From the NCBI GenBank assembly GCA_002786385.1, contig PGCN01000016.1:62001-126000 (forward strand): DNA of 64,000 bases, in the 5' to 3' direction. Of this stretch, positions 1-64,000 are shown one piece after another. The notes below the pieces were generated by a model, which was not told the origin of the DNA, searched no databases, and saw only the letters and a list, made by a program, of their open reading frames with translations. This stretch comes from Flavobacterium sp. FEMGT703F. Its GTDB lineage: Bacteria > Bacteroidota > Bacteroidia > Flavobacteriales > Flavobacteriaceae. The translations under genes were made by a program, and so were the position numbers. Position 1 is the stretch's first letter; every line of letters begins with the position of its first letter.

Positions 1-1
1 A

Positions 2-259
2 ATTGCCAAAGAGCAAATCTTCTTAATCAAAGAAATTTCCGCACACATCGAAGGCATCAACTCTAATGTAGAAGCCATGACCGAAGCGCGTAAAAAAGCC
101 AATGCTTTAACCGATGCGCAAAAAATGGCCGAAGCTTACTGTGATAAAGTTAAACCATACTTTGAAATTATCAGAGAACATTGCGACAAATTAGAGTTGT
201 TGGTAGACGACGAAGTTTGGACGTTAACCAAATACAGAGAATTGTTGTTTACACGATAA
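2..259 (+). CDS. glnA: Glutamine synthetase type III, C-terminal end (partial)
   Basis: This is the last 85 codons of a gene whose start lies before the window; the frame is open from base 2. The C-terminal segment VDDEVWTLTKYRELLF matches the conserved tail of type III glutamine synthetases (GSIII, GlnN type), the large form common in Bacteroidota. GSIII makes glutamine from glutamate, ammonia and ATP in the cytoplasm. The catalytic domain is outside the window, so only the family is supported. A strong hairpin terminator follows 22 bp after the stop. Confidence 0.85.
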   Translation: MAKEQIFLIKEISAHIEGINSNVEAMTEARKKANALTDAQKMAEAYCDKVKPYFEIIREHCDKLELLVDDEVWTLTKYRELLFTR

Positions 260-280
260 GCATAATTTTACTTTCAAATT

Positions 281-314
281 ACACCCGACGTTTAAAAAAT
301 GTCGGGTGTTTTTA
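281..314 (+). terminator. Rho-independent terminator after glnA
   Basis: A perfect 9-bp stem, ACACCCGAC at 281-289 and GTCGGGTGT at 301-309, encloses an 11-nt loop and is followed by a run of T. It separates glnA from the OmpA-like genes. Confidence 0.85.
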
Positions 315-358
315 TATAAAAAATGCCGTAACTTCGTTATACTCTTAAATAACTACTC

Positions 359-1249
359 ATGTTACGTCATTGCCTTACTGTTGCTTTACTGTTTTATTTT
401 ACTGCCGTCTTTTCTCAAGAGCAGGTGAGTTTGTATTTCGACAGTAACAAATTCGAACTGACCAAAAAAGAAGAAAACCGACTTAACCAATGGCTTTTAG
501 CTAACAGTAACAACAAAATAGTTGCTATACATGGTTTTACCGATGAAGATGGCACCAGCGGATTCAACGATACTTTAGCCCAAAAAAGAGTCGATTTTAT
601 TTTCAACAAAGTCAAAGACCAAATCCAAATCAGAGCCGATTTTAAAACCCTAAGCTTGGGCGAAAAATTCAAGCAGTCGGCCAATAAAGCCGAAAACCGT
701 AGGGTAACAATCTTCTACATCTTAGAAAAAGACATTCCGCGAGAAGCTGAAATCCTTGGTTTGAAAAAAGATACCGTTATTGTTGAAGAAGCCAAACCCG
801 AAATTGAATATCCCGAAAAATTGGTCTTCGAAAATCCCAATGGTACCAAAACCGAGTACAAGTTAGACCGCGCGTTTATGAAGCTGGTTGGCAATGCTAA
901 ATCCGGAGAAAAGCTAAAAATTGACAATCTTAATTTTGTCATCAATACTTTTGCTATTGTACCGGAATCTCGAGGCAAATTATATGAACTGTTGTTGGTG
1001 TTGCAAAATAATCCGCAGCTCAAAATTGAAATCCAAGGCCATTTGTGTTGTATGCCGGTCGACCGAACCGATTTGTCTACTCAAAGAGCCAAAGCGATTT
1101 ACAACTTTTTAATCACCAACGATGTTTATCGCGCACGCTTGTCTTACAAAGGCTTCGGAAGCACGCAACCCATTTATCCGCTACCGGAAAAAAACGAGGT
1201 GGAACGCGCCGCCAATCGCCGGGTGGAAATTCTGATTGTCGAAAATTAA
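359..1249 (+). CDS. OmpA-family protein with two OmpA-like halves, copy 1
   Basis: A 296-residue exported protein with a signal peptide at about residues 1-19 (cleavage near FSQ). It holds two OmpA-C-like segments, about 21-122 and 185-296, each ending in an NRRV motif (113-116, 286-289). OmpA-C domains bind the diaminopimelate of peptidoglycan through an Asp and an Arg. The first half keeps both (TD at 61-62, R77). The second half has GHLCC at 227-231 where GHTD is usual, though an RA motif remains at 243-244. The product is probably periplasmic or outer-membrane associated and tethers to the cell wall. A near-paralogue follows after one base, so the two are probably co-transcribed. A poor TAACTTCG match at 329-336 could be its promoter. 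Confidence 0.8.
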   Translation: MLRHCLTVALLFYFTAVFSQEQVSLYFDSNKFELTKKEENRLNQWLLANSNNKIVAIHGFTDEDGTSGFNDTLAQKRVDFIFNKVKDQIQIRADFKTLSLGEKFKQSANKAENRRVTIFYILEKDIPREAEILGLKKDTVIVEEAKPEIEYPEKLVFENPNGTKTEYKLDRAFMKLVGNAKSGEKLKIDNLNFVINTFAIVPESRGKLYELLLVLQNNPQLKIEIQGHLCCMPVDRTDLSTQRAKAIYNFLITNDVYRARLSYKGFGSTQPIYPLPEKNEVERAANRRVEILIVEN

Positions 1250-1250
1250 T

Positions 1251-2021
1251 ATGAAAATCAAATGCGTCATAGTATTGTTTTTTTGGTCTGTTTTGGGATT
1301 TACTCAAAAGCAGTTTGACGTATTTTTCGATTTCAATAAAGATTTCCCCAATCAAAATTCAATCCTCGCGCTCAACGAGTGGATTGCCAACCACAAAGAC
1401 ATTGAAATCACCCAATTGTTAGGTTTTTGTGATAGTATTGATACTAAGGATTATAACAAACATTTAGCAGAACGCCGCATAGCCAATGTCAAAATCTTAT
1501 TGGAAAAGAGCGGTCTTCCATTCAGCCAAACCTTGCAACAAGTGGCTTACGGAAAGGACTTTAAGCAAGCTGTTGTTCAAGCTGAAAACCGACGTGTGAC
1601 TATTTTCTACACAGAAATTCCTCCTAAAATTACTGAAAGCGAATTGTCGCAAAAGGTCAAAAATGCCAAAGCCGGAGAAACTATAGCTTTGCCCAATCTT
1701 TATTTCTTTAATAATTCCGCCCGTGTTGTCCCGAAATCGGAATTTGTGCTATACGATTTGCTCTGTATCTTACAAGAAAATTCGAAGTTAAAAATCGAAA
1801 TTCAAGGCCATATTTGTTGCCAAACCGCAGTTGATGTAAACGATGTTTCTACCGCAAGAGCTCGCGCCGTTTACAGTTATTTGTTGCGTAACGGTATCGA
1901 TAGAAAGCGCATGAAATTTAAAGGATTCGGTGTGTCTCGTCCTATACATAAAATCCCGGAACGCAACGAAACCGAAGCCGATGAAAACCGAAGGGTAGAA
2001 ATTTTGATTTTGGAGAATTAA
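1251..2021 (+). CDS. OmpA-family protein with two OmpA-like halves, copy 2
   Basis: A 256-residue tandem paralogue of the preceding gene. The ATG at 1251 is chosen because it opens directly on a signal peptide (MKIKCVIVLFFW); a TTG at 1236 lies inside the previous gene. Two OmpA-C-like halves are visible, about 21-121 and 143-256. The same Cys-Cys replacement of the canonical Thr-Asp occurs in the second half (GHICC at 186-190), and NRRV motifs sit at 113-116 and 246-249. The one-base gap implies translational coupling. The product probably binds peptidoglycan or a partner in the periplasm; the specific role is unknown. Confidence 0.8.
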   Translation: MKIKCVIVLFFWSVLGFTQKQFDVFFDFNKDFPNQNSILALNEWIANHKDIEITQLLGFCDSIDTKDYNKHLAERRIANVKILLEKSGLPFSQTLQQVAYGKDFKQAVVQAENRRVTIFYTEIPPKITESELSQKVKNAKAGETIALPNLYFFNNSARVVPKSEFVLYDLLCILQENSKLKIEIQGHICCQTAVDVNDVSTARARAVYSYLLRNGIDRKRMKFKGFGVSRPIHKIPERNETEADENRRVEILILEN

Positions 2022-2058
2022 TCCAATGGTAACATTTCCAAATTGTTTCTTTTTCGCA

Positions 2059-2089
2059 TTGTGATTTTACTTCATTACTCTTACCTTTG
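2059..2089 (+). promoter_or_regulatory. Promoter of the purM-like gene
   Basis: TTG at 2059-2061 and TACCTTTG at 2082-2089 are separated by 20 nt, matching the Bacteroidota primary sigma-factor pattern TTG-N19-21-TAnnTTTG. The start codon is 24 nt downstream of the -7 element. Confidence 0.6.
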
Positions 2090-2113
2090 CGACACAACAA
2101 CTAACAACACAAC

Positions 2114-3292
2114 ATGAGTTCTGATAACAGTCAACGCTACAACCAACGTGGTGTTTCCGCTTCTAAAGAAGATGTGCACAACGCCATCAAAAACATCGAT
2201 AAAGGTTTATTCCCGAAGGCTTTTTGTAAAATTGTTCCCGATTATTTGACCAACGACAACGACTATTGCTTGATCATGCATGCCGACGGTGCCGGAACCA
2301 AATCCTCGTTGGCTTATCTGTATTGGAAAGAAACCGGCGATATTTCGGTGTGGAAAGGCATTGCTCAAGATGCTTTAATCATGAATATCGACGATTTATT
2401 GTGTGTGGGAGCAACCGATAATATTTTACTGTCTTCCACCATCGGAAGAAATAAAAATTTGATTCCGGCCGAAGTGATTTCTGCCATCATCAACGGAACG
2501 GAAGAGTTGATAGCCGAATTGAAATCTTTCGGTGTTACCATTCATTCTACAGGAGGCGAAACGGCTGATGTGGGCGATTTAGTGCGAACCATTATAGTCG
2601 ATTCTACCGTAACGGCTCGAATGAAACGCAGTGATGTGATCGATAATGCGAATATCCAACCCGACGATGTGATTGTAGGTTTGGCTTCTTTCGGTCAGGC
2701 GAAATACGAAAAGAATTATAACGGTGGAATGGGCAGTAACGGTTTGACTTCGGCCAGACATGATGTTTTTGCCCATTATTTAGCTGAAAAATATCCCGAG
2801 AGTTTTGATGCTGCAGTGCCTAACGAATTGGTGTATTCCGGCAAGACTAAATTGACCGATACCGTACAAGATTCTCCAATTGATGCCGGTAAATTAGTGT
2901 TGTCGCCAACCCGAACATACGCTCCGATTATCAAAGCTATTTTGTCCAACTACTCTTCAAAAGACATCCACGGTGTGGTACATTGTTCCGGCGGTGCGCA
3001 AACGAAAGTGTTACATTTTGTAGACAACGTACATGTGATTAAAGATAATTTATTTCCGGTGCCGCCTTTGTTCAAACTCATCCAGGAAAATTCCAAAACC
3101 GATTGGAAAGAGATGTACCAAGTGTTCAATTGTGGCCATCGTATGGAATTATACGTGCCGGAAGAAATTGCGAACGACATCATTTCCATTTCGGAATCTT
3201 TTGGTGTTGAAGCCAGAATTGTGGGTAGAGTGGAAGCGTCCGAAAACAAAAAACTCACTATTCAAAGTGAGTTTGGTGTATTTGAGTATTAA
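2114..3292 (+). CDS. purM: Phosphoribosylformylglycinamidine cyclo-ligase (AIR synthase family)
   Basis: A 392-residue cytosolic protein of the PurM/AIR-synthase fold. Glycine-rich ATP-binding segments are visible: HADGAGTKSS at 56-65, MNIDDLLCVGA at 90-100 and STGGETADVGD at 145-155. PurM closes formylglycinamidine ribonucleotide to aminoimidazole ribonucleotide in purine synthesis. The protein is somewhat longer than proteobacterial PurM (about 345 residues), as is usual in this phylum, where such proteins are also labelled AIR synthase-related. It has its own promoter and ends 6 bp from a convergent gene, so it stands alone. The fold is certain; the exact reaction is inferred from the family. 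Confidence 0.8.
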   Translation: MSSDNSQRYNQRGVSASKEDVHNAIKNIDKGLFPKAFCKIVPDYLTNDNDYCLIMHADGAGTKSSLAYLYWKETGDISVWKGIAQDALIMNIDDLLCVGATDNILLSSTIGRNKNLIPAEVISAIINGTEELIAELKSFGVTIHSTGGETADVGDLVRTIIVDSTVTARMKRSDVIDNANIQPDDVIVGLASFGQAKYEKNYNGGMGSNGLTSARHDVFAHYLAEKYPESFDAAVPNELVYSGKTKLTDTVQDSPIDAGKLVLSPTRTYAPIIKAILSNYSSKDIHGVVHCSGGAQTKVLHFVDNVHVIKDNLFPVPPLFKLIQENSKTDWKEMYQVFNCGHRMELYVPEEIANDIISISESFGVEARIVGRVEASENKKLTIQSEFGVFEY

Positions 3293-3298
3293 TCGGTT

Positions 3299-3676
3299 TT
3301 ACAATACGTAATAGGCCAAAACCTTCTGAACTTCATACACATTAACCGATTTGGTAAATTGTTTGGTGATGCTTGGGTTTTGTTCGCTGGAAACCCAGAT
3401 TTTCAATTCCGCTTCTAAGTCGAAGGTACCGGCGGTCTCAACACTAAATCGGCTAATGGCTTTGTAGGCGATGGATTTGTATTCGATTTTGCTTCCGGTA
3501 AGCCCTTGTTTTTCCACCAAAACCAATCTCTTGTTGGTAAAGATGAAAACATCGCGTATGAGTTTGAAACCCATTTCAATTTTTTCGTCGTCTAATAATA
3601 ACTGACCGTATTGCTTTAGTAAATCTTCCGAACTGGCTTGTCCGGCATTGCCCATAAGTGCTGAAAAAAGTCCCAT
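3299..3676 (-). CDS. PH-domain protein (bacterial PH, bPH_1-like)
   Basis: A 125-residue cytosolic protein. After a short helical start (1-25), the segment at about 30-120 alternates beta strands and ends in a helix, with the motif FIFTNKRLVLVEKQG typical of bacterial pleckstrin-homology domains. Family members often occur as small stand-alone proteins of unknown ligand. It is convergent with the purM-like gene, only 6 bp away. No function beyond the domain can be assigned. Confidence 0.7.
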   Translation of the reverse strand: MGLFSALMGNAGQASSEDLLKQYGQLLLDDEKIEMGFKLIRDVFIFTNKRLVLVEKQGLTGSKIEYKSIAYKAISRFSVETAGTFDLEAELKIWVSSEQNPSITKQFTKSVNVYEVQKVLAYYVL

Positions 3677-3781
3677 ATAAATTGTATTTTTGTCGTGTAA
3701 AAATAGTTAAATGCGTCGAATTTCTTCATAATATTTAACGCATTATCTTAATCGTTCATCTTATTCAAATTAACTAGAATT

Positions 3782-4210
3782 ATGATAATTAATCCTAAAA
3801 ACGGTATCGACCAACTGCTATTCGGAATGAAGCAAAACCATGTGGAAGCAATCTACGGCAAGCCTTCGAAACAATTCAAAGATGAAGACGGCAATGTGTT
3901 GTATTTGTACAATGCGCAAAAGTTAAGTCTTACATTCTATGAAGATGAAGATTTCCGCTTAGGGTATATCGCTTGTTCTCATCCGGAAAGTACTGTTTTA
4001 GGGCAAAAAGTGATAGGGAAGAATGTAGAAAAACTCAAATCGGACTTACCCTTTAAATCTTGGTCAACGGAAGATTTTGACTCTTTTGAAAATCATTTTA
4101 ACGAAAGCAATTGGCTGATTTTACAATCGGAGTTTGACGATGTTGTGCGTGTAGAAATTGGCGCCATCATCAAAGACAACGACGAATTCGACTGGAAGCA
4201 TAAAGATTGA
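3782..4210 (+). CDS. Conserved hypothetical acidic protein
   Basis: A 142-residue protein with no signal peptide or membrane segment. The N-terminus (LLFGMKQNHVEAIYGKPSK) resembles the start of SmpA/BamE-like or immunity-type small domains, in which a short helix follows a G-M-x-x-x-x-V motif, but it has no lipoprotein signal. Acidic residues dominate the second half. It is a single-gene unit between convergent and divergent neighbours. I do not recognise its function. Confidence 0.6.
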   Translation: MIINPKNGIDQLLFGMKQNHVEAIYGKPSKQFKDEDGNVLYLYNAQKLSLTFYEDEDFRLGYIACSHPESTVLGQKVIGKNVEKLKSDLPFKSWSTEDFDSFENHFNESNWLILQSEFDDVVRVEIGAIIKDNDEFDWKHKD

Positions 4211-4285
4211 AGACTGAAGAGTGATGATTTGAGAATGTAGATTTTAAAGAACTTTAATCAAAAATCTGCTATCAGCAATCCGCAA

Positions 4286-4561
4286 TCACACGATTTCAGC
4301 ACTTAAACCGGCTTCTAACAATTGGGTACACTGTGGTTTTAACTCATCGAAATGTCCGGTTTTGACGGTGCATTTTCCTTTATAATGTACTAAAATAGCG
4401 CATTGTTCGGCTTGTTCGGCGGTATGTTGGCACACACGAATCAACGTATCAATTACGTGGTCAAAAGTATTCACATCGTCGTTGTACAATACAATTTCGT
4501 TATTCGTTCCTACTTCTTCTGCGGTTAAAACGTCTTCCTGTATTTTTTCTATTGTACTCAT
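4286..4561 (-). CDS. clpS: ATP-dependent Clp protease adaptor ClpS
   Basis: A 91-residue protein of normal ClpS length. ClpS delivers N-end-rule substrates to the ClpA/ClpC-ClpP protease. The N-degron-binding signature is present: the NDD triad at 27-29 after a beta strand, and a His in LVHYKGK at residue 59. The N-terminal 18 residues are a flexible, acidic extension. It lies 58 bp downstream of prmA on the same strand and may be transcribed with it. Confidence 0.92.
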   Translation of the reverse strand: MSTIEKIQEDVLTAEEVGTNNEIVLYNDDVNTFDHVIDTLIRVCQHTAEQAEQCAILVHYKGKCTVKTGHFDELKPQCTQLLEAGLSAEIV

Positions 4562-4619
4562 GTTGCTGGTTTCGAGTTTAATGTTTCGGGTTCGATTAAC
4601 TAAACTTTGGTACTTGGAA

Positions 4620-5453
4620 TTAATAGCTGTATTTCAGAGAAACCCAATTGTTTCTTTCGAACTGCTTTACAAAAGTCAGTCCTTTTTCTGTACAACTGGC
4701 GTTGATAAACGGAATATCTTCAGTATAAAAACCACTCAATAACAATAGACCGTTTTTGTTCAAACAATCTACGTATTGCTGCATGTCGTTTAATAAGATA
4801 TTTCGATTGATATTGGCGATGATTAAGTCGTATTTTTTGCCTTTTAACATTTCTGCGTCACCTTCGTAAACGGTTATTTCTTTGCAATCATTGCGTTCGG
4901 CATTTTCAATAGAATTTAAATAACACCAATTGTCAATGTCGATAGCGTCAATAGGTTTAGCACCTTTCATTTCGGCTAAGATTGCTAAAATGGCCGTTCC
5001 GCAACCCATGTCGAGCGTTTTCATTCCGGTCACATCGGTTTCCAATAAATGTTGGATCATCATGTGTGTGGTTTCGTGATGACCGGTTCCGAAACTCATT
5101 TTGGGTTCGATAACAATGTCGAATTCGGCATCAGTTTTAGGATGAAACGGAGCGCGTACATGGCATTTACCATCTACATCGATGGGTTCGAAATTCTTTT
5201 CCCATTCTTCGTTCCAATTTACTTGGTCGATTTCTTCTATGGTATAAGAGATTTTAAATTCCGGGGAAGTCAGCAAATAAATATCTTCTAAAATAGCCTC
5301 AGACCACAAATCTTTCTGAATATAAGCACTAAAACCATTGTCGGTTTCGATGAAACTTTCAAACGGTTTTTCACCTAATTCGGCGATTAAGATTTCTGAA
5401 CCTAGTTCTTTGGGTTCAACGGTAAAGTGATACCCTAAATATATATTTGACAT
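4620..5453 (-). CDS. prmA: Ribosomal protein L11 methyltransferase
   Basis: A 277-residue enzyme that trimethylates ribosomal protein L11 using S-adenosylmethionine. It has an N-terminal substrate-recognition domain (about 1-90) and a Rossmann methyltransferase domain: MSFGTGHHETT at 119-129, the SAM loop LDMGCGT at 147-153 and the substrate motif ANINRNIL at 213-220. The ATG at 5453 is preferred over a TTG at 5471, because the TTG overlaps the TACCTTTG promoter box. clpS follows on the same strand. Confidence 0.93.
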   Translation of the reverse strand: MSNIYLGYHFTVEPKELGSEILIAELGEKPFESFIETDNGFSAYIQKDLWSEAILEDIYLLTSPEFKISYTIEEIDQVNWNEEWEKNFEPIDVDGKCHVRAPFHPKTDAEFDIVIEPKMSFGTGHHETTHMMIQHLLETDVTGMKTLDMGCGTAILAILAEMKGAKPIDAIDIDNWCYLNSIENAERNDCKEITVYEGDAEMLKGKKYDLIIANINRNILLNDMQQYVDCLNKNGLLLLSGFYTEDIPFINASCTEKGLTFVKQFERNNWVSLKYSY

Positions 5454-5468
5454 GAGTAGAATTTTTGA

Positions 5469-5476
5469 CAAAGGTA
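5469..5476 (-). promoter_or_regulatory. -7 box of the prmA promoter
   Basis: Read on the minus strand, TACCTTTG matches TAnnTTTG exactly and lies 15 nt before the prmA ATG. No TTG at ideal spacing is visible, so only the -7 element is called. It supports the downstream ATG start. Confidence 0.5.
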
Positions 5477-5519
5477 ATTATCCCGTAGCTTTAAGGAAAG
5501 TATTTTGTCAAAAAGAAAT

Positions 5520-5987
5520 TTAGTCCATTTTTACGACACTTTTCAGGTTAGCATCGGGTAATTCATCGGGTGATACTGTAAAGACCATCAATTTCTTGTA
5601 GCGCTTGTCATTGCTGTCATACATGTAGGTCATAGTGTTTTCTTTCGGATTGTAAATTAATCGCGCACGCATGAATTTTGATTGTATGGACCAAGCGCCT
5701 TCGTTTTCGCTGTCTTTAGTGAAGTTATAAATCGAGCCATGGTGCATGCGAACTTGGCCGTTGTCCACCATACTAATAACGATATAGCCATTGGTTTTGG
5801 AGCCAATTTCACGAATATCAATGACGGAATGTTCGTATTCCGTTTCTACCAATTCATATTTTTGAAAATCGGCATTCCAAACATAATATTTGCGGGTATC
5901 AGATTGAAATCGTTTCTGTGTATCCAATTGGGCTTGCAATTGGCTAAAGCCAAGCAAGAGAAGTAATAGTAAAAATTTTGATTTCAT
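5520..5987 (-). CDS. Secreted conserved hypothetical protein
   Basis: A 155-residue protein with a strong signal peptide (residues 1-19, Leu-rich, cleavage after LQAQ). The mature part is beta-rich with many Tyr and Trp residues, compatible with a small periplasmic or surface beta-sandwich. No catalytic motif is seen. It lies between tpiA and prmA on the same strand, but a terminator at 6084-6114 separates it from tpiA. Function unknown. Confidence 0.65.
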   Translation of the reverse strand: MKSKFLLLLLLLGFSQLQAQLDTQKRFQSDTRKYYVWNADFQKYELVETEYEHSVIDIREIGSKTNGYIVISMVDNGQVRMHHGSIYNFTKDSENEGAWSIQSKFMRARLIYNPKENTMTYMYDSNDKRYKKLMVFTVSPDELPDANLKSVVKMD

Positions 5988-6083
5988 CGGTATTTGTTTG
6001 ATTTGTGACGCAGTAAATATAAGTCATTTAATCGTTAAAATGCAAATAAAATCGATAAAAAACACTTTTATTCTTTTTATTAT

Positions 6084-6114
6084 AAAAAAAACCTTTCAAA
6101 TTAATGAAAGGTTT
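6084..6114 (-). terminator. Rho-independent terminator after tpiA
   Basis: A perfect 10-bp inverted repeat, AAACCTTTCA at 6089-6098 and TGAAAGGTTT at 6105-6114 with a 6-nt loop. On the minus strand it is followed by a run of T (plus-strand A run at 6084-6091). It ends the tpiA operon. Confidence 0.85.
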
Positions 6115-6137
6115 CAAGTTGTTTATATTTATAACTT

Positions 6138-6890
6138 TTAGATTCCGTTTACAATAGCGGCAAAGTCACTGGCTTTTAAAGCAGCACCGCCAATTAAACC
6201 GCCATCCACATCAGGTTTTGAAAAGATTTCTTTGGCGTTGTCCGGTTTTACACTGCCGCCGTATAAGATTGAAACATCTTCTGCTACGTTGCTGCCGTAT
6301 CTTTTTCGGATGGTTTCGCGGATAAATTCGTGCATTTCTTGGGCTTGTTCCGGCGAAGCGGTTTCACCTGTTCCGATGGCCCAAACGGGTTCGTAAGCCA
6401 AAATAATTTTTTCCCAATCGTTGTTTTCTAAATGGAATAAACCATCACGCAATTGGTTTTCTACTACATTGAAATGTTGGTTGTTTTGGCGGTCTTTCAA
6501 TTCCTCGCCGAAGCAAAAAATTACCGTCATGTCGTGTTTTAGAGCGGTAGTCACTTTTTGTGCCAAGATAGTATCGGTTTCATGGAAGTAGGCTCTTCTT
6601 TCGGAATGGCCTAAAATAACGATGTTTACGCCGATACTTTTGAGCATATCGGCTGAGATTTCGCCGGTGTAGGCACCATTTTCGTTTTGGTGCATGTTTT
6701 GTGCGGCCACAGCAATATTGGTAAACTCCAAATGATCTACCGCTGAAGCCAAATTGATAAACGTAGGGGCTACTATAATTTGAGCGTCAACATCTTGAGG
6801 AAGTTTATCGATTAAGTCGTTTAACAAATCTTCGGTTTCTTCCGCATTTTTATTCATTTTCCAGTTTCCGGCAACAATTTTTTGTCTCAT
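6138..6890 (-). CDS. tpiA: Triosephosphate isomerase
   Basis: A 250-residue TIM-barrel enzyme interconverting dihydroxyacetone phosphate and glyceraldehyde 3-phosphate in glycolysis. The catalytic residues are in place: K11 in GNWKMN, H95 in GHSERR and E167 in YEPVWAIGTG. The phosphate-binding LYGGSV and GGLIGGAAL segments close the barrel. Its start overlaps the stop of the upstream TlpA-type gene by one base (TAATG), so the two are co-translated. Length and motifs are fully canonical. Confidence 0.97.
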   Translation of the reverse strand: MRQKIVAGNWKMNKNAEETEDLLNDLIDKLPQDVDAQIIVAPTFINLASAVDHLEFTNIAVAAQNMHQNENGAYTGEISADMLKSIGVNIVILGHSERRAYFHETDTILAQKVTTALKHDMTVIFCFGEELKDRQNNQHFNVVENQLRDGLFHLENNDWEKIILAYEPVWAIGTGETASPEQAQEMHEFIRETIRKRYGSNVAEDVSILYGGSVKPDNAKEIFSKPDVDGGLIGGAALKASDFAAIVNGI

Positions 6891-7387
6891 TATTCTAGGG
6901 TTTTTAAAGTAGCATTAATCGTTTCAAAATCGGTTTCGATGGCGCGATAGGTGATTATTTTTCCGTTTTTATCTAATATTATGTATCTCGGAATCCAGTC
7001 CAGGTCAATCGATTTTCCAAATTCGCCTTTCATTCCGTCGGTTACCCAATAATGGTCTCCCTTGAGTTCGTGTTTTTCAATACCGGCAAGCCATTTGTCA
7101 TAGGCTTTATCCATCGAAATAAAAACAAAATCAACAGTCGGATGATTGGCTTGCATTTCTTTTACTTTTGGCATGGCTTTGACACAATCACTGCACCAAG
7201 AGGCCCAAATTTCAATAACGGTAACCTTACCTTTGTGTTTTTTTAGAAGGTCTTTAAAAGTGACTTTGTTGTTGTCAGGCAATACCAATTCTTTTTGCAT
7301 GGTTTCCTTTGAAAACTCTTTGACTTGAGCATTAGAACACGATAAGGTGGTTATGGCAGCCACAAGATATAAAGCTATTTTTTTCAT
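6890..7387 (-). CDS. TlpA-family thiol-disulfide oxidoreductase
   Basis: A 165-residue exported thioredoxin-fold protein. The N-terminal signal ends in TLSC (C17), so it could be a lipoprotein, although the lipobox is weak. The redox centre is IWASWCSDC with cysteines 65 and 68, in the WC-x-x-C arrangement of TlpA/ResA proteins. The cis-Pro region IPRYIILD lies at about 135-142. It probably reduces or oxidises periplasmic thiols. It overlaps tpiA and lies downstream of a DoxX-thioredoxin fusion and two small membrane proteins, suggesting a periplasmic redox group. Confidence 0.85.
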   Translation of the reverse strand: MKKIALYLVAAITTLSCSNAQVKEFSKETMQKELVLPDNNKVTFKDLLKKHKGKVTVIEIWASWCSDCVKAMPKVKEMQANHPTVDFVFISMDKAYDKWLAGIEKHELKGDHYWVTDGMKGEFGKSIDLDWIPRYIILDKNGKIITYRAIETDFETINATLKTLE

Positions 7388-7404
7388 GGTTTTCTTTTAC
7401 TGAG

Positions 7405-7713
7405 CTATTTGGTTGAATTCTCTTTTTTTTGATTTTTTAGGAACACAATTTTATGCTTGCGTCTCTTGTGTTCTTTTCTTATTCTTTTTCTTTTTTGATC
7501 GTACAAGTATTTTATAATCAGCACTACTCCCAAGCCGCTAACAGCCATTAAAGTGGTGCCAATAAGGATGTGAATGGTATGTCCCATTGGTGGTTCTTCC
7601 ATGGTGGCTATATAATTCAAAAAATAATAGCCAATTCCAAAGACAATAGCACTCAGGAGAATTCCCCAAAAGGCTTTTTCATTGTCTTTTTTTGACATGA
7701 TATATTTGATCAT
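7405..7713 (-). CDS. Small membrane protein with two transmembrane helices
   Basis: A 102-residue protein with predicted helices at about 14-33 and 45-68 and a very basic C-terminal tail rich in Lys and Arg (about 72-100). The first ATG (7713) is used; a second in-frame ATG at 7698 is equally plausible and gives 97 residues. It sits 17 bp upstream of the TlpA-type gene in the same run. The tail is probably cytoplasmic by the positive-inside rule. Function unknown. Confidence 0.6.
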   Translation of the reverse strand: MIKYIMSKKDNEKAFWGILLSAIVFGIGYYFLNYIATMEEPPMGHTIHILIGTTLMAVSGLGVVLIIKYLYDQKRKRIRKEHKRRKHKIVFLKNQKKENSTK

Positions 7714-7736
7714 AAGGTGATATTTAGTGTCAAAAA

Positions 7737-7931
7737 CTAATTGGTTCTCAAAATATTAATCCATCTTAAACACAAAACGGCATTAACCGGTATGAGTAAT
7801 AGGCCTAAAATGGTTCTCAGTGGAAACTTATAAAGCGTAGTGTTATTTTTACTGAAGAACAACAAATAAAACCCTAAGCATAAAAACATCCATGATATAA
7901 AAATATTAAAATAAATTTTAGTTTTCGACAT
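7737..7931 (-). CDS. Very small membrane protein
   Basis: A 64-residue protein with two predicted membrane helices (about 8-27 and 38-58) joined by a short loop. It lies between the DoxX-thioredoxin fusion gene and the 102-residue membrane protein on the same strand with short gaps, so it is probably part of the same transcript. No family recognised; the call rests on start, spacing and hydrophobicity. Confidence 0.5.
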   Translation of the reverse strand: MSKTKIYFNIFISWMFLCLGFYLLFFSKNNTTLYKFPLRTILGLLLIPVNAVLCLRWINILRTN

Positions 7932-7961
7932 TATAAAAGATATTAAGCCTTCTCGTTTATT

Positions 7962-9053
7962 TTATTTTTTTAAATCACTGTAAGGCTTGTTGATAAGTTT
8001 CTCAAAATCAATTACATCGAATTTGTTGTCGGTAATTCCCCAATAGTATTTATATTCGTTTCCGTTCCATAAATATTTGACACCCGGCGTATCTTTACCG
8101 GAACCTAAGACTTTCCAAAACGGAATGACTTCAATAATTTTATACGGATATTCTGCTCCGGCGTATTTGAAGAAATTCGGAATCAAATCGGCTTCTTCAT
8201 TCATAAAAATGATGGAGATTTCCGGAAAGTCCTTGGTCTTTTTACGCAATTCGGTTAATTCTTTAGCGGCATCTCTACAATGGTCGCATCCCGGTACGAA
8301 GAAACAAAGTGTTTTTCTTCCTTTGTCGATGTGTGAGAAATATTGAGCGTAACCCGATTTGTGTTTGGCAGGTTCATTTAGTTCAGCTTTGACCTCCGTT
8401 TTGACTTCAGTGCTCTTTTTTATTGTATCTTTTACGATAACTTCAGTAGCAACAGTGTCAATTGGTGTTGTGGCAACTGTATCAGTCACGGTTTCTTCCG
8501 GTTCCGAAACAGTAAACTGACTTTCCACAGGTTGAATCGGCGCCAGCATGAATAACGCTAAAATGGATGCTAAAGTTACCGTAGTAAGCATCCAAAAGTT
8601 ATGTCCTTTTTCATTGTTTTTTGGCACAATCATTAACAGCCAAACCAACAATCCCATAGCCGCTACGTTTTTTAAAATAGCTTCGATAGGTGTCATCGGT
8701 AACAAACTTCCGAAACAACCACAGTTGCCTGAATTTCCACCGTTTTGAATGGTTTCTATCGTTAAATGAGCCGTAAAAACAAACAATAACAATATAGTAG
8801 CCGGAACGATAATGCTTCGCAAAAAGTTTTTCTGCAAAATCAAAAAGCCCAAAGCCAATTCAATACCGATTAGTACTCTGGAAAAGTAAGGCGCAAATCC
8901 TTCAGAAAAGCCCATTGGATACAATTGCTTTACCTCAAAAGTAGAAATGGCAAAATAAGGCGACGGATACAGTTTGGCTACCGCCGAAAGTAAAAACAAA
9001 AACGAAATTACAATTCGAATGCCCCAAGCGATGTTATTTTTTGATGTATTCAT
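7962..9053 (-). CDS. DoxX/MauE-type membrane protein fused to a thioredoxin-like domain
   Basis: A 363-residue protein starting at the ATG at 9053 (a TTG at 9068 is less likely). The N-terminal 145 residues form a four-helix DoxX/MauE unit with the NCGCFG cysteine pair characteristic of MauE-like redox membrane proteins. A further helix (about 155-172) and a Thr/Val/Glu-rich linker (about 180-230) lead to a periplasmic thioredoxin-like domain with a CDHC motif in CFFVPGCDHCRDA. It resembles the family annotated BT_3928 in Bacteroidetes. It may pass electrons across the inner membrane to the TlpA protein encoded downstream; that partner is inferred from gene order only. Confidence 0.8.
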   Translation of the reverse strand: MNTSKNNIAWGIRIVISFLFLLSAVAKLYPSPYFAISTFEVKQLYPMGFSEGFAPYFSRVLIGIELALGFLILQKNFLRSIIVPATILLLFVFTAHLTIETIQNGGNSGNCGCFGSLLPMTPIEAILKNVAAMGLLVWLLMIVPKNNEKGHNFWMLTTVTLASILALFMLAPIQPVESQFTVSEPEETVTDTVATTPIDTVATEVIVKDTIKKSTEVKTEVKAELNEPAKHKSGYAQYFSHIDKGRKTLCFFVPGCDHCRDAAKELTELRKKTKDFPEISIIFMNEEADLIPNFFKYAGAEYPYKIIEVIPFWKVLGSGKDTPGVKYLWNGNEYKYYWGITDNKFDVIDFEKLINKPYSDLKK

Positions 9054-9136
9054 TATACTAAGTTTCAAATATTAAAAAGCAAATTCCAAATAAGTTTCAA
9101 AAACCGAAAACCAAAATTCAATAGATTTCTTTCTGT

Positions 9137-9679
9137 TTATTGCCCAAATTTCATTAGAATCAACGCAAAAACCGAATAATTAATCATGTCTTGATAATTA
9201 GCATCAATGCCTTCCGAAACGATGGTTTTACCTTGATTGTCTTCAATTTGTTTCACGCGAAGTAGTTTTTGCAGAATCAAATCGGTTAGCGAACTCACTC
9301 GCATTTCACGCCAAGCTTCGCCGTAATCGTGGTTTTTGGCTTCCATCAACGATTTGGTTAAAGCTACTTTCGCATCGAACAATTCGGTGGCTTTCGCTAA
9401 ATCTAAATCGGGTTGTTCTACTACACCCAAGTCCAACTGAATTAAGGCCATAATAGAATAATTGATAATACCGATGAATTCACCACTTTCGTCTTCGTCA
9501 ACTTTTCGGATGTCATTTTGTTGCAAACTGCGAATGCGTTGTGCTTTGATGAAAATTTGGTCGGTTAACGACGGCAATCTTAAGATGCGCCAAGCACTAC
9601 CGTAGTCTTTCATTTTATTGATGTACAGTTGTCGGCAAATTGCGATAACCTTGTCATATTCTTGAGAAGTATTACTCAT
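9137..9679 (-). CDS. DUF1599 protein with an internal duplication
   Basis: A 180-residue protein; the ATG at 9679 is chosen because the upstream extension to 9808 has no family-like sequence and covers a possible promoter. Two similar halves are visible: KDYGSAWRILRLPSLTDQI in the first and HDYGEAWREMRVSSLTDLI in the second, each followed by IxxKxxRxxxI. This matches the duplicated DUF1599 architecture. The repeated D-Y-G-x-A-W-R motif looks like a ligand or metal site, but no activity is known. It diverges from folP. Confidence 0.8.
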   Translation of the reverse strand: MSNTSQEYDKVIAICRQLYINKMKDYGSAWRILRLPSLTDQIFIKAQRIRSLQQNDIRKVDEDESGEFIGIINYSIMALIQLDLGVVEQPDLDLAKATELFDAKVALTKSLMEAKNHDYGEAWREMRVSSLTDLILQKLLRVKQIEDNQGKTIVSEGIDANYQDMINYSVFALILMKFGQ

Positions 9680-9814
9680 TTCAGTGTATCTTTGTATCAA
9701 ATTTTCCCAAAAGTAAAGAATTTTTTTGATTGCCGAGGGATGAATACAGTTTAGTAATTTCAGTTTTAAGCATATTTTAACGGAAGTCAGTCTAACCACC
9801 ACAAACACCGGAAA

Positions 9815-10660
9815 ATGACGATCAATTGTCGCGGAAACCTAATCGATTTAACGATTCCCAAAGTGATGGGTATCTTAAATGTTACCCCGAATTCTTTTTA
9901 CGACGGCGGCAAGTATGCCAATGACAAAGCCTTGCTGAACCAAGCAGAAAAAATGCTGGAGGAAGGCGCAACATTTATCGATATTGGCGCGTATTCGAGT
10001 AAGCCGAGTGCTGAATTTGTTTCGGAAGCTGAAGAAGCCGAACGATTGGTTCCGGTAGTGCAACTGATACTGCAACATTTTCCTGAAGCCCTGATTTCTG
10101 TTGATACTTTTAGAGCCAAGGTAGCCAAAGCAGCCTTAGAGGCCGGTGCTTGTATAGTAAACGATATTGCTGCCGGCGGTTTAGACGAGCAAATGATGCA
10201 AACCGTAGCCGATTTTCAGGTGCCATACATCATGATGCACATGAAAGGCAATCCGCAAACCATGCAAAGTTTGGCGCAGTACAACAACATCACTAAAGAA
10301 GTCTTGTTTTATTTCTCGGAGAAAATAGCACAAGCCCGAAGTTTTGGCATCAACGATTTGATTGTAGATCCTGGTTTTGGTTTTGCTAAAACAACCGAAC
10401 AAAACTTTGAACTGTTGGCCAATTTAGAGTTGTTTGACCGTTTGGAGTTGCCAATATTAGTTGGCGTTTCTCGAAAATCAATGATTTACAAAACCTTAGA
10501 AACTACAGCAGAGTTTGCGCTTAACGGCACCACGGTACTCAATACAATAGCTTTACAAAAAGGTAGCACTATTTTAAGAGTACATGATGTGAAAGAAGCT
10601 GTAGAATGCGTAAAATTGCACCAAAGTTTAATGGCTAAAAAATTAAATCCCCAAAACTAA
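9815..10660 (+). CDS. folP: Dihydropteroate synthase
   Basis: A 281-residue TIM-barrel enzyme condensing p-aminobenzoate with dihydropterin pyrophosphate in folate synthesis. The signature GILNVTPNSFYDGG at 19-32, the D-I-G-A-Y-S-S-K loop, a VNDIAAG segment, the DPGFGFAK motif and the SRKSMI phosphate-binding segment are all present and in order. Length is typical. A lipoprotein gene follows after 1 bp, suggesting co-transcription. Confidence 0.95.
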   Translation: MTINCRGNLIDLTIPKVMGILNVTPNSFYDGGKYANDKALLNQAEKMLEEGATFIDIGAYSSKPSAEFVSEAEEAERLVPVVQLILQHFPEALISVDTFRAKVAKAALEAGACIVNDIAAGGLDEQMMQTVADFQVPYIMMHMKGNPQTMQSLAQYNNITKEVLFYFSEKIAQARSFGINDLIVDPGFGFAKTTEQNFELLANLELFDRLELPILVGVSRKSMIYKTLETTAEFALNGTTVLNTIALQKGSTILRVHDVKEAVECVKLHQSLMAKKLNPQN

Positions 10661-10661
10661 A

Positions 10662-11291
10662 ATGAAAAAGACAGTCTTACTACTATTTTCAATGTTGTTG
10701 ATGTCCTGCGGCAAAGACAAAGAAGTGTTGTTGCCGGTTGCCCAAGAAACAATAGTGGCTGAAGTGAAAGATCATTCGCCGATTTATTTCTTTTTTAACG
10801 CTAACGAGAAAGATACTTTGGTCGAAGTGAATCGTAATAATTCCATTAGTTCTACCAATTGGTTGTTTAACATTGATAAGCGCTTGCCGTTGCGCAAAGT
10901 GATTTTGGAGATTAAAAAACTGCAAAACAAAAAAGACAACAGCGCCCACAAAAACGAAGCTTCGGAGAACTATTTTACTTATACTGATACCGTAAAGAAA
11001 AATTTGGCGTTTATACCGTTTACTGAAATTCGTTATAAATTGGAGAAACCCGATTTTAACATTCGTCATTTTTATTTAGACCGAAACGATTTGGTGCATT
11101 ACGACGAATTGGTTTTTTCTAAAAATCAGTTGGAAGAATTTATCAATAAAATGCCGAATACGCGCCTTTATTTTTCTTATGACAAAGGCATGTCGTTTGG
11201 GAAATACATCGAATACAAATTGTTTTTGAAGAAGCTGAACATTACCCAAAAAGGCGTAACCATCAAAACCAAACGTGAGTACATCTACTAA
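10662..11291 (+). CDS. Lipoprotein of unknown function
   Basis: A 209-residue protein with a type II signal (residues 1-15) ending in the lipobox LMSC, with C16 as the lipid anchor. The following residues GKDKE partly resemble the K-(D/E)-rich surface-export signal described for Bacteroidota lipoproteins, so it could be surface exposed. The mature part is basic and mixed alpha/beta with no recognised domain. It follows folP after 1 bp and converges on rlmH with a 17-bp gap. Confidence 0.6.
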   Translation: MKKTVLLLFSMLLMSCGKDKEVLLPVAQETIVAEVKDHSPIYFFFNANEKDTLVEVNRNNSISSTNWLFNIDKRLPLRKVILEIKKLQNKKDNSAHKNEASENYFTYTDTVKKNLAFIPFTEIRYKLEKPDFNIRHFYLDRNDLVHYDELVFSKNQLEEFINKMPNTRLYFSYDKGMSFGKYIEYKLFLKKLNITQKGVTIKTKREYIY

Positions 11292-11308
11292 ACTCTAACT
11301 TCGTACTT

Positions 11309-11782
11309 TTATTGATGATGATACGGTTCGTTGCGCAATATGGTAAAACCGCGGTACAGTTGTTCTATAAAGAATAACCGAACCATTTGATGGGAGAAAG
11401 TCATTTCGGAAAGCGAGACTTTCCCTTGGGCTTTTTTATAAACTTCGGCACTAAAGCCATACGGTCCGCCAATCACAAAGACTAAGGTTTTGGTACCCGA
11501 ATTCATTTTCTTTTGCAAATAATCTGAAAATCCGACACTCGAAAAAGTAGCACCGTTTTCATCCAGTAAAATCAATTGATCGGTTGGCGTTAATTTGCCT
11601 AAAATCAATTCGCCTTCTTTCTCTTTTTGTTGTGCTTCCGAAAGATTCTTAACGTTTTTGATATCGGGTATAATGTCTAAATCAAACTTGATGTAAAAAG
11701 ACAAGCGTTTGGTATAATCGTCAATTAACGATTGTAAAGCCTTGTTGTCGGTTTTGCCAATGGCGATTAGCTTAATATTCAT
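11309..11782 (-). CDS. rlmH: 23S rRNA (pseudouridine1915-N3)-methyltransferase
   Basis: A 157-residue SPOUT-fold methyltransferase of canonical length. It methylates pseudouridine 1915 in helix 69 of 23S rRNA, using S-adenosylmethionine. The knot region is seen in FVIGGPYGF, followed by SLSEMTFSHQMVRLFFIEQLYR, and the C-terminal tail ends in EPYHH, all diagnostic of RlmH. It lies 57 bp downstream of aroE on the same strand. Confidence 0.95.
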   Translation of the reverse strand: MNIKLIAIGKTDNKALQSLIDDYTKRLSFYIKFDLDIIPDIKNVKNLSEAQQKEKEGELILGKLTPTDQLILLDENGATFSSVGFSDYLQKKMNSGTKTLVFVIGGPYGFSAEVYKKAQGKVSLSEMTFSHQMVRLFFIEQLYRGFTILRNEPYHHQ

Positions 11783-11839
11783 TATTCTTTATTTGAATCA
11801 TAAAAGTCATAAGTTCTTTATCTGCCTTACATGGTAAAA

Positions 11840-12580
11840 CTATTTATTCCAAATTTTCCAAGCTTTCTCGGCTTGTAACACTAACATTTCATAACCGTTT
11901 TTGGTAATGGCGTCTTGTTGTTTGGCTTTATTCAAAAACGCTGTTTCTTCCGGATTGTAAATCAAATCGAAAGCGATGTGTTTGTGGGTAAAGCATTCGT
12001 AAGGAATAGGAGGAAAGGCCTCAATATTCGGACTCGTTCCTAATGGCGTGCAGTTGATGATAACTTGGTAATGGTCAAAAGTAGTCGCGTTGATTTGGTC
12101 GTAGTGAATACTGTTGGCTCCTACTTCACGAGAAACAAAAGTATACAACAGACCAAGTTGCTCTAAAGCAAAAGCCACGGCTTTGGCAGCGCCGCCGGTT
12201 CCGAGAATAAGTGCTTTTTGATGGTGCGGTTGGAGCAAAGGTTCTAAAGATTTCATAAAACCATAATAATCCGAGTTGTAGCCTTTTAGATTTCCTTTTT
12301 TAGTAAACCGAATCACATTGACAGCGCCAATTTTTGCAGCTTTATCAGACAATTGGTCCAAATATGGAATAACGGCTTCTTTGTACGGAATGGTAACGTT
12401 TAATCCTTTGAGTTGAGGATTATCAGTAATGAGTTGCGGAAATGCTTCAATAGATTGGATGTCGAAATTGTCATAAACACAATCTAATAGATTACCGGCA
12501 GCAAACTTTTTGGTAAAGTACTTTTTGGAAAACGAATAGGCAATGTTTTTTCCAATCAGACCAAATTGTCTTTTCGACAT
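11840..12580 (-). CDS. aroE: Shikimate dehydrogenase
   Basis: A 246-residue NADPH-dependent enzyme reducing 3-dehydroshikimate to shikimate in aromatic amino-acid synthesis. The catalytic pair is K67 (NVTIPYKEA) and D104 (GYNSDYYGF), and the nucleotide-binding loop is GTGGAAKA at 127-134. It is slightly shorter than the roughly 270-residue proteobacterial enzyme. It begins directly after the stop of the TPR gene, so the two are probably co-translated. Confidence 0.93.
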   Translation of the reverse strand: MSKRQFGLIGKNIAYSFSKKYFTKKFAAGNLLDCVYDNFDIQSIEAFPQLITDNPQLKGLNVTIPYKEAVIPYLDQLSDKAAKIGAVNVIRFTKKGNLKGYNSDYYGFMKSLEPLLQPHHQKALILGTGGAAKAVAFALEQLGLLYTFVSREVGANSIHYDQINATTFDHYQVIINCTPLGTSPNIEAFPPIPYECFTHKHIAFDLIYNPEETAFLNKAKQQDAITKNGYEMLVLQAEKAWKIWNK

Positions 12581-13981
12581 TTATTCCGGTTTTTGATGTT
12601 TGGCAATATAGTCTTGTACCGATTTTCGTTCCCAAACTCTCGGGAATAAATCTTCCAAAATAGTTTGGTGTTTCGAGTTCAATCGCAAACCATTGCTCAA
12701 GTGGAAATTGCCTTTCTCCTCTTCGTGCAAAGAGAAATGCAATCCGGCCAAGCGGTATTCAATCTCGCACTCTTCGGGAAAGTATTCCGAAGCTTGAATT
12801 AACGTCAATACGGCGTTATTCATTTCACCCATGTTTTGCATCATATCCACCCAAAACAACCAAGTGTCTAATTGGTAATCACCAAACTCTACTGCTTTTC
12901 GGTAACCGAATTCGGCTTCTTCAAACAAATTCATGGCTTTGTTGATGGTCGCAAAACGCTTCCAATACAAACGATTTTGGTCGTCTATAGCCAAGGCTTT
13001 GTTGACATAAAATAGGGCTTTTTGGTAATTTTTTTGGCGTACATAAAAATCGGTAATCGCAATCCAACCTTTGTCTAAAAGCGGATCTTCGTGTACAGTT
13101 TTGTTAAAATATTTTAAGGCTTCGACTTTGTTGCCCAGTTTCTCATAACATTTTCCGATGCGCAATAAGGCATAAGAAGTAGGATCGTCTAATTCAATAG
13201 TACGTTGATAGCTTTCGATGGCTTCTTCGTGTCGTTTTAAACGCTCTAAGGCTTTGCCTTTTTCCATGAAAGCACCCAAAAATTCGTCATCGATATAGGT
13301 CGCAAATTCAAAGGCGCGAACTGCATTTTCGTAATCTTTCACACCATAATACAAACGCCCGGATTGGTGCCAAGCAATTTCGCTGTACGGATTGCGGTCG
13401 ATATATGTTTTGAGGTATTCGATGGCTTCCAAGTTCTGGTCTAAAAACTCAAAACAGTACACCACATTGTAAAGCGCGGATTGATCTTCAAAATCTTCTT
13501 CCAAACATTTAATGAAATTCGCTTTGGCCAATTCCAAGTTGTCCATAAAAAGGTATTCCATTCCGATTAAGTTGTACACATCCGCTAAATCTTCGGTATA
13601 TTTTAACGCAATTTGTAAAAACTCAACCGCTTTTTCGTGCTTGTCTCTTTTGGAATAAATATTGGCTTTTTGAATAAATATTTCTTCGTTGGTAGGTTCG
13701 ATGGCGTACAATTCGTTGAGTAATTTTTCCGCCTGATCCAATTTGTCTTCGTATACCAACATTTCTACCTGAACCAGTTTCAGACCTGTCGACTTAGGAT
13801 GTTGTTCTAAGCCTAACTTAAGTGCTTTTTTAGCCATAGTGGCTTTTCCCATATCGAGATAATGCAGTATGATTTCCTCAAATTCCTCTGAATCAAAAAA
13901 TAAAACTTTGTTGGTTTTCAACATCGATTCAAATTTCGCTAAGGATAAGTTGTAGTCTTCTTCGTCGTGATCCAGGTGCAT
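12581..13981 (-). CDS. Tetratricopeptide-repeat protein
   Basis: A 466-residue soluble protein without a signal peptide, made almost wholly of TPR units (about 12 repeats spaced 34 residues; examples are IAWHQSGRLYYGVKDYENAV and ALLRIGKCYEKLGNKVEAL). The N-terminus is acidic (HLDHDEEDY). TPR arrays act as protein-binding scaffolds. It immediately precedes aroE, but the partner is unknown. The 168-bp stretch upstream (13982-14150) holds AT-rich sequence with repeated gatttatgatttaaga-like words and no clear gene. Confidence 0.85.
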   Translation of the reverse strand: MHLDHDEEDYNLSLAKFESMLKTNKVLFFDSEEFEEIILHYLDMGKATMAKKALKLGLEQHPKSTGLKLVQVEMLVYEDKLDQAEKLLNELYAIEPTNEEIFIQKANIYSKRDKHEKAVEFLQIALKYTEDLADVYNLIGMEYLFMDNLELAKANFIKCLEEDFEDQSALYNVVYCFEFLDQNLEAIEYLKTYIDRNPYSEIAWHQSGRLYYGVKDYENAVRAFEFATYIDDEFLGAFMEKGKALERLKRHEEAIESYQRTIELDDPTSYALLRIGKCYEKLGNKVEALKYFNKTVHEDPLLDKGWIAITDFYVRQKNYQKALFYVNKALAIDDQNRLYWKRFATINKAMNLFEEAEFGYRKAVEFGDYQLDTWLFWVDMMQNMGEMNNAVLTLIQASEYFPEECEIEYRLAGLHFSLHEEEKGNFHLSNGLRLNSKHQTILEDLFPRVWERKSVQDYIAKHQKPE

Positions 13982-14150
13982 ACTAGTAGGTGTTAAAATT
14001 ATCCTTAATAAAATTAGGGAAACGGGGTTCGTATTTTTGTTGGGTTAATTGATTGTTGTAAACAATTTAATTAACAATAATGATTGTCGATTTAAGAGTA
14101 ACGATTTATGATTTAAGATTTTTAAATCTACAATCTGAAATCGTTAATCA

Positions 14151-15338
14151 TCATTCTTCATTCATCACTTCATTCATCGCTTCAAGGATGATGGCGCAAC
14201 CTTCTCTGATTTCTGCCTCAGAAATGGTGAGTGGTGGAGTAATTCGGATGGCACAACCTTCAAACAACAACCAAAACAAAATCAATCCTTTGTCTTGGCA
14301 TTTGAAAATGACTTGGTTGGTAATTTCCGGGTCGCTGGTCATGGCGGCCAACATTAAGCCTCGTCCTCGGATTTCGGTTATCAAAGGATGTACCAAAAGC
14401 TCTCGGAATAGCTTTTCTTTGGCTAAAGATTGCTGTGCGTAGTCTTTTTCCAATACTTCTTGCAAAGTAGCTAAGCTGGCTGCCGCAATGACAGGATGTC
14501 CGCCAAAGGTGGTAATGTGTCCTAATTTCGGGTCGTGACTCAACAAATCCATATGGGTTGAATTGGCAATAAATCCGCCCACAGGCATACCGCCGGCCAT
14601 TCCTTTACCAATAATCACTACATCGGGCACTACATTGTAGTTTTCAAATCCGAATAATTTTCCGGTACGACCAAATCCGGGTTGGATTTCATCAATAATC
14701 ATTAAAGCGCCAACTTCCTCGCAACGTTTTTTAACCTTAGCCAAGAAATCGTTTTGAGGCTCGATAAAACCGGCTCCGCCTTGGATGCTTTCCAAGATAA
14801 TTCCGGCGGTTTTGGTGGTGATTTTTTCCAAGTCGGCTTCGTTGTTAAACGTAATGAAATCGACATCCGGAATTAAAGGTCGAAATATTTGTTTGCGTTC
14901 TTCAAAACCCATCACACTCATCGAACCCATAGTGTTCCCGTGGTAAGCGTTGTGGCAAGAAATCAATTGGCTTCTACCGGTAACACGACGCACCAATTTC
15001 AAAGCACCTTCGCAGGCTTCGGTACCTGAGTTGACCAAATAAATTTTGTTCAAACTTGGTGGCAAATGTTCCACCAATAATTTGCAGTAGGCCACAGCCG
15101 GATGTTGGGCGTATTCGCCGTAAACCATCACGTGTGAATACTTGTTCAATTGATCAATAATGGCCTGATTTACTCTCGGATGTTGGTGTCCCAACGAACA
15201 AGCGGAAACTCCGGCTACAAAATCGAGGTATTTTTTATTATGAGTATCGTAAATATAAGAACCAACAGCATGTGATACTTCCATGCCTAAAGGATAGGGT
15301 GAAGTTTGCGCTTGGTATTTTAAAAAATCTTCTTTCAT
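14151..15338 (-). CDS. Class III pyridoxal-phosphate aminotransferase
   Basis: A 395-residue PLP enzyme of the acetylornithine/ornithine aminotransferase class (fold type I). The PLP lysine is K245 in VIIGKGMAGGMPVGG, and the cofactor aspartate is D216 in IIDEIQPGFGRTG; a phosphate-cup SGTEA motif lies at 104-108. The substrate cannot be read from the sequence. There is no arginine-biosynthesis gene nearby, so a role in arginine synthesis is not supported. It lies 57 bp downstream of the OstA-like gene, in a spacer with short gttgtcagt repeats. Confidence 0.85.
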   Translation of the reverse strand: MKEDFLKYQAQTSPYPLGMEVSHAVGSYIYDTHNKKYLDFVAGVSACSLGHQHPRVNQAIIDQLNKYSHVMVYGEYAQHPAVAYCKLLVEHLPPSLNKIYLVNSGTEACEGALKLVRRVTGRSQLISCHNAYHGNTMGSMSVMGFEERKQIFRPLIPDVDFITFNNEADLEKITTKTAGIILESIQGGAGFIEPQNDFLAKVKKRCEEVGALMIIDEIQPGFGRTGKLFGFENYNVVPDVVIIGKGMAGGMPVGGFIANSTHMDLLSHDPKLGHITTFGGHPVIAAASLATLQEVLEKDYAQQSLAKEKLFRELLVHPLITEIRGRGLMLAAMTSDPEITNQVIFKCQDKGLILFWLLFEGCAIRITPPLTISEAEIREGCAIILEAMNEVMNEE

Positions 15339-15395
15339 GATAAGTAGGTTGTCAGTTGTCAGTTATCGGTCATGAAATGAGACTGAAAGCTGAGA

Positions 15396-17090
15396 CTATT
15401 GTACCTTGGGTTTTGCCCCGTTCTCTTTTTCTTTTTTGGCGGCTTTGGCTTTCGGACTCGGATTGTTTTTGTCGTAATCCAAGGTTTCTTTGGACGGCAA
15501 AAGCGGTTTGTTGTCTTGATCCATTTCGGCTTTGCGTTCGGCTTGAATTTTGGCGTCTAATTCGTTTTCTTCCGGAGGGAAAATATCGTCTTTCGACTTG
15601 ATGCGCTCGTCGCCGCGCCAAATAAATCCGCGTAACTTTCGGGCGTTTTCAGGTAAATCTTTTTCGGGATAGATATCGCCGTCAATTTGGTTGTAATTGG
15701 TAATGGTTTCGATAGTATTTTTATCCAAAACCATATTGATTTTACTGCTTACGCTTTTGTTGATGCCAATGAGTTCTTGTTGGTCATTGCGCATGTAATA
15801 AATGACTTCAGTGTTTTTGATGATATCGACTTCCCGCAACTTATTGTCTTCAAATTTACCGTATAAATTTTGCCCTTTCACCTGATTGTATCCGGTGCCG
15901 AGCGTATCTTTTGAAACGATAAAAGCATTGTTCAATACCTTAAGTGAATCCAGTTTTTCGGTTTTATTATTACCGATAAGATGCATGACATCACCGGTCA
16001 TCTGGTTTTCATAATTCCACAAAATCGGATTTTTGATCAATTTGGTCAAGCCGGTTTTTTGGTCCGAATGAATCGAATCGCATTTACCGCTCATATCGGT
16101 TTTGTAAAAGCGGACGTTGTTAAAGGCTCGTACGATGCGTTCGCCGGGTTTTCCGGTTACTATCATTTTCTTACCGTGCACGTACATCGAATCGTTTTCC
16201 ACTAAAGTTATGGCCACGGCTCTTTTGGTAATCATCATCGAATCTTTTTGGGTTTTCAGATTGCGATAAATTTCGGCATAATGGCCTTTGATTATCCCTT
16301 TGTTGATAGAATCGGTGATTTTGACATTGTTGGTCGCCGATGCATATTCCCGGTTTCTATCGTAGTACAAACTGTCGCCCTCAATGCGGCGGTCTTTGTA
16401 TTTGATGTAGGATTTTCGTTTGAAATAGGCCAAATTCTTTTTGGTATCGTAAAATCCTTTTTCGGTGTAAATGAAATTTTCTTTACTGGTTATGGTAGAA
16501 GGACCAAATAAATAGGAGTGACCCGAATTGGTGTAATAATCCAAGTGATTCGATTTAATCGTGTATTTCGGATTGGTAATGGTTACGGCGGTCAGGAAAC
16601 GGAACTTTTTCTCGTTGGCATAATAGCGTCCGGATTTACTCTTTAAAGTGTTTTCTCGGTTGGTAATTGTGCCGTAAGTATTGTAAAAAGCTTCTTGGGT
16701 ATTGCGATCGAAGTTGATGGTATCGGTCACCAATTTTGATTCGGGAGAACGCATGACTACGTTTCCGGTGGCATACGCTTGCTTGATTTCGCCATTGTAC
16801 TCGGCGTATTTACTGTTTAAAAAAAGCGTGTCGCCTTGTACCATTTGGACATCGCCGAAAGCCTTGATATAGTTTTCTTTTTGAAAGAAATAAGCTTTGT
16901 TACAAGTAAAAACTACGCCTTCATGACTCACTCTTACATTGCCTCGCAACAATAATGCGTCCGGAATTTCGGTTTGGTTGATGTCGGCAAAATCGGAATA
17001 CTCTACGTTAATTTGTGATGATTTTTTTTGGGCAGTCATCCCATTAACAACCAACAAACAACATCCGATGTAAAAAAGTAACTTTTTCAA
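15396..17090 (-). CDS. OstA-like protein (LptA/LptD N-terminal fold)
   Basis: A 564-residue exported protein with signal peptide 1-20 (ends GMTAQ). It contains repeated OstA/LptA beta-jellyroll units, seen as G-x-V-x-x-x-x-x-G-D segments such as LRGNVRVSHEGVVFTCNKAYF, VQGDTLFLNSKYAEY and IEGDSLYYDRN. OstA-type domains carry lipopolysaccharide across the periplasm to the outer membrane. The C-terminal 60 residues are Lys/Glu/Pro-rich and disordered. The large LptD barrel is absent, so it is more likely a periplasmic LPS-transport or envelope protein than LptD itself. Confidence 0.8.
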   Translation of the reverse strand: MKKLLFYIGCCLLVVNGMTAQKKSSQINVEYSDFADINQTEIPDALLLRGNVRVSHEGVVFTCNKAYFFQKENYIKAFGDVQMVQGDTLFLNSKYAEYNGEIKQAYATGNVVMRSPESKLVTDTINFDRNTQEAFYNTYGTITNRENTLKSKSGRYYANEKKFRFLTAVTITNPKYTIKSNHLDYYTNSGHSYLFGPSTITSKENFIYTEKGFYDTKKNLAYFKRKSYIKYKDRRIEGDSLYYDRNREYASATNNVKITDSINKGIIKGHYAEIYRNLKTQKDSMMITKRAVAITLVENDSMYVHGKKMIVTGKPGERIVRAFNNVRFYKTDMSGKCDSIHSDQKTGLTKLIKNPILWNYENQMTGDVMHLIGNNKTEKLDSLKVLNNAFIVSKDTLGTGYNQVKGQNLYGKFEDNKLREVDIIKNTEVIYYMRNDQQELIGINKSVSSKINMVLDKNTIETITNYNQIDGDIYPEKDLPENARKLRGFIWRGDERIKSKDDIFPPEENELDAKIQAERKAEMDQDNKPLLPSKETLDYDKNNPSPKAKAAKKEKENGAKPKVQ

Positions 17091-17213
17091 ATGGTTGAAT
17101 TTTAATTTTTACAGCTCAATCCAAAGGATTCGAGTGGGCAAATTTATGAAAATAGCAGCAATACAAGCCTTTATTAAGAATTATTTATGGTGTTCATATT
17201 TCAATCATTTCTT

Positions 17214-17221
17214 TATATTTG
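17214..17221 (+). promoter_or_regulatory. -7 box upstream of the amylase-family gene
   Basis: TATATTTG matches the Bacteroidota TAnnTTTG -7 consensus exactly and lies 40 nt before the ATG. No clear TTG at ideal spacing is seen. Confidence 0.45.
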
Positions 17222-17261
17222 TCACAACGCCGCAACGCTTTAATTGTTGGGCCGAAATACT

Positions 17262-19136
17262 ATGAAAACAAAAATTTTACTGCTGATGGCTGTGGGTTGT
17301 ACGTTGAATGCAACTGTAGCACAAAACAATAAAAATGCGCCAATGATGAAAAAAGTAGAGGCTGTAGAAAAGCCCCAAAAGTATGTAGTGTACCAAGTTT
17401 TTACCCGTTTGTTCGGTAATAAGAAAACCACCAATAAACCTTGGGGCACTATAGAAGAAAACGGCGTTGGGAAATTCAATGATTTTACCGATACCGCTTT
17501 GCAAGAAATTAAAAAATTAGGGGTTACTCATATTTGGTATACCGGAGTGCCACACCACGATGTGATTAGAGATTACACCAAATACGGTATTTCTAATGAT
17601 GATCCCGATGTAGTAAAAGGCCGCGCCGGTTCGCCGTATGCCGTTAAAGATTATTACAACGTAAATCCGGATTTAGCAGTAGACCCGGCCAAACGCTTGG
17701 AAGAGTTTGAAGCCTTAATTTCTCGCACGCACAAACAACGATTGAAAGTCATAATCGATATCGTTCCCAACCACATTGCCCGCAATTACAAAGGATTGAC
17801 CAATCCTAAAGGGGTAAAAGATTTCGGTGCCAACGATGATACTTCGGTAGAATATGCCCGAAACAATAATTTCTATTACATTCCGAATACGCCTTTTGAA
17901 GTGCCTACTTCTCCGGATTATAAACCGCTCAACGGTGAACCGAACCCTCTCAGTGACGGTAAGTTTTCAGAGTTTCCCGCAAAATGGACCGGCAACGGAT
18001 CGCGTATGGCTAAACCGGATATCAACGATTGGTATGAGACAGTAAAAGTCAATTATGGTGTTAGACCTGACGGCACCAAAGACTTCCCGGAATTGCCGGA
18101 CGGATATGACGAAAAGGATTATGCGGCGCATTTCGCTTTTTGGAAAGACAAAGATGTACCGGATTCTTGGAAAAAATTCCGCGATATTGCCTTGTATTGG
18201 ATTGAAAAAGGCGTTGACGGTTTCCGTTATGACATGGCCGAAATGGTGCCGTATGAGTTTTGGAGCTATATGAACTCAAGCATCAAAATGAAAAATCCTA
18301 AAGCCTTTTTGTTGGCTGAAGTTTACAATCCGAAAGAATACCGCAATTACATCAAGTTAGGTAAAATGGATTATTTATACGATAAGGTAGAAACGTATGA
18401 CCATTTGAAAGCGGTGATAAAAGGCAATGCCTTACCCGATGCACTTTCGGATATCCAAAATAATATGTCGGATATCGAACATCATATGCTACACTTTTTA
18501 GACAATCACGATGAACAGCGTTTGGCCAGTCCGGAATTTGCCGGAACACCTGAAAAAGGAAAACCGCTGATGGTAGTTTCGGCTACGATTAGTTCTTCTC
18601 CGACTATGATTTATTTCGGACAAGAAGTAGGCGAGCCCGGCAATGAAGACGCCGGTTTCGGTAAACGTTCCCGAACTTCTATCTTTGATTATATTGGAGT
18701 GCCTCACCACCAACGCTGGATGAACGGTGGTAAATTTGATGGAGGTCAACTATCCAACAACGAAAAAGCCTTGCGAGATTTTTACAGTCGTTTGCTCAAC
18801 TTTACTTTAAACAGTAGCGCCATGTTGGGTAAATTCCAAGAAATTCAATCAGTGAATCGCAAAGAAACCCAAAATTACGATCAGGGATTATATTCTTTCG
18901 TACGTTACAGCGAAGATGAAAAGCTGATTGTTATTGCCAATTTTTCATGGGTAACTTCAAGCCGAATTGACTTAATTGTGCCGGAAGATGTAATATTGGC
19001 TTGGAAATTAACTGATGGCAGTTACACGGTGAAAGACCAATTGTACGGCAGTAGCACAGTACTCAACGTAGTAAACGGTAAAGGAACCATTCATTTGAAT
19101 ATTAAACCGAGTGAGTCGTTTATCTTTAAATTATAA
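17262..19136 (+). CDS. Secreted alpha-amylase-family glycoside hydrolase (GH13)
   Basis: A 624-residue protein; the ATG at 17262 is chosen because it opens on a signal peptide (cleavage near residue 21, TVAQ). The catalytic barrel shows the four GH13 regions: DIVPNH at 166-171, GVDGFRYDMAE from 317 with the nucleophile D324, the acid-base E353 in LLAEVYNP, and FLDNHDEQ with H416-D417. A C-terminal beta domain follows. It cleaves or transfers alpha-glucans, probably in the periplasm or at the surface. There is no SusC/SusD pair or other polysaccharide-utilisation gene nearby, so it acts outside a classical locus. A strong bidirectional terminator follows. Confidence 0.88.
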   Translation: MKTKILLLMAVGCTLNATVAQNNKNAPMMKKVEAVEKPQKYVVYQVFTRLFGNKKTTNKPWGTIEENGVGKFNDFTDTALQEIKKLGVTHIWYTGVPHHDVIRDYTKYGISNDDPDVVKGRAGSPYAVKDYYNVNPDLAVDPAKRLEEFEALISRTHKQRLKVIIDIVPNHIARNYKGLTNPKGVKDFGANDDTSVEYARNNNFYYIPNTPFEVPTSPDYKPLNGEPNPLSDGKFSEFPAKWTGNGSRMAKPDINDWYETVKVNYGVRPDGTKDFPELPDGYDEKDYAAHFAFWKDKDVPDSWKKFRDIALYWIEKGVDGFRYDMAEMVPYEFWSYMNSSIKMKNPKAFLLAEVYNPKEYRNYIKLGKMDYLYDKVETYDHLKAVIKGNALPDALSDIQNNMSDIEHHMLHFLDNHDEQRLASPEFAGTPEKGKPLMVVSATISSSPTMIYFGQEVGEPGNEDAGFGKRSRTSIFDYIGVPHHQRWMNGGKFDGGQLSNNEKALRDFYSRLLNFTLNSSAMLGKFQEIQSVNRKETQNYDQGLYSFVRYSEDEKLIVIANFSWVTSSRIDLIVPEDVILAWKLTDGSYTVKDQLYGSSTVLNVVNGKGTIHLNIKPSESFIFKL

Positions 19137-19140
19137 AAAG

Positions 19141-19180
19141 AAACCCTTTCAGTCCCGAAGCCTCGGGAGAAAGGGTTTTT
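19141..19180. terminator. Bidirectional terminator between the amylase gene and purA
   Basis: An outer 10-bp stem, AAACCCTTTC at 19141-19150 with GAAAGGGTTT at 19169-19178, encloses an inner 6-bp stem, TCCCGA with TCGGGA around the loop AGCC. A T run follows on the plus strand and an A run precedes it, so it can serve both convergent genes. Confidence 0.85.
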
Positions 19181-19183
19181 TAT

Positions 19184-20485
<1,302 letters not shown>

Positions 20486-20692
20486 TTAGTTTTTATTTTT
20501 CGGGAGGAAATCCCATTGTAAGAAATGATTCAGTACACCTAGAACCACAGCAGTAGTAAAACTTACTGCTAAGGTTTTCAAAAAGAAAGCCGTTGTAAAA
20601 TCGCCCAAGAATAGCTGAAAAACCACTTTGTAAACGGTTGAGAATACGAATACAGTTATAAAGGTGATTTTAAAGAAATTTCGTTGCGGCAT
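20486..20692 (-). CDS. Small membrane protein between fur and purA
   Basis: A 68-residue protein with two predicted membrane helices (about 8-28 and 34-55), a basic N-terminus and the C-terminal tail DFLPKNKN. It lies 9 bp downstream of fur and 30 bp upstream of purA on the same strand. No family recognised; its small size keeps confidence moderate. Confidence 0.5.
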   Translation of the reverse strand: MPQRNFFKITFITVFVFSTVYKVVFQLFLGDFTTAFFLKTLAVSFTTAVVLGVLNHFLQWDFLPKNKN

Positions 20693-20701
20693 TATTGGTA
20701 T

Positions 20702-21154
20702 TTAGGATTTTTTAGTAGCGTAAAAATACAACGAGTGGTTGTGGATGTCTATCCCGAAAATATCTTCGATAGTTTGCTTGATGGTTTGAATTCTTGGGTC
20801 GCAAAACTCAATTACCTCGCCTGTATCGGTCATGATTACGTGGTCGTGTTGTTTGTCGAAATACGATTTCTCGTAATGCGCTTGGTTTTGTCCAAATTGG
20901 TGTTTGCGCACCAAACCACAATCCAACAAAAGTTCAATCGTGTTGTATAAGGTTGCCCTTGAAACACGGTAGTTTTTGTTTTTCATTTTGATGTACAAAT
21001 TTTCGATATCAAAATGTTCTTCGCTATCGTAAATCTCCTGAAGAATCGCATAGCGCTCAGGGGTTTTACGGTGTCCGTTATTTTCCAAGTAGAGCGTAAA
21101 AACGTTTTTTACGGTTTCTTGATTTTTTAGATTATCGGATGCAATTTGTGTCAT
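20702..21154 (-). CDS. fur: Fur-family metal-responsive repressor
   Basis: A 150-residue winged-helix regulator of the Fur family, which represses metal-uptake or peroxide genes when metal is bound. The DNA-binding helix is around [18 protein letters not shown] (63-80), and the metal-site HDH lies at 103-105. The usual structural-zinc CxxC after HDH is replaced by VIMTDTG, leaving only C118 nearby, so the zinc-binding mode differs from classical Fur. The target metal cannot be read. Its promoter ends right at the start codon. Confidence 0.85.
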
Positions 21155-21158
21155 GCCG

Positions 21159-21190
21159 CAAAGGTAATTTTTTTTGTTTAAGGTTTCAAA
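21159..21190 (-). promoter_or_regulatory. Promoter of fur, giving a near-leaderless transcript
   Basis: On the minus strand, TTTG (plus-strand 21187-21190), 20 nt, then TACCTTTG (21159-21166) match the Bacteroidota consensus. The -7 box ends only 5 nt before the fur ATG, so the transcript should start at or next to it. The -33 element lies in a 14-nt tandem repeat. Confidence 0.65.
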
Positions 21191-21228
21191 GTTTCGAGTT
21201 CAAAGTTTCGAGTTCAAAGTTTCAAAAC
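21187..21228. repeat. 14-nt tandem repeat upstream of fur
   Basis: CAAAGTTTCGAGTT occurs at 21187-21200 and 21201-21214, and a third, partly matching copy starts at 21215. It fills the spacer between fur and the (p)ppGpp-synthase gene. Confidence 0.7.
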
Positions 21229-21235
21229 TTCTAAC

Positions 21236-23455
21236 TCAATTCGTATATACCCTGGTTACTTTGTCTACACCATCAATCTTCTTGATATTGTCTATCAGTT
21301 TTTTAAGTATGTTGTTGTTTTGAACAATTACTGAAACTTGCCCGTTAAAAATACCGGCTTCACCACTCAACGAGATGCTTTGGATGTTCACGTGCATATT
21401 GTTCGAGATTACTTTGGTCAGCTCGTTAGTCAATCCCAAACTGTCCATACCGGTAATTTTGAGTGTGGCTTTAAATTCCTGTTGGGTCGAATCAATCCAT
21501 TTGGCCGGCATGATGCGATAAGCGTAATTGGATTGCAGTGTAATGGCATTTGGACAATCTTTTTTGTGGACTTTGATGCCTTCGTTGATCGTAATAAAAC
21601 CGAAAACTTCATCGCCCGGAATAGGATTGCAACAGCTGGCCAATTTATAATCGAGCTTGTCTTGCTCTGTACCAAAAACCAATAAATCATAGTTTTTACT
21701 CAACTCTTGTTTATTGATGTCATCCGGATTAGAGCTCGGCGAACGTTTGATTTTACTCTTGAAGAAGTTCATCAAACTGTTGCTCTTTTGTGCAGCGAAA
21801 TCTTTTAGCTGTTGGTTCTCAATCGATCCGATACCCACGCGGTAAAACAAATCCAAGCTGGTTTTGAGTTTGAAAAAATTAACCAATTCGTTTACCACGT
21901 TTTCATTCAAAGTAATCTTCAAATGTTTCAGTTTACGAGTCAGCAATTCTTTTCCGTCTTCGGCAATTTTCTTGGTATTTTCGTTGAGTACGTTTCGTAT
22001 TTTGTTTTTGGCGCGAGAAGTTGTTACATAATCCAACCAGTTAATCGTTGGCTTTTGATGAACCGAAGTGATTACTTCGATTTGATCACCGCTTTTGAGT
22101 TCATGATTCAGCGGAACTAATTTTCCGTTCACACGTGTTCCTCGGGTTTTGATGCCGATTTCCGAGTGGATGCTGAAGGCAAAATCTAAGGAAGTCGCGC
22201 CTTTCGGTAACGATTTGATTTCTCCTTTTGGGGTAAAGACGAAGATTTCTTTGGCGTACAAATTCATTTTGAAATCTTCCACAAAATCCACCGCGTTGGT
22301 TTCCGAACTTTCCAAAGCTTCTTTGAGCAGGTTTAACCAAACGTCCAAGCCGCTTTCTTCTGTAGCGCCTTGTTTGTATTTGTAGTGCGCTGCATACCCT
22401 TTCTCGGCAATTTCGTCCATGCGCTCGCTGCGTACCTGAATTTCCACCCAACGGCCTTTCGGTCCCATAACGGTAATGTGCAAAGCTTCGTAACCGGTGG
22501 ATTTAGGTTGGGAAATCCAATCGCGCAAACGACTCGGACTTGGACGATAATGATCGGTTACGATGGAATAAATCTTCCAAGCCAAGAACTTCTCGTCGTG
22601 TAAATTGGATTTATAAATGATGCGCAACGCAAACTTGTCGTATACTTCATCAAAAGTCACATTTTGAGCCGCCATTTTTCTGCGGATGGAGTAGATGGAT
22701 TTTGGTCGACCTTTAATTGTGTATTCAATGCCTTCTTCGTTGAGTGATTTTTTCAACACATCCGATATCGTAGCGATGTAAGCGTCTTGTTCTTCTTTAG
22801 TTTCTTTGATTTTGCTGACAATATCACGGTAGACTTCCGGTTCGGTGTATTTTAAACCCAAATCTTCCAGTTTGGTTTTGATGTTGTACAATCCCAATCG
22901 ATGGGCGAGTGGCGCATAAATATAAAGTGTTTCCGAAGCAATTTTGACTTGTTTGTATTCCGGCATGGAATCCATAGTCTGCATATTGTGCAAGCGATCA
23001 GCAATCTTGATTAAAATTACCCGAACGTCATCGTTTAAAGTCAACAACATTTTGCGGAAGTTTTCCGCTTGCATCGAAATGTTCATGTCTTTTTTTACCT
23101 GCGCTATTTTGGTCAATCCTTCCACCAAGTGTGCAATTTTCGGATTGAACATACGCTCGATGTCTTCGATAGTCACGTCGGTATCTTCTACCACGTCATG
23201 CATTAAGGCTGCTGCTATGCTGCTGGCACCCAAACCAATTTCGGAGGCTACAATTTTAGCCACGCCAATCGGATGGAAAATATAGGCTTCACCGGATTTG
23301 CGGCGTTGGTCTTTGTGGGCATCTACTGCCACGTCAAAAGCTTTGCGAATCAGCTTTTTATCAGCATCCGTCAGTGTTTGGTAACTGATGCGGAGCAATT
23401 CTTTGTATTCACGGGCAATTGCCTTGTTTTCTTCTTCTAAATCAATCTCAATCAT
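21236..23455 (-). CDS. spoT: Bifunctional (p)ppGpp synthetase/hydrolase (Rel/SpoT)
   Basis: A 739-residue alarmone enzyme. The N-terminal hydrolase domain keeps the HD residues 86-87 in LMHDVVEDTD, with H61 in the HPIG motif. The synthetase domain follows, with YDKFALRII and TGYEALHITVMG. A TGS domain (VFTPKGEIKSLPKGAT) and a C-terminal ACT domain complete the Rel/Spo layout. It makes and degrades (p)ppGpp in the stringent response. The intact HD motif suggests that hydrolysis is active. The gene is monocistronic or follows the serine hydrolase; no strong promoter is seen. Confidence 0.93.
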   Translation of the reverse strand: MIEIDLEEENKAIAREYKELLRISYQTLTDADKKLIRKAFDVAVDAHKDQRRKSGEAYIFHPIGVAKIVASEIGLGASSIAAALMHDVVEDTDVTIEDIERMFNPKIAHLVEGLTKIAQVKKDMNISMQAENFRKMLLTLNDDVRVILIKIADRLHNMQTMDSMPEYKQVKIASETLYIYAPLAHRLGLYNIKTKLEDLGLKYTEPEVYRDIVSKIKETKEEQDAYIATISDVLKKSLNEEGIEYTIKGRPKSIYSIRRKMAAQNVTFDEVYDKFALRIIYKSNLHDEKFLAWKIYSIVTDHYRPSPSRLRDWISQPKSTGYEALHITVMGPKGRWVEIQVRSERMDEIAEKGYAAHYKYKQGATEESGLDVWLNLLKEALESSETNAVDFVEDFKMNLYAKEIFVFTPKGEIKSLPKGATSLDFAFSIHSEIGIKTRGTRVNGKLVPLNHELKSGDQIEVITSVHQKPTINWLDYVTTSRAKNKIRNVLNENTKKIAEDGKELLTRKLKHLKITLNENVVNELVNFFKLKTSLDLFYRVGIGSIENQQLKDFAAQKSNSLMNFFKSKIKRSPSSNPDDINKQELSKNYDLLVFGTEQDKLDYKLASCCNPIPGDEVFGFITINEGIKVHKKDCPNAITLQSNYAYRIMPAKWIDSTQQEFKATLKITGMDSLGLTNELTKVISNNMHVNIQSISLSGEAGIFNGQVSVIVQNNNILKKLIDNIKKIDGVDKVTRVYTN

Positions 23456-23541
23456 AGCCTTGTCTTCAATTCACTAAAATAGGAATAAATGATGAAAATT
23501 CCAAGCACTAAAATCTTGAAAATTTAACATCCAATCAGACA

Positions 23542-25083
23542 CTATTTTACCCTGTGAAAATCCAAATCGTGAAAGTCATAACTGAAATCCGTCATAGGCG
23601 AAATGGCTTTCATTTTGAAGTGATTGATTGTGCCATCGGCATCCAAATCGAAGAAAATGTGTGCATCGGCATTAAAACTTCTCACGTTCCATTTCACCAC
23701 AAAACTGCGGTCTTTTTGCCAGAAGATTTCGCCCACCAATCGTTTAGAACGTTTGGAGGCAAAATACCATTTGCCTTTTTGCTCGTAAATCGTCACTTCT
23801 CCAAACCAATTGTCTTTGAAAGTTCCGGTGTATTGGCTAAAATCGATTTTGGTTTTTGCTTTCAAATTCTGATTGACTTCGGCCCAAACTTCATCGGTTA
23901 CTTTATCAGCGTTGTCTTCTTTGGCTCGTCGTTCCTGCCCGAAATACGCCAAATGATCAAACTTCGGCAAGCCCAAATAACTGTCTTTTATGGTATTCGA
24001 AATCACAGTAAAGGCCGCACCGTTTTGTTGGTTGGTCAATACGATGATGCCCAATTTTACATCCGGAATCATGATGGTTTGTGTTACAATGCCATCCAAA
24101 CCGCCGGTGTGCGACACTTGCAAATGGCCGTTGATGTCTTCTAAGCGCCAGCCCAAACCGTAACTGCGAAAATTAGAACTGTACGGATGCGGATTGTTCA
24201 TGGGTAAGATGGTTTGCGGCGTCCACATTTCTTTCCACTGTTTTTCGGAGAATAGTTGTTGATTTTCGCCATATTTTCCGTGGTTCATTTGTACAATCAA
24301 CCAATGGCTCAAGTCGTTTACCGAAGCATACAATCCGGCCGCTGCATCAAAAATCGGATTGGTGTAACGCGGTACAATTTCGAGCTTTCCGTTGGTTGGT
24401 ACATGCGGTACGACTACATTGGTGGTGTCTTTTAGTCTTCTCCATGAAGCAGCACTTTTAGTCATGCCGATAGGTTTCATCAAGCGTTCTTCCACAAAAT
24501 CACACCAAGATTTTCCGGAGACTTTTTCAATCACTTCACCGGCAATCACGTACAACAAATTGTCGTAATCATATTGGGTTCTAAAACCGGAAACCGGTTT
24601 CAAATATTGAATATTTCTCACGATGTCTTTGGGCGTAAAATCATGTCCGTCGGGCCAAATCATCAAATCGCCGGCGCCTAATCCGAGTCCGCTTTTGTGC
24701 GTCAGTAAATCGCGGATGGTGAATTCCTCCGTCACATAATCGTTGTACATTTTGAACTCCGGCAAGTATTTTTTGACTTTATCATCCCAATTGATTTTGC
24801 CTTCATCAACCAAAATCGCTAAAGCCGAAGCGGTAAAAGCCTTGCTGTTGGAAGCAATTCCAACCAACGTATTGGCGTCCATTTTTTGTTGCGTTTTGAT
24901 GTTGGCAACACCGTAACCTTTAGCTAAAACCAATTTGCCGTCTTTGACAATGCCAACTGCAATGCCGGGCACGTTAAAGGTTTTTAAGGTGTTTTCAACC
25001 AAAACATCTACTTCTTTTTCTGTAATTTGAGCATTTAATGAGAAGCTAGCCAATAGGACTAGCCAAAATAATTTAAAATTCAT
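23542..25083 (-). CDS. Serine hydrolase of the class C beta-lactamase / DD-peptidase fold
   Basis: A 513-residue exported protein with signal peptide 1-19 (ends LNAQ). The penicillin-binding fold (about 25-390) shows SNSK (S78-x-x-K81) as the nucleophile motif, a YDN motif in TQYDYDNLLYV, and HTGG in VSHTGGLDG. A C-terminal beta-rich domain of about 110 residues follows (YTGTFKDNWFGEVTIY), as in many esterase or peptidase members. Substrate unknown; antibiotic resistance is not implied. It is 16 bp downstream of the SpoU-type methyltransferase gene. Confidence 0.83.
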   Translation of the reverse strand: MNFKLFWLVLLASFSLNAQITEKEVDVLVENTLKTFNVPGIAVGIVKDGKLVLAKGYGVANIKTQQKMDANTLVGIASNSKAFTASALAILVDEGKINWDDKVKKYLPEFKMYNDYVTEEFTIRDLLTHKSGLGLGAGDLMIWPDGHDFTPKDIVRNIQYLKPVSGFRTQYDYDNLLYVIAGEVIEKVSGKSWCDFVEERLMKPIGMTKSAASWRRLKDTTNVVVPHVPTNGKLEIVPRYTNPIFDAAAGLYASVNDLSHWLIVQMNHGKYGENQQLFSEKQWKEMWTPQTILPMNNPHPYSSNFRSYGLGWRLEDINGHLQVSHTGGLDGIVTQTIMIPDVKLGIIVLTNQQNGAAFTVISNTIKDSYLGLPKFDHLAYFGQERRAKEDNADKVTDEVWAEVNQNLKAKTKIDFSQYTGTFKDNWFGEVTIYEQKGKWYFASKRSKRLVGEIFWQKDRSFVVKWNVRSFNADAHIFFDLDADGTINHFKMKAISPMTDFSYDFHDLDFHRVK

Positions 25084-25099
25084 AATTCATAATTTATAA

Positions 25100-25891
25100 T
25101 TACACAAATCCTCTTTGGCGTTTGGCTTCAAAAATCAAAATGGCGGCAGCTACCGAAACATTCATGCTGTCGATGGCGCCTTGCATTGGGATAATGATAT
25201 TTTGAGTGGCTTGGTCACGCCAAGGTTGTGTCAAACCGGTGGCTTCTGTGCCTACGACCAAAGCGGTAGGAGTAGTGTAGTTTTGGGTATGATATGCCGT
25301 CGAATTCTGCAGCGTTGCACTGTAAAAATGGATGTGGTTTTTTTGTAAAAAGGATATCGCTTCTTCAGTACTTGCTGTGGCAATTTGATTAGTAAACAAA
25401 CAGCCAACGCTGGATCGAACGATATTTGGGTTGTACAAATCGGTTTTGGGGTTGGCAATGATCACGGCGTCGACTTTAGCCGCATCGCAAGTGCGTAACA
25501 TGGCGCCAATATTTCCGGGTTTTTCTATGGCTTCCATCACTACGATGAGCGGATTTTCGGGTAACTTCAAATCTGCTAAACCCAGCGATTTGGTTTGAGC
25601 TACAGCTATGATGCCTTCAGTGGTATCGCGATACGCTAATTTTTGGTAGACTTCTTTCGAAATTTCGATGAGTTCTATCGAATTAGGAATTCGTTTTCTG
25701 ATTTCGGTTTCGGAAACCAATTCGGGTAAAAAGAGTATGGTTTCGAAAGTGTAATTTCCTTTAATAGCCAGCTCCATTTCGCGCAGTCCTTCAATCAGAA
25801 AGGTACCGGATTGCTTTCGGGCTTTGGCTTTTTCCTGCAAAAGCACCAAAGATTTGATAAACGGATTTTGAGCGCTACTGATTTGTTTCAT
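25100..25891 (-). CDS. TrmH/SpoU-family RNA 2'-O-methyltransferase
   Basis: A 263-residue SPOUT methyltransferase. An N-terminal L30e-like RNA-binding domain (1-95) precedes the knot domain. Motif 1 is PGNIGAMLRTCDAAKVDAV, motif 2 is VVGTEATGL, and motif 3 is IIPMQGAIDSMNVSVAAAI. The RNA target (tRNA or rRNA) is not resolved by the sequence. It is 20 bp downstream of the DUF58 gene, so it could be transcribed with the MoxR block. Confidence 0.85.
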   Translation of the reverse strand: MKQISSAQNPFIKSLVLLQEKAKARKQSGTFLIEGLREMELAIKGNYTFETILFLPELVSETEIRKRIPNSIELIEISKEVYQKLAYRDTTEGIIAVAQTKSLGLADLKLPENPLIVVMEAIEKPGNIGAMLRTCDAAKVDAVIIANPKTDLYNPNIVRSSVGCLFTNQIATASTEEAISFLQKNHIHFYSATLQNSTAYHTQNYTTPTALVVGTEATGLTQPWRDQATQNIIIPMQGAIDSMNVSVAAAILIFEAKRQRGFV

Positions 25892-25911
25892 GCCGTAAAA
25901 GTACTCACTTT

Positions 25912-27246
25912 TTATAAAATGCCGCGCGCCTTAATTTCAAGGTATTTGTTGATGGTATCTAACGTAAGATTTTCCGGCTGGGTTAACACCGAGTGGATGC
26001 CGTATTTTTTGAGTTCGGTCACGATGAGTTTTTTCTCGAAGATGAATTTTTCGGCGATGACTTTATCGTAAACATCTTGAATGGTATCGGCTTTTTTGTT
26101 GGTGATTTGATACAATTCGGTGTTTTGGAAAAAGACGACTACCAACAAATGACTTTTAGCTATTCCTTTTAAATAAGGTAGTTGTCGGTACAAACCATCC
26201 ATCGTTTCGAAGTTGGTGTACAAGATAATCAAACTACGTTGGTTGATGTTTTTCTTGATGTCGGCATACAAACGCGAGTAATCGCTTTCGAAATAATCGG
26301 TTTTAACGTTGTATAAATTCTCCAGAATTTTTTGCATTTGTGACGTACGCTTTTCGGCTACTACGCGGTTTTCGACTTTTTTAGAGAACGAAAACATTCC
26401 GGCTTTGTCTTGCTTTTTTAAGATGACATTTGATAAAACCAAAGTCGCGTTAATGGCATAATCCAGCAAACTCATTCCGTTGAAAGGCATTTTCATCACA
26501 CGACCTTTGTCAATGGCCATGTAAATGTTTTGCGATTTTTCGTCTTGAAATTGGTTCACCATCAAGCTGTTTTTCTTGGCTGTGGCTTTCCAGTTCAAGG
26601 TACGAATATCGTCACCTGGAACGTATTCTTTGATTTGCTCAAACTCCATCGTATGTCCAATCCGACGGATTTTTTTAACACCGTATTGGAATAAATTGTT
26701 CGAGAAAGCAATCAAATCATATTTGCGCAATTGGATATACGACGGATATGTCGGCACCATTTGGTCTTTGTCGAAACGGTATCGTTTGGAAACCAATTGC
26801 AAAGGTGAAGTCACGTAAACGTTCAAGTTGCCAAAGTGGTATTCACCCCGTTCTGTTGGTCGTAAATAGTATTGCACTTCGTCTTGTGCTGCGTTTTTTA
26901 TCTTTCGCTTGATTTCAAAATTTCTGACTTGAAACTGAAACGGAATCTCGTCGATAATTTTGGTTTGAATGGCAAAAGTGTAGAAGTTTTTAACCGTTAC
27001 TACAATCGGATTCTCATCGCCGTTGGAGAGTTTCTCAGGTGTGGTTCGATGTGCTTCGATGCCTTTTTTATTGCTGAAAAGAATCAAAATATCGATTACC
27101 AAAAAGACCAATAGAATGAAGAGCAAATACCAAGTTGCGTTATACAAAGCCGGAAAAACAAAGGCCATACCAAACAGTGCTACTATGCCGATAAGCAAGT
27201 AGAAAAAGAAATTGTTGAGGTATAGCTGTTTGATAAAGTTCATCAT
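25912..27246 (-). CDS. DUF58 / von Willebrand A-like protein
   Basis: A 444-residue protein. Two adjacent ATGs (27246, 27243) are better starts than a TTG at 27267. Residues about 8-55 hold two membrane helices. A cytosolic region carries the DUF58 signature DDIRTLNWKATAKKNSLMV, followed by a VWA-like metal-site region (YMAIDKGRVM). DUF58 proteins pair with MoxR ATPases in many bacteria, probably as chaperones or assembly factors. Here it follows MoxR after 26 bp. Confidence 0.83.
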   Translation of the reverse strand: MMNFIKQLYLNNFFFYLLIGIVALFGMAFVFPALYNATWYLLFILLVFLVIDILILFSNKKGIEAHRTTPEKLSNGDENPIVVTVKNFYTFAIQTKIIDEIPFQFQVRNFEIKRKIKNAAQDEVQYYLRPTERGEYHFGNLNVYVTSPLQLVSKRYRFDKDQMVPTYPSYIQLRKYDLIAFSNNLFQYGVKKIRRIGHTMEFEQIKEYVPGDDIRTLNWKATAKKNSLMVNQFQDEKSQNIYMAIDKGRVMKMPFNGMSLLDYAINATLVLSNVILKKQDKAGMFSFSKKVENRVVAEKRTSQMQKILENLYNVKTDYFESDYSRLYADIKKNINQRSLIILYTNFETMDGLYRQLPYLKGIAKSHLLVVVFFQNTELYQITNKKADTIQDVYDKVIAEKFIFEKKLIVTELKKYGIHSVLTQPENLTLDTINKYLEIKARGIL

Positions 27247-27272
27247 AATGTTCCGTTTTGTCGGCAACCGAT

Positions 27273-28277
27273 TTATCTCGGGATTTCGATACTTTCGATA
27301 ATTTGTTTGATGATTTCTACGCTGGTTAGTCCTTCCATTTCGCGTTCAGGTGTAACAATTACGCGGTGTTGCAATACCGGAATAGCAGCGTCTTTAATAT
27401 CCTCCGGTGTTACAAAATCTCGGCCACGAATGGCCGCAAATCCTTTGGCAGCATTCAAAATAGCGATGGAAGCACGAGGTGAAGCACCTAAATATAAGAA
27501 CGCATTTTCTCGGGTATTGACCACCAATTTAGCGATGTATTCCAACAGGTTCGGTTCGACTAAAATTTGTTTTACCAATTGTTGGTAGTTGATGATATCG
27601 GAAGCCGTTAATACCGTTTGTATGTCTTCCAGCTTTCCTTTGTTTTGCAACGAATGTTCGCGGTTGATGATGTCGATTTCTTCGTTTAGTTTCGGATAGT
27701 CAATGTTGATTTTGAACAGGAAACGGTCGAGTTGCGCTTCCGGCAAACGGTACGTTCCTTCTTGTTCAATTGGGTTTTGTGTAGCCAATACGATAAACGG
27801 TTGCTCTAAAGTGTAGCAATGCCCGTCAATAGTAATTTGGCGTTCTTCCATTACTTCAAACAAAGCCGCTTGGGTTTTGGCCGGCGCACGGTTAATCTCA
27901 TCAATCAATATCAAATTGGAAAATACCGGTCCTTTTTTGAACTCGAATTCTGATTTTTTAAGGTCGAATACCGAAGTTCCCAAGATGTCCGACGGCATTA
28001 AATCGGGTGTAAACTGAATACGGCTGAAATCAATCGAAAGGGTTTTGGCGATGATTTTCGCCGTCATGGTTTTGGCGACACCCGGAACACCTTCAATTAA
28101 TACGTGACCGTTGGCCAAAATGGACACCAACAATTGGTCGATCATTTTGTGTTGGCCTACGATAACCGTTTCCATTTCGGCTTTGATTTTATCAATGCTG
28201 GCGCGTAGCGGTTCTAAATTCAATCGGGACTCGAAATTTACATTTTCCTGAGCTTCGAAGTTTTCTGTATTTTCCAT
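27273..28277 (-). CDS. MoxR-family AAA+ ATPase
   Basis: A 334-residue cytosolic AAA+ protein of the MoxR class. Walker A is GVPGVAKT at 63-70, Walker B is LILIDE at 122-127, and sensor-like segments include LATQNPIEQEGTY and the C-terminal SPRASI region. MoxR ATPases mature or load metal cofactors and assemble envelope complexes. Start and stop overlap its neighbours by one base, implying co-translation with the DUF4350 gene and then DUF58. Substrate unknown. Confidence 0.92.
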   Translation of the reverse strand: MENTENFEAQENVNFESRLNLEPLRASIDKIKAEMETVIVGQHKMIDQLLVSILANGHVLIEGVPGVAKTMTAKIIAKTLSIDFSRIQFTPDLMPSDILGTSVFDLKKSEFEFKKGPVFSNLILIDEINRAPAKTQAALFEVMEERQITIDGHCYTLEQPFIVLATQNPIEQEGTYRLPEAQLDRFLFKINIDYPKLNEEIDIINREHSLQNKGKLEDIQTVLTASDIINYQQLVKQILVEPNLLEYIAKLVVNTRENAFLYLGASPRASIAILNAAKGFAAIRGRDFVTPEDIKDAAIPVLQHRVIVTPEREMEGLTSVEIIKQIIESIEIPR

Positions 28278-29479
28278 TAGCTGATGATTTTTTCTATTGC
28301 TTTATTGATTTCTATTAAATCAGTTTCGATACTTTGATGATAGCTTTTCTTTTGATAATTAATCAAATATACTAAGTGTTCAATGTCTTTAATGTCTTTG
28401 CCGGTTTTGGCGTGCAGTTTCTTGATGAAGTTTTCGTCTAAAACAGCCGTGTCTATCAGATATTCGTTGCGAACACGTTCTAAAAAATAAATGATTTTTT
28501 TATCGATGAGGTTTTGGTGATTGCCTTCCTGATAGTACAAATTTCCTATGGTTTTGGTAAAATCGACCGTAGTATTCGGTAACGGTTTGATAATCGGTAT
28601 TACGCGTTGACGTCTTTTGGCGTTGAAAATCATGAAGATTACCATGCCAATCAAGAACAAATACCAAGCGGATTTCAGCGCCGGTTGGCTGGTGATGTAA
28701 CGCAATGTTGAACCCGATTCGACTGCGCCTTCTTGTTGATTAACCAACCAATAAATGTTGCCTTTCGGTAAGTATGACAAGACTTTTTCGGTGTATTGGT
28801 AATGGTTGTCTTTTAACAATTGATAATTGGTAAAGGCATTGGGTTGCAAATGAATGTAGAAGTTCCCTTTTTTGTATGGGACTTTGATAAAATTCACGTG
28901 TTTGTTGTCTTTGCCCGATTGATAACCTAAAATGGTTGTGGTTAAGGTATCAATACTCGAAAAATAAGCATTATTTCCGCCTTTGGACAAATCGTATTTT
29001 TGAGGGCCTAAACTCGGATTGGCCAGCCAACAATCGATTTGTGATTTGAATTCGAAATCGGCGTCAAGTTTGATATTCAGCGAATCGGTGAAAATTTCCG
29101 GCAGATTTTGTGTACTGATAAAAGCCGTATTCCCATGACTCACAAAATAGAAGAGTTCTTTGGTGGATTCGTCATCGATGATGTACGTATCGCAAATACT
29201 GAGCATCGTTCCTTTCACTTTATAACTGTCGACGTCCTGACTGTAGTCGTAGTTTTCGTCTAAAAACTCGTAGGCAGATTTTCTGACTTTCTCAATGTTA
29301 CGCTTTGGCAAAATGGTTTTGCTTTCTTGATCGAAAACATGCAATCCGAACGGAATCTTATCTCTCAAAACATAGCTTGGCGACCAATCGACCGGTTTCG
29401 GACGAACGGCATCTACATAAATCACGCCCGCAACGAGGATGACCAATAAGAAGATGTATATTTTTAAAGTTCTGTTCAT
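28277..29479 (-). CDS. DUF4350 membrane protein
   Basis: A 400-residue protein with an N-terminal membrane helix (about 6-24), a long periplasmic domain (25-265) and a second helix (about 272-290), then a cytosolic tail with helical repeats. The central part fits DUF4350, a family that travels with MoxR and DUF58. It overlaps the DUF4129 gene and moxR by one base each. Its periplasmic domain is the likely sensor or scaffold of the complex, inferred from topology only. Confidence 0.7.
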   Translation of the reverse strand: MNRTLKIYIFLLVILVAGVIYVDAVRPKPVDWSPSYVLRDKIPFGLHVFDQESKTILPKRNIEKVRKSAYEFLDENYDYSQDVDSYKVKGTMLSICDTYIIDDESTKELFYFVSHGNTAFISTQNLPEIFTDSLNIKLDADFEFKSQIDCWLANPSLGPQKYDLSKGGNNAYFSSIDTLTTTILGYQSGKDNKHVNFIKVPYKKGNFYIHLQPNAFTNYQLLKDNHYQYTEKVLSYLPKGNIYWLVNQQEGAVESGSTLRYITSQPALKSAWYLFLIGMVIFMIFNAKRRQRVIPIIKPLPNTTVDFTKTIGNLYYQEGNHQNLIDKKIIYFLERVRNEYLIDTAVLDENFIKKLHAKTGKDIKDIEHLVYLINYQKKSYHQSIETDLIEINKAIEKIIS

Positions 29480-30243
29480 TATCGCAACGATTGTAACGTT
29501 TTTTCAAAAGCCTTTTGGGCTTGATTGAAAGTTGTGTCATTCATTTCAAACTCACCGTACCAGATGTAATTGTATAAATATGATAGGTATTGGAAGTTGT
29601 CTTTCAGTTCTTTCGATTGAATTTCGTATAAGTAATCCGTATTGGTTTTGTCTACGTGCCACTCAATAATGTTGCGCTCGGATAATTTTTTCAGCGTCCA
29701 CAAATAATAGTAACGAATGGCCAATCGGTGGTTGTTTTCTTTTAAGGTTTGCTTGAGCAATTTTTCAAAATCAACATGTACCAAATTCTTCTCGATGTCG
29801 TCGTCGTGGATGATTTTTTTGGTGGTAGATTTTCCGAAAACCCATTGGCCTTCTTTGTTTAAAATAACTTTTACAATGAGATAAACAACATAAATGACAA
29901 TAAGTCCGGCAAGCACTTTCAAGGTAATCTCCACATAATTAGAAGATACTTTGGCATCCGAGATCCCGAAAATTTTCTTGAACCAATACGCCAACCATTC
30001 TTTGAATCGATCCCACAAACTTTTATCGGAGAGTTTAACCTCGTATTGAAATTCGTTAGCCTTGTATTTCGATTTAAAATCAGGAGCCAAGCCGGCGCTC
30101 TTTTCCATAGGCGTTTGGTCCACTTTACACTTTTTTTCGAGTAAAGCCAACGAGTCCTTTTCGGCCACAGTTATAGTTTCTTGTGCCCAATTAGGAATGC
30201 TGAAAAGCAACCAAAAAAGAAGAAGGAATTTATTCACTGCCAA
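29479..30243 (-). CDS. DUF4129 protein
   Basis: A 254-residue protein with a signal-like start, a membrane helix at about 112-130 and a C-terminal DUF4129 domain (FEKTL near the end; YYYLWTLKKLSERNIIEW at about 180). The start codon is uncertain: TTG at 30243 or GTG at 30237, both overlapping the upstream gene. DUF4129 proteins occur with MoxR/DUF58 and transglutaminase-like proteins. Function unknown. Confidence 0.7.
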   Translation of the reverse strand: MAVNKFLLLFWLLFSIPNWAQETITVAEKDSLALLEKKCKVDQTPMEKSAGLAPDFKSKYKANEFQYEVKLSDKSLWDRFKEWLAYWFKKIFGISDAKVSSNYVEITLKVLAGLIVIYVVYLIVKVILNKEGQWVFGKSTTKKIIHDDDIEKNLVHVDFEKLLKQTLKENNHRLAIRYYYLWTLKKLSERNIIEWHVDKTNTDYLYEIQSKELKDNFQYLSYLYNYIWYGEFEMNDTTFNQAQKAFEKTLQSLR

Positions 30244-31168
30244 TTAAATCAATTGAAAAATCTGCACTTTTGTTTTCGTCGAATTCTTGGCGACTGTAAT
30301 ATACCAATCCCTGGTTAACCAGTAATAAATTGTTCAGTATGTAGCTCATCAACAAAGAGAATACCATCACCATCGTCATCATGATGCTAACCGTAGCCGT
30401 AGCATCTGTGCCTCTGCTGCCTTCTTCGATACCGGTAAAAACAGAAACCAAACCCAACATATACGGAATCATCGTAAATACCGTCATGGCCACTTGAATG
30501 ATGATATAGATAATCATAGATGATCCTACAATTGGGAAATATTGCTTGGTTAAGTGTTTGAAACCACTGCCATAACTTTTAAAAACACCTTTGTCGGTGT
30601 TAAGGTATTCAAAGAAACTAAGGGTAATCCAACTAAAAGCGGTAGGAATCGCAAAAAGTAAAAGCGGAATTCCGATGAGGATAAAGCAAAGCAGAAAGAG
30701 CAATGCAAAAACAACCATCAATACTGGTGTAATCAGGAAAACAGTCACTAAAAAGAACACGGCGATTTGCCCGAATTTAGCCTTGAATCTGCTTAAAATT
30801 TCTTTCGTTCCAAAGTCATTTCCGTTTTTTTCTCGGTATAAATCCATATAGATAACCGGCACCGCATAATTCAGCATGCTTAAAAAAATCATGAACAATA
30901 AAAGGCCCAAAGCGATTAGAACAACTAAACCAATGTTATTGTTGAGGTAATTTTCAAGGTAATCAAAGTTGTTTCCGCTAGGGTCAATCTTCAGGGAAAA
31001 GTCGAAAAAAACCTGAAATAAAAAATAAGAAGCCGCTACTAAAATCAGCAATAAAGCACCGTTGATGGTGAAGTAATTTTTGAGATAATGTTTTCCGCTC
31101 ACTTTAAAAAAAGCAAAGGTATCGCTAACGTAGTCGCCGAAATTTCTTCTTTTAAACAGTGTAAACAT
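30230..31168 (-). CDS. Multi-pass membrane protein of the MoxR block
   Basis: A 312-residue protein with about six predicted membrane helices (residues roughly 30-52, 70-100, 135-165, 170-195, 215-245, 250-280). I do not recognise a named family with confidence; such proteins are often annotated as uncharacterised or as glycerophosphodiester-phosphodiesterase-membrane-like. The 3' end overlaps the DUF4129 start by 14 bp, and the start is 2 bp from the end of the SpoIIM gene, so it belongs to the operon. Confidence 0.6.
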   Translation of the reverse strand: MFTLFKRRNFGDYVSDTFAFFKVSGKHYLKNYFTINGALLLILVAASYFLFQVFFDFSLKIDPSGNNFDYLENYLNNNIGLVVLIALGLLLFMIFLSMLNYAVPVIYMDLYREKNGNDFGTKEILSRFKAKFGQIAVFFLVTVFLITPVLMVVFALLFLLCFILIGIPLLLFAIPTAFSWITLSFFEYLNTDKGVFKSYGSGFKHLTKQYFPIVGSSMIIYIIIQVAMTVFTMIPYMLGLVSVFTGIEEGSRGTDATATVSIMMTMVMVFSLLMSYILNNLLLVNQGLVYYSRQEFDENKSADFSIDLIGSE

Positions 31169-31170
31169 AG

Positions 31171-32133
31171 TTAGGTTTTTAATTTTTTATGAACAATGAA
31201 TGGGAAAATTAAAAAGTAAAATGAGATTAAAGATAAAGTTCCCAAGATGATGAAAACATTCAGCCAATTAGGCATTTGTAATGCATATCGGGTAACAAAA
31301 CCTTCCAGCATTCCGGCCGCTATGGTAAACGGAATCGTGCTTAAGAAGATTTTTAAACTGTCTTTGAAACCAATTTTAAACGAATTCAGTCGGGAAAAAG
31401 TTCTCGGGAATAGGATAGAGGCGCCGAGTATGAATCCGCATGCCGATTCAATCACAATGGCAAAAATTTCCATGGAACCATGTATCCAGATGCCTCTGAC
31501 ACTCTCCCAAAAAACACCGTGTTGGTAAAAGAAATACTGAAAAGTGCCTAACATCATGCAATTTTGAAACAAGACTAAAAAGGTTCCTATTCCACCGAAA
31601 ATACCGTAAATAAAACATTTTACGCCAACAAATAAGTTGTTTAGGGTGATGGCGATAAATCCTCCCCAATTGCTCCCCGATTTGTAAACTGCCACCGGAT
31701 CACCTTTCTCTATATTTTCTAAGGTCATGTTGACATAACCATCGCCCATAATGAGACGCGCCAAACCATCGTCGTATTTGGCCGAAAGTACGCCCATGCC
31801 AACCGTAAGGAAAAACAAGATAAAGGCGTAAAGCAAGTACCTGCGATATTGGTAAACGAGTAACGGCACTTCTACCGAGAAAAAATAAACCAATCTATTT
31901 TGCTCTTCGCGCTTGGTTTTATAAATTTTCTGATAAATTTGTGAAGCCAAATAATTCAGATAAACAACAGTTTTGCTCTTGGGATAATAGGTTTGCGCAT
32001 ACGACAAATCATTGACCAAATGGATGTATAAACTAGCCATTTCATCAGGATTTTTTTTAGTTTTACCAAAAATCGCTTGCTCAAAGTCGAGCCACTTTTG
32101 TTTGTTTTGTTTTATGAATGCAACTTCCCTCAT
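31171..32133 (-). CDS. SpoIIM-family membrane protein
   Basis: A 320-residue protein with a cytosolic N-terminus and about five membrane helices. The hydrophobic core, with GVKCFIYGIFGGIGTF and FLILxTIP-like segments, fits the stage II sporulation protein M family (PF01944). This organism does not sporulate, so the family name does not predict sporulation here. It heads the leftward MoxR block and starts only 20 bp from the diverging RDD gene. Confidence 0.78.
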   Translation of the reverse strand: MREVAFIKQNKQKWLDFEQAIFGKTKKNPDEMASLYIHLVNDLSYAQTYYPKSKTVVYLNYLASQIYQKIYKTKREEQNRLVYFFSVEVPLLVYQYRRYLLYAFILFFLTVGMGVLSAKYDDGLARLIMGDGYVNMTLENIEKGDPVAVYKSGSNWGGFIAITLNNLFVGVKCFIYGIFGGIGTFLVLFQNCMMLGTFQYFFYQHGVFWESVRGIWIHGSMEIFAIVIESACGFILGASILFPRTFSRLNSFKIGFKDSLKIFLSTIPFTIAAGMLEGFVTRYALQMPNWLNVFIILGTLSLISFYFLIFPFIVHKKLKT

Positions 32134-32153
32134 GGAAGGCTAAAATAAGAATT

Positions 32154-32897
32154 ATGTCACAACTATCTATAAATACTACTCAAAATGTTGTTATAAATTT
32201 TACAGCGGCTTCTGTAGGTGAACGAATTGGCGCGTATATGCTTGATTTACTGGTGAAAGCGGCTTATTTTATCATCGTTTATTATGTCTTTTTTAGTTTT
32301 TTTGAAATTGACAGATGGCTAAATCAATTGGATAATTGGTCGCAAGCTGCGGTCTATATGCTGTTTTTCTTACCCATTGCTTTTTATTCTTTAGTACAAG
32401 AAGCGTTGTTGGAAGGTCAAACCTTAGGCAAAAAATTAGTAAAGATTAAAGTGGTTAAAATTGATGGTTACCAAGCCGGTTTCGGAGATTATTTGATTCG
32501 TTGGTTATTTCGCGTGATTGATATTTCCATAGGAAGCGGTATCATCGGTTTGATAACGATGGTAGTGAATAGCAAAACTCAGAGATTAGGCGATATTTCT
32601 GCCGGAACTGCGGTTATTACACTCAAAAACAAGGTAACAATTAATAGCACTATTTTGGAAGAAATCGGACAGGAATACCAACCTCGTTATCCGTTAGTGA
32701 TTAAGTTGTCCGATAACGACGCTCGCATCATCAAAGAAACTTTTCAAAACGCCATGAAGACAGCCGATTTTGTGGTGTTGAACAAACTCACCGCCAAAAT
32801 TGAACAAGTAACCGGTATAAAAAATGATTTAGGAAGTACGCAAGAGTTTATTCGAACTGTTTTAAAAGACTACAATTACTACACCCAAAACATGTAG
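32154..32897 (+). CDS. RDD-family membrane protein
   Basis: A 247-residue protein; the ATG at 32154 is used because the extension to 32118 lies in the SpoIIM gene. The N-terminal RDD domain shows RIGAYMLDLLVKAAYFI (Arg-Asp pair) and the second motif GQTLGKKLVKIKVV, then three predicted helices and a soluble C-terminal half (about 150-247). RDD proteins are ion-exchange or transport-related and of uncertain role. It diverges from SpoIIM with a 20-bp gap and abuts the T9SS gene at its stop. Confidence 0.85.
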   Translation: MSQLSINTTQNVVINFTAASVGERIGAYMLDLLVKAAYFIIVYYVFFSFFEIDRWLNQLDNWSQAAVYMLFFLPIAFYSLVQEALLEGQTLGKKLVKIKVVKIDGYQAGFGDYLIRWLFRVIDISIGSGIIGLITMVVNSKTQRLGDISAGTAVITLKNKVTINSTILEEIGQEYQPRYPLVIKLSDNDARIIKETFQNAMKTADFVVLNKLTAKIEQVTGIKNDLGSTQEFIRTVLKDYNYYTQNM

Positions 32898-34688
32898 TTA
32901 ACGCACCAAAAAAACATAGCCGCTGAGCGGTTTCGGGTAGTCGGGATCGTTTAAAAACAAGAGGTAAAAGTAAGTCCCGTCCGGAACTTGATCAGATGAA
33001 ATGCCGTTTTGGGCTGTTCCGTTCCATTTTTCGGTATTGGGATTGCCGGTCCAAATCAATTTTCCCCAACGATTGTAAATTTCAATGCGATAATTTAAGA
33101 AAATATTGTCTAAGCCGTCAATAGTAAAAACGTCGTTGTAGCCGTCAACATTGGCCGAAATGTAATTGTAAACGGTTGGCGGACAGTTGCGGGTTGTCAG
33201 TAAAAATGAGGTAATGCTGTAGCAATTTTCATTGTTAATCCGAACAAAAATTTCTTTCGGAGTTACATTAGCCAAATAATTCGTAGTGTTGAGTATTGGA
33301 TTGACAGCATTGTTGGCATTATCCAAACTTTCATAAAAAGCTACTGTGTGATTAGGGTCAACTTTAACCAAGTCCGGATAGTTTGAAAAGTTGAAAGTTC
33401 CTTGGGTAAATCCTTCATTACAAGCTATTAGTGTGGGCAAAAGATTGAACGGTGGCGAGCTTATCAATGTTACTGTTATATTAAAGACGTTGTTATTTTC
33501 CTCTAACTCAACCACAGTTCCGGTACCGTCGCCTTTATCATCTACTACAATGGTTAGGTTGAAATCATTGGGAATAGTATCGGGAATGGTAACCGTAATT
33601 TGTCCGTTCAAAGAACCGTTTATCGGAATAGAAACAGCTGTTTCAAAAGTGATAATCACTTCGTTATTCGCATATACTGTTACCGGTGTATCCATAGGCA
33701 AAGGTCCGGTACAATCTAAATTCGAAATGGTATAATCGATGGTAATGGTTCTTGAATTACACTGTTTTTGCACTTCATTGATGACGATAGTGCCGTCCGG
33801 AACCTGACTGTTAAATTTGGTCACAACGGTGTTGATCATTACAAAATCCTGAGAAGAGGAAAGTGTGATTTCGGCTTTGTTATCGCCAATTTGTATGTTG
33901 TTTTGAATGTTGTAGATATCCAAATCCATGTTGTACAAGGTGGTACTTCCGGTAATCGAGTTGGTGCTGTTAAAGACATTGTTGGACGGATTTTGCGCAT
34001 TGAACAGCAAATCCCCATTGATTCGGAATTCTTCTGTGGCCAAAATCGAATCGCCTTCCCAAGCCAAAAAACCGACTTTAGAATTCTGATTGTCAATCAC
34101 ATTGAGGTCGTTTAGTGTGATGGTCAAATCATCCGGTACGCCTTCCAATCCGTCATAGATGTTGATTTGGTTCAGTGGCAAATCGGGGCGACTATACACC
34201 AGCAATATCGCCCATCCGGCAAAGTTAGTTCGGCGTTGCAAATGCAGTGGGACATAGGGCGTAACATCTAATTCTGATAAAGTATAACTTCCGTTTCCGT
34301 TGGTTTGTATAAAAATGGTGATGTCTTTAAAAGCACTGAAATAGGTATACACTACACCGTCAAAATCTCGAACATAGCTAAAGGTCCTATCCGGCGTCAT
34401 GGTGGTGGTATTGAGCTTGACCGAAAAGTCGCCATCGCCGCAACCTGCCCAATACAAATAGGCTTTCAAAACAGTAGCATCAGCATTTAAATTTAAATCG
34501 GCAGCTGAAGAAGTGATGGTTACCGGTTGGTTTATGGAATTGTTTTCGGCGGTATTCATCGTGTTGCCGATAAAGGTAAAATCATAATGGCCGTTGAACT
34601 GTTGGTATAAGGAAATGTCTTGTCCTTTCACCTCGAAGAAGTGAAAAAAAAGCACCATAAAAAAACCAAATTTATGTTTCCAATTCAA
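32898..34688 (-). CDS. T9SS type B sorting-domain protein (gliding-motility-associated C-terminal domain)
   Basis: A 596-residue secreted protein with signal peptide 1-22 (ends FEVKGQ). Beta-sandwich domains fill the middle, with CARDB-like segments such as TIVVDDKGDGTGTVVELEENN. The C-terminal about 80 residues carry the T9SS type B sorting domain: NRWGKLIWTG, NGTA, and DGTYFYLLF. It should cross the outer membrane by T9SS and attach to or leave the surface; there is no catalytic motif. It abuts the RDD stop and diverges from the polysaccharide locus. Confidence 0.85.
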   Translation of the reverse strand: MNWKHKFGFFMVLFFHFFEVKGQDISLYQQFNGHYDFTFIGNTMNTAENNSINQPVTITSSAADLNLNADATVLKAYLYWAGCGDGDFSVKLNTTTMTPDRTFSYVRDFDGVVYTYFSAFKDITIFIQTNGNGSYTLSELDVTPYVPLHLQRRTNFAGWAILLVYSRPDLPLNQINIYDGLEGVPDDLTITLNDLNVIDNQNSKVGFLAWEGDSILATEEFRINGDLLFNAQNPSNNVFNSTNSITGSTTLYNMDLDIYNIQNNIQIGDNKAEITLSSSQDFVMINTVVTKFNSQVPDGTIVINEVQKQCNSRTITIDYTISNLDCTGPLPMDTPVTVYANNEVIITFETAVSIPINGSLNGQITVTIPDTIPNDFNLTIVVDDKGDGTGTVVELEENNNVFNITVTLISSPPFNLLPTLIACNEGFTQGTFNFSNYPDLVKVDPNHTVAFYESLDNANNAVNPILNTTNYLANVTPKEIFVRINNENCYSITSFLLTTRNCPPTVYNYISANVDGYNDVFTIDGLDNIFLNYRIEIYNRWGKLIWTGNPNTEKWNGTAQNGISSDQVPDGTYFYLLFLNDPDYPKPLSGYVFLVR

Positions 34689-34801
34689 GGTAAAACGCTA
34701 TTTATCAGCTAAAAATAAGTAATTATTTTGGAAAACGTATTTTTTAGTGTGAATGCCATTCAAAAATAAATGTTTAATTTTCCGAAGTTTTAAAGAAAAC
34801 C

Positions 34802-35746
34802 GTGAAAAGATATACTGTTAAACGCTACTGCTCGGACGATTTTGCGCTTTGGAATGATTTTATCAGCCAAGCGACTAATGCCACTTTTTTGTTTGACAGG
34901 AATTTTATGGAATACCACGCAGACCGATTTCAGGATTTTTCATTGCTGGTTTTTGAAGAAGACATTTTGCAAGCGGTTGTTCCGGCAAATTGCAAAGACA
35001 ATCAAATTTTTTCCCATCAAGGTTTAACGTATGGAGGCTTTGTGTTTCGGAATGAATTTCCGATTGGTCAAATCGAAAAGGTATTGTCGGAAACGTTTAG
35101 TTTTCTTCAATCTCAAGGTTTTGTACAGTTTGTCATCAAGGCCATGCTTCCGTTTTATGCCTCTGATTTTTTGAGCGAAATGCAGCTGGTTTTAAGTAAT
35201 AAACAAGCTGAAATTATCGAAAAAAAAATGAATTTGGCTATTGATTTCCGAACCGAATATAGCATTTCGAAAAGCAAATTAAAACACTATCGCCGATTGC
35301 AATCGGAAGGTTTGGTGGTGAAAAAAGAGGCCGATTGCACTATTTTTTGGCAAGAAGTATTGGAACCTTTATTGTTGGAGAAATACCAAACGAAACCTTT
35401 ACATTCGTTAGCTGAAATTAATTCGTTACAATCGAAATTTCCCAACCATATTGAACAATACAATTTGTATCGTGACGGCGAAATTTTGGCGGGAATTACG
35501 CTTTTCAAAACTGCTACTGTGATTAAATCGCAATACGGCGCTACGACCGAAAACGGAAAAAAATTCCGAGCTTTGGATTATCTTTTCTTGTATTTGATTG
35601 ATTCTTTCAAAGCCGATTATGATTATTTCGATATGGGAACGGTGGATGACAACAGCGAACTAGGCTACAACGAAGGTCTGTTAAATCAAAAAAAAGAGTT
35701 GGGTTGTAGTGTCTATTCCCAAAATATATTCCAAATTGCACTATGA
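34802..35746 (+). CDS. FemAB/GNAT-like acyltransferase
   Basis: A 314-residue cytosolic protein starting at GTG 34802. The C-terminal half resembles an Acetyltransf_6/FemAB-like domain ([34 protein letters not shown]). It is first in a rightward run with a DegT aminotransferase (ATGA overlap) and a flippase, so it may acylate the amino group that DegT makes. The donor is not determinable; the domain match is by eye. Confidence 0.6.
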
Positions 35747-36822
35747 TTAAATTCCTTGACCTACATAAAGTAAATCTTCCTTACCAAGCGGCTTTTCAAG
35801 AGAAAATGCAACAGCTATTGGATAAAGGTTGGTTTGTTTTAGGCGATGAAGTTCAGGCGTTTGAACAACAATTTGCCAGGTATACCCAATCGAAATATTG
35901 CATAGGTGTAGGCAACGGATTAGACGCGATGGTATTGATTTTTAAAGCCTACATCGAATTGGGTTTATTACAAAAAGGCGATGAAATAATAGTGCCTGCC
36001 AATACCTATATAGCCAGTATACTTGCTGTTTTACAAGCCGACTTAACCCCGGTTTTAGTGGAACCCGATGTGGAAACCTTCAACCTCAATCCCAACGAAA
36101 TTGAAGCTAAAATCACCGCCAAAACGAAAGGCATTTTAGTAGTGCATTTGTACGGTCAATTGGCCGATATGGAAGCGATTGCAACGATTGGTTCGAAACA
36201 CAATTTGCTGATTATTGAAGATGCAGCGCAAGCGCATGGTTTGCCTTTTTTAGGAAGTCATGCCAGAGCTTTTAGTTTTTATCCCGGGAAAAACTTGGGT
36301 GCTTTAGGCGACGCGGGCTGCATAACTACTGACGATTCGGACTTGGCTAAGGTGTTGTTCGCCCTGCGCAATTACGGTTCGGAACAGAAATATTACAACG
36401 AGTATTTGGGTGTGAATTCGCGTCTCGACGAAATCCAGGCGGCTTTTTTAAATGTGAAATTACCTCATTTAGATAAAGAAAATGCCGTTCGTAGGTCGAT
36501 TGCCCAAAGGTATTTAGCGGAAATCCGAAATCCTAAAATTCGTTTGCCAAAGTGTGATGATTTTCAAAAGCACGTTTTTCATTTGTTTGTGATTCGCACG
36601 GCTAATCGTGCCGAATTACAGGAATATTTGAAACAAAACGGAGTCGAAACCTTAATCCATTATCCGGTGCCGGCGCACCAACAAAATGCCTTGTCAGCTT
36701 GGCAATCGTTTTTGTTTCCCATCACCGAAGCCATTCATCGCGAAGTATTGAGTTTGCCTATGAGTCCGGTTTTGACAGCTGCCGAAGTTGATCATATCAT
36801 CCAAACTTTAAATTGCTATTAA
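35743..36822 (+). CDS. DegT/DnrJ/EryC1/StrS sugar aminotransferase
   Basis: A 359-residue PLP enzyme transferring an amino group to a nucleotide-linked keto-sugar. The catalytic lysine is K183 in [13 protein letters not shown], with the PLP pocket D160/Q163 in [10 protein letters not shown]. The pattern FLDLHKVNL and the [10 protein letters not shown] segment fit the FdtB/QdtB subgroup that aminates at C3. A candidate FdtA-like partner lies at 40381. The ATG overlaps the previous stop as ATGA, and a TTG-start flippase gene begins at its own stop. Confidence 0.85.
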
Positions 36823-38094
36823 TTGAATTTTTTCAAGCAAATATGGCAAAAAGAATTGTTCAAGGTTACATCTTTGAATGGACTAAGTGTATTGATCAAA
36901 ATCATGGTTGGCTTTGTAACTTCGAAGGTTATTGCCGTTTTTATCGGTCCGGCCGGAATGGCATTGGTGGGTAATTTTCGGAATTTTATCACCGCCATTG
37001 AAAATTTAGGGATTTTGGGTTTTCAAAACGGAATCATCAAGTATGTAGCAGATTACCACAACCAAGAAGAAAAACAACGCTCATTTTTAGCTACGGTTAC
37101 GCTGACTATTTTACTCGTGGCCTCAGCACTTTCCATATTGCTTTTTTGTACAGCAACCTATTGGAATAACAATTTGTTTGGAACTGCTTTTCAGTATACT
37201 ACCATTTTTAAAGCCTTGGCACTTTGCTTGCCTTGGTACATCGGTTCTGTTTTTCTGACCGCTGTTTTGAACGGTTTTGAAGCCTATGGAAAAGTCATTA
37301 AAGTCAACATTATCGGGAACTTAATAGGCTTGTTTTTGTCGGGAGCCTTGGTGTATTATTACAAGGAATTCGGCGCACTTTTGGCGATAGTGTTAGCACC
37401 TGTATTCGTGTTTTTTATCACTTTGTACTATTTGTATCACCAACTTGACTATTTCCGTATTTCTTTCAGAAACTATAATGTTGATTTCCTTCGTCATCTT
37501 GCAGAATACTCGCTGATGGCTTTAGTCTCGGCAGTGGTTGGACCGATAGTGTTTTTGTCGCTGCGTAATACCATCATCCATACGCTGAGTTATGAAGCCG
37601 CCGGTTATTGGGAAGCGCTAACCCGAATCTCGTCCTATTACTTTTTGTTTTTGTCCACTATTTTAACGGTATATTATCTTCCTAAACTCTCCAAATCAGA
37701 AAGTGTCGCAGAAACCAAGTCGTTGTTTTGGAGTTACTTCAAAGGTATAGTGCCTTTCTTTTTAATCGGGTTGCTAGTGCTTTATGTTTTACGCGGGTAT
37801 TTTATTCCGGTATTATTTACCGATGCTTTTCTTCCGGTCTCCGAATTGTTTTTCTGGCAATTCATAGGTGATGCTTTTAAAGCGATGGCACTCATTTTGG
37901 GCTATCAGTTTTTTGCTAAAAAATTAACCAAAGCTTTTGTTGTTACCGAAATATTTTCATTTGCGGTGTTGTGGTTGTCGGGCCAATATCTTGTGAGTGT
38001 GTTTGGTATTGAAGGTATAGCGATGGCCAATGCCGTAACCTACGGATTGTATTTGATTACTTTATCGGTGTATTTTAGAAAGCAGTTGTTCTAA
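36823..38094 (+). CDS. wzx: O-antigen translocase (Wzx-like flippase)
   Basis: A 423-residue polytopic protein with about 12 predicted helices of the MOP/PST flippase type. The N-terminus FKVTSLNGLSVLIKIMVGFVT, followed by SKVIAVFIGPAGMALVGN, is the typical opening of Bacteroidota O-antigen translocases. The start codon is TTG at 36823, directly after the previous stop; the next ATG is inside the first helix. It moves lipid-linked oligosaccharides across the inner membrane. Its 3' end overlaps the convergent glycosyltransferase by 4 bp. Confidence 0.85.
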   Translation: MNFFKQIWQKELFKVTSLNGLSVLIKIMVGFVTSKVIAVFIGPAGMALVGNFRNFITAIENLGILGFQNGIIKYVADYHNQEEKQRSFLATVTLTILLVASALSILLFCTATYWNNNLFGTAFQYTTIFKALALCLPWYIGSVFLTAVLNGFEAYGKVIKVNIIGNLIGLFLSGALVYYYKEFGALLAIVLAPVFVFFITLYYLYHQLDYFRISFRNYNVDFLRHLAEYSLMALVSAVVGPIVFLSLRNTIIHTLSYEAAGYWEALTRISSYYFLFLSTILTVYYLPKLSKSESVAETKSLFWSYFKGIVPFFLIGLLVLYVLRGYFIPVLFTDAFLPVSELFFWQFIGDAFKAMALILGYQFFAKKLTKAFVVTEIFSFAVLWLSGQYLVSVFGIEGIAMANAVTYGLYLITLSVYFRKQLF

Positions 38095-39230
38095 TTGCTT
38101 TTGGTCCACACCGAAATGTATTTTTCAGCTATTTTTTTGTAGTGATGTTCTCGTTCAATAAAAGCTCGAGCATTTTTTCCGATAGCCATTATCATTTCCG
38201 GGTTTTCAATCAAAGCCGAAAGTTCCGCCACCAAATAATCTACATCGGATAAGGCATTAACAGCCACTCTTTCCTTTAAATCATAGTGTTTTTCAAATAG
38301 GGCAGAAGCATTGGTAAAAACCACTTTGCCTTTCGCCATCGCTTCTAACGCATTGTACCCTTGGTCATGACCATAGAGTTGATCTAATATGATGTGTGAT
38401 CGGTTGTAACGGTTAATGTATTCCGCATAGGGCACATTTTCGGTAACTGTGATAGTCACTTTTTCCGGATATTTTTCTTGGATAATAGTCAAGGCTTTTT
38501 CAAAAAAATCATTGCCTTTTTTAAAGTAACTTTCTCGGTTGATGCCATGGAAAATTTCAATGGTATCGTCAATTTCCATCGGGATGTAGTCGAGTTTATC
38601 CAAGTTAATCGGATTCGGAATCAGGCCCAAATACTTTGGTTGGTTTTGCCATGGCAGATGATAATCTAAATCAGAAGCCATTACGCCACTACATTTTTCT
38701 TGGATAAAATGGTGGAGTTTTTTGAACGATGGTGTTCGGAACTTCAACACATTCGAAAAGGCTTTGTCGGCAATTTTACCCGCTAAATACGGCTGAACTA
38801 TCGAAGGATTGTCCGGATGGTTGAAATTGTAATTCACATGCACATAATCGTCGCCGCAACTCAGCAAAAACACTTTTGTATTGTGGCGAAATAAATAGTT
38901 CAGGATTTTAGTTTCATACCGATAATCGCAATAAAAACTATTTTCATTAATCAGCTGCACTACATCAAAACCTTGAAAATAAGCTTGGTTTTTGCAAAAT
39001 TGCCGATAAGTGAAATAAGAAGTTAAATCAAAACCGGTCAGTTGTAAAACGGCCAATTTTACTTTTTTCAGCAATCCGCTATCCCATTTCTTTACCAACG
39101 GAAAATCGACCGGATACGCCTTAAAACCATCATTGAAACCCAAAATAGTTACGTCGTGTCCCAAAGAAAGCAAACCTTCTTTTAAAGAATTGTGTAGCCG
39201 ACTGTATTCTCCGATGAGTAAAATCTTCAT
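38091..39230 (-). CDS. Glycosyltransferase (GT4-like)
   Basis: A 379-residue protein; the ATG at 39230 (MKILLIGEYSRLHNS) is chosen over the extension to 39380, which has no glycosyltransferase-like sequence. It begins with a GT-B-type Rossmann strand and ends with a nucleotide-sugar region: YGHDQGYNALEAMAKGKVVFTN is the acceptor/donor loop, and the family E-x7-E motif is imperfect. The sugar is unknown. It converges on wzx. Confidence 0.75.
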   Translation of the reverse strand: MKILLIGEYSRLHNSLKEGLLSLGHDVTILGFNDGFKAYPVDFPLVKKWDSGLLKKVKLAVLQLTGFDLTSYFTYRQFCKNQAYFQGFDVVQLINENSFYCDYRYETKILNYLFRHNTKVFLLSCGDDYVHVNYNFNHPDNPSIVQPYLAGKIADKAFSNVLKFRTPSFKKLHHFIQEKCSGVMASDLDYHLPWQNQPKYLGLIPNPINLDKLDYIPMEIDDTIEIFHGINRESYFKKGNDFFEKALTIIQEKYPEKVTITVTENVPYAEYINRYNRSHIILDQLYGHDQGYNALEAMAKGKVVFTNASALFEKHYDLKERVAVNALSDVDYLVAELSALIENPEMIMAIGKNARAFIEREHHYKKIAEKYISVWTKSN

Positions 39231-39297
39231 TATCTTCCTATATTTACACAGCCAAAATAACCGCTGCGTTTTAAATACGTTGCAATATAAGTAAGAA

Positions 39298-40380
39298 ATG
39301 AACAACAATCGCAAAATCGCTATAGTTTCCGCTTCACTGGGTGTTGGCGGTGCCGAGCGTTTTGCAGCTATGTTAGGCACTATGTTGCACGGTTTGGGAT
39401 ACGAAATTCACCACCTTATTATTCTCGATTTTGTGACTTATGAGTATGAAGGGAAATTGGTCAATTTGGGAAAAATGTTTGCCCAAGAACAAGGTGTTTT
39501 CCGCGCGGTTAAAAAGGGAAAATACATCGCGCGCTATTTGCACGACAACCAAATTGATACGATTATCGATCTTCGTTCCCGACCGATGTTAGTCCGCGAA
39601 ATTTTTACTAAATGGATTTACGGACAACGAAAAGCGTACTTTATGGTGCACAGTTCTAATTTGGACATGTACTTTCCTAAGTCGCGATTTTGGACAAAAT
39701 ACCTTTACTCGAAAGCCACTAAAATCGTAACAGTTTCCAAAGCGGTAGAGCAGAAAATCAAGCAACAATATGGTTTGACCAATACAAAAACGATTTATAA
39801 TCCGGTGATTTTTCCGGATGCGGTAAACGATAAACCAAGTGGTTTGCCCGAAACCTATTTTTTGTTTTTTGGCCGATTGGAAAATGCTATCAAGAACTTA
39901 TCGCTCTTACTTGAGGCTTATGAATTGTCGGAGGCGAAGCAAAAAGGCGTATCCATGATTTTACTGGGCGATGGCTCAGATAAAGATACAATAGCGGGAA
40001 AAATTCAGCAAAAACAACTCAGTTCGTTTGTTAAAATTATTCCTTTTCAAAAAGAAGTTTTGCCTTTCATCCAACACGCTAAAGCTACCGTTTTAACCAG
40101 TCGATACGAAGGCTTTCCAATGTCGTTAATAGAATCTTTAGCCGCCGGAACTCCGGTGATTTCAGTAGATTGTGAGAGCGGTCCGAATGAAATTGTGCGG
40201 AATGAAGTTAACGGTTTGTTAGTCGAAAACCACAAGCCGCAAGCCTTAGCCAACGCGATGAATTTGTTCATAGCCGACGAAAATTTATACCGAAACTGTA
40301 AAAATAACGCCAAGCAAAGCGTAGAACATTTATCTTTGAATGCCATTACACAAGCTTGGCAACAATTATTAAACGAATAA
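39298..40380 (+). CDS. Glycosyltransferase family 4 (GT-B)
   Basis: A 360-residue GT-B enzyme. The start is GVGGAERFAAMLGTML, a classical GT4 N-terminal loop. The donor region is LLGDGSDKDTI and TSRYEGFPMSLIESLAAGTPVISVDCESGPNEIV, with the E-x7-E-like pair in the EGFPMSLIE segment. It adds a sugar to the repeating unit from a nucleotide-sugar donor. The FdtA-like gene begins at the base after its stop. Confidence 0.85.
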   Translation: MNNNRKIAIVSASLGVGGAERFAAMLGTMLHGLGYEIHHLIILDFVTYEYEGKLVNLGKMFAQEQGVFRAVKKGKYIARYLHDNQIDTIIDLRSRPMLVREIFTKWIYGQRKAYFMVHSSNLDMYFPKSRFWTKYLYSKATKIVTVSKAVEQKIKQQYGLTNTKTIYNPVIFPDAVNDKPSGLPETYFLFFGRLENAIKNLSLLLEAYELSEAKQKGVSMILLGDGSDKDTIAGKIQQKQLSSFVKIIPFQKEVLPFIQHAKATVLTSRYEGFPMSLIESLAAGTPVISVDCESGPNEIVRNEVNGLLVENHKPQALANAMNLFIADENLYRNCKNNAKQSVEHLSLNAITQAWQQLLNE

Positions 40381-40785
40381 ATGACCATTGTAGCCGATAT
40401 CAAAATACTGCCTATTCCCAAAATTCAGGACGTTCGTGGCAATCTTTCTGTCATCGAAGGCGATGTGATTCCGTTTGCCATGAAACGCGTTTATTATTTG
40501 TATGATGTGCCGAGTGGTGCTGAACGCGGCGGTCATTCACACAAAGTACAACAGGAATTTTTAGTGGCTTTGAGCGGCAGTTTTACGGTAGTGTTAACCG
40601 ATGGCAAAGACAAAATCTCGGTTACGCTCAATAAACCCAACGAAGGATTATGGATTCCGAATGGCATTTGGCGTGAATTGGAAAATTTTTCTTCCGGTTC
40701 GGTTTGTTTGGTGATTGCTTCTGATATCTTTGAAGAGGCAGATTACATCAGAGATTATAACGAATTCCTACTATCTAAAAACTGA
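40381..40785 (+). CDS. FdtA/QdtA-like sugar 3,4-ketoisomerase (cupin)
   Basis: A 134-residue cupin protein. The active-site block RGGHSHKVQQEFLVALSG at 49-66 holds H52 and H54, and the conserved tail YIRDYNEFL lies at 122-130. FdtA/QdtA isomerise dTDP-4-keto-6-deoxyglucose to the 3-keto sugar, which an FdtB/QdtB aminotransferase then aminates. The DegT gene at 35743 is the natural partner. RmlA/RmlB genes supplying the substrate are not in the window. It starts right after the previous stop and overlaps the next convergent gene by 15 bp. Confidence 0.8.
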   Translation: MTIVADIKILPIPKIQDVRGNLSVIEGDVIPFAMKRVYYLYDVPSGAERGGHSHKVQQEFLVALSGSFTVVLTDGKDKISVTLNKPNEGLWIPNGIWRELENFSSGSVCLVIASDIFEEADYIRDYNEFLLSKN

Positions 40786-41697
40786 ATTTCCTAAACCGTA
40801 GCCGGCAGCGGTATTTTTTATCCAAACCAAAAGACGCAAAATCGGATTCGGCATTTCCATTAAAATAGTTTTTTTCAAGCCCAATTCGTCTAAATCGATT
40901 TGGTTGTACAATTGTTTGGCTGTTTCGGTATCGCCGTTCAACTTGCATTTGATGACCGCAGAAAATCGGTTTTGATCAAGGAAATGTTTCAACTTGCTGT
41001 TCTCTTTTTCCAAAACAGCATATTTTTCAAAAGTATAAGGTTCAAAATAGTAGTGCCAATTTCTGGAAATACTGTTCGCATCGTAACGGTATTGGGCTAA
41101 TACAGTGCCGATAAAGCCAATAGTGTAGTGCAAACCGATGCGCATCCACAACTCGGTATCTTCGCCTTTTTTGATTTGTGTATCGAAAGTGCCGATTTTC
41201 TCAAAAACGCTTTTATGAATGACCGTAGCGGAAGTCCATAAGATGCATTCTTTACGACTCGCTTCAAAAAAATCCACGATTTGAAAATCGGTTATCTTGT
41301 CCAAGGCATATTGCGCCGGGATAATCTTTTTGGTGGTTTCAATCGCAACTGCACAGGAAAAAACTTTGTGATTGGGCAAAGCATCAATCTGTTTTTTGAA
41401 AGTAGTCAAAAAGTTCGGGAGCCAATAATCATCTGCATCTAAAAAGCAAATAAAATCGCCTTGAGCCTTTGCAATACCTTCATTTCTAGCCACCGCAACG
41501 CCTTCATTTTCTTTTCGGAAATAGCGAATTCGACTGTCGTTAAAACCTTGGATTACAGTTTCGCTTTCATCGGTTGAACCGTCATTAATCAGGATGATTT
41601 CAAAATCGGTGTACGTTTGTGCCAATACACTTTTAAGTGTTTCGCCAACAAAAGAAGCCTTGTTGTAAACCGGAATGATGACAGAGAAAAACGGCAT
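40771..41697 (-). CDS. Glycosyltransferase family 2
   Basis: A 308-residue GT-A enzyme with no strong membrane helix. The start FSVIIPVYNKASFVGETL, the nucleotide-binding NDGSTD and the metal-binding DADDYW triad in CFLDADDYWLPNF are classical GT2 features. It transfers a sugar to the glycan in the cytosol. Its start overlaps the stop of the next GT2 (41697), and its end overlaps the FdtA-like gene. Confidence 0.88.
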   Translation of the reverse strand: MPFFSVIIPVYNKASFVGETLKSVLAQTYTDFEIILINDGSTDESETVIQGFNDSRIRYFRKENEGVAVARNEGIAKAQGDFICFLDADDYWLPNFLTTFKKQIDALPNHKVFSCAVAIETTKKIIPAQYALDKITDFQIVDFFEASRKECILWTSATVIHKSVFEKIGTFDTQIKKGEDTELWMRIGLHYTIGFIGTVLAQYRYDANSISRNWHYYFEPYTFEKYAVLEKENSKLKHFLDQNRFSAVIKCKLNGDTETAKQLYNQIDLDELGLKKTILMEMPNPILRLLVWIKNTAAGYGLGNSVFR

Positions 41698-42593
41698 TAG
41701 CGGAGATTTAGTTTACAAAAATAACCTAAACGATACAAATCGAATACGAATAACAAAGGCTTAGCCGATAACAATTGTTTGGTCATCAACGATTGGCTGA
41801 TTCGGAAACAAAAAGCGGCCAGTCTCGTCAAACCGAATTTACTGATTTTCGCGTATGTTCGAGTCAAAGCCGTGTCTTCAGCTTGTAAAATTTGATGGTC
41901 CAAAATCCATTGTAGGTTTTGTAACGAGCTGTGGAATTTCTCCAAAAAAATAGCAGAACTTTCTAAATTCAAGTGAAAAGCTTCATTTTCTAAATGGATA
42001 ATCGGAATGCGATGCTTTTTCAATTCCAAAATAAAAACCAAGTCTTCGTAGCCGTATTGGTAAATGGCAGTGTTGAACGGATGTTCTAATAAGACCGTTT
42101 TGCGAATCAATATGTTCGAAATCAAACAATAATCATACGGATGAGATTGTCGTTTGGACAGCGGAATTTCTTCCCGACTTTTCCCGAAAACCCAACGCAA
42201 CAGTTGTGATTTTTCAGGTTTTTCAGCTCGGTATTGCAAGCCGCCAAAGTAAACGGAATGATTGCTGTTTTGAATTTGATGGATATAGTTTTGAATGAAT
42301 CCTTTCGATTTAGGAAACATATCGCAATCCATCAACAATACCCAATCGAATTGGGCTTTTTGAATTAATGCATTCCGATTTTGTCCGCGTCCTAAATTAG
42401 TATCGTTTCTCTCAAAGCGACAGTTGGATAAGAGGTTGGTTTTTTGATTGTTGTCGGTGTTCGAATTCAGCGGCGAAGCATCATCCTGAACAATAATTTC
42501 AAAGGCGATATCGGCTACCGACAATTGTTGGTGCAATTCCGTTACCAACGGTAAAGTGTTGTAATCGTATGTCGGAATTAGCACTGAAATCAT
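41697..42593 (-). CDS. Glycosyltransferase family 2 (galactosyltransferase-like)
   Basis: A 298-residue GT-A enzyme. ISVLIPTYDYNTLPL opens the fold; VQDDASP is the nucleotide pocket, and LLMDCDMFPKSKGF carries the metal-binding D-x-D. A C-terminal segment, YQYGYEDLVFILELKK, fits galactosyltransferase-type members. The donor is unknown. It is co-directional and one base overlapping with the next GT2, and diverges from the 2OG oxygenase gene. Confidence 0.82.
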   Translation of the reverse strand: MISVLIPTYDYNTLPLVTELHQQLSVADIAFEIIVQDDASPLNSNTDNNQKTNLLSNCRFERNDTNLGRGQNRNALIQKAQFDWVLLMDCDMFPKSKGFIQNYIHQIQNSNHSVYFGGLQYRAEKPEKSQLLRWVFGKSREEIPLSKRQSHPYDYCLISNILIRKTVLLEHPFNTAIYQYGYEDLVFILELKKHRIPIIHLENEAFHLNLESSAIFLEKFHSSLQNLQWILDHQILQAEDTALTRTYAKISKFGLTRLAAFCFRISQSLMTKQLLSAKPLLFVFDLYRLGYFCKLNLR

Positions 42594-42656
42594 TTAGAAA
42601 ACGGAATTAAATAATACCTTTACAAAGAAAATATATTTTTTGGCAACTATTACAAG

Positions 42657-43475
42657 ATGAACCGAATTGATTTAGCGAATTCCATTTTTGAAAAATTGCA
42701 AGCGCAAAAATCGCAGTTGCTAGCCAACTTTAATACAGAAAACACGCCTATTCGTTATGGTTTTGTAGATGACTTGCTGCCTGAAGCTGTGGCGCAGGAA
42801 ATTGCTGCCGTATTCCCCAAACCGGAAGCAATGGTACTCAAAAAAAGCTTGCGCGAAGACAAGTATATCGCGGCACAAATGAATTTATACCATCCGTTGC
42901 TGGAAGATATTATATATGCTTTTCAAGATCCGCGAATCGTAGCGTTAATCGGTGAAGTTTGTGGTATAGAGAAACCCATTCCCGACGAAAATTTATACGC
43001 CGGCGGAATTTCCTTAATGGGACAAAATCAGTTTTTGAATCCGCATTTAGACAATTCACACGACAAAGACCGCAACTTGTGGCGTGTGCTGAATTTGTTG
43101 TATTACGTCACACCGGATTGGCAGGAAGCTTATGGCGGCAATTTAGAACTTTGGCCCAACGGTTTGTCGCAATCGCCCATTACCATTCACAGTAAATTTA
43201 ATCGTTTGGCCATTATGGAAACCCACAGTCATTCGCTGCATTCCGTTTCTCCTGTGGTTTTTGACGGCTATCGTCGTTGTGTGTCGAATTATTATTTTTC
43301 CGAGAAACCATTGTTGGCAGAGGATACTTTTCACGTGACTTCTTTCCGCGGTCGTCCTGAAAACAAACTGGCCGATTTGATTTTACAAGCCGACACTTTC
43401 TTGAGAATGGGCATTCGAAAAGTCTTTAAAAAAGGCCTCAAAGAAAATCCACACGTTTATAAAAAAGACCAATAG
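42657..43475 (+). CDS. 2OG-Fe(II) oxygenase
   Basis: A 272-residue double-stranded beta-helix oxygenase. The iron triad is visible as H130-x-D132 in NPHLDNSH and H195 in SLHSVSPV, and the 2-oxoglutarate arginine is R206 or R207 in GYRRCVSNYYF. It resembles prolyl-4-hydroxylase-like sugar or peptide hydroxylases. In this locus it may hydroxylate a sugar or lipid carrier; that is inference. The next gene overlaps it by one base (TAGTG). Confidence 0.8.
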   Translation: MNRIDLANSIFEKLQAQKSQLLANFNTENTPIRYGFVDDLLPEAVAQEIAAVFPKPEAMVLKKSLREDKYIAAQMNLYHPLLEDIIYAFQDPRIVALIGEVCGIEKPIPDENLYAGGISLMGQNQFLNPHLDNSHDKDRNLWRVLNLLYYVTPDWQEAYGGNLELWPNGLSQSPITIHSKFNRLAIMETHSHSLHSVSPVVFDGYRRCVSNYYFSEKPLLAEDTFHVTSFRGRPENKLADLILQADTFLRMGIRKVFKKGLKENPHVYKKDQ

Positions 43476-44734
43476 TGCTAACCTTTATTCAAAAATACCG
43501 CTACTCGCTACTGTTAGTGCTCATCGGATTGCTTTGGTTGGAAGTGCTGAATGTGTTGTTGCAACTCGACCGACAGACTTTGTTGTATCCCGATGCTTCT
43601 AATTATTTGGAATCGGCTCAAAAGATGTATTTAAAATTTACCGGACACTATTACCGTCCGATGGTGATGGCTTTTATTACCGGTTTACCGTATTTGTTTG
43701 GGAGTTCTGATGCCGGTATTTTGCAATGGAGTTTAATAGTAAACGTCATGTGTTGGTTAGGTACTTCGTTATTGCTGTTTCAAATTGCCAAAGATTTTTT
43801 GAAAACGAAAGTAGCTTTTGTTGTGGCCATACTGCCGTTTTTTATTATCGGCAATGCGGTGCTCAATTACCATTTGCTTACGGAAAACATTTACACGTTT
43901 TGTATTGTTTTGGCCTTTTACAGTTTGTTTCGCTATTTCAAAACCAACAACTTTTGGTTTTTGTCCTTCAGCTTGTCTTTGTTGCTGTCTAGCATGCTAA
44001 TCAAACCCGGTGCGAAGTTTTTGGCGATATTAATTCTATTGTTTTTTATCAAAACCGTTTTAAAAAATTACAAAGCCAAAGCGATGATTTTACTTTACGG
44101 CAGTGTGTTGATGATTTTGATTCAACTGGTCGGAATGAAAGTCCAATACGGCGATTTTACCATCAGTTACATTGACGGCGTTACCTATCACAATTACTTG
44201 TTCAGCAAAGCGGAATGTTTTAAAAACGGCAAGGAATACCATCAAATCAACAATCCCAGAGCGGAGTATTTGTTCAGTTTGCTTTTTACGGACCAAAAAC
44301 GAGTGGCTAAAGAAGATGCGATTCACCAAATCAAAACTAACTTTCCCAATGTGGTTAAAGCGTATTTTGACAACCTTTTGGAAAATACCAAATCGGGTAA
44401 TGCCTGTGTTTTCGATTTAGAAAATAAAAAAAGAAGTAGCGATTTTACTTTTTGGAAAACTGTCGCTTTTAACTTGTCCAAATGGCAAAACCGATTGTTT
44501 ACCGTGTTAGGCGTTTTGGTTTCTCTTTATTTTGTGCGAAAGATTTTTGCAACAAAATCGCTTTACGCTTTGATGGCGCTGTTTGTATTGTATACGATAA
44601 TTTTATCGGGAATATCCTGCGGTCAAGGCGATCGCTTTCATGTGATAACTTTCCCGATTGTCTTCTTGCTTTTGGCTAAAGCATTAATCGAAACCGACCG
44701 ATTTAAACGGTTTTCTGCACTACTTCAAAAATAG
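43475..44734 (+). CDS. GT-C-like multi-pass membrane protein
   Basis: A 419-residue protein with about 10 predicted helices, starting with GTG at 43475. The first periplasmic loop carries YPDASNYLESAQ, an acidic motif position used by GT-C glycosyltransferases, and LTENIYTF resembles the second. It likely moves sugar from a polyprenol-phosphate donor, but no named family is certain. It overlaps ftsE by 32 bp. Confidence 0.62.
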   Translation: MLTFIQKYRYSLLLVLIGLLWLEVLNVLLQLDRQTLLYPDASNYLESAQKMYLKFTGHYYRPMVMAFITGLPYLFGSSDAGILQWSLIVNVMCWLGTSLLLFQIAKDFLKTKVAFVVAILPFFIIGNAVLNYHLLTENIYTFCIVLAFYSLFRYFKTNNFWFLSFSLSLLLSSMLIKPGAKFLAILILLFFIKTVLKNYKAKAMILLYGSVLMILIQLVGMKVQYGDFTISYIDGVTYHNYLFSKAECFKNGKEYHQINNPRAEYLFSLLFTDQKRVAKEDAIHQIKTNFPNVVKAYFDNLLENTKSGNACVFDLENKKRSSDFTFWKTVAFNLSKWQNRLFTVLGVLVSLYFVRKIFATKSLYALMALFVLYTIILSGISCGQGDRFHVITFPIVFLLLAKALIETDRFKRFSALLQK

Positions 44735-45386
44735 TGTTGTCCTCGCATTTCAAGGTTTTTGATGGGAATTTCATCAACAATGCATAATCGTGCGTAGCCA
44801 TGATTACGGTTTTGCCGTTCTCGTTGATTTTTCGCAATACGCCCAAAACTTCAGCGCTCGTTTGCGGATCTAAGTTTCCGGTAGGTTCATCGGCCAAAAT
44901 CAATTCGGGATCGTTCAGCAAAGCTCGGGCAATGGCCACTCTTTGTTGTTCTCCACCCGAAAGTTGGTGTGGCATTTTGTTGGCAATGCCTTTTAAACCT
45001 ACGCGGTCTAAAACGTCATCAATTTTATCTTGCATTTCTTGTTTGTCTGTCCAGCCGGTTGCTTTCAACACAAACAACATATTTTCGTTAACGCTTCGGT
45101 CTAACAACAATTGGAAATCTTGAAATACTATTCCGATTTTACGTCTCAAAAACGGAATGTCTTTCTCTTTTAAATTTACCAAATCATAGCCTACAATAGT
45201 ACCGCTGCCTTCTGTTAAAGGCAAATCGCCGTAAAGCGTTTTCATAAAACTACTTTTGCCGGTCCCGGTTTTACCAATGATATAAAGGAATTCACCTTCT
45301 TTTACTTCCAAGTTGACTTGTGATAAAATCACACGATTTTCTTGATAAATGGTAACGTTTTTCAATGACAAAACTGTTGCTGACAT
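44703..45386 (-). CDS. ftsE: Cell-division ABC ATPase FtsE
   Basis: A 227-residue ABC ATPase. Walker A is GKTGTGKSS at 38-46, the Q-loop FQD lies at 88-90, LSGGEQQR at 142-149, Walker B LILADEP at 162-168 and the switch His at 199. The layout and YDLVNLKEKDIPFLRRKIG match FtsE, which with FtsX couples the divisome to peptidoglycan hydrolysis. ftsX is not adjacent. The 280 bp upstream (45387-45667) holds purine-pyrimidine tracts and the promoter of the next gene. Confidence 0.9.
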   Translation of the reverse strand: MSATVLSLKNVTIYQENRVILSQVNLEVKEGEFLYIIGKTGTGKSSFMKTLYGDLPLTEGSGTIVGYDLVNLKEKDIPFLRRKIGIVFQDFQLLLDRSVNENMLFVLKATGWTDKQEMQDKIDDVLDRVGLKGIANKMPHQLSGGEQQRVAIARALLNDPELILADEPTGNLDPQTSAEVLGVLRKINENGKTVIMATHDYALLMKFPSKTLKCEDNTIFEVVQKTV

Positions 45387-45615
45387 GGCTAATTGGGTTT
45401 ATTGGGTAAAAGTAATAAAGATAAGGCTTGATTTCAAAATATATTTTTAAAATTGGTTTGGAGAGAAATAATAATGGAGGGATAAACGATTAGATGAGAG
45501 ATAATAGACGGATTGATAAAAGAAAGAGTCGTTTTGGTGTCTCACATCTCTTAGTCTCTCGTCTCTTCGTCTAAAAAAATTGTTTACAACAATGTTTATA
45601 ATAAATAACAGGCTT

Positions 45616-45647
45616 TTTGCGTTATAGGTTTTAGAGTAATATTTTTG
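45616..45647 (+). promoter_or_regulatory. Promoter of the large TPR gene
   Basis: TTTG at 45616-45619 and TATTTTTG at 45640-45647 are 20 nt apart, an excellent match to the Bacteroidota consensus. The start codon is 20 nt downstream. Confidence 0.7.
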
Positions 45648-45667
45648 AATAAATAAAAAAATTCACC

Positions 45668-48600
45668 ATGCGTAACGTTTTAATGTTATCATTTTTGTTG
45701 GGATTGTCAGCAGTTCCAACGATTTCCGCCCAACAATCTGCTATTTACACTCACGAGTTATCCGAGTTTGACAAAGCTGTATTGTTGTACAAAGACAAGC
45801 AATACCAATCCGCCCAAATTTTATTTGAGCGCGTGAAGCAAAACAATAAAGAACAAGAAGTAGCGGCTGATTGCGCCTACTATATCGCCAATTGTGCCAT
45901 TCATTTGAACCAATCGAATGCCGATGAATTGATGGAAAAATTTGTCAAAGATTATCCCACCAGTTCCAAGCAAAATCAAGCTTATATTGAAGTGGCGCAG
46001 TATTATTTCGAACAAGGGAAGTTTCCTCAAGCGTTACAGTACTTTGATAAAGTAGACGAAAGTGCGCTGACTTACGAGCAATCCGAGAAATTCACCTTCC
46101 AAAAAGGCTATGCTTATTTTACTGCCGGTAATAAAAAAGAAGCCGATGAGTACTTTAAAAAAGTTGTAAACTCTAAAGAATACGGCACGCAGGCCAATTA
46201 CTATTTGGGCTTCATGAAGTATGAAGACAACAATTATCAAGATGCCAATAAGTATTTTCAAAAAGTAGAAAACGAAGAAAAGTACAAAGAGAAATTGTCC
46301 TATTTCAAAGCCGATATGCATTTCAAAGCCGGAGAGTTTGAAAAAGCCATTGAGGCCGGATTGACCGCTATGCCGAACTCCAATGCTGTCGAAAAATCGG
46401 AATTGAATAAAATTATAGGCGAGAGTTATTTCAACTTTAAACAATACGATAAAGCGCTGCCGTATCTAAAAGAATACAAAGGCAAAAAAGGCAAATGGAG
46501 TAATACCGATTTTTACCAATTGGGTTATGCTTATTACATGCAAAAAGACTATGAAAATGCCATTTTGCAATTCAATAAAATCATAGACGGAAAAGATTTT
46601 GTGGCCCAAAACGGCTATTACCATTTGGGAGAATGTTACTTCAAAACCGATAAAAAGCAACAGGCTTTGAACGCTTTCAAAAGTGCTTCAGAAATGGATT
46701 TCGACAAAGCCATTCAGGAAGATGCGAACTTAAATTACGCCAAATTGAGTTACGAAATCGGAAACTCTTACCAATCGATTCCCGATGTATTGGCTGCGTT
46801 TTTAGCCAAGTATCCTAATTCGCCAAGTAAGATAGAAATTGAGACGCTGTTGATTAACTCGTACATCACCTCGAAAAACTATAAAGACGCCTTGGTTTTA
46901 TTAGAGAAAAACAATACCGAAACCAACAAACCGGCCTATCAAAAAGTAACATTCTACCGCGGTATCGAATTGTACACCGACGGGAATTACCAAGAAGCTT
47001 TGGCCATGTTTAAAAAATCGGCAACCACAGCCAGAACCGAAAAATTCACCGCCAGAGCTACGTTTTGGAAAGGCGAAACAGAGTATGTTTTGGATAATTT
47101 CAGCGAAGCGTTGTTGAGTTTCAAACAATTTTTGGGCTACGCTGCCGCCAAAGAAACACCGGAATATAAAAACATTAACTACAATATTGCTTACGCTTAT
47201 TTCAAACAAAAAGAATACGAGCAAGCCGGAAATTATTTCCAAAGTTATATCGATACTAACAAAGACGACAAAGTGCGTTTGAACGATGCGTATTTGCGTT
47301 TGGGAGATTCGCGATTTGTGACTTCCAAATACTGGCCGGCTATGGATGCTTACAACAAAGCAATCGAAATGAAAGGCATTGACGCGGATTACGCCGCTTT
47401 CCAAAAAGCGTTGAGTTACGGATTTGTATCGCGCAACGACAGAAAGATTGAAGACTTCAATAAGTTTTTACAAAATTTCAAAACGTCGAAATACCGCGAT
47501 GATGCGCTGTTCGAGTTAGGCAATACGTATGTGGCCGAGAACAAAACGGATTTAGCCGTGAAAACGTATGACCAATTGTTGGCCGAATTCAAAAACGGTT
47601 CTTTTGCTTCCAAAGCGGTTTTGCGTCAAGGTTTGGTGTATTACAACGGTCAGAAAGACGAATTGGCTTTGGCCAAATTCAAAAAAGTAGCCGCCGATTA
47701 TCCGAGAACTCCCGAAGCCTTAGAAGCGGTTTCAACGGCGCGTTTGATTTACATGGACAGCGGTAAAGTAGATGAGTACGCCTCGTGGGTAAGAACACTC
47801 GATTTTGTGGAAGTGTCCGATGCCGAATTAGACAACGATACTTACGAAGCGGCCGAAAAACAGTACTTGCAAAACAATACCAAACAAGCCATTTCAGGTT
47901 TGAGCAGTTATGTGTCTAAATTCCCGAACGGGATTCACGCGCTGAAAGCCAATTTCTACTTAGCGCAATCGTATTATGCCGACGGTTTGGAAGCCAATGC
48001 CGTTTCGGGTTACGAGTTTGTCATCAGTAAAAGCCGCAGCGAATTTACCGAGCAATCCCTAGCGCGTTTGTGTGAAATTCACCTAAAGAAAAACGATTAC
48101 ACCAAAGCTGTTCCGGTGTTGAAACGTTTGGAAACGGAAGCCGATTTTCCTCAGAATGTGACTTTCGCCCAGGCCAATTTAATGCGAGCCTATTACGAGC
48201 AAAAGGATTACGTCAATGCCGTGGTTTATGCCGATAAAGTTTTAGCGAATCCTAAAACCGATAATAAAGTCAAAAGTGATGCGCAAATCATAGTAGCCAG
48301 AGCGGCGATTCAGGTGAACGACGAAGCCAAAGCCCGAACCGCTTATGCCAAATTGCTAACCATTGCTAAAGGCGAATTAGCGGCTGAAGCATTGTATTAC
48401 GAAGCCTATTTCAAACACAAAGACGGCAAGTTTGAAGACTCGAACAAAACCGTTCAAAAATTAGCCAAAGAGTATTCAGGCTACAAGTATTTCGGGGCTA
48501 AAGGGTTGGTAATTATGGCTAAAAACTATTACCAGTTGAAAGACAATTTCAGTGCGACATCCATTTTGGACAGTGTGATTAAAAATTTTACCGCTTATCC

Positions 48601-48682
48601 TGATGTTGTAGCCGAAGCACAAACCGAATTGGATAGCATCAAAGGCGAAGCCGCTAAAACGAATTCTTCTGTAACCGAATAA
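45668..48682 (+). CDS. Large exported tetratricopeptide-repeat protein
   Basis: A 1004-residue protein with a signal peptide (1-21, ends TISAQ). The rest is a continuous array of roughly 20 or more TPR units (for example FKAGEFEKAIEAGLTAMP and YFKTDKKQQALNAF). The tail ends in NSSVTE. It should sit in the periplasm as an extended scaffold, possibly tethering or gating the barrel encoded next, which follows after 56 bp of tandem repeat. Related TPR-barrel pairs occur in other Flavobacteria; the role is unknown. It is not a lipoprotein, unlike SprE/PorW. Confidence 0.85.
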   Translation: MRNVLMLSFLLGLSAVPTISAQQSAIYTHELSEFDKAVLLYKDKQYQSAQILFERVKQNNKEQEVAADCAYYIANCAIHLNQSNADELMEKFVKDYPTSSKQNQAYIEVAQYYFEQGKFPQALQYFDKVDESALTYEQSEKFTFQKGYAYFTAGNKKEADEYFKKVVNSKEYGTQANYYLGFMKYEDNNYQDANKYFQKVENEEKYKEKLSYFKADMHFKAGEFEKAIEAGLTAMPNSNAVEKSELNKIIGESYFNFKQYDKALPYLKEYKGKKGKWSNTDFYQLGYAYYMQKDYENAILQFNKIIDGKDFVAQNGYYHLGECYFKTDKKQQALNAFKSASEMDFDKAIQEDANLNYAKLSYEIGNSYQSIPDVLAAFLAKYPNSPSKIEIETLLINSYITSKNYKDALVLLEKNNTETNKPAYQKVTFYRGIELYTDGNYQEALAMFKKSATTARTEKFTARATFWKGETEYVLDNFSEALLSFKQFLGYAAAKETPEYKNINYNIAYAYFKQKEYEQAGNYFQSYIDTNKDDKVRLNDAYLRLGDSRFVTSKYWPAMDAYNKAIEMKGIDADYAAFQKALSYGFVSRNDRKIEDFNKFLQNFKTSKYRDDALFELGNTYVAENKTDLAVKTYDQLLAEFKNGSFASKAVLRQGLVYYNGQKDELALAKFKKVAADYPRTPEALEAVSTARLIYMDSGKVDEYASWVRTLDFVEVSDAELDNDTYEAAEKQYLQNNTKQAISGLSSYVSKFPNGIHALKANFYLAQSYYADGLEANAVSGYEFVISKSRSEFTEQSLARLCEIHLKKNDYTKAVPVLKRLETEADFPQNVTFAQANLMRAYYEQKDYVNAVVYADKVLANPKTDNKVKSDAQIIVARAAIQVNDEAKARTAYAKLLTIAKGELAAEALYYEAYFKHKDGKFEDSNKTVQKLAKEYSGYKYFGAKGLVIMAKNYYQLKDNFSATSILDSVIKNFTAYPDVVAEAQTELDSIKGEAAKTNSSVTE

Positions 48683-48683
48683 A

Positions 48684-48723
48684 TTTCTCTGTGAATCTCC
48701 GAGTTTCTCTGTGAACCTCTGTG
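48684..48723. repeat. 20-nt tandem repeat between the TPR and barrel genes
   Basis: Two adjacent 20-nt units at 48684-48703 and 48704-48723 share TTTCTCTGTGAA and differ at a few bases in the second half. This pattern is common in intergenic spacers of these bacteria. Confidence 0.6.
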
Positions 48724-48738
48724 TAATTTTAATTAGAT

Positions 48739-50457
48739 ATGAAACAAGTAAAATATATAGCAGCCATCCTTTTTGTAACCCAAATCGTTTTCGCCCAAAA
48801 GAAAGACGAAAACATCGGAACCGAAGTAGTGAACGTGGTTAAACCTTATACACCAACCATTTCCGATGCTTTTAAAGTGAAAGAAATACCAAGTTTGGAC
48901 GACGAAGAAACGCAGAAAAAGGAAAACATCAAATACACTATTTTTTCGTTTCCGGTAGCGTCGACTTTTGCACCTGCTAAAGGAAAAGCCGCCGGTGTTG
49001 ACAAATCGCCTCAAGAAAAAATCTTCAGTAACTATCTGACCTTAGCGGCCGGAAATTTCGGTACGGTGAACGCGGAATTGTTTGTAACGGAAAACATAAG
49101 CAACACGGATTACTTTGGTGGCTCGTTACGCCACAGTTCGTCGCAAGGTGGCATTGACGGCGTGTTTTTAGATGATAAATTCATGAATAGTACTTTGGAT
49201 TTAACTTATGGAAGTCGCACCAATACGATGAACTGGAACGCTGATTTGGGTTACCAACACCAAATTTACAATTGGTACGGTTTTTATCCCGGAACCATTA
49301 CACCGGAGACTTTGGCTACCATAGATGAGCAGCAAACGTACCATACTTTGTATGTTGGCGGCAGATTAGGATTGAACAATATCTTGAAAGAAAGTTCGGT
49401 TAAGTTTACCCGTTTTTGGGATGCTTTTGGTTCGGCTGAGAATCGTTTTGTGGCCAAGCCATCCTTAGAGTTTGATATTGTTGAGCAAAAAATTAAAGCC
49501 GATTTTGTATTGGATTACATCAGCGGTTCATTTGATAAAAACATGGTAGGGAATGCCGCTATTAAATACGGTTTTACCAATGTAGGTTTTCAACCGAGTA
49601 TCAAAATCCAAAAAGATGATTTAACGGTGAATGCCGGAGTAGGTTTTTTTTACAGCGCTGCTCAGGAACAAGGCGAAAGCAAGTTTTTCATCTATCCGCA
49701 AGTGACCGGTTCCTATAGAGTGGTAGGCGATTTGATGATTTTTTATGCCGGATTGGAAGGCGGACTGAAGCAAAATTCTTATCGCGATTTTGTACAAGAG
49801 AATTTCTTTGTTTCTCCAACCTTGATGGTGGCGCCAACCGATCAGAAATATGATATTTATGTTGGTTTAAAAGGAAAGTTGGCCAACAGTGTGAGTTATA
49901 ATATCCGTGGTTCTTATCTAAACGAAGACAATCGCGCCTTATTCAAAAGCAACGGCTACGAAGAATTAGTTGGTTTTGAAGGTTATCAATACGGCAATTC
50001 CTTTAATGTGGTGTATGACAAGCTTAAAACCGTAAGTTTCTTTGGCGAATTGAAAGCCGATTTTTCTAAAAATGTGGCTTTTGGCATCAACGGTACTTTC
50101 AGTAGCTATTCGACCGATGTTGAAAGCGAAGCTTGGAATTTACCGGCTTTAAAATTAGGCGCCAGTTTAGACGTGAACATTACTCAAAAATGGTACGCCG
50201 GTACTAATGTGTTCTTTGTAGGTGAAAGAAAAGATTTTGCCCATTTTGCTTCTTTAACACAACCAACTTTTGACACCGAAGTTACCTTAGACAGTTTCTT
50301 CGACTTGAATGCACACATCGGTTACAAACACAGCGAGCGTTTGACCTTTTTCTTAAAAGGCAACAATTTAGCCAACCAAGATTACCAACGTTGGTTGAAT
50401 TATCCTGTGCAAGGATTACAAGTGTTAGGTGGCGCGAATTATAAGTTTGATTTTTAA
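48739..50457 (+). CDS. Outer-membrane beta-barrel protein, TonB-receptor-like but without a plug
   Basis: A 572-residue exported protein with signal peptide 1-19 (ends VFAQ). About 70 residues of acidic, Lys-rich linker (VVNVVKPYTPTISDAFKVKE) precede a barrel of alternating aromatic strands, and it ends in GGANYKFDF with a terminal Phe, typical of outer-membrane barrels. No TonB box, carboxypeptidase-like or plug domain is recognisable, so it differs from classical TonB-dependent receptors despite barrel resemblance. It follows the TPR gene and probably works with it. Substrate unknown. Confidence 0.78.
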   Translation: MKQVKYIAAILFVTQIVFAQKKDENIGTEVVNVVKPYTPTISDAFKVKEIPSLDDEETQKKENIKYTIFSFPVASTFAPAKGKAAGVDKSPQEKIFSNYLTLAAGNFGTVNAELFVTENISNTDYFGGSLRHSSSQGGIDGVFLDDKFMNSTLDLTYGSRTNTMNWNADLGYQHQIYNWYGFYPGTITPETLATIDEQQTYHTLYVGGRLGLNNILKESSVKFTRFWDAFGSAENRFVAKPSLEFDIVEQKIKADFVLDYISGSFDKNMVGNAAIKYGFTNVGFQPSIKIQKDDLTVNAGVGFFYSAAQEQGESKFFIYPQVTGSYRVVGDLMIFYAGLEGGLKQNSYRDFVQENFFVSPTLMVAPTDQKYDIYVGLKGKLANSVSYNIRGSYLNEDNRALFKSNGYEELVGFEGYQYGNSFNVVYDKLKTVSFFGELKADFSKNVAFGINGTFSSYSTDVESEAWNLPALKLGASLDVNITQKWYAGTNVFFVGERKDFAHFASLTQPTFDTEVTLDSFFDLNAHIGYKHSERLTFFLKGNNLANQDYQRWLNYPVQGLQVLGGANYKFDF

Positions 50458-50461
50458 ATCC

Positions 50462-50516
50462 GACTTCTTAGATTTTTTGACTTCTTAGAAAGTAAGAATT
50501 ATAGATCTAAGAAGTC
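50462..50516. repeat. Inverted repeat after the barrel gene
   Basis: GACTTCTTAGAT at 50462-50473 pairs perfectly with ATCTAAGAAGTC at 50505-50516; a second direct copy, GACTTCTTAGA, at 50479-50489 can pair with the same arm. It lacks a T run, so it is better called a repeat than a terminator. Confidence 0.6.
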
Positions 50517-50546
50517 TAAGTTAGTCTAAAGATCCAATTATCTATA

Positions 50547-50990
50547 GTGAAACAACAAATCCTCCAATCCTACAAGCAATTAGTTCAAGACCGTATTGAT
50601 GTTTTCCAAGACATGATTTCCGGTTTGACTGATGACGCACAAAACGATGCCAAAGGTTCCGCAGGCGACAAACACGAAACGGCTTTGTCGATGATGCATT
50701 TGGAACAAGAAAAACTCAACCATAAGTTGCAGGAAGTTCTAGCCCAAAAAGCCGTATTGGATAAAATTGATGCCTCAGTTGTGCATCAAAAAGTGGCTTT
50801 AGGCAGTTTGGTACAAACCAATGGCCTGTGGTTGTTTGTTAGTACCGCTTTGCCTAAAATAACGCTAAACGATAAAACTGTTTTTGCGATTTCTCCTCAG
50901 TCGCCTTTAGGTACAGTTTTGATGGGGAATGGTATTGGCTATACTGCGGAAATTAATGGGAAAGAATATGTTGTTGAAGCTTTAGTTTGA
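50547..50990 (+). CDS. GreA/GreB C-terminal-like protein with coiled-coil N-terminus
   Basis: A 147-residue protein starting at GTG 50547. Residues 1-80 form a helical, coiled-coil-like segment. The C-terminal domain (about 82-147) carries ISPQSPLGTVLMG at 115-127, the FKBP-fold signature of GreA/GreB. Gre factors enter the RNA polymerase secondary channel to restart backtracked transcription; related proteins of this type compete for it. The acidic tip (TDDAQND at 28-34) is only loosely like GreA. Such proteins are sometimes mislabelled 3-oxoacyl-ACP synthase. It overlaps the convergent glycosyltransferase by 9 bp. Confidence 0.7.
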   Translation: MKQQILQSYKQLVQDRIDVFQDMISGLTDDAQNDAKGSAGDKHETALSMMHLEQEKLNHKLQEVLAQKAVLDKIDASVVHQKVALGSLVQTNGLWLFVSTALPKITLNDKTVFAISPQSPLGTVLMGNGIGYTAEINGKEYVVEALV

Positions 50991-52412
50991 TTTTTCCATA
51001 AGTACTATAAAAACACCTGCTTTTTTAAATTCTTGAATAGTTCTGTAGTTCTTCATCATTTCATCATAAACGGTATCATCTATATTAAATATGTTCGAAT
51101 AAAGGATATACCTGCTATTGTTGCCCGGTGTGTAATTGTCAAAAAATCTCTTATCGTTATTTAAGTCAATATCATCCAGAGCGTAATAATTTGGGAAAAA
51201 AGTATCTACATCTTTGAAGTTTATTTTTTGTGAATCCAAATAATTCAATGCTTTTGTTCTGAGTTGGTAATATGGCAAATGCGCTAAAGTTGAATCCCAT
51301 CCTTTAGATATTTTCGGTGGATAAATCCATAAATTACCACTTAAACTAATTAACAACCAAATGGCAGCCAAACTATTTTTTATTTTGTTAGGAACATAAC
51401 TTGAGAAAGTGAGCGTAGCTGTTAAAAGTGAAAAAGTGATGTAAATGGGTAATAGATAACGGTGTCCCATTAAATTTTTTGCCCAGAGCATGTTAAGTGG
51501 TAGTAATATTAAAATGATGATAAAGCTTAAAAGAAGCACTTGCCGTTGCTTATCGTTTAGAATATTTTTTTTGAATTTTAAAAAGATAATAAAGCATACA
51601 ATCCAAACTCCAATTCTGCCAAAATCAATTAAACGCCAGCCCAACAGTCCGATATTGAAAAGGAATCCATTTATATCGGTTCTCTCAAAGCAATCAGCCC
51701 AAGGTGAATCTTTGTGATAGCCAATCCATCCTTTTTCGTGAAAATGATAAATGCTGAAACAGATAAAGAGTGTTAATGCAGGAAGGTAAAGTAACGAACG
51801 TTTCAATAGTTTTTTAATATTATCAAATGACATTAAATTTTTAAAGCTGTAATTGACGTAAATATCGATTATCATCAGACAAAGTGATAACATCATTCCT
51901 CTCATGCTTGTCAAAAACAAACCTAGAACACCAATAACTATTAATTCCTTTTTATTTCTGAATACAGCGTTTAAAGTCAGTAAAAAGAAAAACATCAACG
52001 GAACGTCAGGTGAAACTAATGTGATTTGACTCATTAAACTGGCATCAACAAAAATTAAAAGTAAAGCAATACCGCTATATTTTTCGACGATGAATTGTTT
52101 ACACAAATTATTCAACTGCCAAACAATCCCAATAGCAAATGGCAACATAGCCAAGTGACTTGCTTCAACTGTTCTTCCGAATGCCTTCCAAATCAGAGCA
52201 ATATACATTCCGAAAGTCGGAATATGACCGCTATCCAATTCAATTGGTAAAAGTAAATTGGAAAAGTTATTACTGTAATAGTAATTTCCATGTTGAGATG
52301 CCAATTGAATGGTGTCCCAAAAAAAGCCATTGTTCCTGTTTGTGACAACCAATAGAAAAGCTATCAGTAGTGTCAGATAAAAGAATAGTTGGTTTTTAAG
52401 TTTATAATTCAT
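50982..52412 (-). CDS. GT-C-like membrane glycosyltransferase (ArnT/PMT type)
   Basis: A 476-residue protein with about 11 predicted helices. The first loop has FFWDTIQLASQHGNYYY, the acidic residue expected in polyprenol-phosphate-sugar glycosyltransferases, and the SPDVPLMFFFLLTL segment is a second hallmark. A C-terminal soluble part (about 375-476) lies outside the membrane. With the adjoining GT2 it could form a two-step system that loads a sugar on polyprenol phosphate and transfers it across the membrane. It abuts that GT2 without a gap. Confidence 0.72.
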   Translation of the reverse strand: MNYKLKNQLFFYLTLLIAFLLVVTNRNNGFFWDTIQLASQHGNYYYSNNFSNLLLPIELDSGHIPTFGMYIALIWKAFGRTVEASHLAMLPFAIGIVWQLNNLCKQFIVEKYSGIALLLIFVDASLMSQITLVSPDVPLMFFFLLTLNAVFRNKKELIVIGVLGLFLTSMRGMMLSLCLMIIDIYVNYSFKNLMSFDNIKKLLKRSLLYLPALTLFICFSIYHFHEKGWIGYHKDSPWADCFERTDINGFLFNIGLLGWRLIDFGRIGVWIVCFIIFLKFKKNILNDKQRQVLLLSFIIILILLPLNMLWAKNLMGHRYLLPIYITFSLLTATLTFSSYVPNKIKNSLAAIWLLISLSGNLWIYPPKISKGWDSTLAHLPYYQLRTKALNYLDSQKINFKDVDTFFPNYYALDDIDLNNDKRFFDNYTPGNNSRYILYSNIFNIDDTVYDEMMKNYRTIQEFKKAGVFIVLMEKSN

Positions 52413-53153
52413 CTATCTGAATAATCTTGATTGGTAGATTTTGGTTTTGCTTAAAAAATAAGTTACCGCTACGGTCATAACCCCTAATCCGTATTTTAAA
52501 CTTCTCGAAAAATTAATCGATGAAGCATCTTCAAAATATTTAGTAGGGCAAGTGATTTCCGCAATTTCAAATCCTTTGTGAAATATTTGGGCGATGAATT
52601 GATTGTCGAAAATAAAATCATTCGAGTTTTTGTTGAAATCAATTTGTTCCAATACTGCTCGGGAATAAGCACGATAACCCGTGTGGTATTCCGATAATTT
52701 TTGATTCATCAAGATGTTTTGAAATAAAGTCAGAAATCGATTGGCTACGTATTTATACAAAGGCATTCCGCCTTTCAAAGCGCCTTTGCCTAAAATTCTG
52801 GAACCAATTACCACCGGATAAACCTCGTTGGCTATCAAATAACTCATAGAGTGAATTAGCTTGGGTGTATATTGATAATCCGGATGGAGCATGATGATTA
52901 TATCGCCGCCAATTTCCAATGCCTTGTTGTAACAACTTTTTTGATTGCCACCATAACCTAAGTTTTTTTCGTGCAAAATGATATGGTTGATTCCTAATTC
53001 TTTGGCGATATCTTGAGTATTGTCACTACTGTTGTCATCCACCAATATCACATCATCCACAATATCAAAAGGAATTTCGAGGTAAGTATCGGATAATGTT
53101 TTACCGGCATTGTATGCGGGAAGTACTACAATGATTTTTTTCTGGTTAATCAT
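52413..53153 (-). CDS. Polyprenol-phosphate glycosyltransferase (DPM1-like GT2)
   Basis: A 246-residue GT2. VVLPAYNAGKTL and DDNSSDNTQ are the nucleotide-binding segments, and IIMLHPDYQYTP carries an aspartate near the usual D-x-D metal position. A C-terminal hydrophobic helix (near 220-240) follows RSLKYGLGVMTVAVTYFL. Such enzymes charge dolichyl or undecaprenyl phosphate with a sugar. It heads the pair with the GT-C gene at 50982. The 205 bp upstream (53154-53358) is AT-rich, with the asnB promoter at its end. Confidence 0.82.
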   Translation of the reverse strand: MINQKKIIVVLPAYNAGKTLSDTYLEIPFDIVDDVILVDDNSSDNTQDIAKELGINHIILHEKNLGYGGNQKSCYNKALEIGGDIIIMLHPDYQYTPKLIHSMSYLIANEVYPVVIGSRILGKGALKGGMPLYKYVANRFLTLFQNILMNQKLSEYHTGYRAYSRAVLEQIDFNKNSNDFIFDNQFIAQIFHKGFEIAEITCPTKYFEDASSINFSRSLKYGLGVMTVAVTYFLSKTKIYQSRLFR

Positions 53154-53304
53154 CTTCAGAATTATAAGTGATTATTCTTTTGTAAACTTAAGCTATAAAT
53201 TGATATTTTTTACCAATCCCTTTGTTTTTGGTTTTAATAAGTTTATAAATAAAACATATTTTCATATTATAGTTTAAAATGTTAATTAAAAATAATATTA
53301 TGTT

Positions 53305-53333
53305 TTTGTTTTATAACTAAAAAGGCATCTTTG
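53305..53333 (+). promoter_or_regulatory. Probable promoter of asnB
   Basis: TTTG at 53305-53308 and CATCTTTG at 53326-53333 are 17 nt apart. The -7 box differs at its first base from TAnnTTTG and the spacing is short, so this is a probable, not certain, promoter. Confidence 0.4.
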
Positions 53334-53358
53334 CCCTATCGAAATAAATAATTAAGTT

Positions 53359-55032
53359 ATGTGTGGAATTGTATGCGCCTTTGAATTAAAGCAAAAATCA
53401 GAAACCTTAAGACCACAAGTGTTGGAAATGTCGAAAATCATCCGCCATCGCGGTCCGGATTGGAGCGGTATTTTCAGTAATGATAAAGCCATTTTGGCCC
53501 ACGAAAGATTAGCCATTGTAGATCCGGCTTCGGGTAAACAACCTTTGTTCAGTAAAGACGGAAGGTTGGTTTTGGCGGCCAATGGAGAAATATACAACCA
53601 CCAATTGTTGCGTCAACAATTTGAAGGAAAATACGAATTCCAAACCCAAAGTGATTGCGAAGTTATTTTGGCGCTCTACCAAGAAAAAGGACCGCATTTT
53701 ATAGACGAAATGAACGGTATCTTCGGATTTGCTTTGTACGATGTAGAAAAAGACGAATACTTCATTGCTCGTGATCACATGGGAATCATTCCTTTGTATA
53801 TGGGTTGGGATCAGTTCGGAACGTTTTATGTGGCTTCCGAATTGAAAGCTTTAGAAGGTTATTGTACCAAAATCGAGTTGTTTCCGCCCGGCCATTATTT
53901 GTCGAGTAAAGACGGCGAATTAGTGCAATGGTACCAAAGAGAATGGACCGAGTTCGAAGCGGTTAAAGCAAACGAAACCAGCATTCAAGAAATCAGAAAA
54001 GCGTTGGAAGCAGCCGTTCACCGTCAGTTGATGAGCGATGTGCCTTACGGCGTATTGTTGTCCGGCGGATTAGATTCTTCCATCACTTCGGCCATCGCCA
54101 AAAAGTTTGCCCAAAAGCGAATCGAATCCGGCGATACGGTTGATGCTTGGTATCCGCAATTGCACTCCTTTGCCGTTGGCTTAGAAGGTTCGCCCGATTT
54201 GGCAGCAGCCCGAAAAGTCGCCGATCATTTGGGAACGATTCACCACGAAATCAAATTCACCATACAAGAAGGCTTAGATGCTGTTCGCGATGTGATCTAC
54301 AATATAGAAACTTACGATGTTACTACCATTCGTGCTTCTACGCCTATGTATTTAATGGCCAGAGTCATCAAATCGATGGGCATCAAAATGGTGCTTTCCG
54401 GCGAAGGCTCGGACGAATTGTTTGGCGGTTATTTGTATTTCCACAAAGCGCCGAATGCTAAAGAGTTTCACGAAGAAACCGTTCGAAAATTGAGTAAACT
54501 CCACATGTACGATTGTTTGCGCGCCAACAAAAGTTTGGCTGCCTGGGGCATCGAAGGTCGAGTGCCGTTTTTAGACAAAGAGTTTATGGATGTGGCGATG
54601 CGAATCAACCCACAAGATAAAATGATCAATGGCGAGCGTATGGAAAAATGGGTGTTGCGCAAAGCTTTTGAAGATATGTTACCCGAAAGTGTGGCTTGGC
54701 GCCAAAAAGAGCAATTCAGTGACGGCGTAGGCTACAGTTGGATTGATACTTTGAAAGCTATGGTGGCTCAGGAAATCACCGATGAGCAATTGGCCAACGC
54801 CAAATACAAGTTTCCGATACAAACCCCAACGTCGAAAGAAGAGTATTATTACCGTTCCATTTTTAACGAACATTTTCCAAGCGATACAGCGGCTTTAAGC
54901 GTACCACAAGAAGCCAGTGTGGCTTGTAGTACCAAAGTTGCTTTAGAGTGGGATGAAGCCTTTAAAAACCTAAATGATCCATCGGGCAGAGCTGTGGCTA
55001 ATGTTCACGAAGAAGCCTACGTAAAAGCATAA
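53359..55032 (+). CDS. asnB: Glutamine-dependent asparagine synthase B
   Basis: A 557-residue enzyme making asparagine from aspartate, ATP and glutamine. The N-terminal nucleophile Cys2 follows the initiator Met (MCGIVCAF), giving the class II glutaminase domain. The synthetase domain has the pyrophosphate loop SGGLDSS at 235-241 and GEGSDELFGGY, with conserved RVPFLDKEF later. Length matches bacterial AsnB. It has a terminator downstream at 55121-55153, so it is a single-gene unit. Confidence 0.97.
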   Translation: MCGIVCAFELKQKSETLRPQVLEMSKIIRHRGPDWSGIFSNDKAILAHERLAIVDPASGKQPLFSKDGRLVLAANGEIYNHQLLRQQFEGKYEFQTQSDCEVILALYQEKGPHFIDEMNGIFGFALYDVEKDEYFIARDHMGIIPLYMGWDQFGTFYVASELKALEGYCTKIELFPPGHYLSSKDGELVQWYQREWTEFEAVKANETSIQEIRKALEAAVHRQLMSDVPYGVLLSGGLDSSITSAIAKKFAQKRIESGDTVDAWYPQLHSFAVGLEGSPDLAAARKVADHLGTIHHEIKFTIQEGLDAVRDVIYNIETYDVTTIRASTPMYLMARVIKSMGIKMVLSGEGSDELFGGYLYFHKAPNAKEFHEETVRKLSKLHMYDCLRANKSLAAWGIEGRVPFLDKEFMDVAMRINPQDKMINGERMEKWVLRKAFEDMLPESVAWRQKEQFSDGVGYSWIDTLKAMVAQEITDEQLANAKYKFPIQTPTSKEEYYYRSIFNEHFPSDTAALSVPQEASVACSTKVALEWDEAFKNLNDPSGRAVANVHEEAYVKA

Positions 55033-55120
55033 AATGCCCTTTCGCTTAGTGCCGAAAAGCATTATTACAGTAAAGTCGAGTTCTCAAACTTGATTGAATT
55101 GAAGTTTAGTTTGTTTGTTG

Positions 55121-55153
55121 AAAAACGTCTGTCATTTTTGGCAGGCGTTTTTT
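55121..55153 (+). terminator. Terminator after asnB
   Basis: A stem of AAAACGTCTGTC with GGCAGGCGTTTT, using two G-U pairs, around a 6-nt ATTTTT loop, is followed by a T run (55148-55153). Confidence 0.7.
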
Positions 55154-55230
55154 GTTGAAATCCGGCCAAAAATGTTAATAACTTAAAGCTTTTACCCCCT
55201 TTTTTCAATAGGAAATCCTATGCGTTTTTA

Positions 55231-55238
55231 TATATTTG
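55231..55238 (+). promoter_or_regulatory. -7 box of the gyrB promoter
   Basis: TATATTTG matches TAnnTTTG exactly and lies 39 nt before the gyrB ATG. No clear TTG at ideal spacing was found. Confidence 0.5.
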
Positions 55239-55271
55239 CGTGTTAGACAAAAAATACATTTTTTACGATAA

Positions 55272-57218
<1,947 letters not shown>

Positions 57219-57323
57219 TTAGCCCCGATTGAAGCGAAAATCCTTTTTGTTTTGTCACCCTGAGCGCAGTCGAAGGGCTTTTTACAAAACAAAAAGATTG
57301 TAACGTAAAGCGGGATTAGCTTC
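57219..57323. repeat. Dispersed palindromic element after gyrB
   Basis: A 105-bp element. It begins TTAGCCCCGATTGAAGCG and ends AAAGCGGGATTAGCTTC. A perfect 13-bp stem, CTTTTTGTTTTGT at 57243-57255 with ACAAAACAAAAAG at 57284-57296, encloses a second core with CCCT and AGGG around GAGCGCAGTCGA. This looks like a family of noncoding repeats I recall from Flavobacterium genomes; that memory should be tested by search. It spans the gyrB-mdh gap and may also fold in RNA. Confidence 0.75.
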
Positions 57324-57356
57324 AAAAAAAAAGAAACAACAAAATATTATACAAAA

Positions 57357-58292
57357 ATGAAAGTTACTATTGTAGGAGCAGGAAACGTAGGGGCTACTTG
57401 TGCCGATGCGATTGCTTACAGAAGAATTGCCAGCGAAATTGTGTTGGTGGATATCAGAGAAGGTTTTGCTGAAGGGAAAGCGTTAGACATTACGCAAACC
57501 CAAACCACTTTAGGGTTCAATACCAAAGTAGTAGGAAGTACTAATGATTATGCTAAAACTGCCGGCAGTGATGTGGTGGTAATTACTTCAGGAGTGCCGA
57601 GAAAACCGGGTATGACTCGTGAAGAATTAATCGGAATCAATGCCGGAATTGTTAAAGGTGTGGCTGAGAGTTTATTACAACATTCGCCAAATGCTATTTT
57701 TGTGATTGTGTCTAATCCAATGGATACAATGACGTATTTGGCTTATAAATCGTTAGGCTTACCAAAAAACAGAATTATCGGAATGGGCGGAACGTTAGAC
57801 AGTTCTCGTTTCAAAACCTATTTGTCTTTGGCTTTAGACAAGCCGGCTAACGATATTCAAGGAATGGTTATTGGTGGTCACGGTGATACTACTATGATTC
57901 CGTTAACCCGTTTGGCGTCGTACAACGGTGTGCCGGTTTCTCAGTTTTTATCGGAAGAAGCTTTGGCTAAAGTGGCCGCTGATACTATGGTAGGTGGTGC
58001 TACTTTAACAGGTTTGTTAGGTACTTCTGCTTGGTATGCGCCGGGCGCTTCTGTAGCGTATTTGGTAGATGCTATTTTGAACGACCAAAAGAAAATGATT
58101 CCGTGTTCAGTGTTTTTAGAAGGCGAGTACGGTCAGAGTGATATTTGCATCGGAGTGCCTTGTATTATTGGTAAAAACGGGGTGGAACAAATTGTAGACA
58201 TTCAATTAAATGAGGCCGAAAAAGCCTTGTTTGCGAAGAGTGCCGATGCGGTTCGCAACATGAACAACGATTTAAAATCGCATTTAGCATAA
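57357..58292 (+). CDS. mdh: Malate dehydrogenase
   Basis: A 311-residue NAD-dependent enzyme of the LDH/MDH fold in the TCA cycle. It has the Rossmann loop GAGNVGA (7-13), D32, the active-loop arginines R82 and R88 in VPRKPGMTREEL (Arg favours malate over lactate), and the catalytic histidine H175 in GGHGDTTM. Length and motifs match Bacteroidota LDH-like malate dehydrogenases. A hairpin terminator follows. Confidence 0.95.
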   Translation: MKVTIVGAGNVGATCADAIAYRRIASEIVLVDIREGFAEGKALDITQTQTTLGFNTKVVGSTNDYAKTAGSDVVVITSGVPRKPGMTREELIGINAGIVKGVAESLLQHSPNAIFVIVSNPMDTMTYLAYKSLGLPKNRIIGMGGTLDSSRFKTYLSLALDKPANDIQGMVIGGHGDTTMIPLTRLASYNGVPVSQFLSEEALAKVAADTMVGGATLTGLLGTSAWYAPGASVAYLVDAILNDQKKMIPCSVFLEGEYGQSDICIGVPCIIGKNGVEQIVDIQLNEAEKALFAKSADAVRNMNNDLKSHLA

Positions 58293-58314
58293 TATATTAA
58301 GGTAAGATAAAAAA

Positions 58315-58342
58315 AGACTGCAAAGATTGCAGTCTTTTTTTT
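58315..58342 (+). terminator. Terminator after mdh
   Basis: A perfect 9-bp stem, AGACTGCAA at 58315-58323 with TTGCAGTCT at 58327-58335 around loop AGA, is followed by a run of 8 T. Confidence 0.9.
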
Positions 58343-58361
58343 GATATTAATCGAGAAAATA

Positions 58362-58392
58362 TTGGTTAATCTTATCTATAATTATATATTTG
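58362..58392 (+). promoter_or_regulatory. Promoter of secDF
   Basis: TTG at 58362-58364 and TATATTTG at 58385-58392 are 20 nt apart, a full Bacteroidota consensus match. The start codon is 124 nt downstream, leaving a long leader that I cannot interpret. Confidence 0.65.
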
Positions 58393-58516
58393 CACGTTTC
58401 ATAAAAAACGGGATGATTGTAAATACAAGGCTTTCTTTGGTAAAGTTTTGAATTTCAGCTGTTTTAATTTTTGTGAGGGCAAGAGAAAACAAAGAATTAA
58501 TTAATTTTTAGTAATA

Positions 58517-61486
58517 ATGCAGAATAAAGGACTAGTTAAGTTTTTCGCAATTTTATTTGCATTGGTAAGTATTTACCAATTATCGTTCACTTTTGTGGCC
58601 AATAAAGTAAAAAGTGACGCCAAAACATTTGCGGGAGGAAATCCTGAGAAAGAAATCAAATACCTTGACTCGATAGGCAAGGAAAAAGTGTTTATGGATT
58701 TCTTTACTTACAATGATGTAAAAGACAAACAAATTAATAAAGGTTTGGACCTTGAAGGTGGAATTAACGTAATTCTTCAAATCTCTGTAAAAGATGTTTT
58801 GAAACAATTATCTAACAATTCTAAGAATCCGGTTTTCAACAAAGCTTTGGAAGATGCTACGGCAAACCAAAAAGGAAATCAGTCTTATTTGGATGCTTTC
58901 TTCGAAGCTTTCGATGCGAACAAAGGAACAACCAAATTGGCTTCGCCTGATATTTTTGCCAACAGAAATTTTGACGATCAAGAGTTGAACTTCAATTCAA
59001 CTGACGATCAAGTTAAAAAAGTTTTGCGTAGAAAAGTTGACGAGTCAGTAGAATCGGCTTTCGGTGTATTGAGAAGTCGTATCGATAAATTCGGGGTAAC
59101 CCAACCCAACATTGCTAAATTAGGTCAAACCGGAAGAATCTTAATCGAGTTACCGGGTGCTAAAGATGTTGACCGTATCAAAAAATTAGTTTCCAGTAAA
59201 GCGGAATTAGAGTTTTGGGAAACTTTCAAAGCGGAAGAATTAGGCGGGTTTTTACAACAAGCCAACGAAACTTTAAAAGCGACTGTTAAAACTACTGAAA
59301 AAACCGAAGCTGTTAAAGCTGAGGATTCATTGACAAAATTATTGACTGACAAAAGCAGTGATTCTGCGGCTGCTAAAAAAGGAAATAATCCGTTATTTGA
59401 TAAATTCGTATCTATCGGTGGTGGTCCTATCTTAGCAATTGTTAATACTAAAGATACAGCTGCTGTAAGCGGTTATTTAAAAAGACCGGAAATTCGTTCT
59501 ATGTTACCTGGTGACAAACGTTTTGCTAAATTCGTTTGGGGTAAACCAACCTCAGTAACTGACGAAAAAACTAAAAAAGAAACCGAAACGGTTGAATTGT
59601 ATGCTTTGAAAGGCAACAAAGATGATGCGGCTCCATTAAGCGGTGGTGTTATTGTTGACGCCAGAGATACTTTTGACCAAATGGGTAAACCGGCTGTTTC
59701 TATGCAAATGAATGGTGCAGGATCTAAAGAATGGGAAAAACTAACCGGTAACGCTTACACCCAAAAAAGCTTTATCGCTATCGCTTTAGATAATGTAGTT
59801 TACTCTGCACCGGGTGTTACTTCCGGACCAATTGCCGGTGGTAGATCTGAAATCACAGGTAGTTTTAACGTAGCGGAGACCAAAGACTTAGCAAACGTAT
59901 TAAGAGCAGGTAAATTGCCAGCTACTGCTGAAATCATTCAATCAGAAATCGTAGGACCATCTTTAGGACAAAAAGCTATTGATGCGGGTATGACTTCATC
60001 AATTGTTGGTTTCTTGTTAGTATGTTTATGGATGGTATTCTACTATGGAAGAGCAGGTTGGTATGCTAACGTTGCTTTGTTAGTCAACTTATTGTTCTTG
60101 TTTGGTATCTTAGCCAGTTTAGGTGCAGTATTGACTTTACCGGGTATTGCGGGTATCGTATTAACTTTAGGTACAGCCGTGGATGCGAATATCATTATCT
60201 ATGAAAGAGCTAAAGAAGAATTACGCGACGGAAAATCATTGGCCGATGCCGTAAAAACTTCTTACGGTTGGAAAGGGGCTATGCGTTCTATTATTGATGC
60301 TAACGTTACTCACGTGTTAACAGGTGCTATCTTATTCATTTTCGGAACAGGACCAATCCAAGGTTTTGCTACTACTTTGTTAATCGGTATTTTCACTTCA
60401 TTGTTCACTTCTATCTTTATCGCCAGAATGTTTATTGATAAAGACATTGCTAACAATAGAAGTTTGATGTTCTCTACCAACTTAACTAAAAATTGGTTTA
60501 CCGGTTTCCACTTCGACTTTATCGGAATCAAGAAAATCTCTTACGTTTTCTCTACTTTAGTGGTAATTGTAAGTTGTGTTTCGTTCTATTTCAACGGATT
60601 GGATGAAGGTGTAGATTTCGTTGGAGGAAGAACTTTCCAAGTGAAATTTGAAAAACCGGTTGAAGCTACTCAAGTGTCTGAGGAATTAACAGCAGCATTC
60701 GGAGTAACCGTAGAAGCTAAAGTTTTTGGAGATGACGATCAGTTGAAAGTGACTACCAAATACAAAATTAAAGAAGATGGTGTTGAAGTTGATAAAGAAG
60801 TAAACGAATTGTTATTCAATGCTTTGAAAAAATACTACAATAATATTACTTATGATAATTTCATCAATACTTACGACGGTAAACAAGTTGGAGTATTGCA
60901 AGCTTCTAAAGTAGGTGCTGCTATTTCTGCCGACATCAAAACCAACTCCTTCTGGGCAGTAATCGGAGCGATGTTAGTAGTTGGATTATATTTGGTGATT
61001 TCATTCCGCAAGTGGCAATATTCTTTAGGTGCAATCGCTGCAGTATTACATGATGTTATCTTCGTATTAGGATTATATTCTTTACTATACAAATACATGC
61101 CTTTCCACATGGAAATGGACCAACACTTTATCGCTGCTATCTTAACGGTAATCGGTTACTCTATGAACGACACCGTAATTGTATTCGATAGGGTTCGTGA
61201 GTTCTTGGCCGGTAATATTAAAGGCTCGTTCAAAGATGTAGTAAATGCGTCTATTAATACTACGCTTTCCAGAACTATCAATACTTCATTGACGATGATT
61301 TTGGTATTGTTAATCATGTTCATCTTTGGTGGTGAATCCATTCGTGGATTTATCTTCGCGATGTTGGTTGGTATCGTAGTAGGAACGTACTCTTCCTTGT
61401 TTATTGCAACGCCAATCTTGGTAGATAGTGTAAGCAAAAAAGACATCGAAGAAATCGAAAGTCGTCACAAAGGAGAACAAGCTTAG
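58517..61486 (+). CDS. secDF: SecD-SecF fusion protein
   Basis: A 989-residue inner-membrane component of the Sec translocon that uses the proton gradient to pull proteins out. The SecD half shows GLDLEGGINVIL early, a large periplasmic P1 domain, and helices with LTLGTAVDANIIIYERAKEE. The SecF half starts near KNWFTGFHFDFIGIKK, with GVDFVGGRTFQV and NDTVIVFDRVRE. The single-chain fusion is normal in this phylum. A terminator follows its stop. Confidence 0.96.
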   Translation: MQNKGLVKFFAILFALVSIYQLSFTFVANKVKSDAKTFAGGNPEKEIKYLDSIGKEKVFMDFFTYNDVKDKQINKGLDLEGGINVILQISVKDVLKQLSNNSKNPVFNKALEDATANQKGNQSYLDAFFEAFDANKGTTKLASPDIFANRNFDDQELNFNSTDDQVKKVLRRKVDESVESAFGVLRSRIDKFGVTQPNIAKLGQTGRILIELPGAKDVDRIKKLVSSKAELEFWETFKAEELGGFLQQANETLKATVKTTEKTEAVKAEDSLTKLLTDKSSDSAAAKKGNNPLFDKFVSIGGGPILAIVNTKDTAAVSGYLKRPEIRSMLPGDKRFAKFVWGKPTSVTDEKTKKETETVELYALKGNKDDAAPLSGGVIVDARDTFDQMGKPAVSMQMNGAGSKEWEKLTGNAYTQKSFIAIALDNVVYSAPGVTSGPIAGGRSEITGSFNVAETKDLANVLRAGKLPATAEIIQSEIVGPSLGQKAIDAGMTSSIVGFLLVCLWMVFYYGRAGWYANVALLVNLLFLFGILASLGAVLTLPGIAGIVLTLGTAVDANIIIYERAKEELRDGKSLADAVKTSYGWKGAMRSIIDANVTHVLTGAILFIFGTGPIQGFATTLLIGIFTSLFTSIFIARMFIDKDIANNRSLMFSTNLTKNWFTGFHFDFIGIKKISYVFSTLVVIVSCVSFYFNGLDEGVDFVGGRTFQVKFEKPVEATQVSEELTAAFGVTVEAKVFGDDDQLKVTTKYKIKEDGVEVDKEVNELLFNALKKYYNNITYDNFINTYDGKQVGVLQASKVGAAISADIKTNSFWAVIGAMLVVGLYLVISFRKWQYSLGAIAAVLHDVIFVLGLYSLLYKYMPFHMEMDQHFIAAILTVIGYSMNDTVIVFDRVREFLAGNIKGSFKDVVNASINTTLSRTINTSLTMILVLLIMFIFGGESIRGFIFAMLVGIVVGTYSSLFIATPILVDSVSKKDIEEIESRHKGEQA

Positions 61487-61506
61487 TCTTTTCTCACTAC
61501 ATAAAA

Positions 61507-61538
61507 AAAAGGGTTGTCATTGCTACAACCCTTTTTTT
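61507..61538. terminator. Bidirectional terminator between secDF and the convergent gene
   Basis: GGGTTGT at 61511-61517 pairs with ACAACCC at 61525-61531 around the loop CATTGCT, flanked by an A run and a T run, so it can terminate both strands. Confidence 0.85.
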
Positions 61539-61548
61539 ATTATGCTAT

Positions 61549-61923
61549 TTATTTTTTTGTAATGTCTTTTAAAACGGCTTTGTTGGAGTAGTTGATGACT
61601 TTTAAAACGATGGGTAAGTTTTGTTTTGTCTTTCCTTCTATGATATATACTTTTCCGCCTTCTAAGGGTTTGTTACTCATATCAAAATCTACATCGCCGT
61701 GAGTTAGTGTGGCTTTAATGTCGGCGGTATCAACCCATTTTTCATTTAGTTTTTTGGTAGCCAAACTGTCGTAATGAAAAGGTTTGTTCCTCAGATCGTT
61801 CAGCACCCTGGCGTTGGGGAAATAGTTGCATCGGGTATCTTTGCCGCTCCAAATTAAGACCACAAAAAACATCCCGATACTAAAGCCTACCAAATAGTAA
61901 GCAAATCGTTGATAAAACTTCAT
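61549..61923 (-). CDS. DUF4258-type protein with N-terminal anchor
   Basis: A 124-residue protein with one N-terminal membrane helix (about 8-26). The soluble part (about 60-124) has the order DIKATLTHGDV, then a beta strand and VLKVINYSNKAVLKDI, which fits DUF4258 loosely. It is probably anchored with the domain outside. It lies 64 bp downstream of the alanine-dehydrogenase-like gene on the same strand and shares a terminator with secDF. Function unknown. Confidence 0.5.
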   Translation of the reverse strand: MKFYQRFAYYLVGFSIGMFFVVLIWSGKDTRCNYFPNARVLNDLRNKPFHYDSLATKKLNEKWVDTADIKATLTHGDVDFDMSNKPLEGGKVYIIEGKTKQNLPIVLKVINYSNKAVLKDITKK

Positions 61924-61987
61924 AATTGATTCTTTTCAGCAAAAGTAATCAATGTTAGAGTTACAGTAAATAGTGTAGCGGATTATT

Positions 61988-63181
61988 TTAAAAGACAATC
62001 AAATTAATGTCGTTGTCTGGCAAGTTAAACCAATCGCCTATGGCTTTGTTGGTCAAAATGCCGTGGTAGAGGTAAACACCGTTTTTCAAACCTTTATTGC
62101 ATCTGATAGCGCTTTCTAATCCGCCGTCTTCTGCAATTTGTAACAAATAAGGTGTAATAATATTACTGATGGATAACGATGCTGTTTTAGAATAACGAGA
62201 CGGAATATTCGGAACGCAATAATGAATCACGTTGTTTTTAATAAAGGTAGGCGATTCATGTGTAGTTACTTCCGAAGTTTCAAAGCAACCACCGGTATCA
62301 ATGCTCACATCCACGATAACTGCTCCTTTTTTCATGTGTTCTACCATAGTTTCGGTTACTACTACCGGACATCGATCTTTACCACGCATCGCACCTACTG
62401 CTACATCACATCTTCTTAATGCTTTGAGCAACGATTTGGGTTGTATAGTTGACGTAAAAATTCTTTGGTTTAAATTGTTTTGTAAACGACGCAATTTGGT
62501 AATAGAGTTGTCAAATACTTTGACACTGGCTCCTAATCCTAAGGCTGTTTTAGCCGCAAATTCACCTACCGTTCCGGCACCTAAAATAACTACATCGGTT
62601 GGCGGTACTCCGGTAATGTTCCCTAAAAGTAAGCCTTTGCCGAATTCGTTGTTAATCATCAGCTCGGCAGCAATCAAGACAGAAGCAGTACCGGCAATTT
62701 CACTCAACGATTTTACAGCAGGATAGGAACCATCTTCGTCTTTGATGTATTCAAAGGCCAAGGCGGTTACTTTTTTTTTGGATAAAGCTTCGAAATATTC
62801 TTTTTTGCGGGTTTTTAATTGGATGGCCGAAATGACAATGGCATTCTGGTTCACCATACCGATTTCTTCTATCGTTAAAGGTTCTACCTTCAGAATCATT
62901 GGGCAACTGAACACTTTTTTGGTATCGTTGGTAATGATGGCTCCGGCATCGCTGAACTCTTTATCGGTGTAACTCGAACTCAATCCGGCTCCAGCTTCAA
63001 TCATCACTTGGTGTCCGTGTGAGGTTAGTGAATTCACCGCATCCGGCGTTAAGCAAATACGTCTTTCTTGGTAAGAAGTCTCTTTGGGAATTCCTATGAA
63101 AAGGTCGCTTTTGTGACGAAAGATTTCTAACTTTTCCTCTTGCGGCAGCAATTGTTGCTTGGTGAATGGGGTTAACGACAT
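61988..63181 (-). CDS. ald: Alanine dehydrogenase / NAD(P) transhydrogenase alpha-like enzyme
   Basis: A 397-residue enzyme of the AlaDH/PNT fold. The N-terminal motif is IGIPKETSYQERRICLTP (29-46), and the NAD loop is ILGAGTVGE at 199-207. It would interconvert alanine and pyruvate with NAD. The usual catalytic-His stretch (Y-L-H-L-A) reads ISAIQLKTR here, resembling transhydrogenase alpha more than classical AlaDH, so the reaction is less certain than the fold. It diverges from no neighbour and is followed by the DUF4258 gene. Confidence 0.78.
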   Translation of the reverse strand: MSLTPFTKQQLLPQEEKLEIFRHKSDLFIGIPKETSYQERRICLTPDAVNSLTSHGHQVMIEAGAGLSSSYTDKEFSDAGAIITNDTKKVFSCPMILKVEPLTIEEIGMVNQNAIVISAIQLKTRKKEYFEALSKKKVTALAFEYIKDEDGSYPAVKSLSEIAGTASVLIAAELMINNEFGKGLLLGNITGVPPTDVVILGAGTVGEFAAKTALGLGASVKVFDNSITKLRRLQNNLNQRIFTSTIQPKSLLKALRRCDVAVGAMRGKDRCPVVVTETMVEHMKKGAVIVDVSIDTGGCFETSEVTTHESPTFIKNNVIHYCVPNIPSRYSKTASLSISNIITPYLLQIAEDGGLESAIRCNKGLKNGVYLYHGILTNKAIGDWFNLPDNDINLIVF

Positions 63182-63202
63182 AACGGAACAATGAATTTAG
63201 CT

Positions 63203-63210
63203 CGAAAGTA
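63203..63210 (-). promoter_or_regulatory. Possible -7 box of ald
   Basis: On the minus strand, TACTTTCG differs from TAnnTTTG at one base and lies 21 nt before the ald ATG. Weak call. Confidence 0.3.
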
Positions 63211-63287
63211 CAAAAAAAATAGCAATGTTAATATCAAAAATTATCATAAGTCTAATTGAATATTGCCATTGTCATTGTTTCGCATTG

Positions 63288-63695
63288 TCAACTCAATCTC
63301 AAAATTCTTTTGCCGTCAGGTGCTGTAGTAAGGTCAATAGTCGAGTAGTTATCCGGAAGTAAATTCGGAATCTTTTCAGCCCATTCAATAAAGCACCAAT
63401 GTCCGGAGTACAAATACTCGTCGATGCCCATATCTAAGGCTTCGGCTTCCGATTTCAATCGGTACACATCGAAGTGATAAACGTATTGGTTACCATCGGC
63501 TTGGTATTCATTTACCAATGAAAAAGTCGGACTGCTTGTAGTGTCTTTTACGCCTAAAGTTTTCGCCAAAGCTTTGATCAAAGTGGTTTTGCCCATGCCC
63601 ATTTGACCATTAAAAATAATCACTTTGTGTGGGTTTTCGGCTATGATTTTTTGAGCGACTTCTTGTATTTCGTTAATTGAAAAGATGATTTCCAT
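63288..63695 (-). CDS. tsaE: tRNA threonylcarbamoyladenosine biosynthesis ATPase TsaE
   Basis: A 135-residue P-loop protein; the ATG at 63695 is preferred over a TTG at 63728 in the repeat-like spacer. Walker A is GQMGMGKTT at 30-38, the TSSPTF switch region lies at 53-58, HFDVYRL at 74-80, and FIEWAEK follows. TsaE supports t6A modification of ANN-decoding tRNAs with TsaB and TsaD. It lies 92 nt downstream of the end of porX and upstream of ald. Confidence 0.93.
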   Translation of the reverse strand: MEIIFSINEIQEVAQKIIAENPHKVIIFNGQMGMGKTTLIKALAKTLGVKDTTSSPTFSLVNEYQADGNQYVYHFDVYRLKSEAEALDMGIDEYLYSGHWCFIEWAEKIPNLLPDNYSTIDLTTAPDGKRILRLS

Positions 63696-63728
63696 TACTA
63701 TGCTTTTTGGTACTAGATAAATGGCCAA

Positions 63729-63821
63729 TGCGCCTGCCGGCTTTTTCGCAAACCCGAGGCCCGCTTAGCGGGACGAATTGAACGAAGTTAAACAGTCCTA
63801 GACTTTTTTTAACGCTCGGCC
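63729..63821. repeat. GC-rich hairpin element between porX and tsaE
   Basis: A spacer of 93 bp richer in G and C than its surroundings. It holds a perfect 5-bp hairpin, CCCGC at 63760-63764 with GCGGG at 63768-63772. It may be a porX terminator or a dispersed intergenic repeat; only one copy is seen here. Confidence 0.45.
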
Positions 63822-64000
63822 CTATTTCGGATTAAACACTAAAAACGGTACAATCATTTCTTCTAGCGAAATACCTCCATGTTGGTAGGTATTGCGGTAG
63901 TAACTTACATAATGATTGTAGTTGTTTACATAGGCCAAAAATAAATCATTCTTTGCAAAAATGTAAGAACTGCTCATATTAATCGTAGGCAAACCTATTT
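63822..64000 (-). CDS. porX: PorX-like response regulator with PglZ domain, C-terminal end (partial)
   Basis: The last 59 codons of a leftward gene extending past the window; the stop is at 63822-63824. The encoded end, with GLPTINMSSSYIF, then YRNTYQHGGISLEEMIVPF and VFNPK, matches the PglZ (alkaline-phosphatase-superfamily) tail of PorX, the response regulator that controls T9SS genes in Bacteroidota. The receiver domain is outside the window. The order porX-tsaE-ald supports the call. Confidence 0.8.
   Translation of the reverse strand, partial: IGLPTINMSSSYIFAKNDLFLAYVNNYNHYVSYYRNTYQHGGISLEEMIVPFLVFNPK

Follow-up and report, generated by a model that had tools for sequence, protein, structure and literature searches.

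Secondary-channel factors of RNA polymerase have mostly been studied in Escherichia coli, Thermus, and mycobacteria. The Asn and Tyr of the Gre tip (N45 and Y48 in E. coli) are said to bind backtracked RNA. The acidic residues D41 and E44 of E. coli GreA are reported, in the available text of PMC7527559, to interact with active-site magnesium. In Mycobacterium tuberculosis, the accessible sections of PMC3132773 describe Rv3788 as keeping the acids of MtbGre without its Asn47 and Tyr50 and as having no cleavage activity, and they attribute this inactivity to the absent Asn and Tyr equivalents. According to the part of PMC4598747 that is accessible, Rv3788 blocks nucleotide addition and is a competitor of GreA. 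The excerpts of PMC3132773 further present the acidic Glu of MtbGre as dispensable for cleavage (E46R is active), so a retained Glu is weak evidence either way. Among the titles and abstract openings of the papers listed by searches for Gre paralogues in Bacteroidota, we noticed nothing on the protein described here.

The window, i.e. the whole stretch of DNA analysed, comprises 64,000 nucleotides of Flavobacterium sp. FEMGT703F (assembly of 2,984,251 bases in 26 contigs). A sequence-only reading had placed a Gre-like protein with a coiled-coil arm at 50547-50990, and these coordinates are correct: open reading frame analysis gives a GTG start at 50547, where three relatives (L003, L004, and L007) have ATG, a stop ending at 50990, and a product of 147 amino acids. 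The features are as follows.

50547..50990, plus strand: coding sequence of a divergent Gre-family protein, 147 amino acids (open reading frame, matches in relatives, fold match to Gfh1, GreA, and GreB)
50550..50657, plus strand: helix 1 of the predicted coiled-coil arm, residues 2-37 (DSSP on the AlphaFold2 model, pLDDT 87.7)
50643..50714, plus strand: tip, the most conserved stretch, residues 33-56, holding D41 and E44 (conservation analysis)
50667..50762, plus strand: helix 2 of the predicted coiled-coil arm, residues 41-72 (DSSP on the AlphaFold2 model)
50802..50987, plus strand: C-terminal beta domain, residues 86-147, presumed to dock on RNA polymerase (model and profile comparison; docking by analogy with GreA)
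50889..50912, plus strand: ISPQSPLG signature, residues 115-122 (profile comparison with GreA)

Fold and family together make it well supported that the window protein is a member of a Gre subfamily spread through Bacteroidota, even though single-sequence profile scores are low. Pfam GreA_GreB matches residues 114-139 with 17.4 bits, below its cut-off of 26.9, and NCBIfam greA gives 17.3 bits against a cut-off of 139. A whole-protein search of 60 genomes found 48 matches, distributed over 44 genomes with the source genome included, none of the matches with inner stops, which rules out a decayed or chance open reading frame. In a PF01272 search of the same 60 genomes only 15 of these 48 sequences appear (five above the cut-off, two of which pass Pfam only with neighbours in the same frame, and ten below it), and the other 33 are absent from the hits at E 0.001. 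A profile of the subfamily (A2) has matches in 103 of 395 Bacteroidota genomes; the best hit is below 1e-15 in 77, own genome included and some being paralogues that have lost the tip, and lies between 9e-4 and 5e-7 in 26. The hits inspected in six of these 26 genomes were all canonical GreA, so that the profile itself ties the subfamily to GreA. Likewise, profile-profile comparison of the subfamily with canonical GreA gave a P of 1.5e-6 and a probability of 90, with the C-terminal signature as the main contributor: ISPQSPLG aligned to ISVTSPIG of canonical GreA, bearing out its earlier recognition as a Gre signature, and S119 is the counterpart of E. coli GreA S124. Another profile (A1) had no match among PDB chains up to E 10, and phmmer ranked Gfh1 first with an E of 0.54, which is not significant alone. 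In a quick tree of 57 rows, with several long branches and an arbitrary root, the subfamily and the tip-lost paralogues were split with an SH-aLRT of 99 from GreA, GreB, and short Gre-like proteins; the tip-lost state requires two changes on it. Such proteins had also been suspected of frequent misannotation; databases presumably name the Gre-like protein 3-oxoacyl-ACP synthase, and a literature search on misannotation of such proteins returned no match.

The AlphaFold2 model (pLDDT 87.7, pTM 0.78, alignment of 30 sequences) predicts the long N-terminal coiled coil and C-terminal globular domain of a Gre factor, with helices of 36 and 32 residues (2-37 and 41-72), strands from residue 88, and an arm equal in length to that of GreA in the models. 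The first seven Foldseek hits were Gfh1 three times (3aoh, 3aoi, and 2eul; E 2e-4 to 6e-4), a GreA model, a GreA/Gfh1 chimera, Rnk (3bmb, 0.014), and GreB (0.021), with only the three Gfh1 entries below 0.001. VIA-align superposed 137 residues on Gfh1 (rmsd 3.2) with a Z of 11.6, below the 13 advised for long helices, and 135 residues on E. coli GreA 1grj with a Z of 9.8 and an rmsd of 4.1. Since unrelated coiled coils reach a similar Z of 10 to 10.8 through the arm only (70-80 residues), the Gre hits are set apart by full-length coverage only. The sequence-only reading had proposed structure prediction as a check and the lack of a Gre fold match as evidence against it; the matches found, to Gfh1, GreA, and GreB, are full-length. 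The helix break falls at residues 38-40, just before D41-E44, compared with 40-46, holding GDLSE, in a control model of GreA from the same genome, which is a weaker model (pLDDT 80.4, pTM 0.45).

Thermus Gfh1 is thus the best full-length structural match, and both proteins have an acidic coiled-coil tip. However, identity is only about 15-17%, and the aligned stretch of Gfh1 is Asp-rich (DDY..DDSG) and has no GDKHET, whereas the tip of the window protein reads SAGDKHET and is not Asp-rich. GreA and GreB of E. coli and the GreA of the own genome share the two-domain fold, the Asp and Glu of the tip, and the SPxxSP signature, but they carry GDLxENAEYxA where the window protein has GDKHETALSM, and they lie on the other side of the SH-aLRT 99 branch. 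Rnk of E. coli can be ruled out as an identity because the arm of the window protein is too long, that of Rnk being short according to the available portion of PMC4598747. DksA and TraR have a four-cysteine zinc finger, while the window protein contains no cysteine, hence no zinc finger, and gives no such Pfam hit, which rules out DksA itself. A DksA/TraR-type initiation regulator, altering open-complex stability at selected promoters, would agree with a shape and an acidic tip that are common to secondary-channel factors (PMC4598747, in the sections available). This is nevertheless quite improbable given the missing zinc finger and a genome that already encodes one DksA/TraR-type zinc-finger protein.

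The tip of the protein, NDAKGSAGDKHETALSMMH, is its most conserved stretch and has a motif of its own, K-S-x-A-G-D-K-H-E-T. The 48 family sequences came from the whole-protein search unselected for the motif, and 42 remained after thinning at 90% identity with tip-lost rows kept. Across these 42, mean entropy of residues 33-56 was 0.98 bits compared with 1.79 overall, the lowest of any 24-residue window, and none of 20,000 random sets of 24 columns was as low. We analysed conservation on three sets, one with 80 loci found by tip peptides (and therefore biased), one of GDK-holding rows, and one of the 48 unselected sequences; the tip was the lowest-entropy window on all three, with a smaller margin on the later sets. 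Canonical GreA tips are nearly invariant (0.01 bits versus 0.66 overall in 15 thinned rows), so conservation at the tip is in itself typical of Gre proteins. Such strong conservation among relatives suggests that the gene encodes probably a regulator of transcription and is not decayed.

The poor match to the catalytic tip that had been noted from the sequence therefore needs qualification: GDLxENAEY is indeed absent, but GDKHE occupies residues 40-44, the position of GDLKE in E. coli GreA, in the most conserved stretch of the protein. Asp41 and Glu44 share their residue numbers with D41 and E44 of E. coli GreA, although the register is not unique, with hhalign (-glob, -mact 0) placing GD..E on GD..E and MAFFT L-INS-i disagreeing. 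GDKHET occurs in 38 of the 48 sequences, GDK[HFY]ET in 42, and GDK in 44; after thinning, D41 is kept in 39 of 42, E44 in 37, and T45 in 40. At position 48 the family has Ser, Ala, Glu, or Lys and never Tyr (0/42), and the window protein has Thr and Ser in place of N45 and Y48. These data could be read as a genuine transcript cleavage factor that has diverged, in which D41 and E44 would hold the second magnesium and K-H-T would replace the Asn and Tyr gripping backtracked RNA. The common numbering of the acids, an arm as long as that of GreA, and a tip that is, as in canonical GreA, the most constrained stretch fit this reading, and retention of both acids is equally expected of a cleavage factor. 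We consider it rather unlikely, however, since the absence of Asn and Tyr equivalents is what the consulted text of PMC3132773 offers as the cause of Rv3788 inactivity, and all 60 genomes already hold a PF01272 protein above the cut-off, the 30 inspected carrying GDLSENAEY. The source genome also encodes a canonical GreA.

Several relatives of the same clade have a tip without GDK (L041, L043, L044, L045, L190, L191, and L192; it is missing in 4 of the 48 family sequences), and L190 and L192 have a common acidic stretch, DPEDFSHQ, in its place. One orthologue (L064:6001-6465) carries an insertion within the tip, GDKHDPSDSELAKQTALSMMH. Relatives also hold other PF01272 proteins (L196-L204), seven with a short N-terminal part and a Rnk-like build, while L197 and L198 (about 170 amino acids) have a long N-terminal part and no GDxxEN tip. 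The replacement of the whole GreA tip motif, and a GDK motif that is wholly missing in some paralogues, might be taken to mean that this protein, though derived from Gre, has ceased to act on RNA polymerase and uses its tip to bind another target. This appears very improbable, as P120 of the SPxxSP signature is kept in 42 of 42 thinned sequences and S119 in 33, and most retain the GD..E spacing.

Synteny within the genus argues for a chromosomal, vertically inherited gene. Among 80 loci found by tip peptides, some of them cut short, an outer-membrane-type gene lies upstream on the same strand in 77, within 300 bases in 55 of these. Where the downstream sequence spans 1.5 kb or more (73 loci), an asnB homologue starts less than 1 kb away in 47. 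In a subset of loci with flanks of about 1.5 kb, every locus of the genus had the upstream gene (29 of 29 close and 4 of 4 diverged ones), and none of the 10 order-level loci had it. A phage or plasmid origin was rejected on this synteny, the lack of a match in the phage collection, and only two weak plasmid matches, one of which falls under a gene annotated as GreA/GreB family elongation factor. The neighbourhood of the loci compared revealed no partner gene marking a function. In the window, a hairpin (50462-50516, fold z -3.27) separates the Gre-like gene from the outer-membrane-type gene and contains GACTTCTTAGA twice, followed by TCTAAGAAGTC; the 11-mer occurs three times in the window, always at this hairpin, a possible terminator or repeated palindrome. 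Further, two minus-strand genes (50982-53153), one encoding a 476-residue protein that has no Pfam hit and the other a glycosyltransferase, separate the Gre-like gene from asnB, and with matches in only 1 and 2 of the 80 loci the pair looks like a local insertion.

What role, then, might this protein play? To a secondary-channel modulator or inhibitor, rather than a standard cleavage factor, we give about even chances, by analogy with Rv3788, which shows the same retention of acids and absence of Asn and Tyr together with no cleavage and with inhibition. Modulation or inhibition would be likeliest because Thr and Ser stand in for N45 and Y48 and the tip has its own KSxAGDKHET motif. Rv3788 belongs to another phylum and is likened to the window protein by its published description (PMC3132773, as far as accessible), not by sequence. 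The C-terminal domain would dock on the polymerase at the secondary-channel rim, with the coiled-coil arm extending to the active site, where the two acids, D41 and E44, could either interact with the catalytic magnesium or push the trigger loop aside. The protein may thereby modulate or inhibit the polymerase in competition with the cell's GreA, like Rv3788 and Gfh1, the direction of this effect being presumptive. The earlier idea of a secondary-channel regulator holds as the best reading of a non-standard factor with a full-length Gre fold, its binding to the polymerase being putative; the more specific suggestion of an anti-Gre or stress factor is hypothetical. The predicted fold, the family, the conservation of the tip, and the separate GreA are directly supported, while we infer binding and insertion.

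As a tentative proposal, the subfamily may represent a class of secondary-channel regulators mostly confined to Bacteroidota, with a KSxAGDKHET tip that acts at the active site of RNA polymerase through a chemistry unlike that of GreA, Gfh1, or DksA, and with paralogue tips that changed at least twice. Secondary-channel factors influence transcription fidelity, pausing, and initiation, and an extra factor common in Bacteroidota, with a different and strongly conserved tip, would make it possible to probe directly which residues of the tip distinguish a cleaving from an inhibiting factor.
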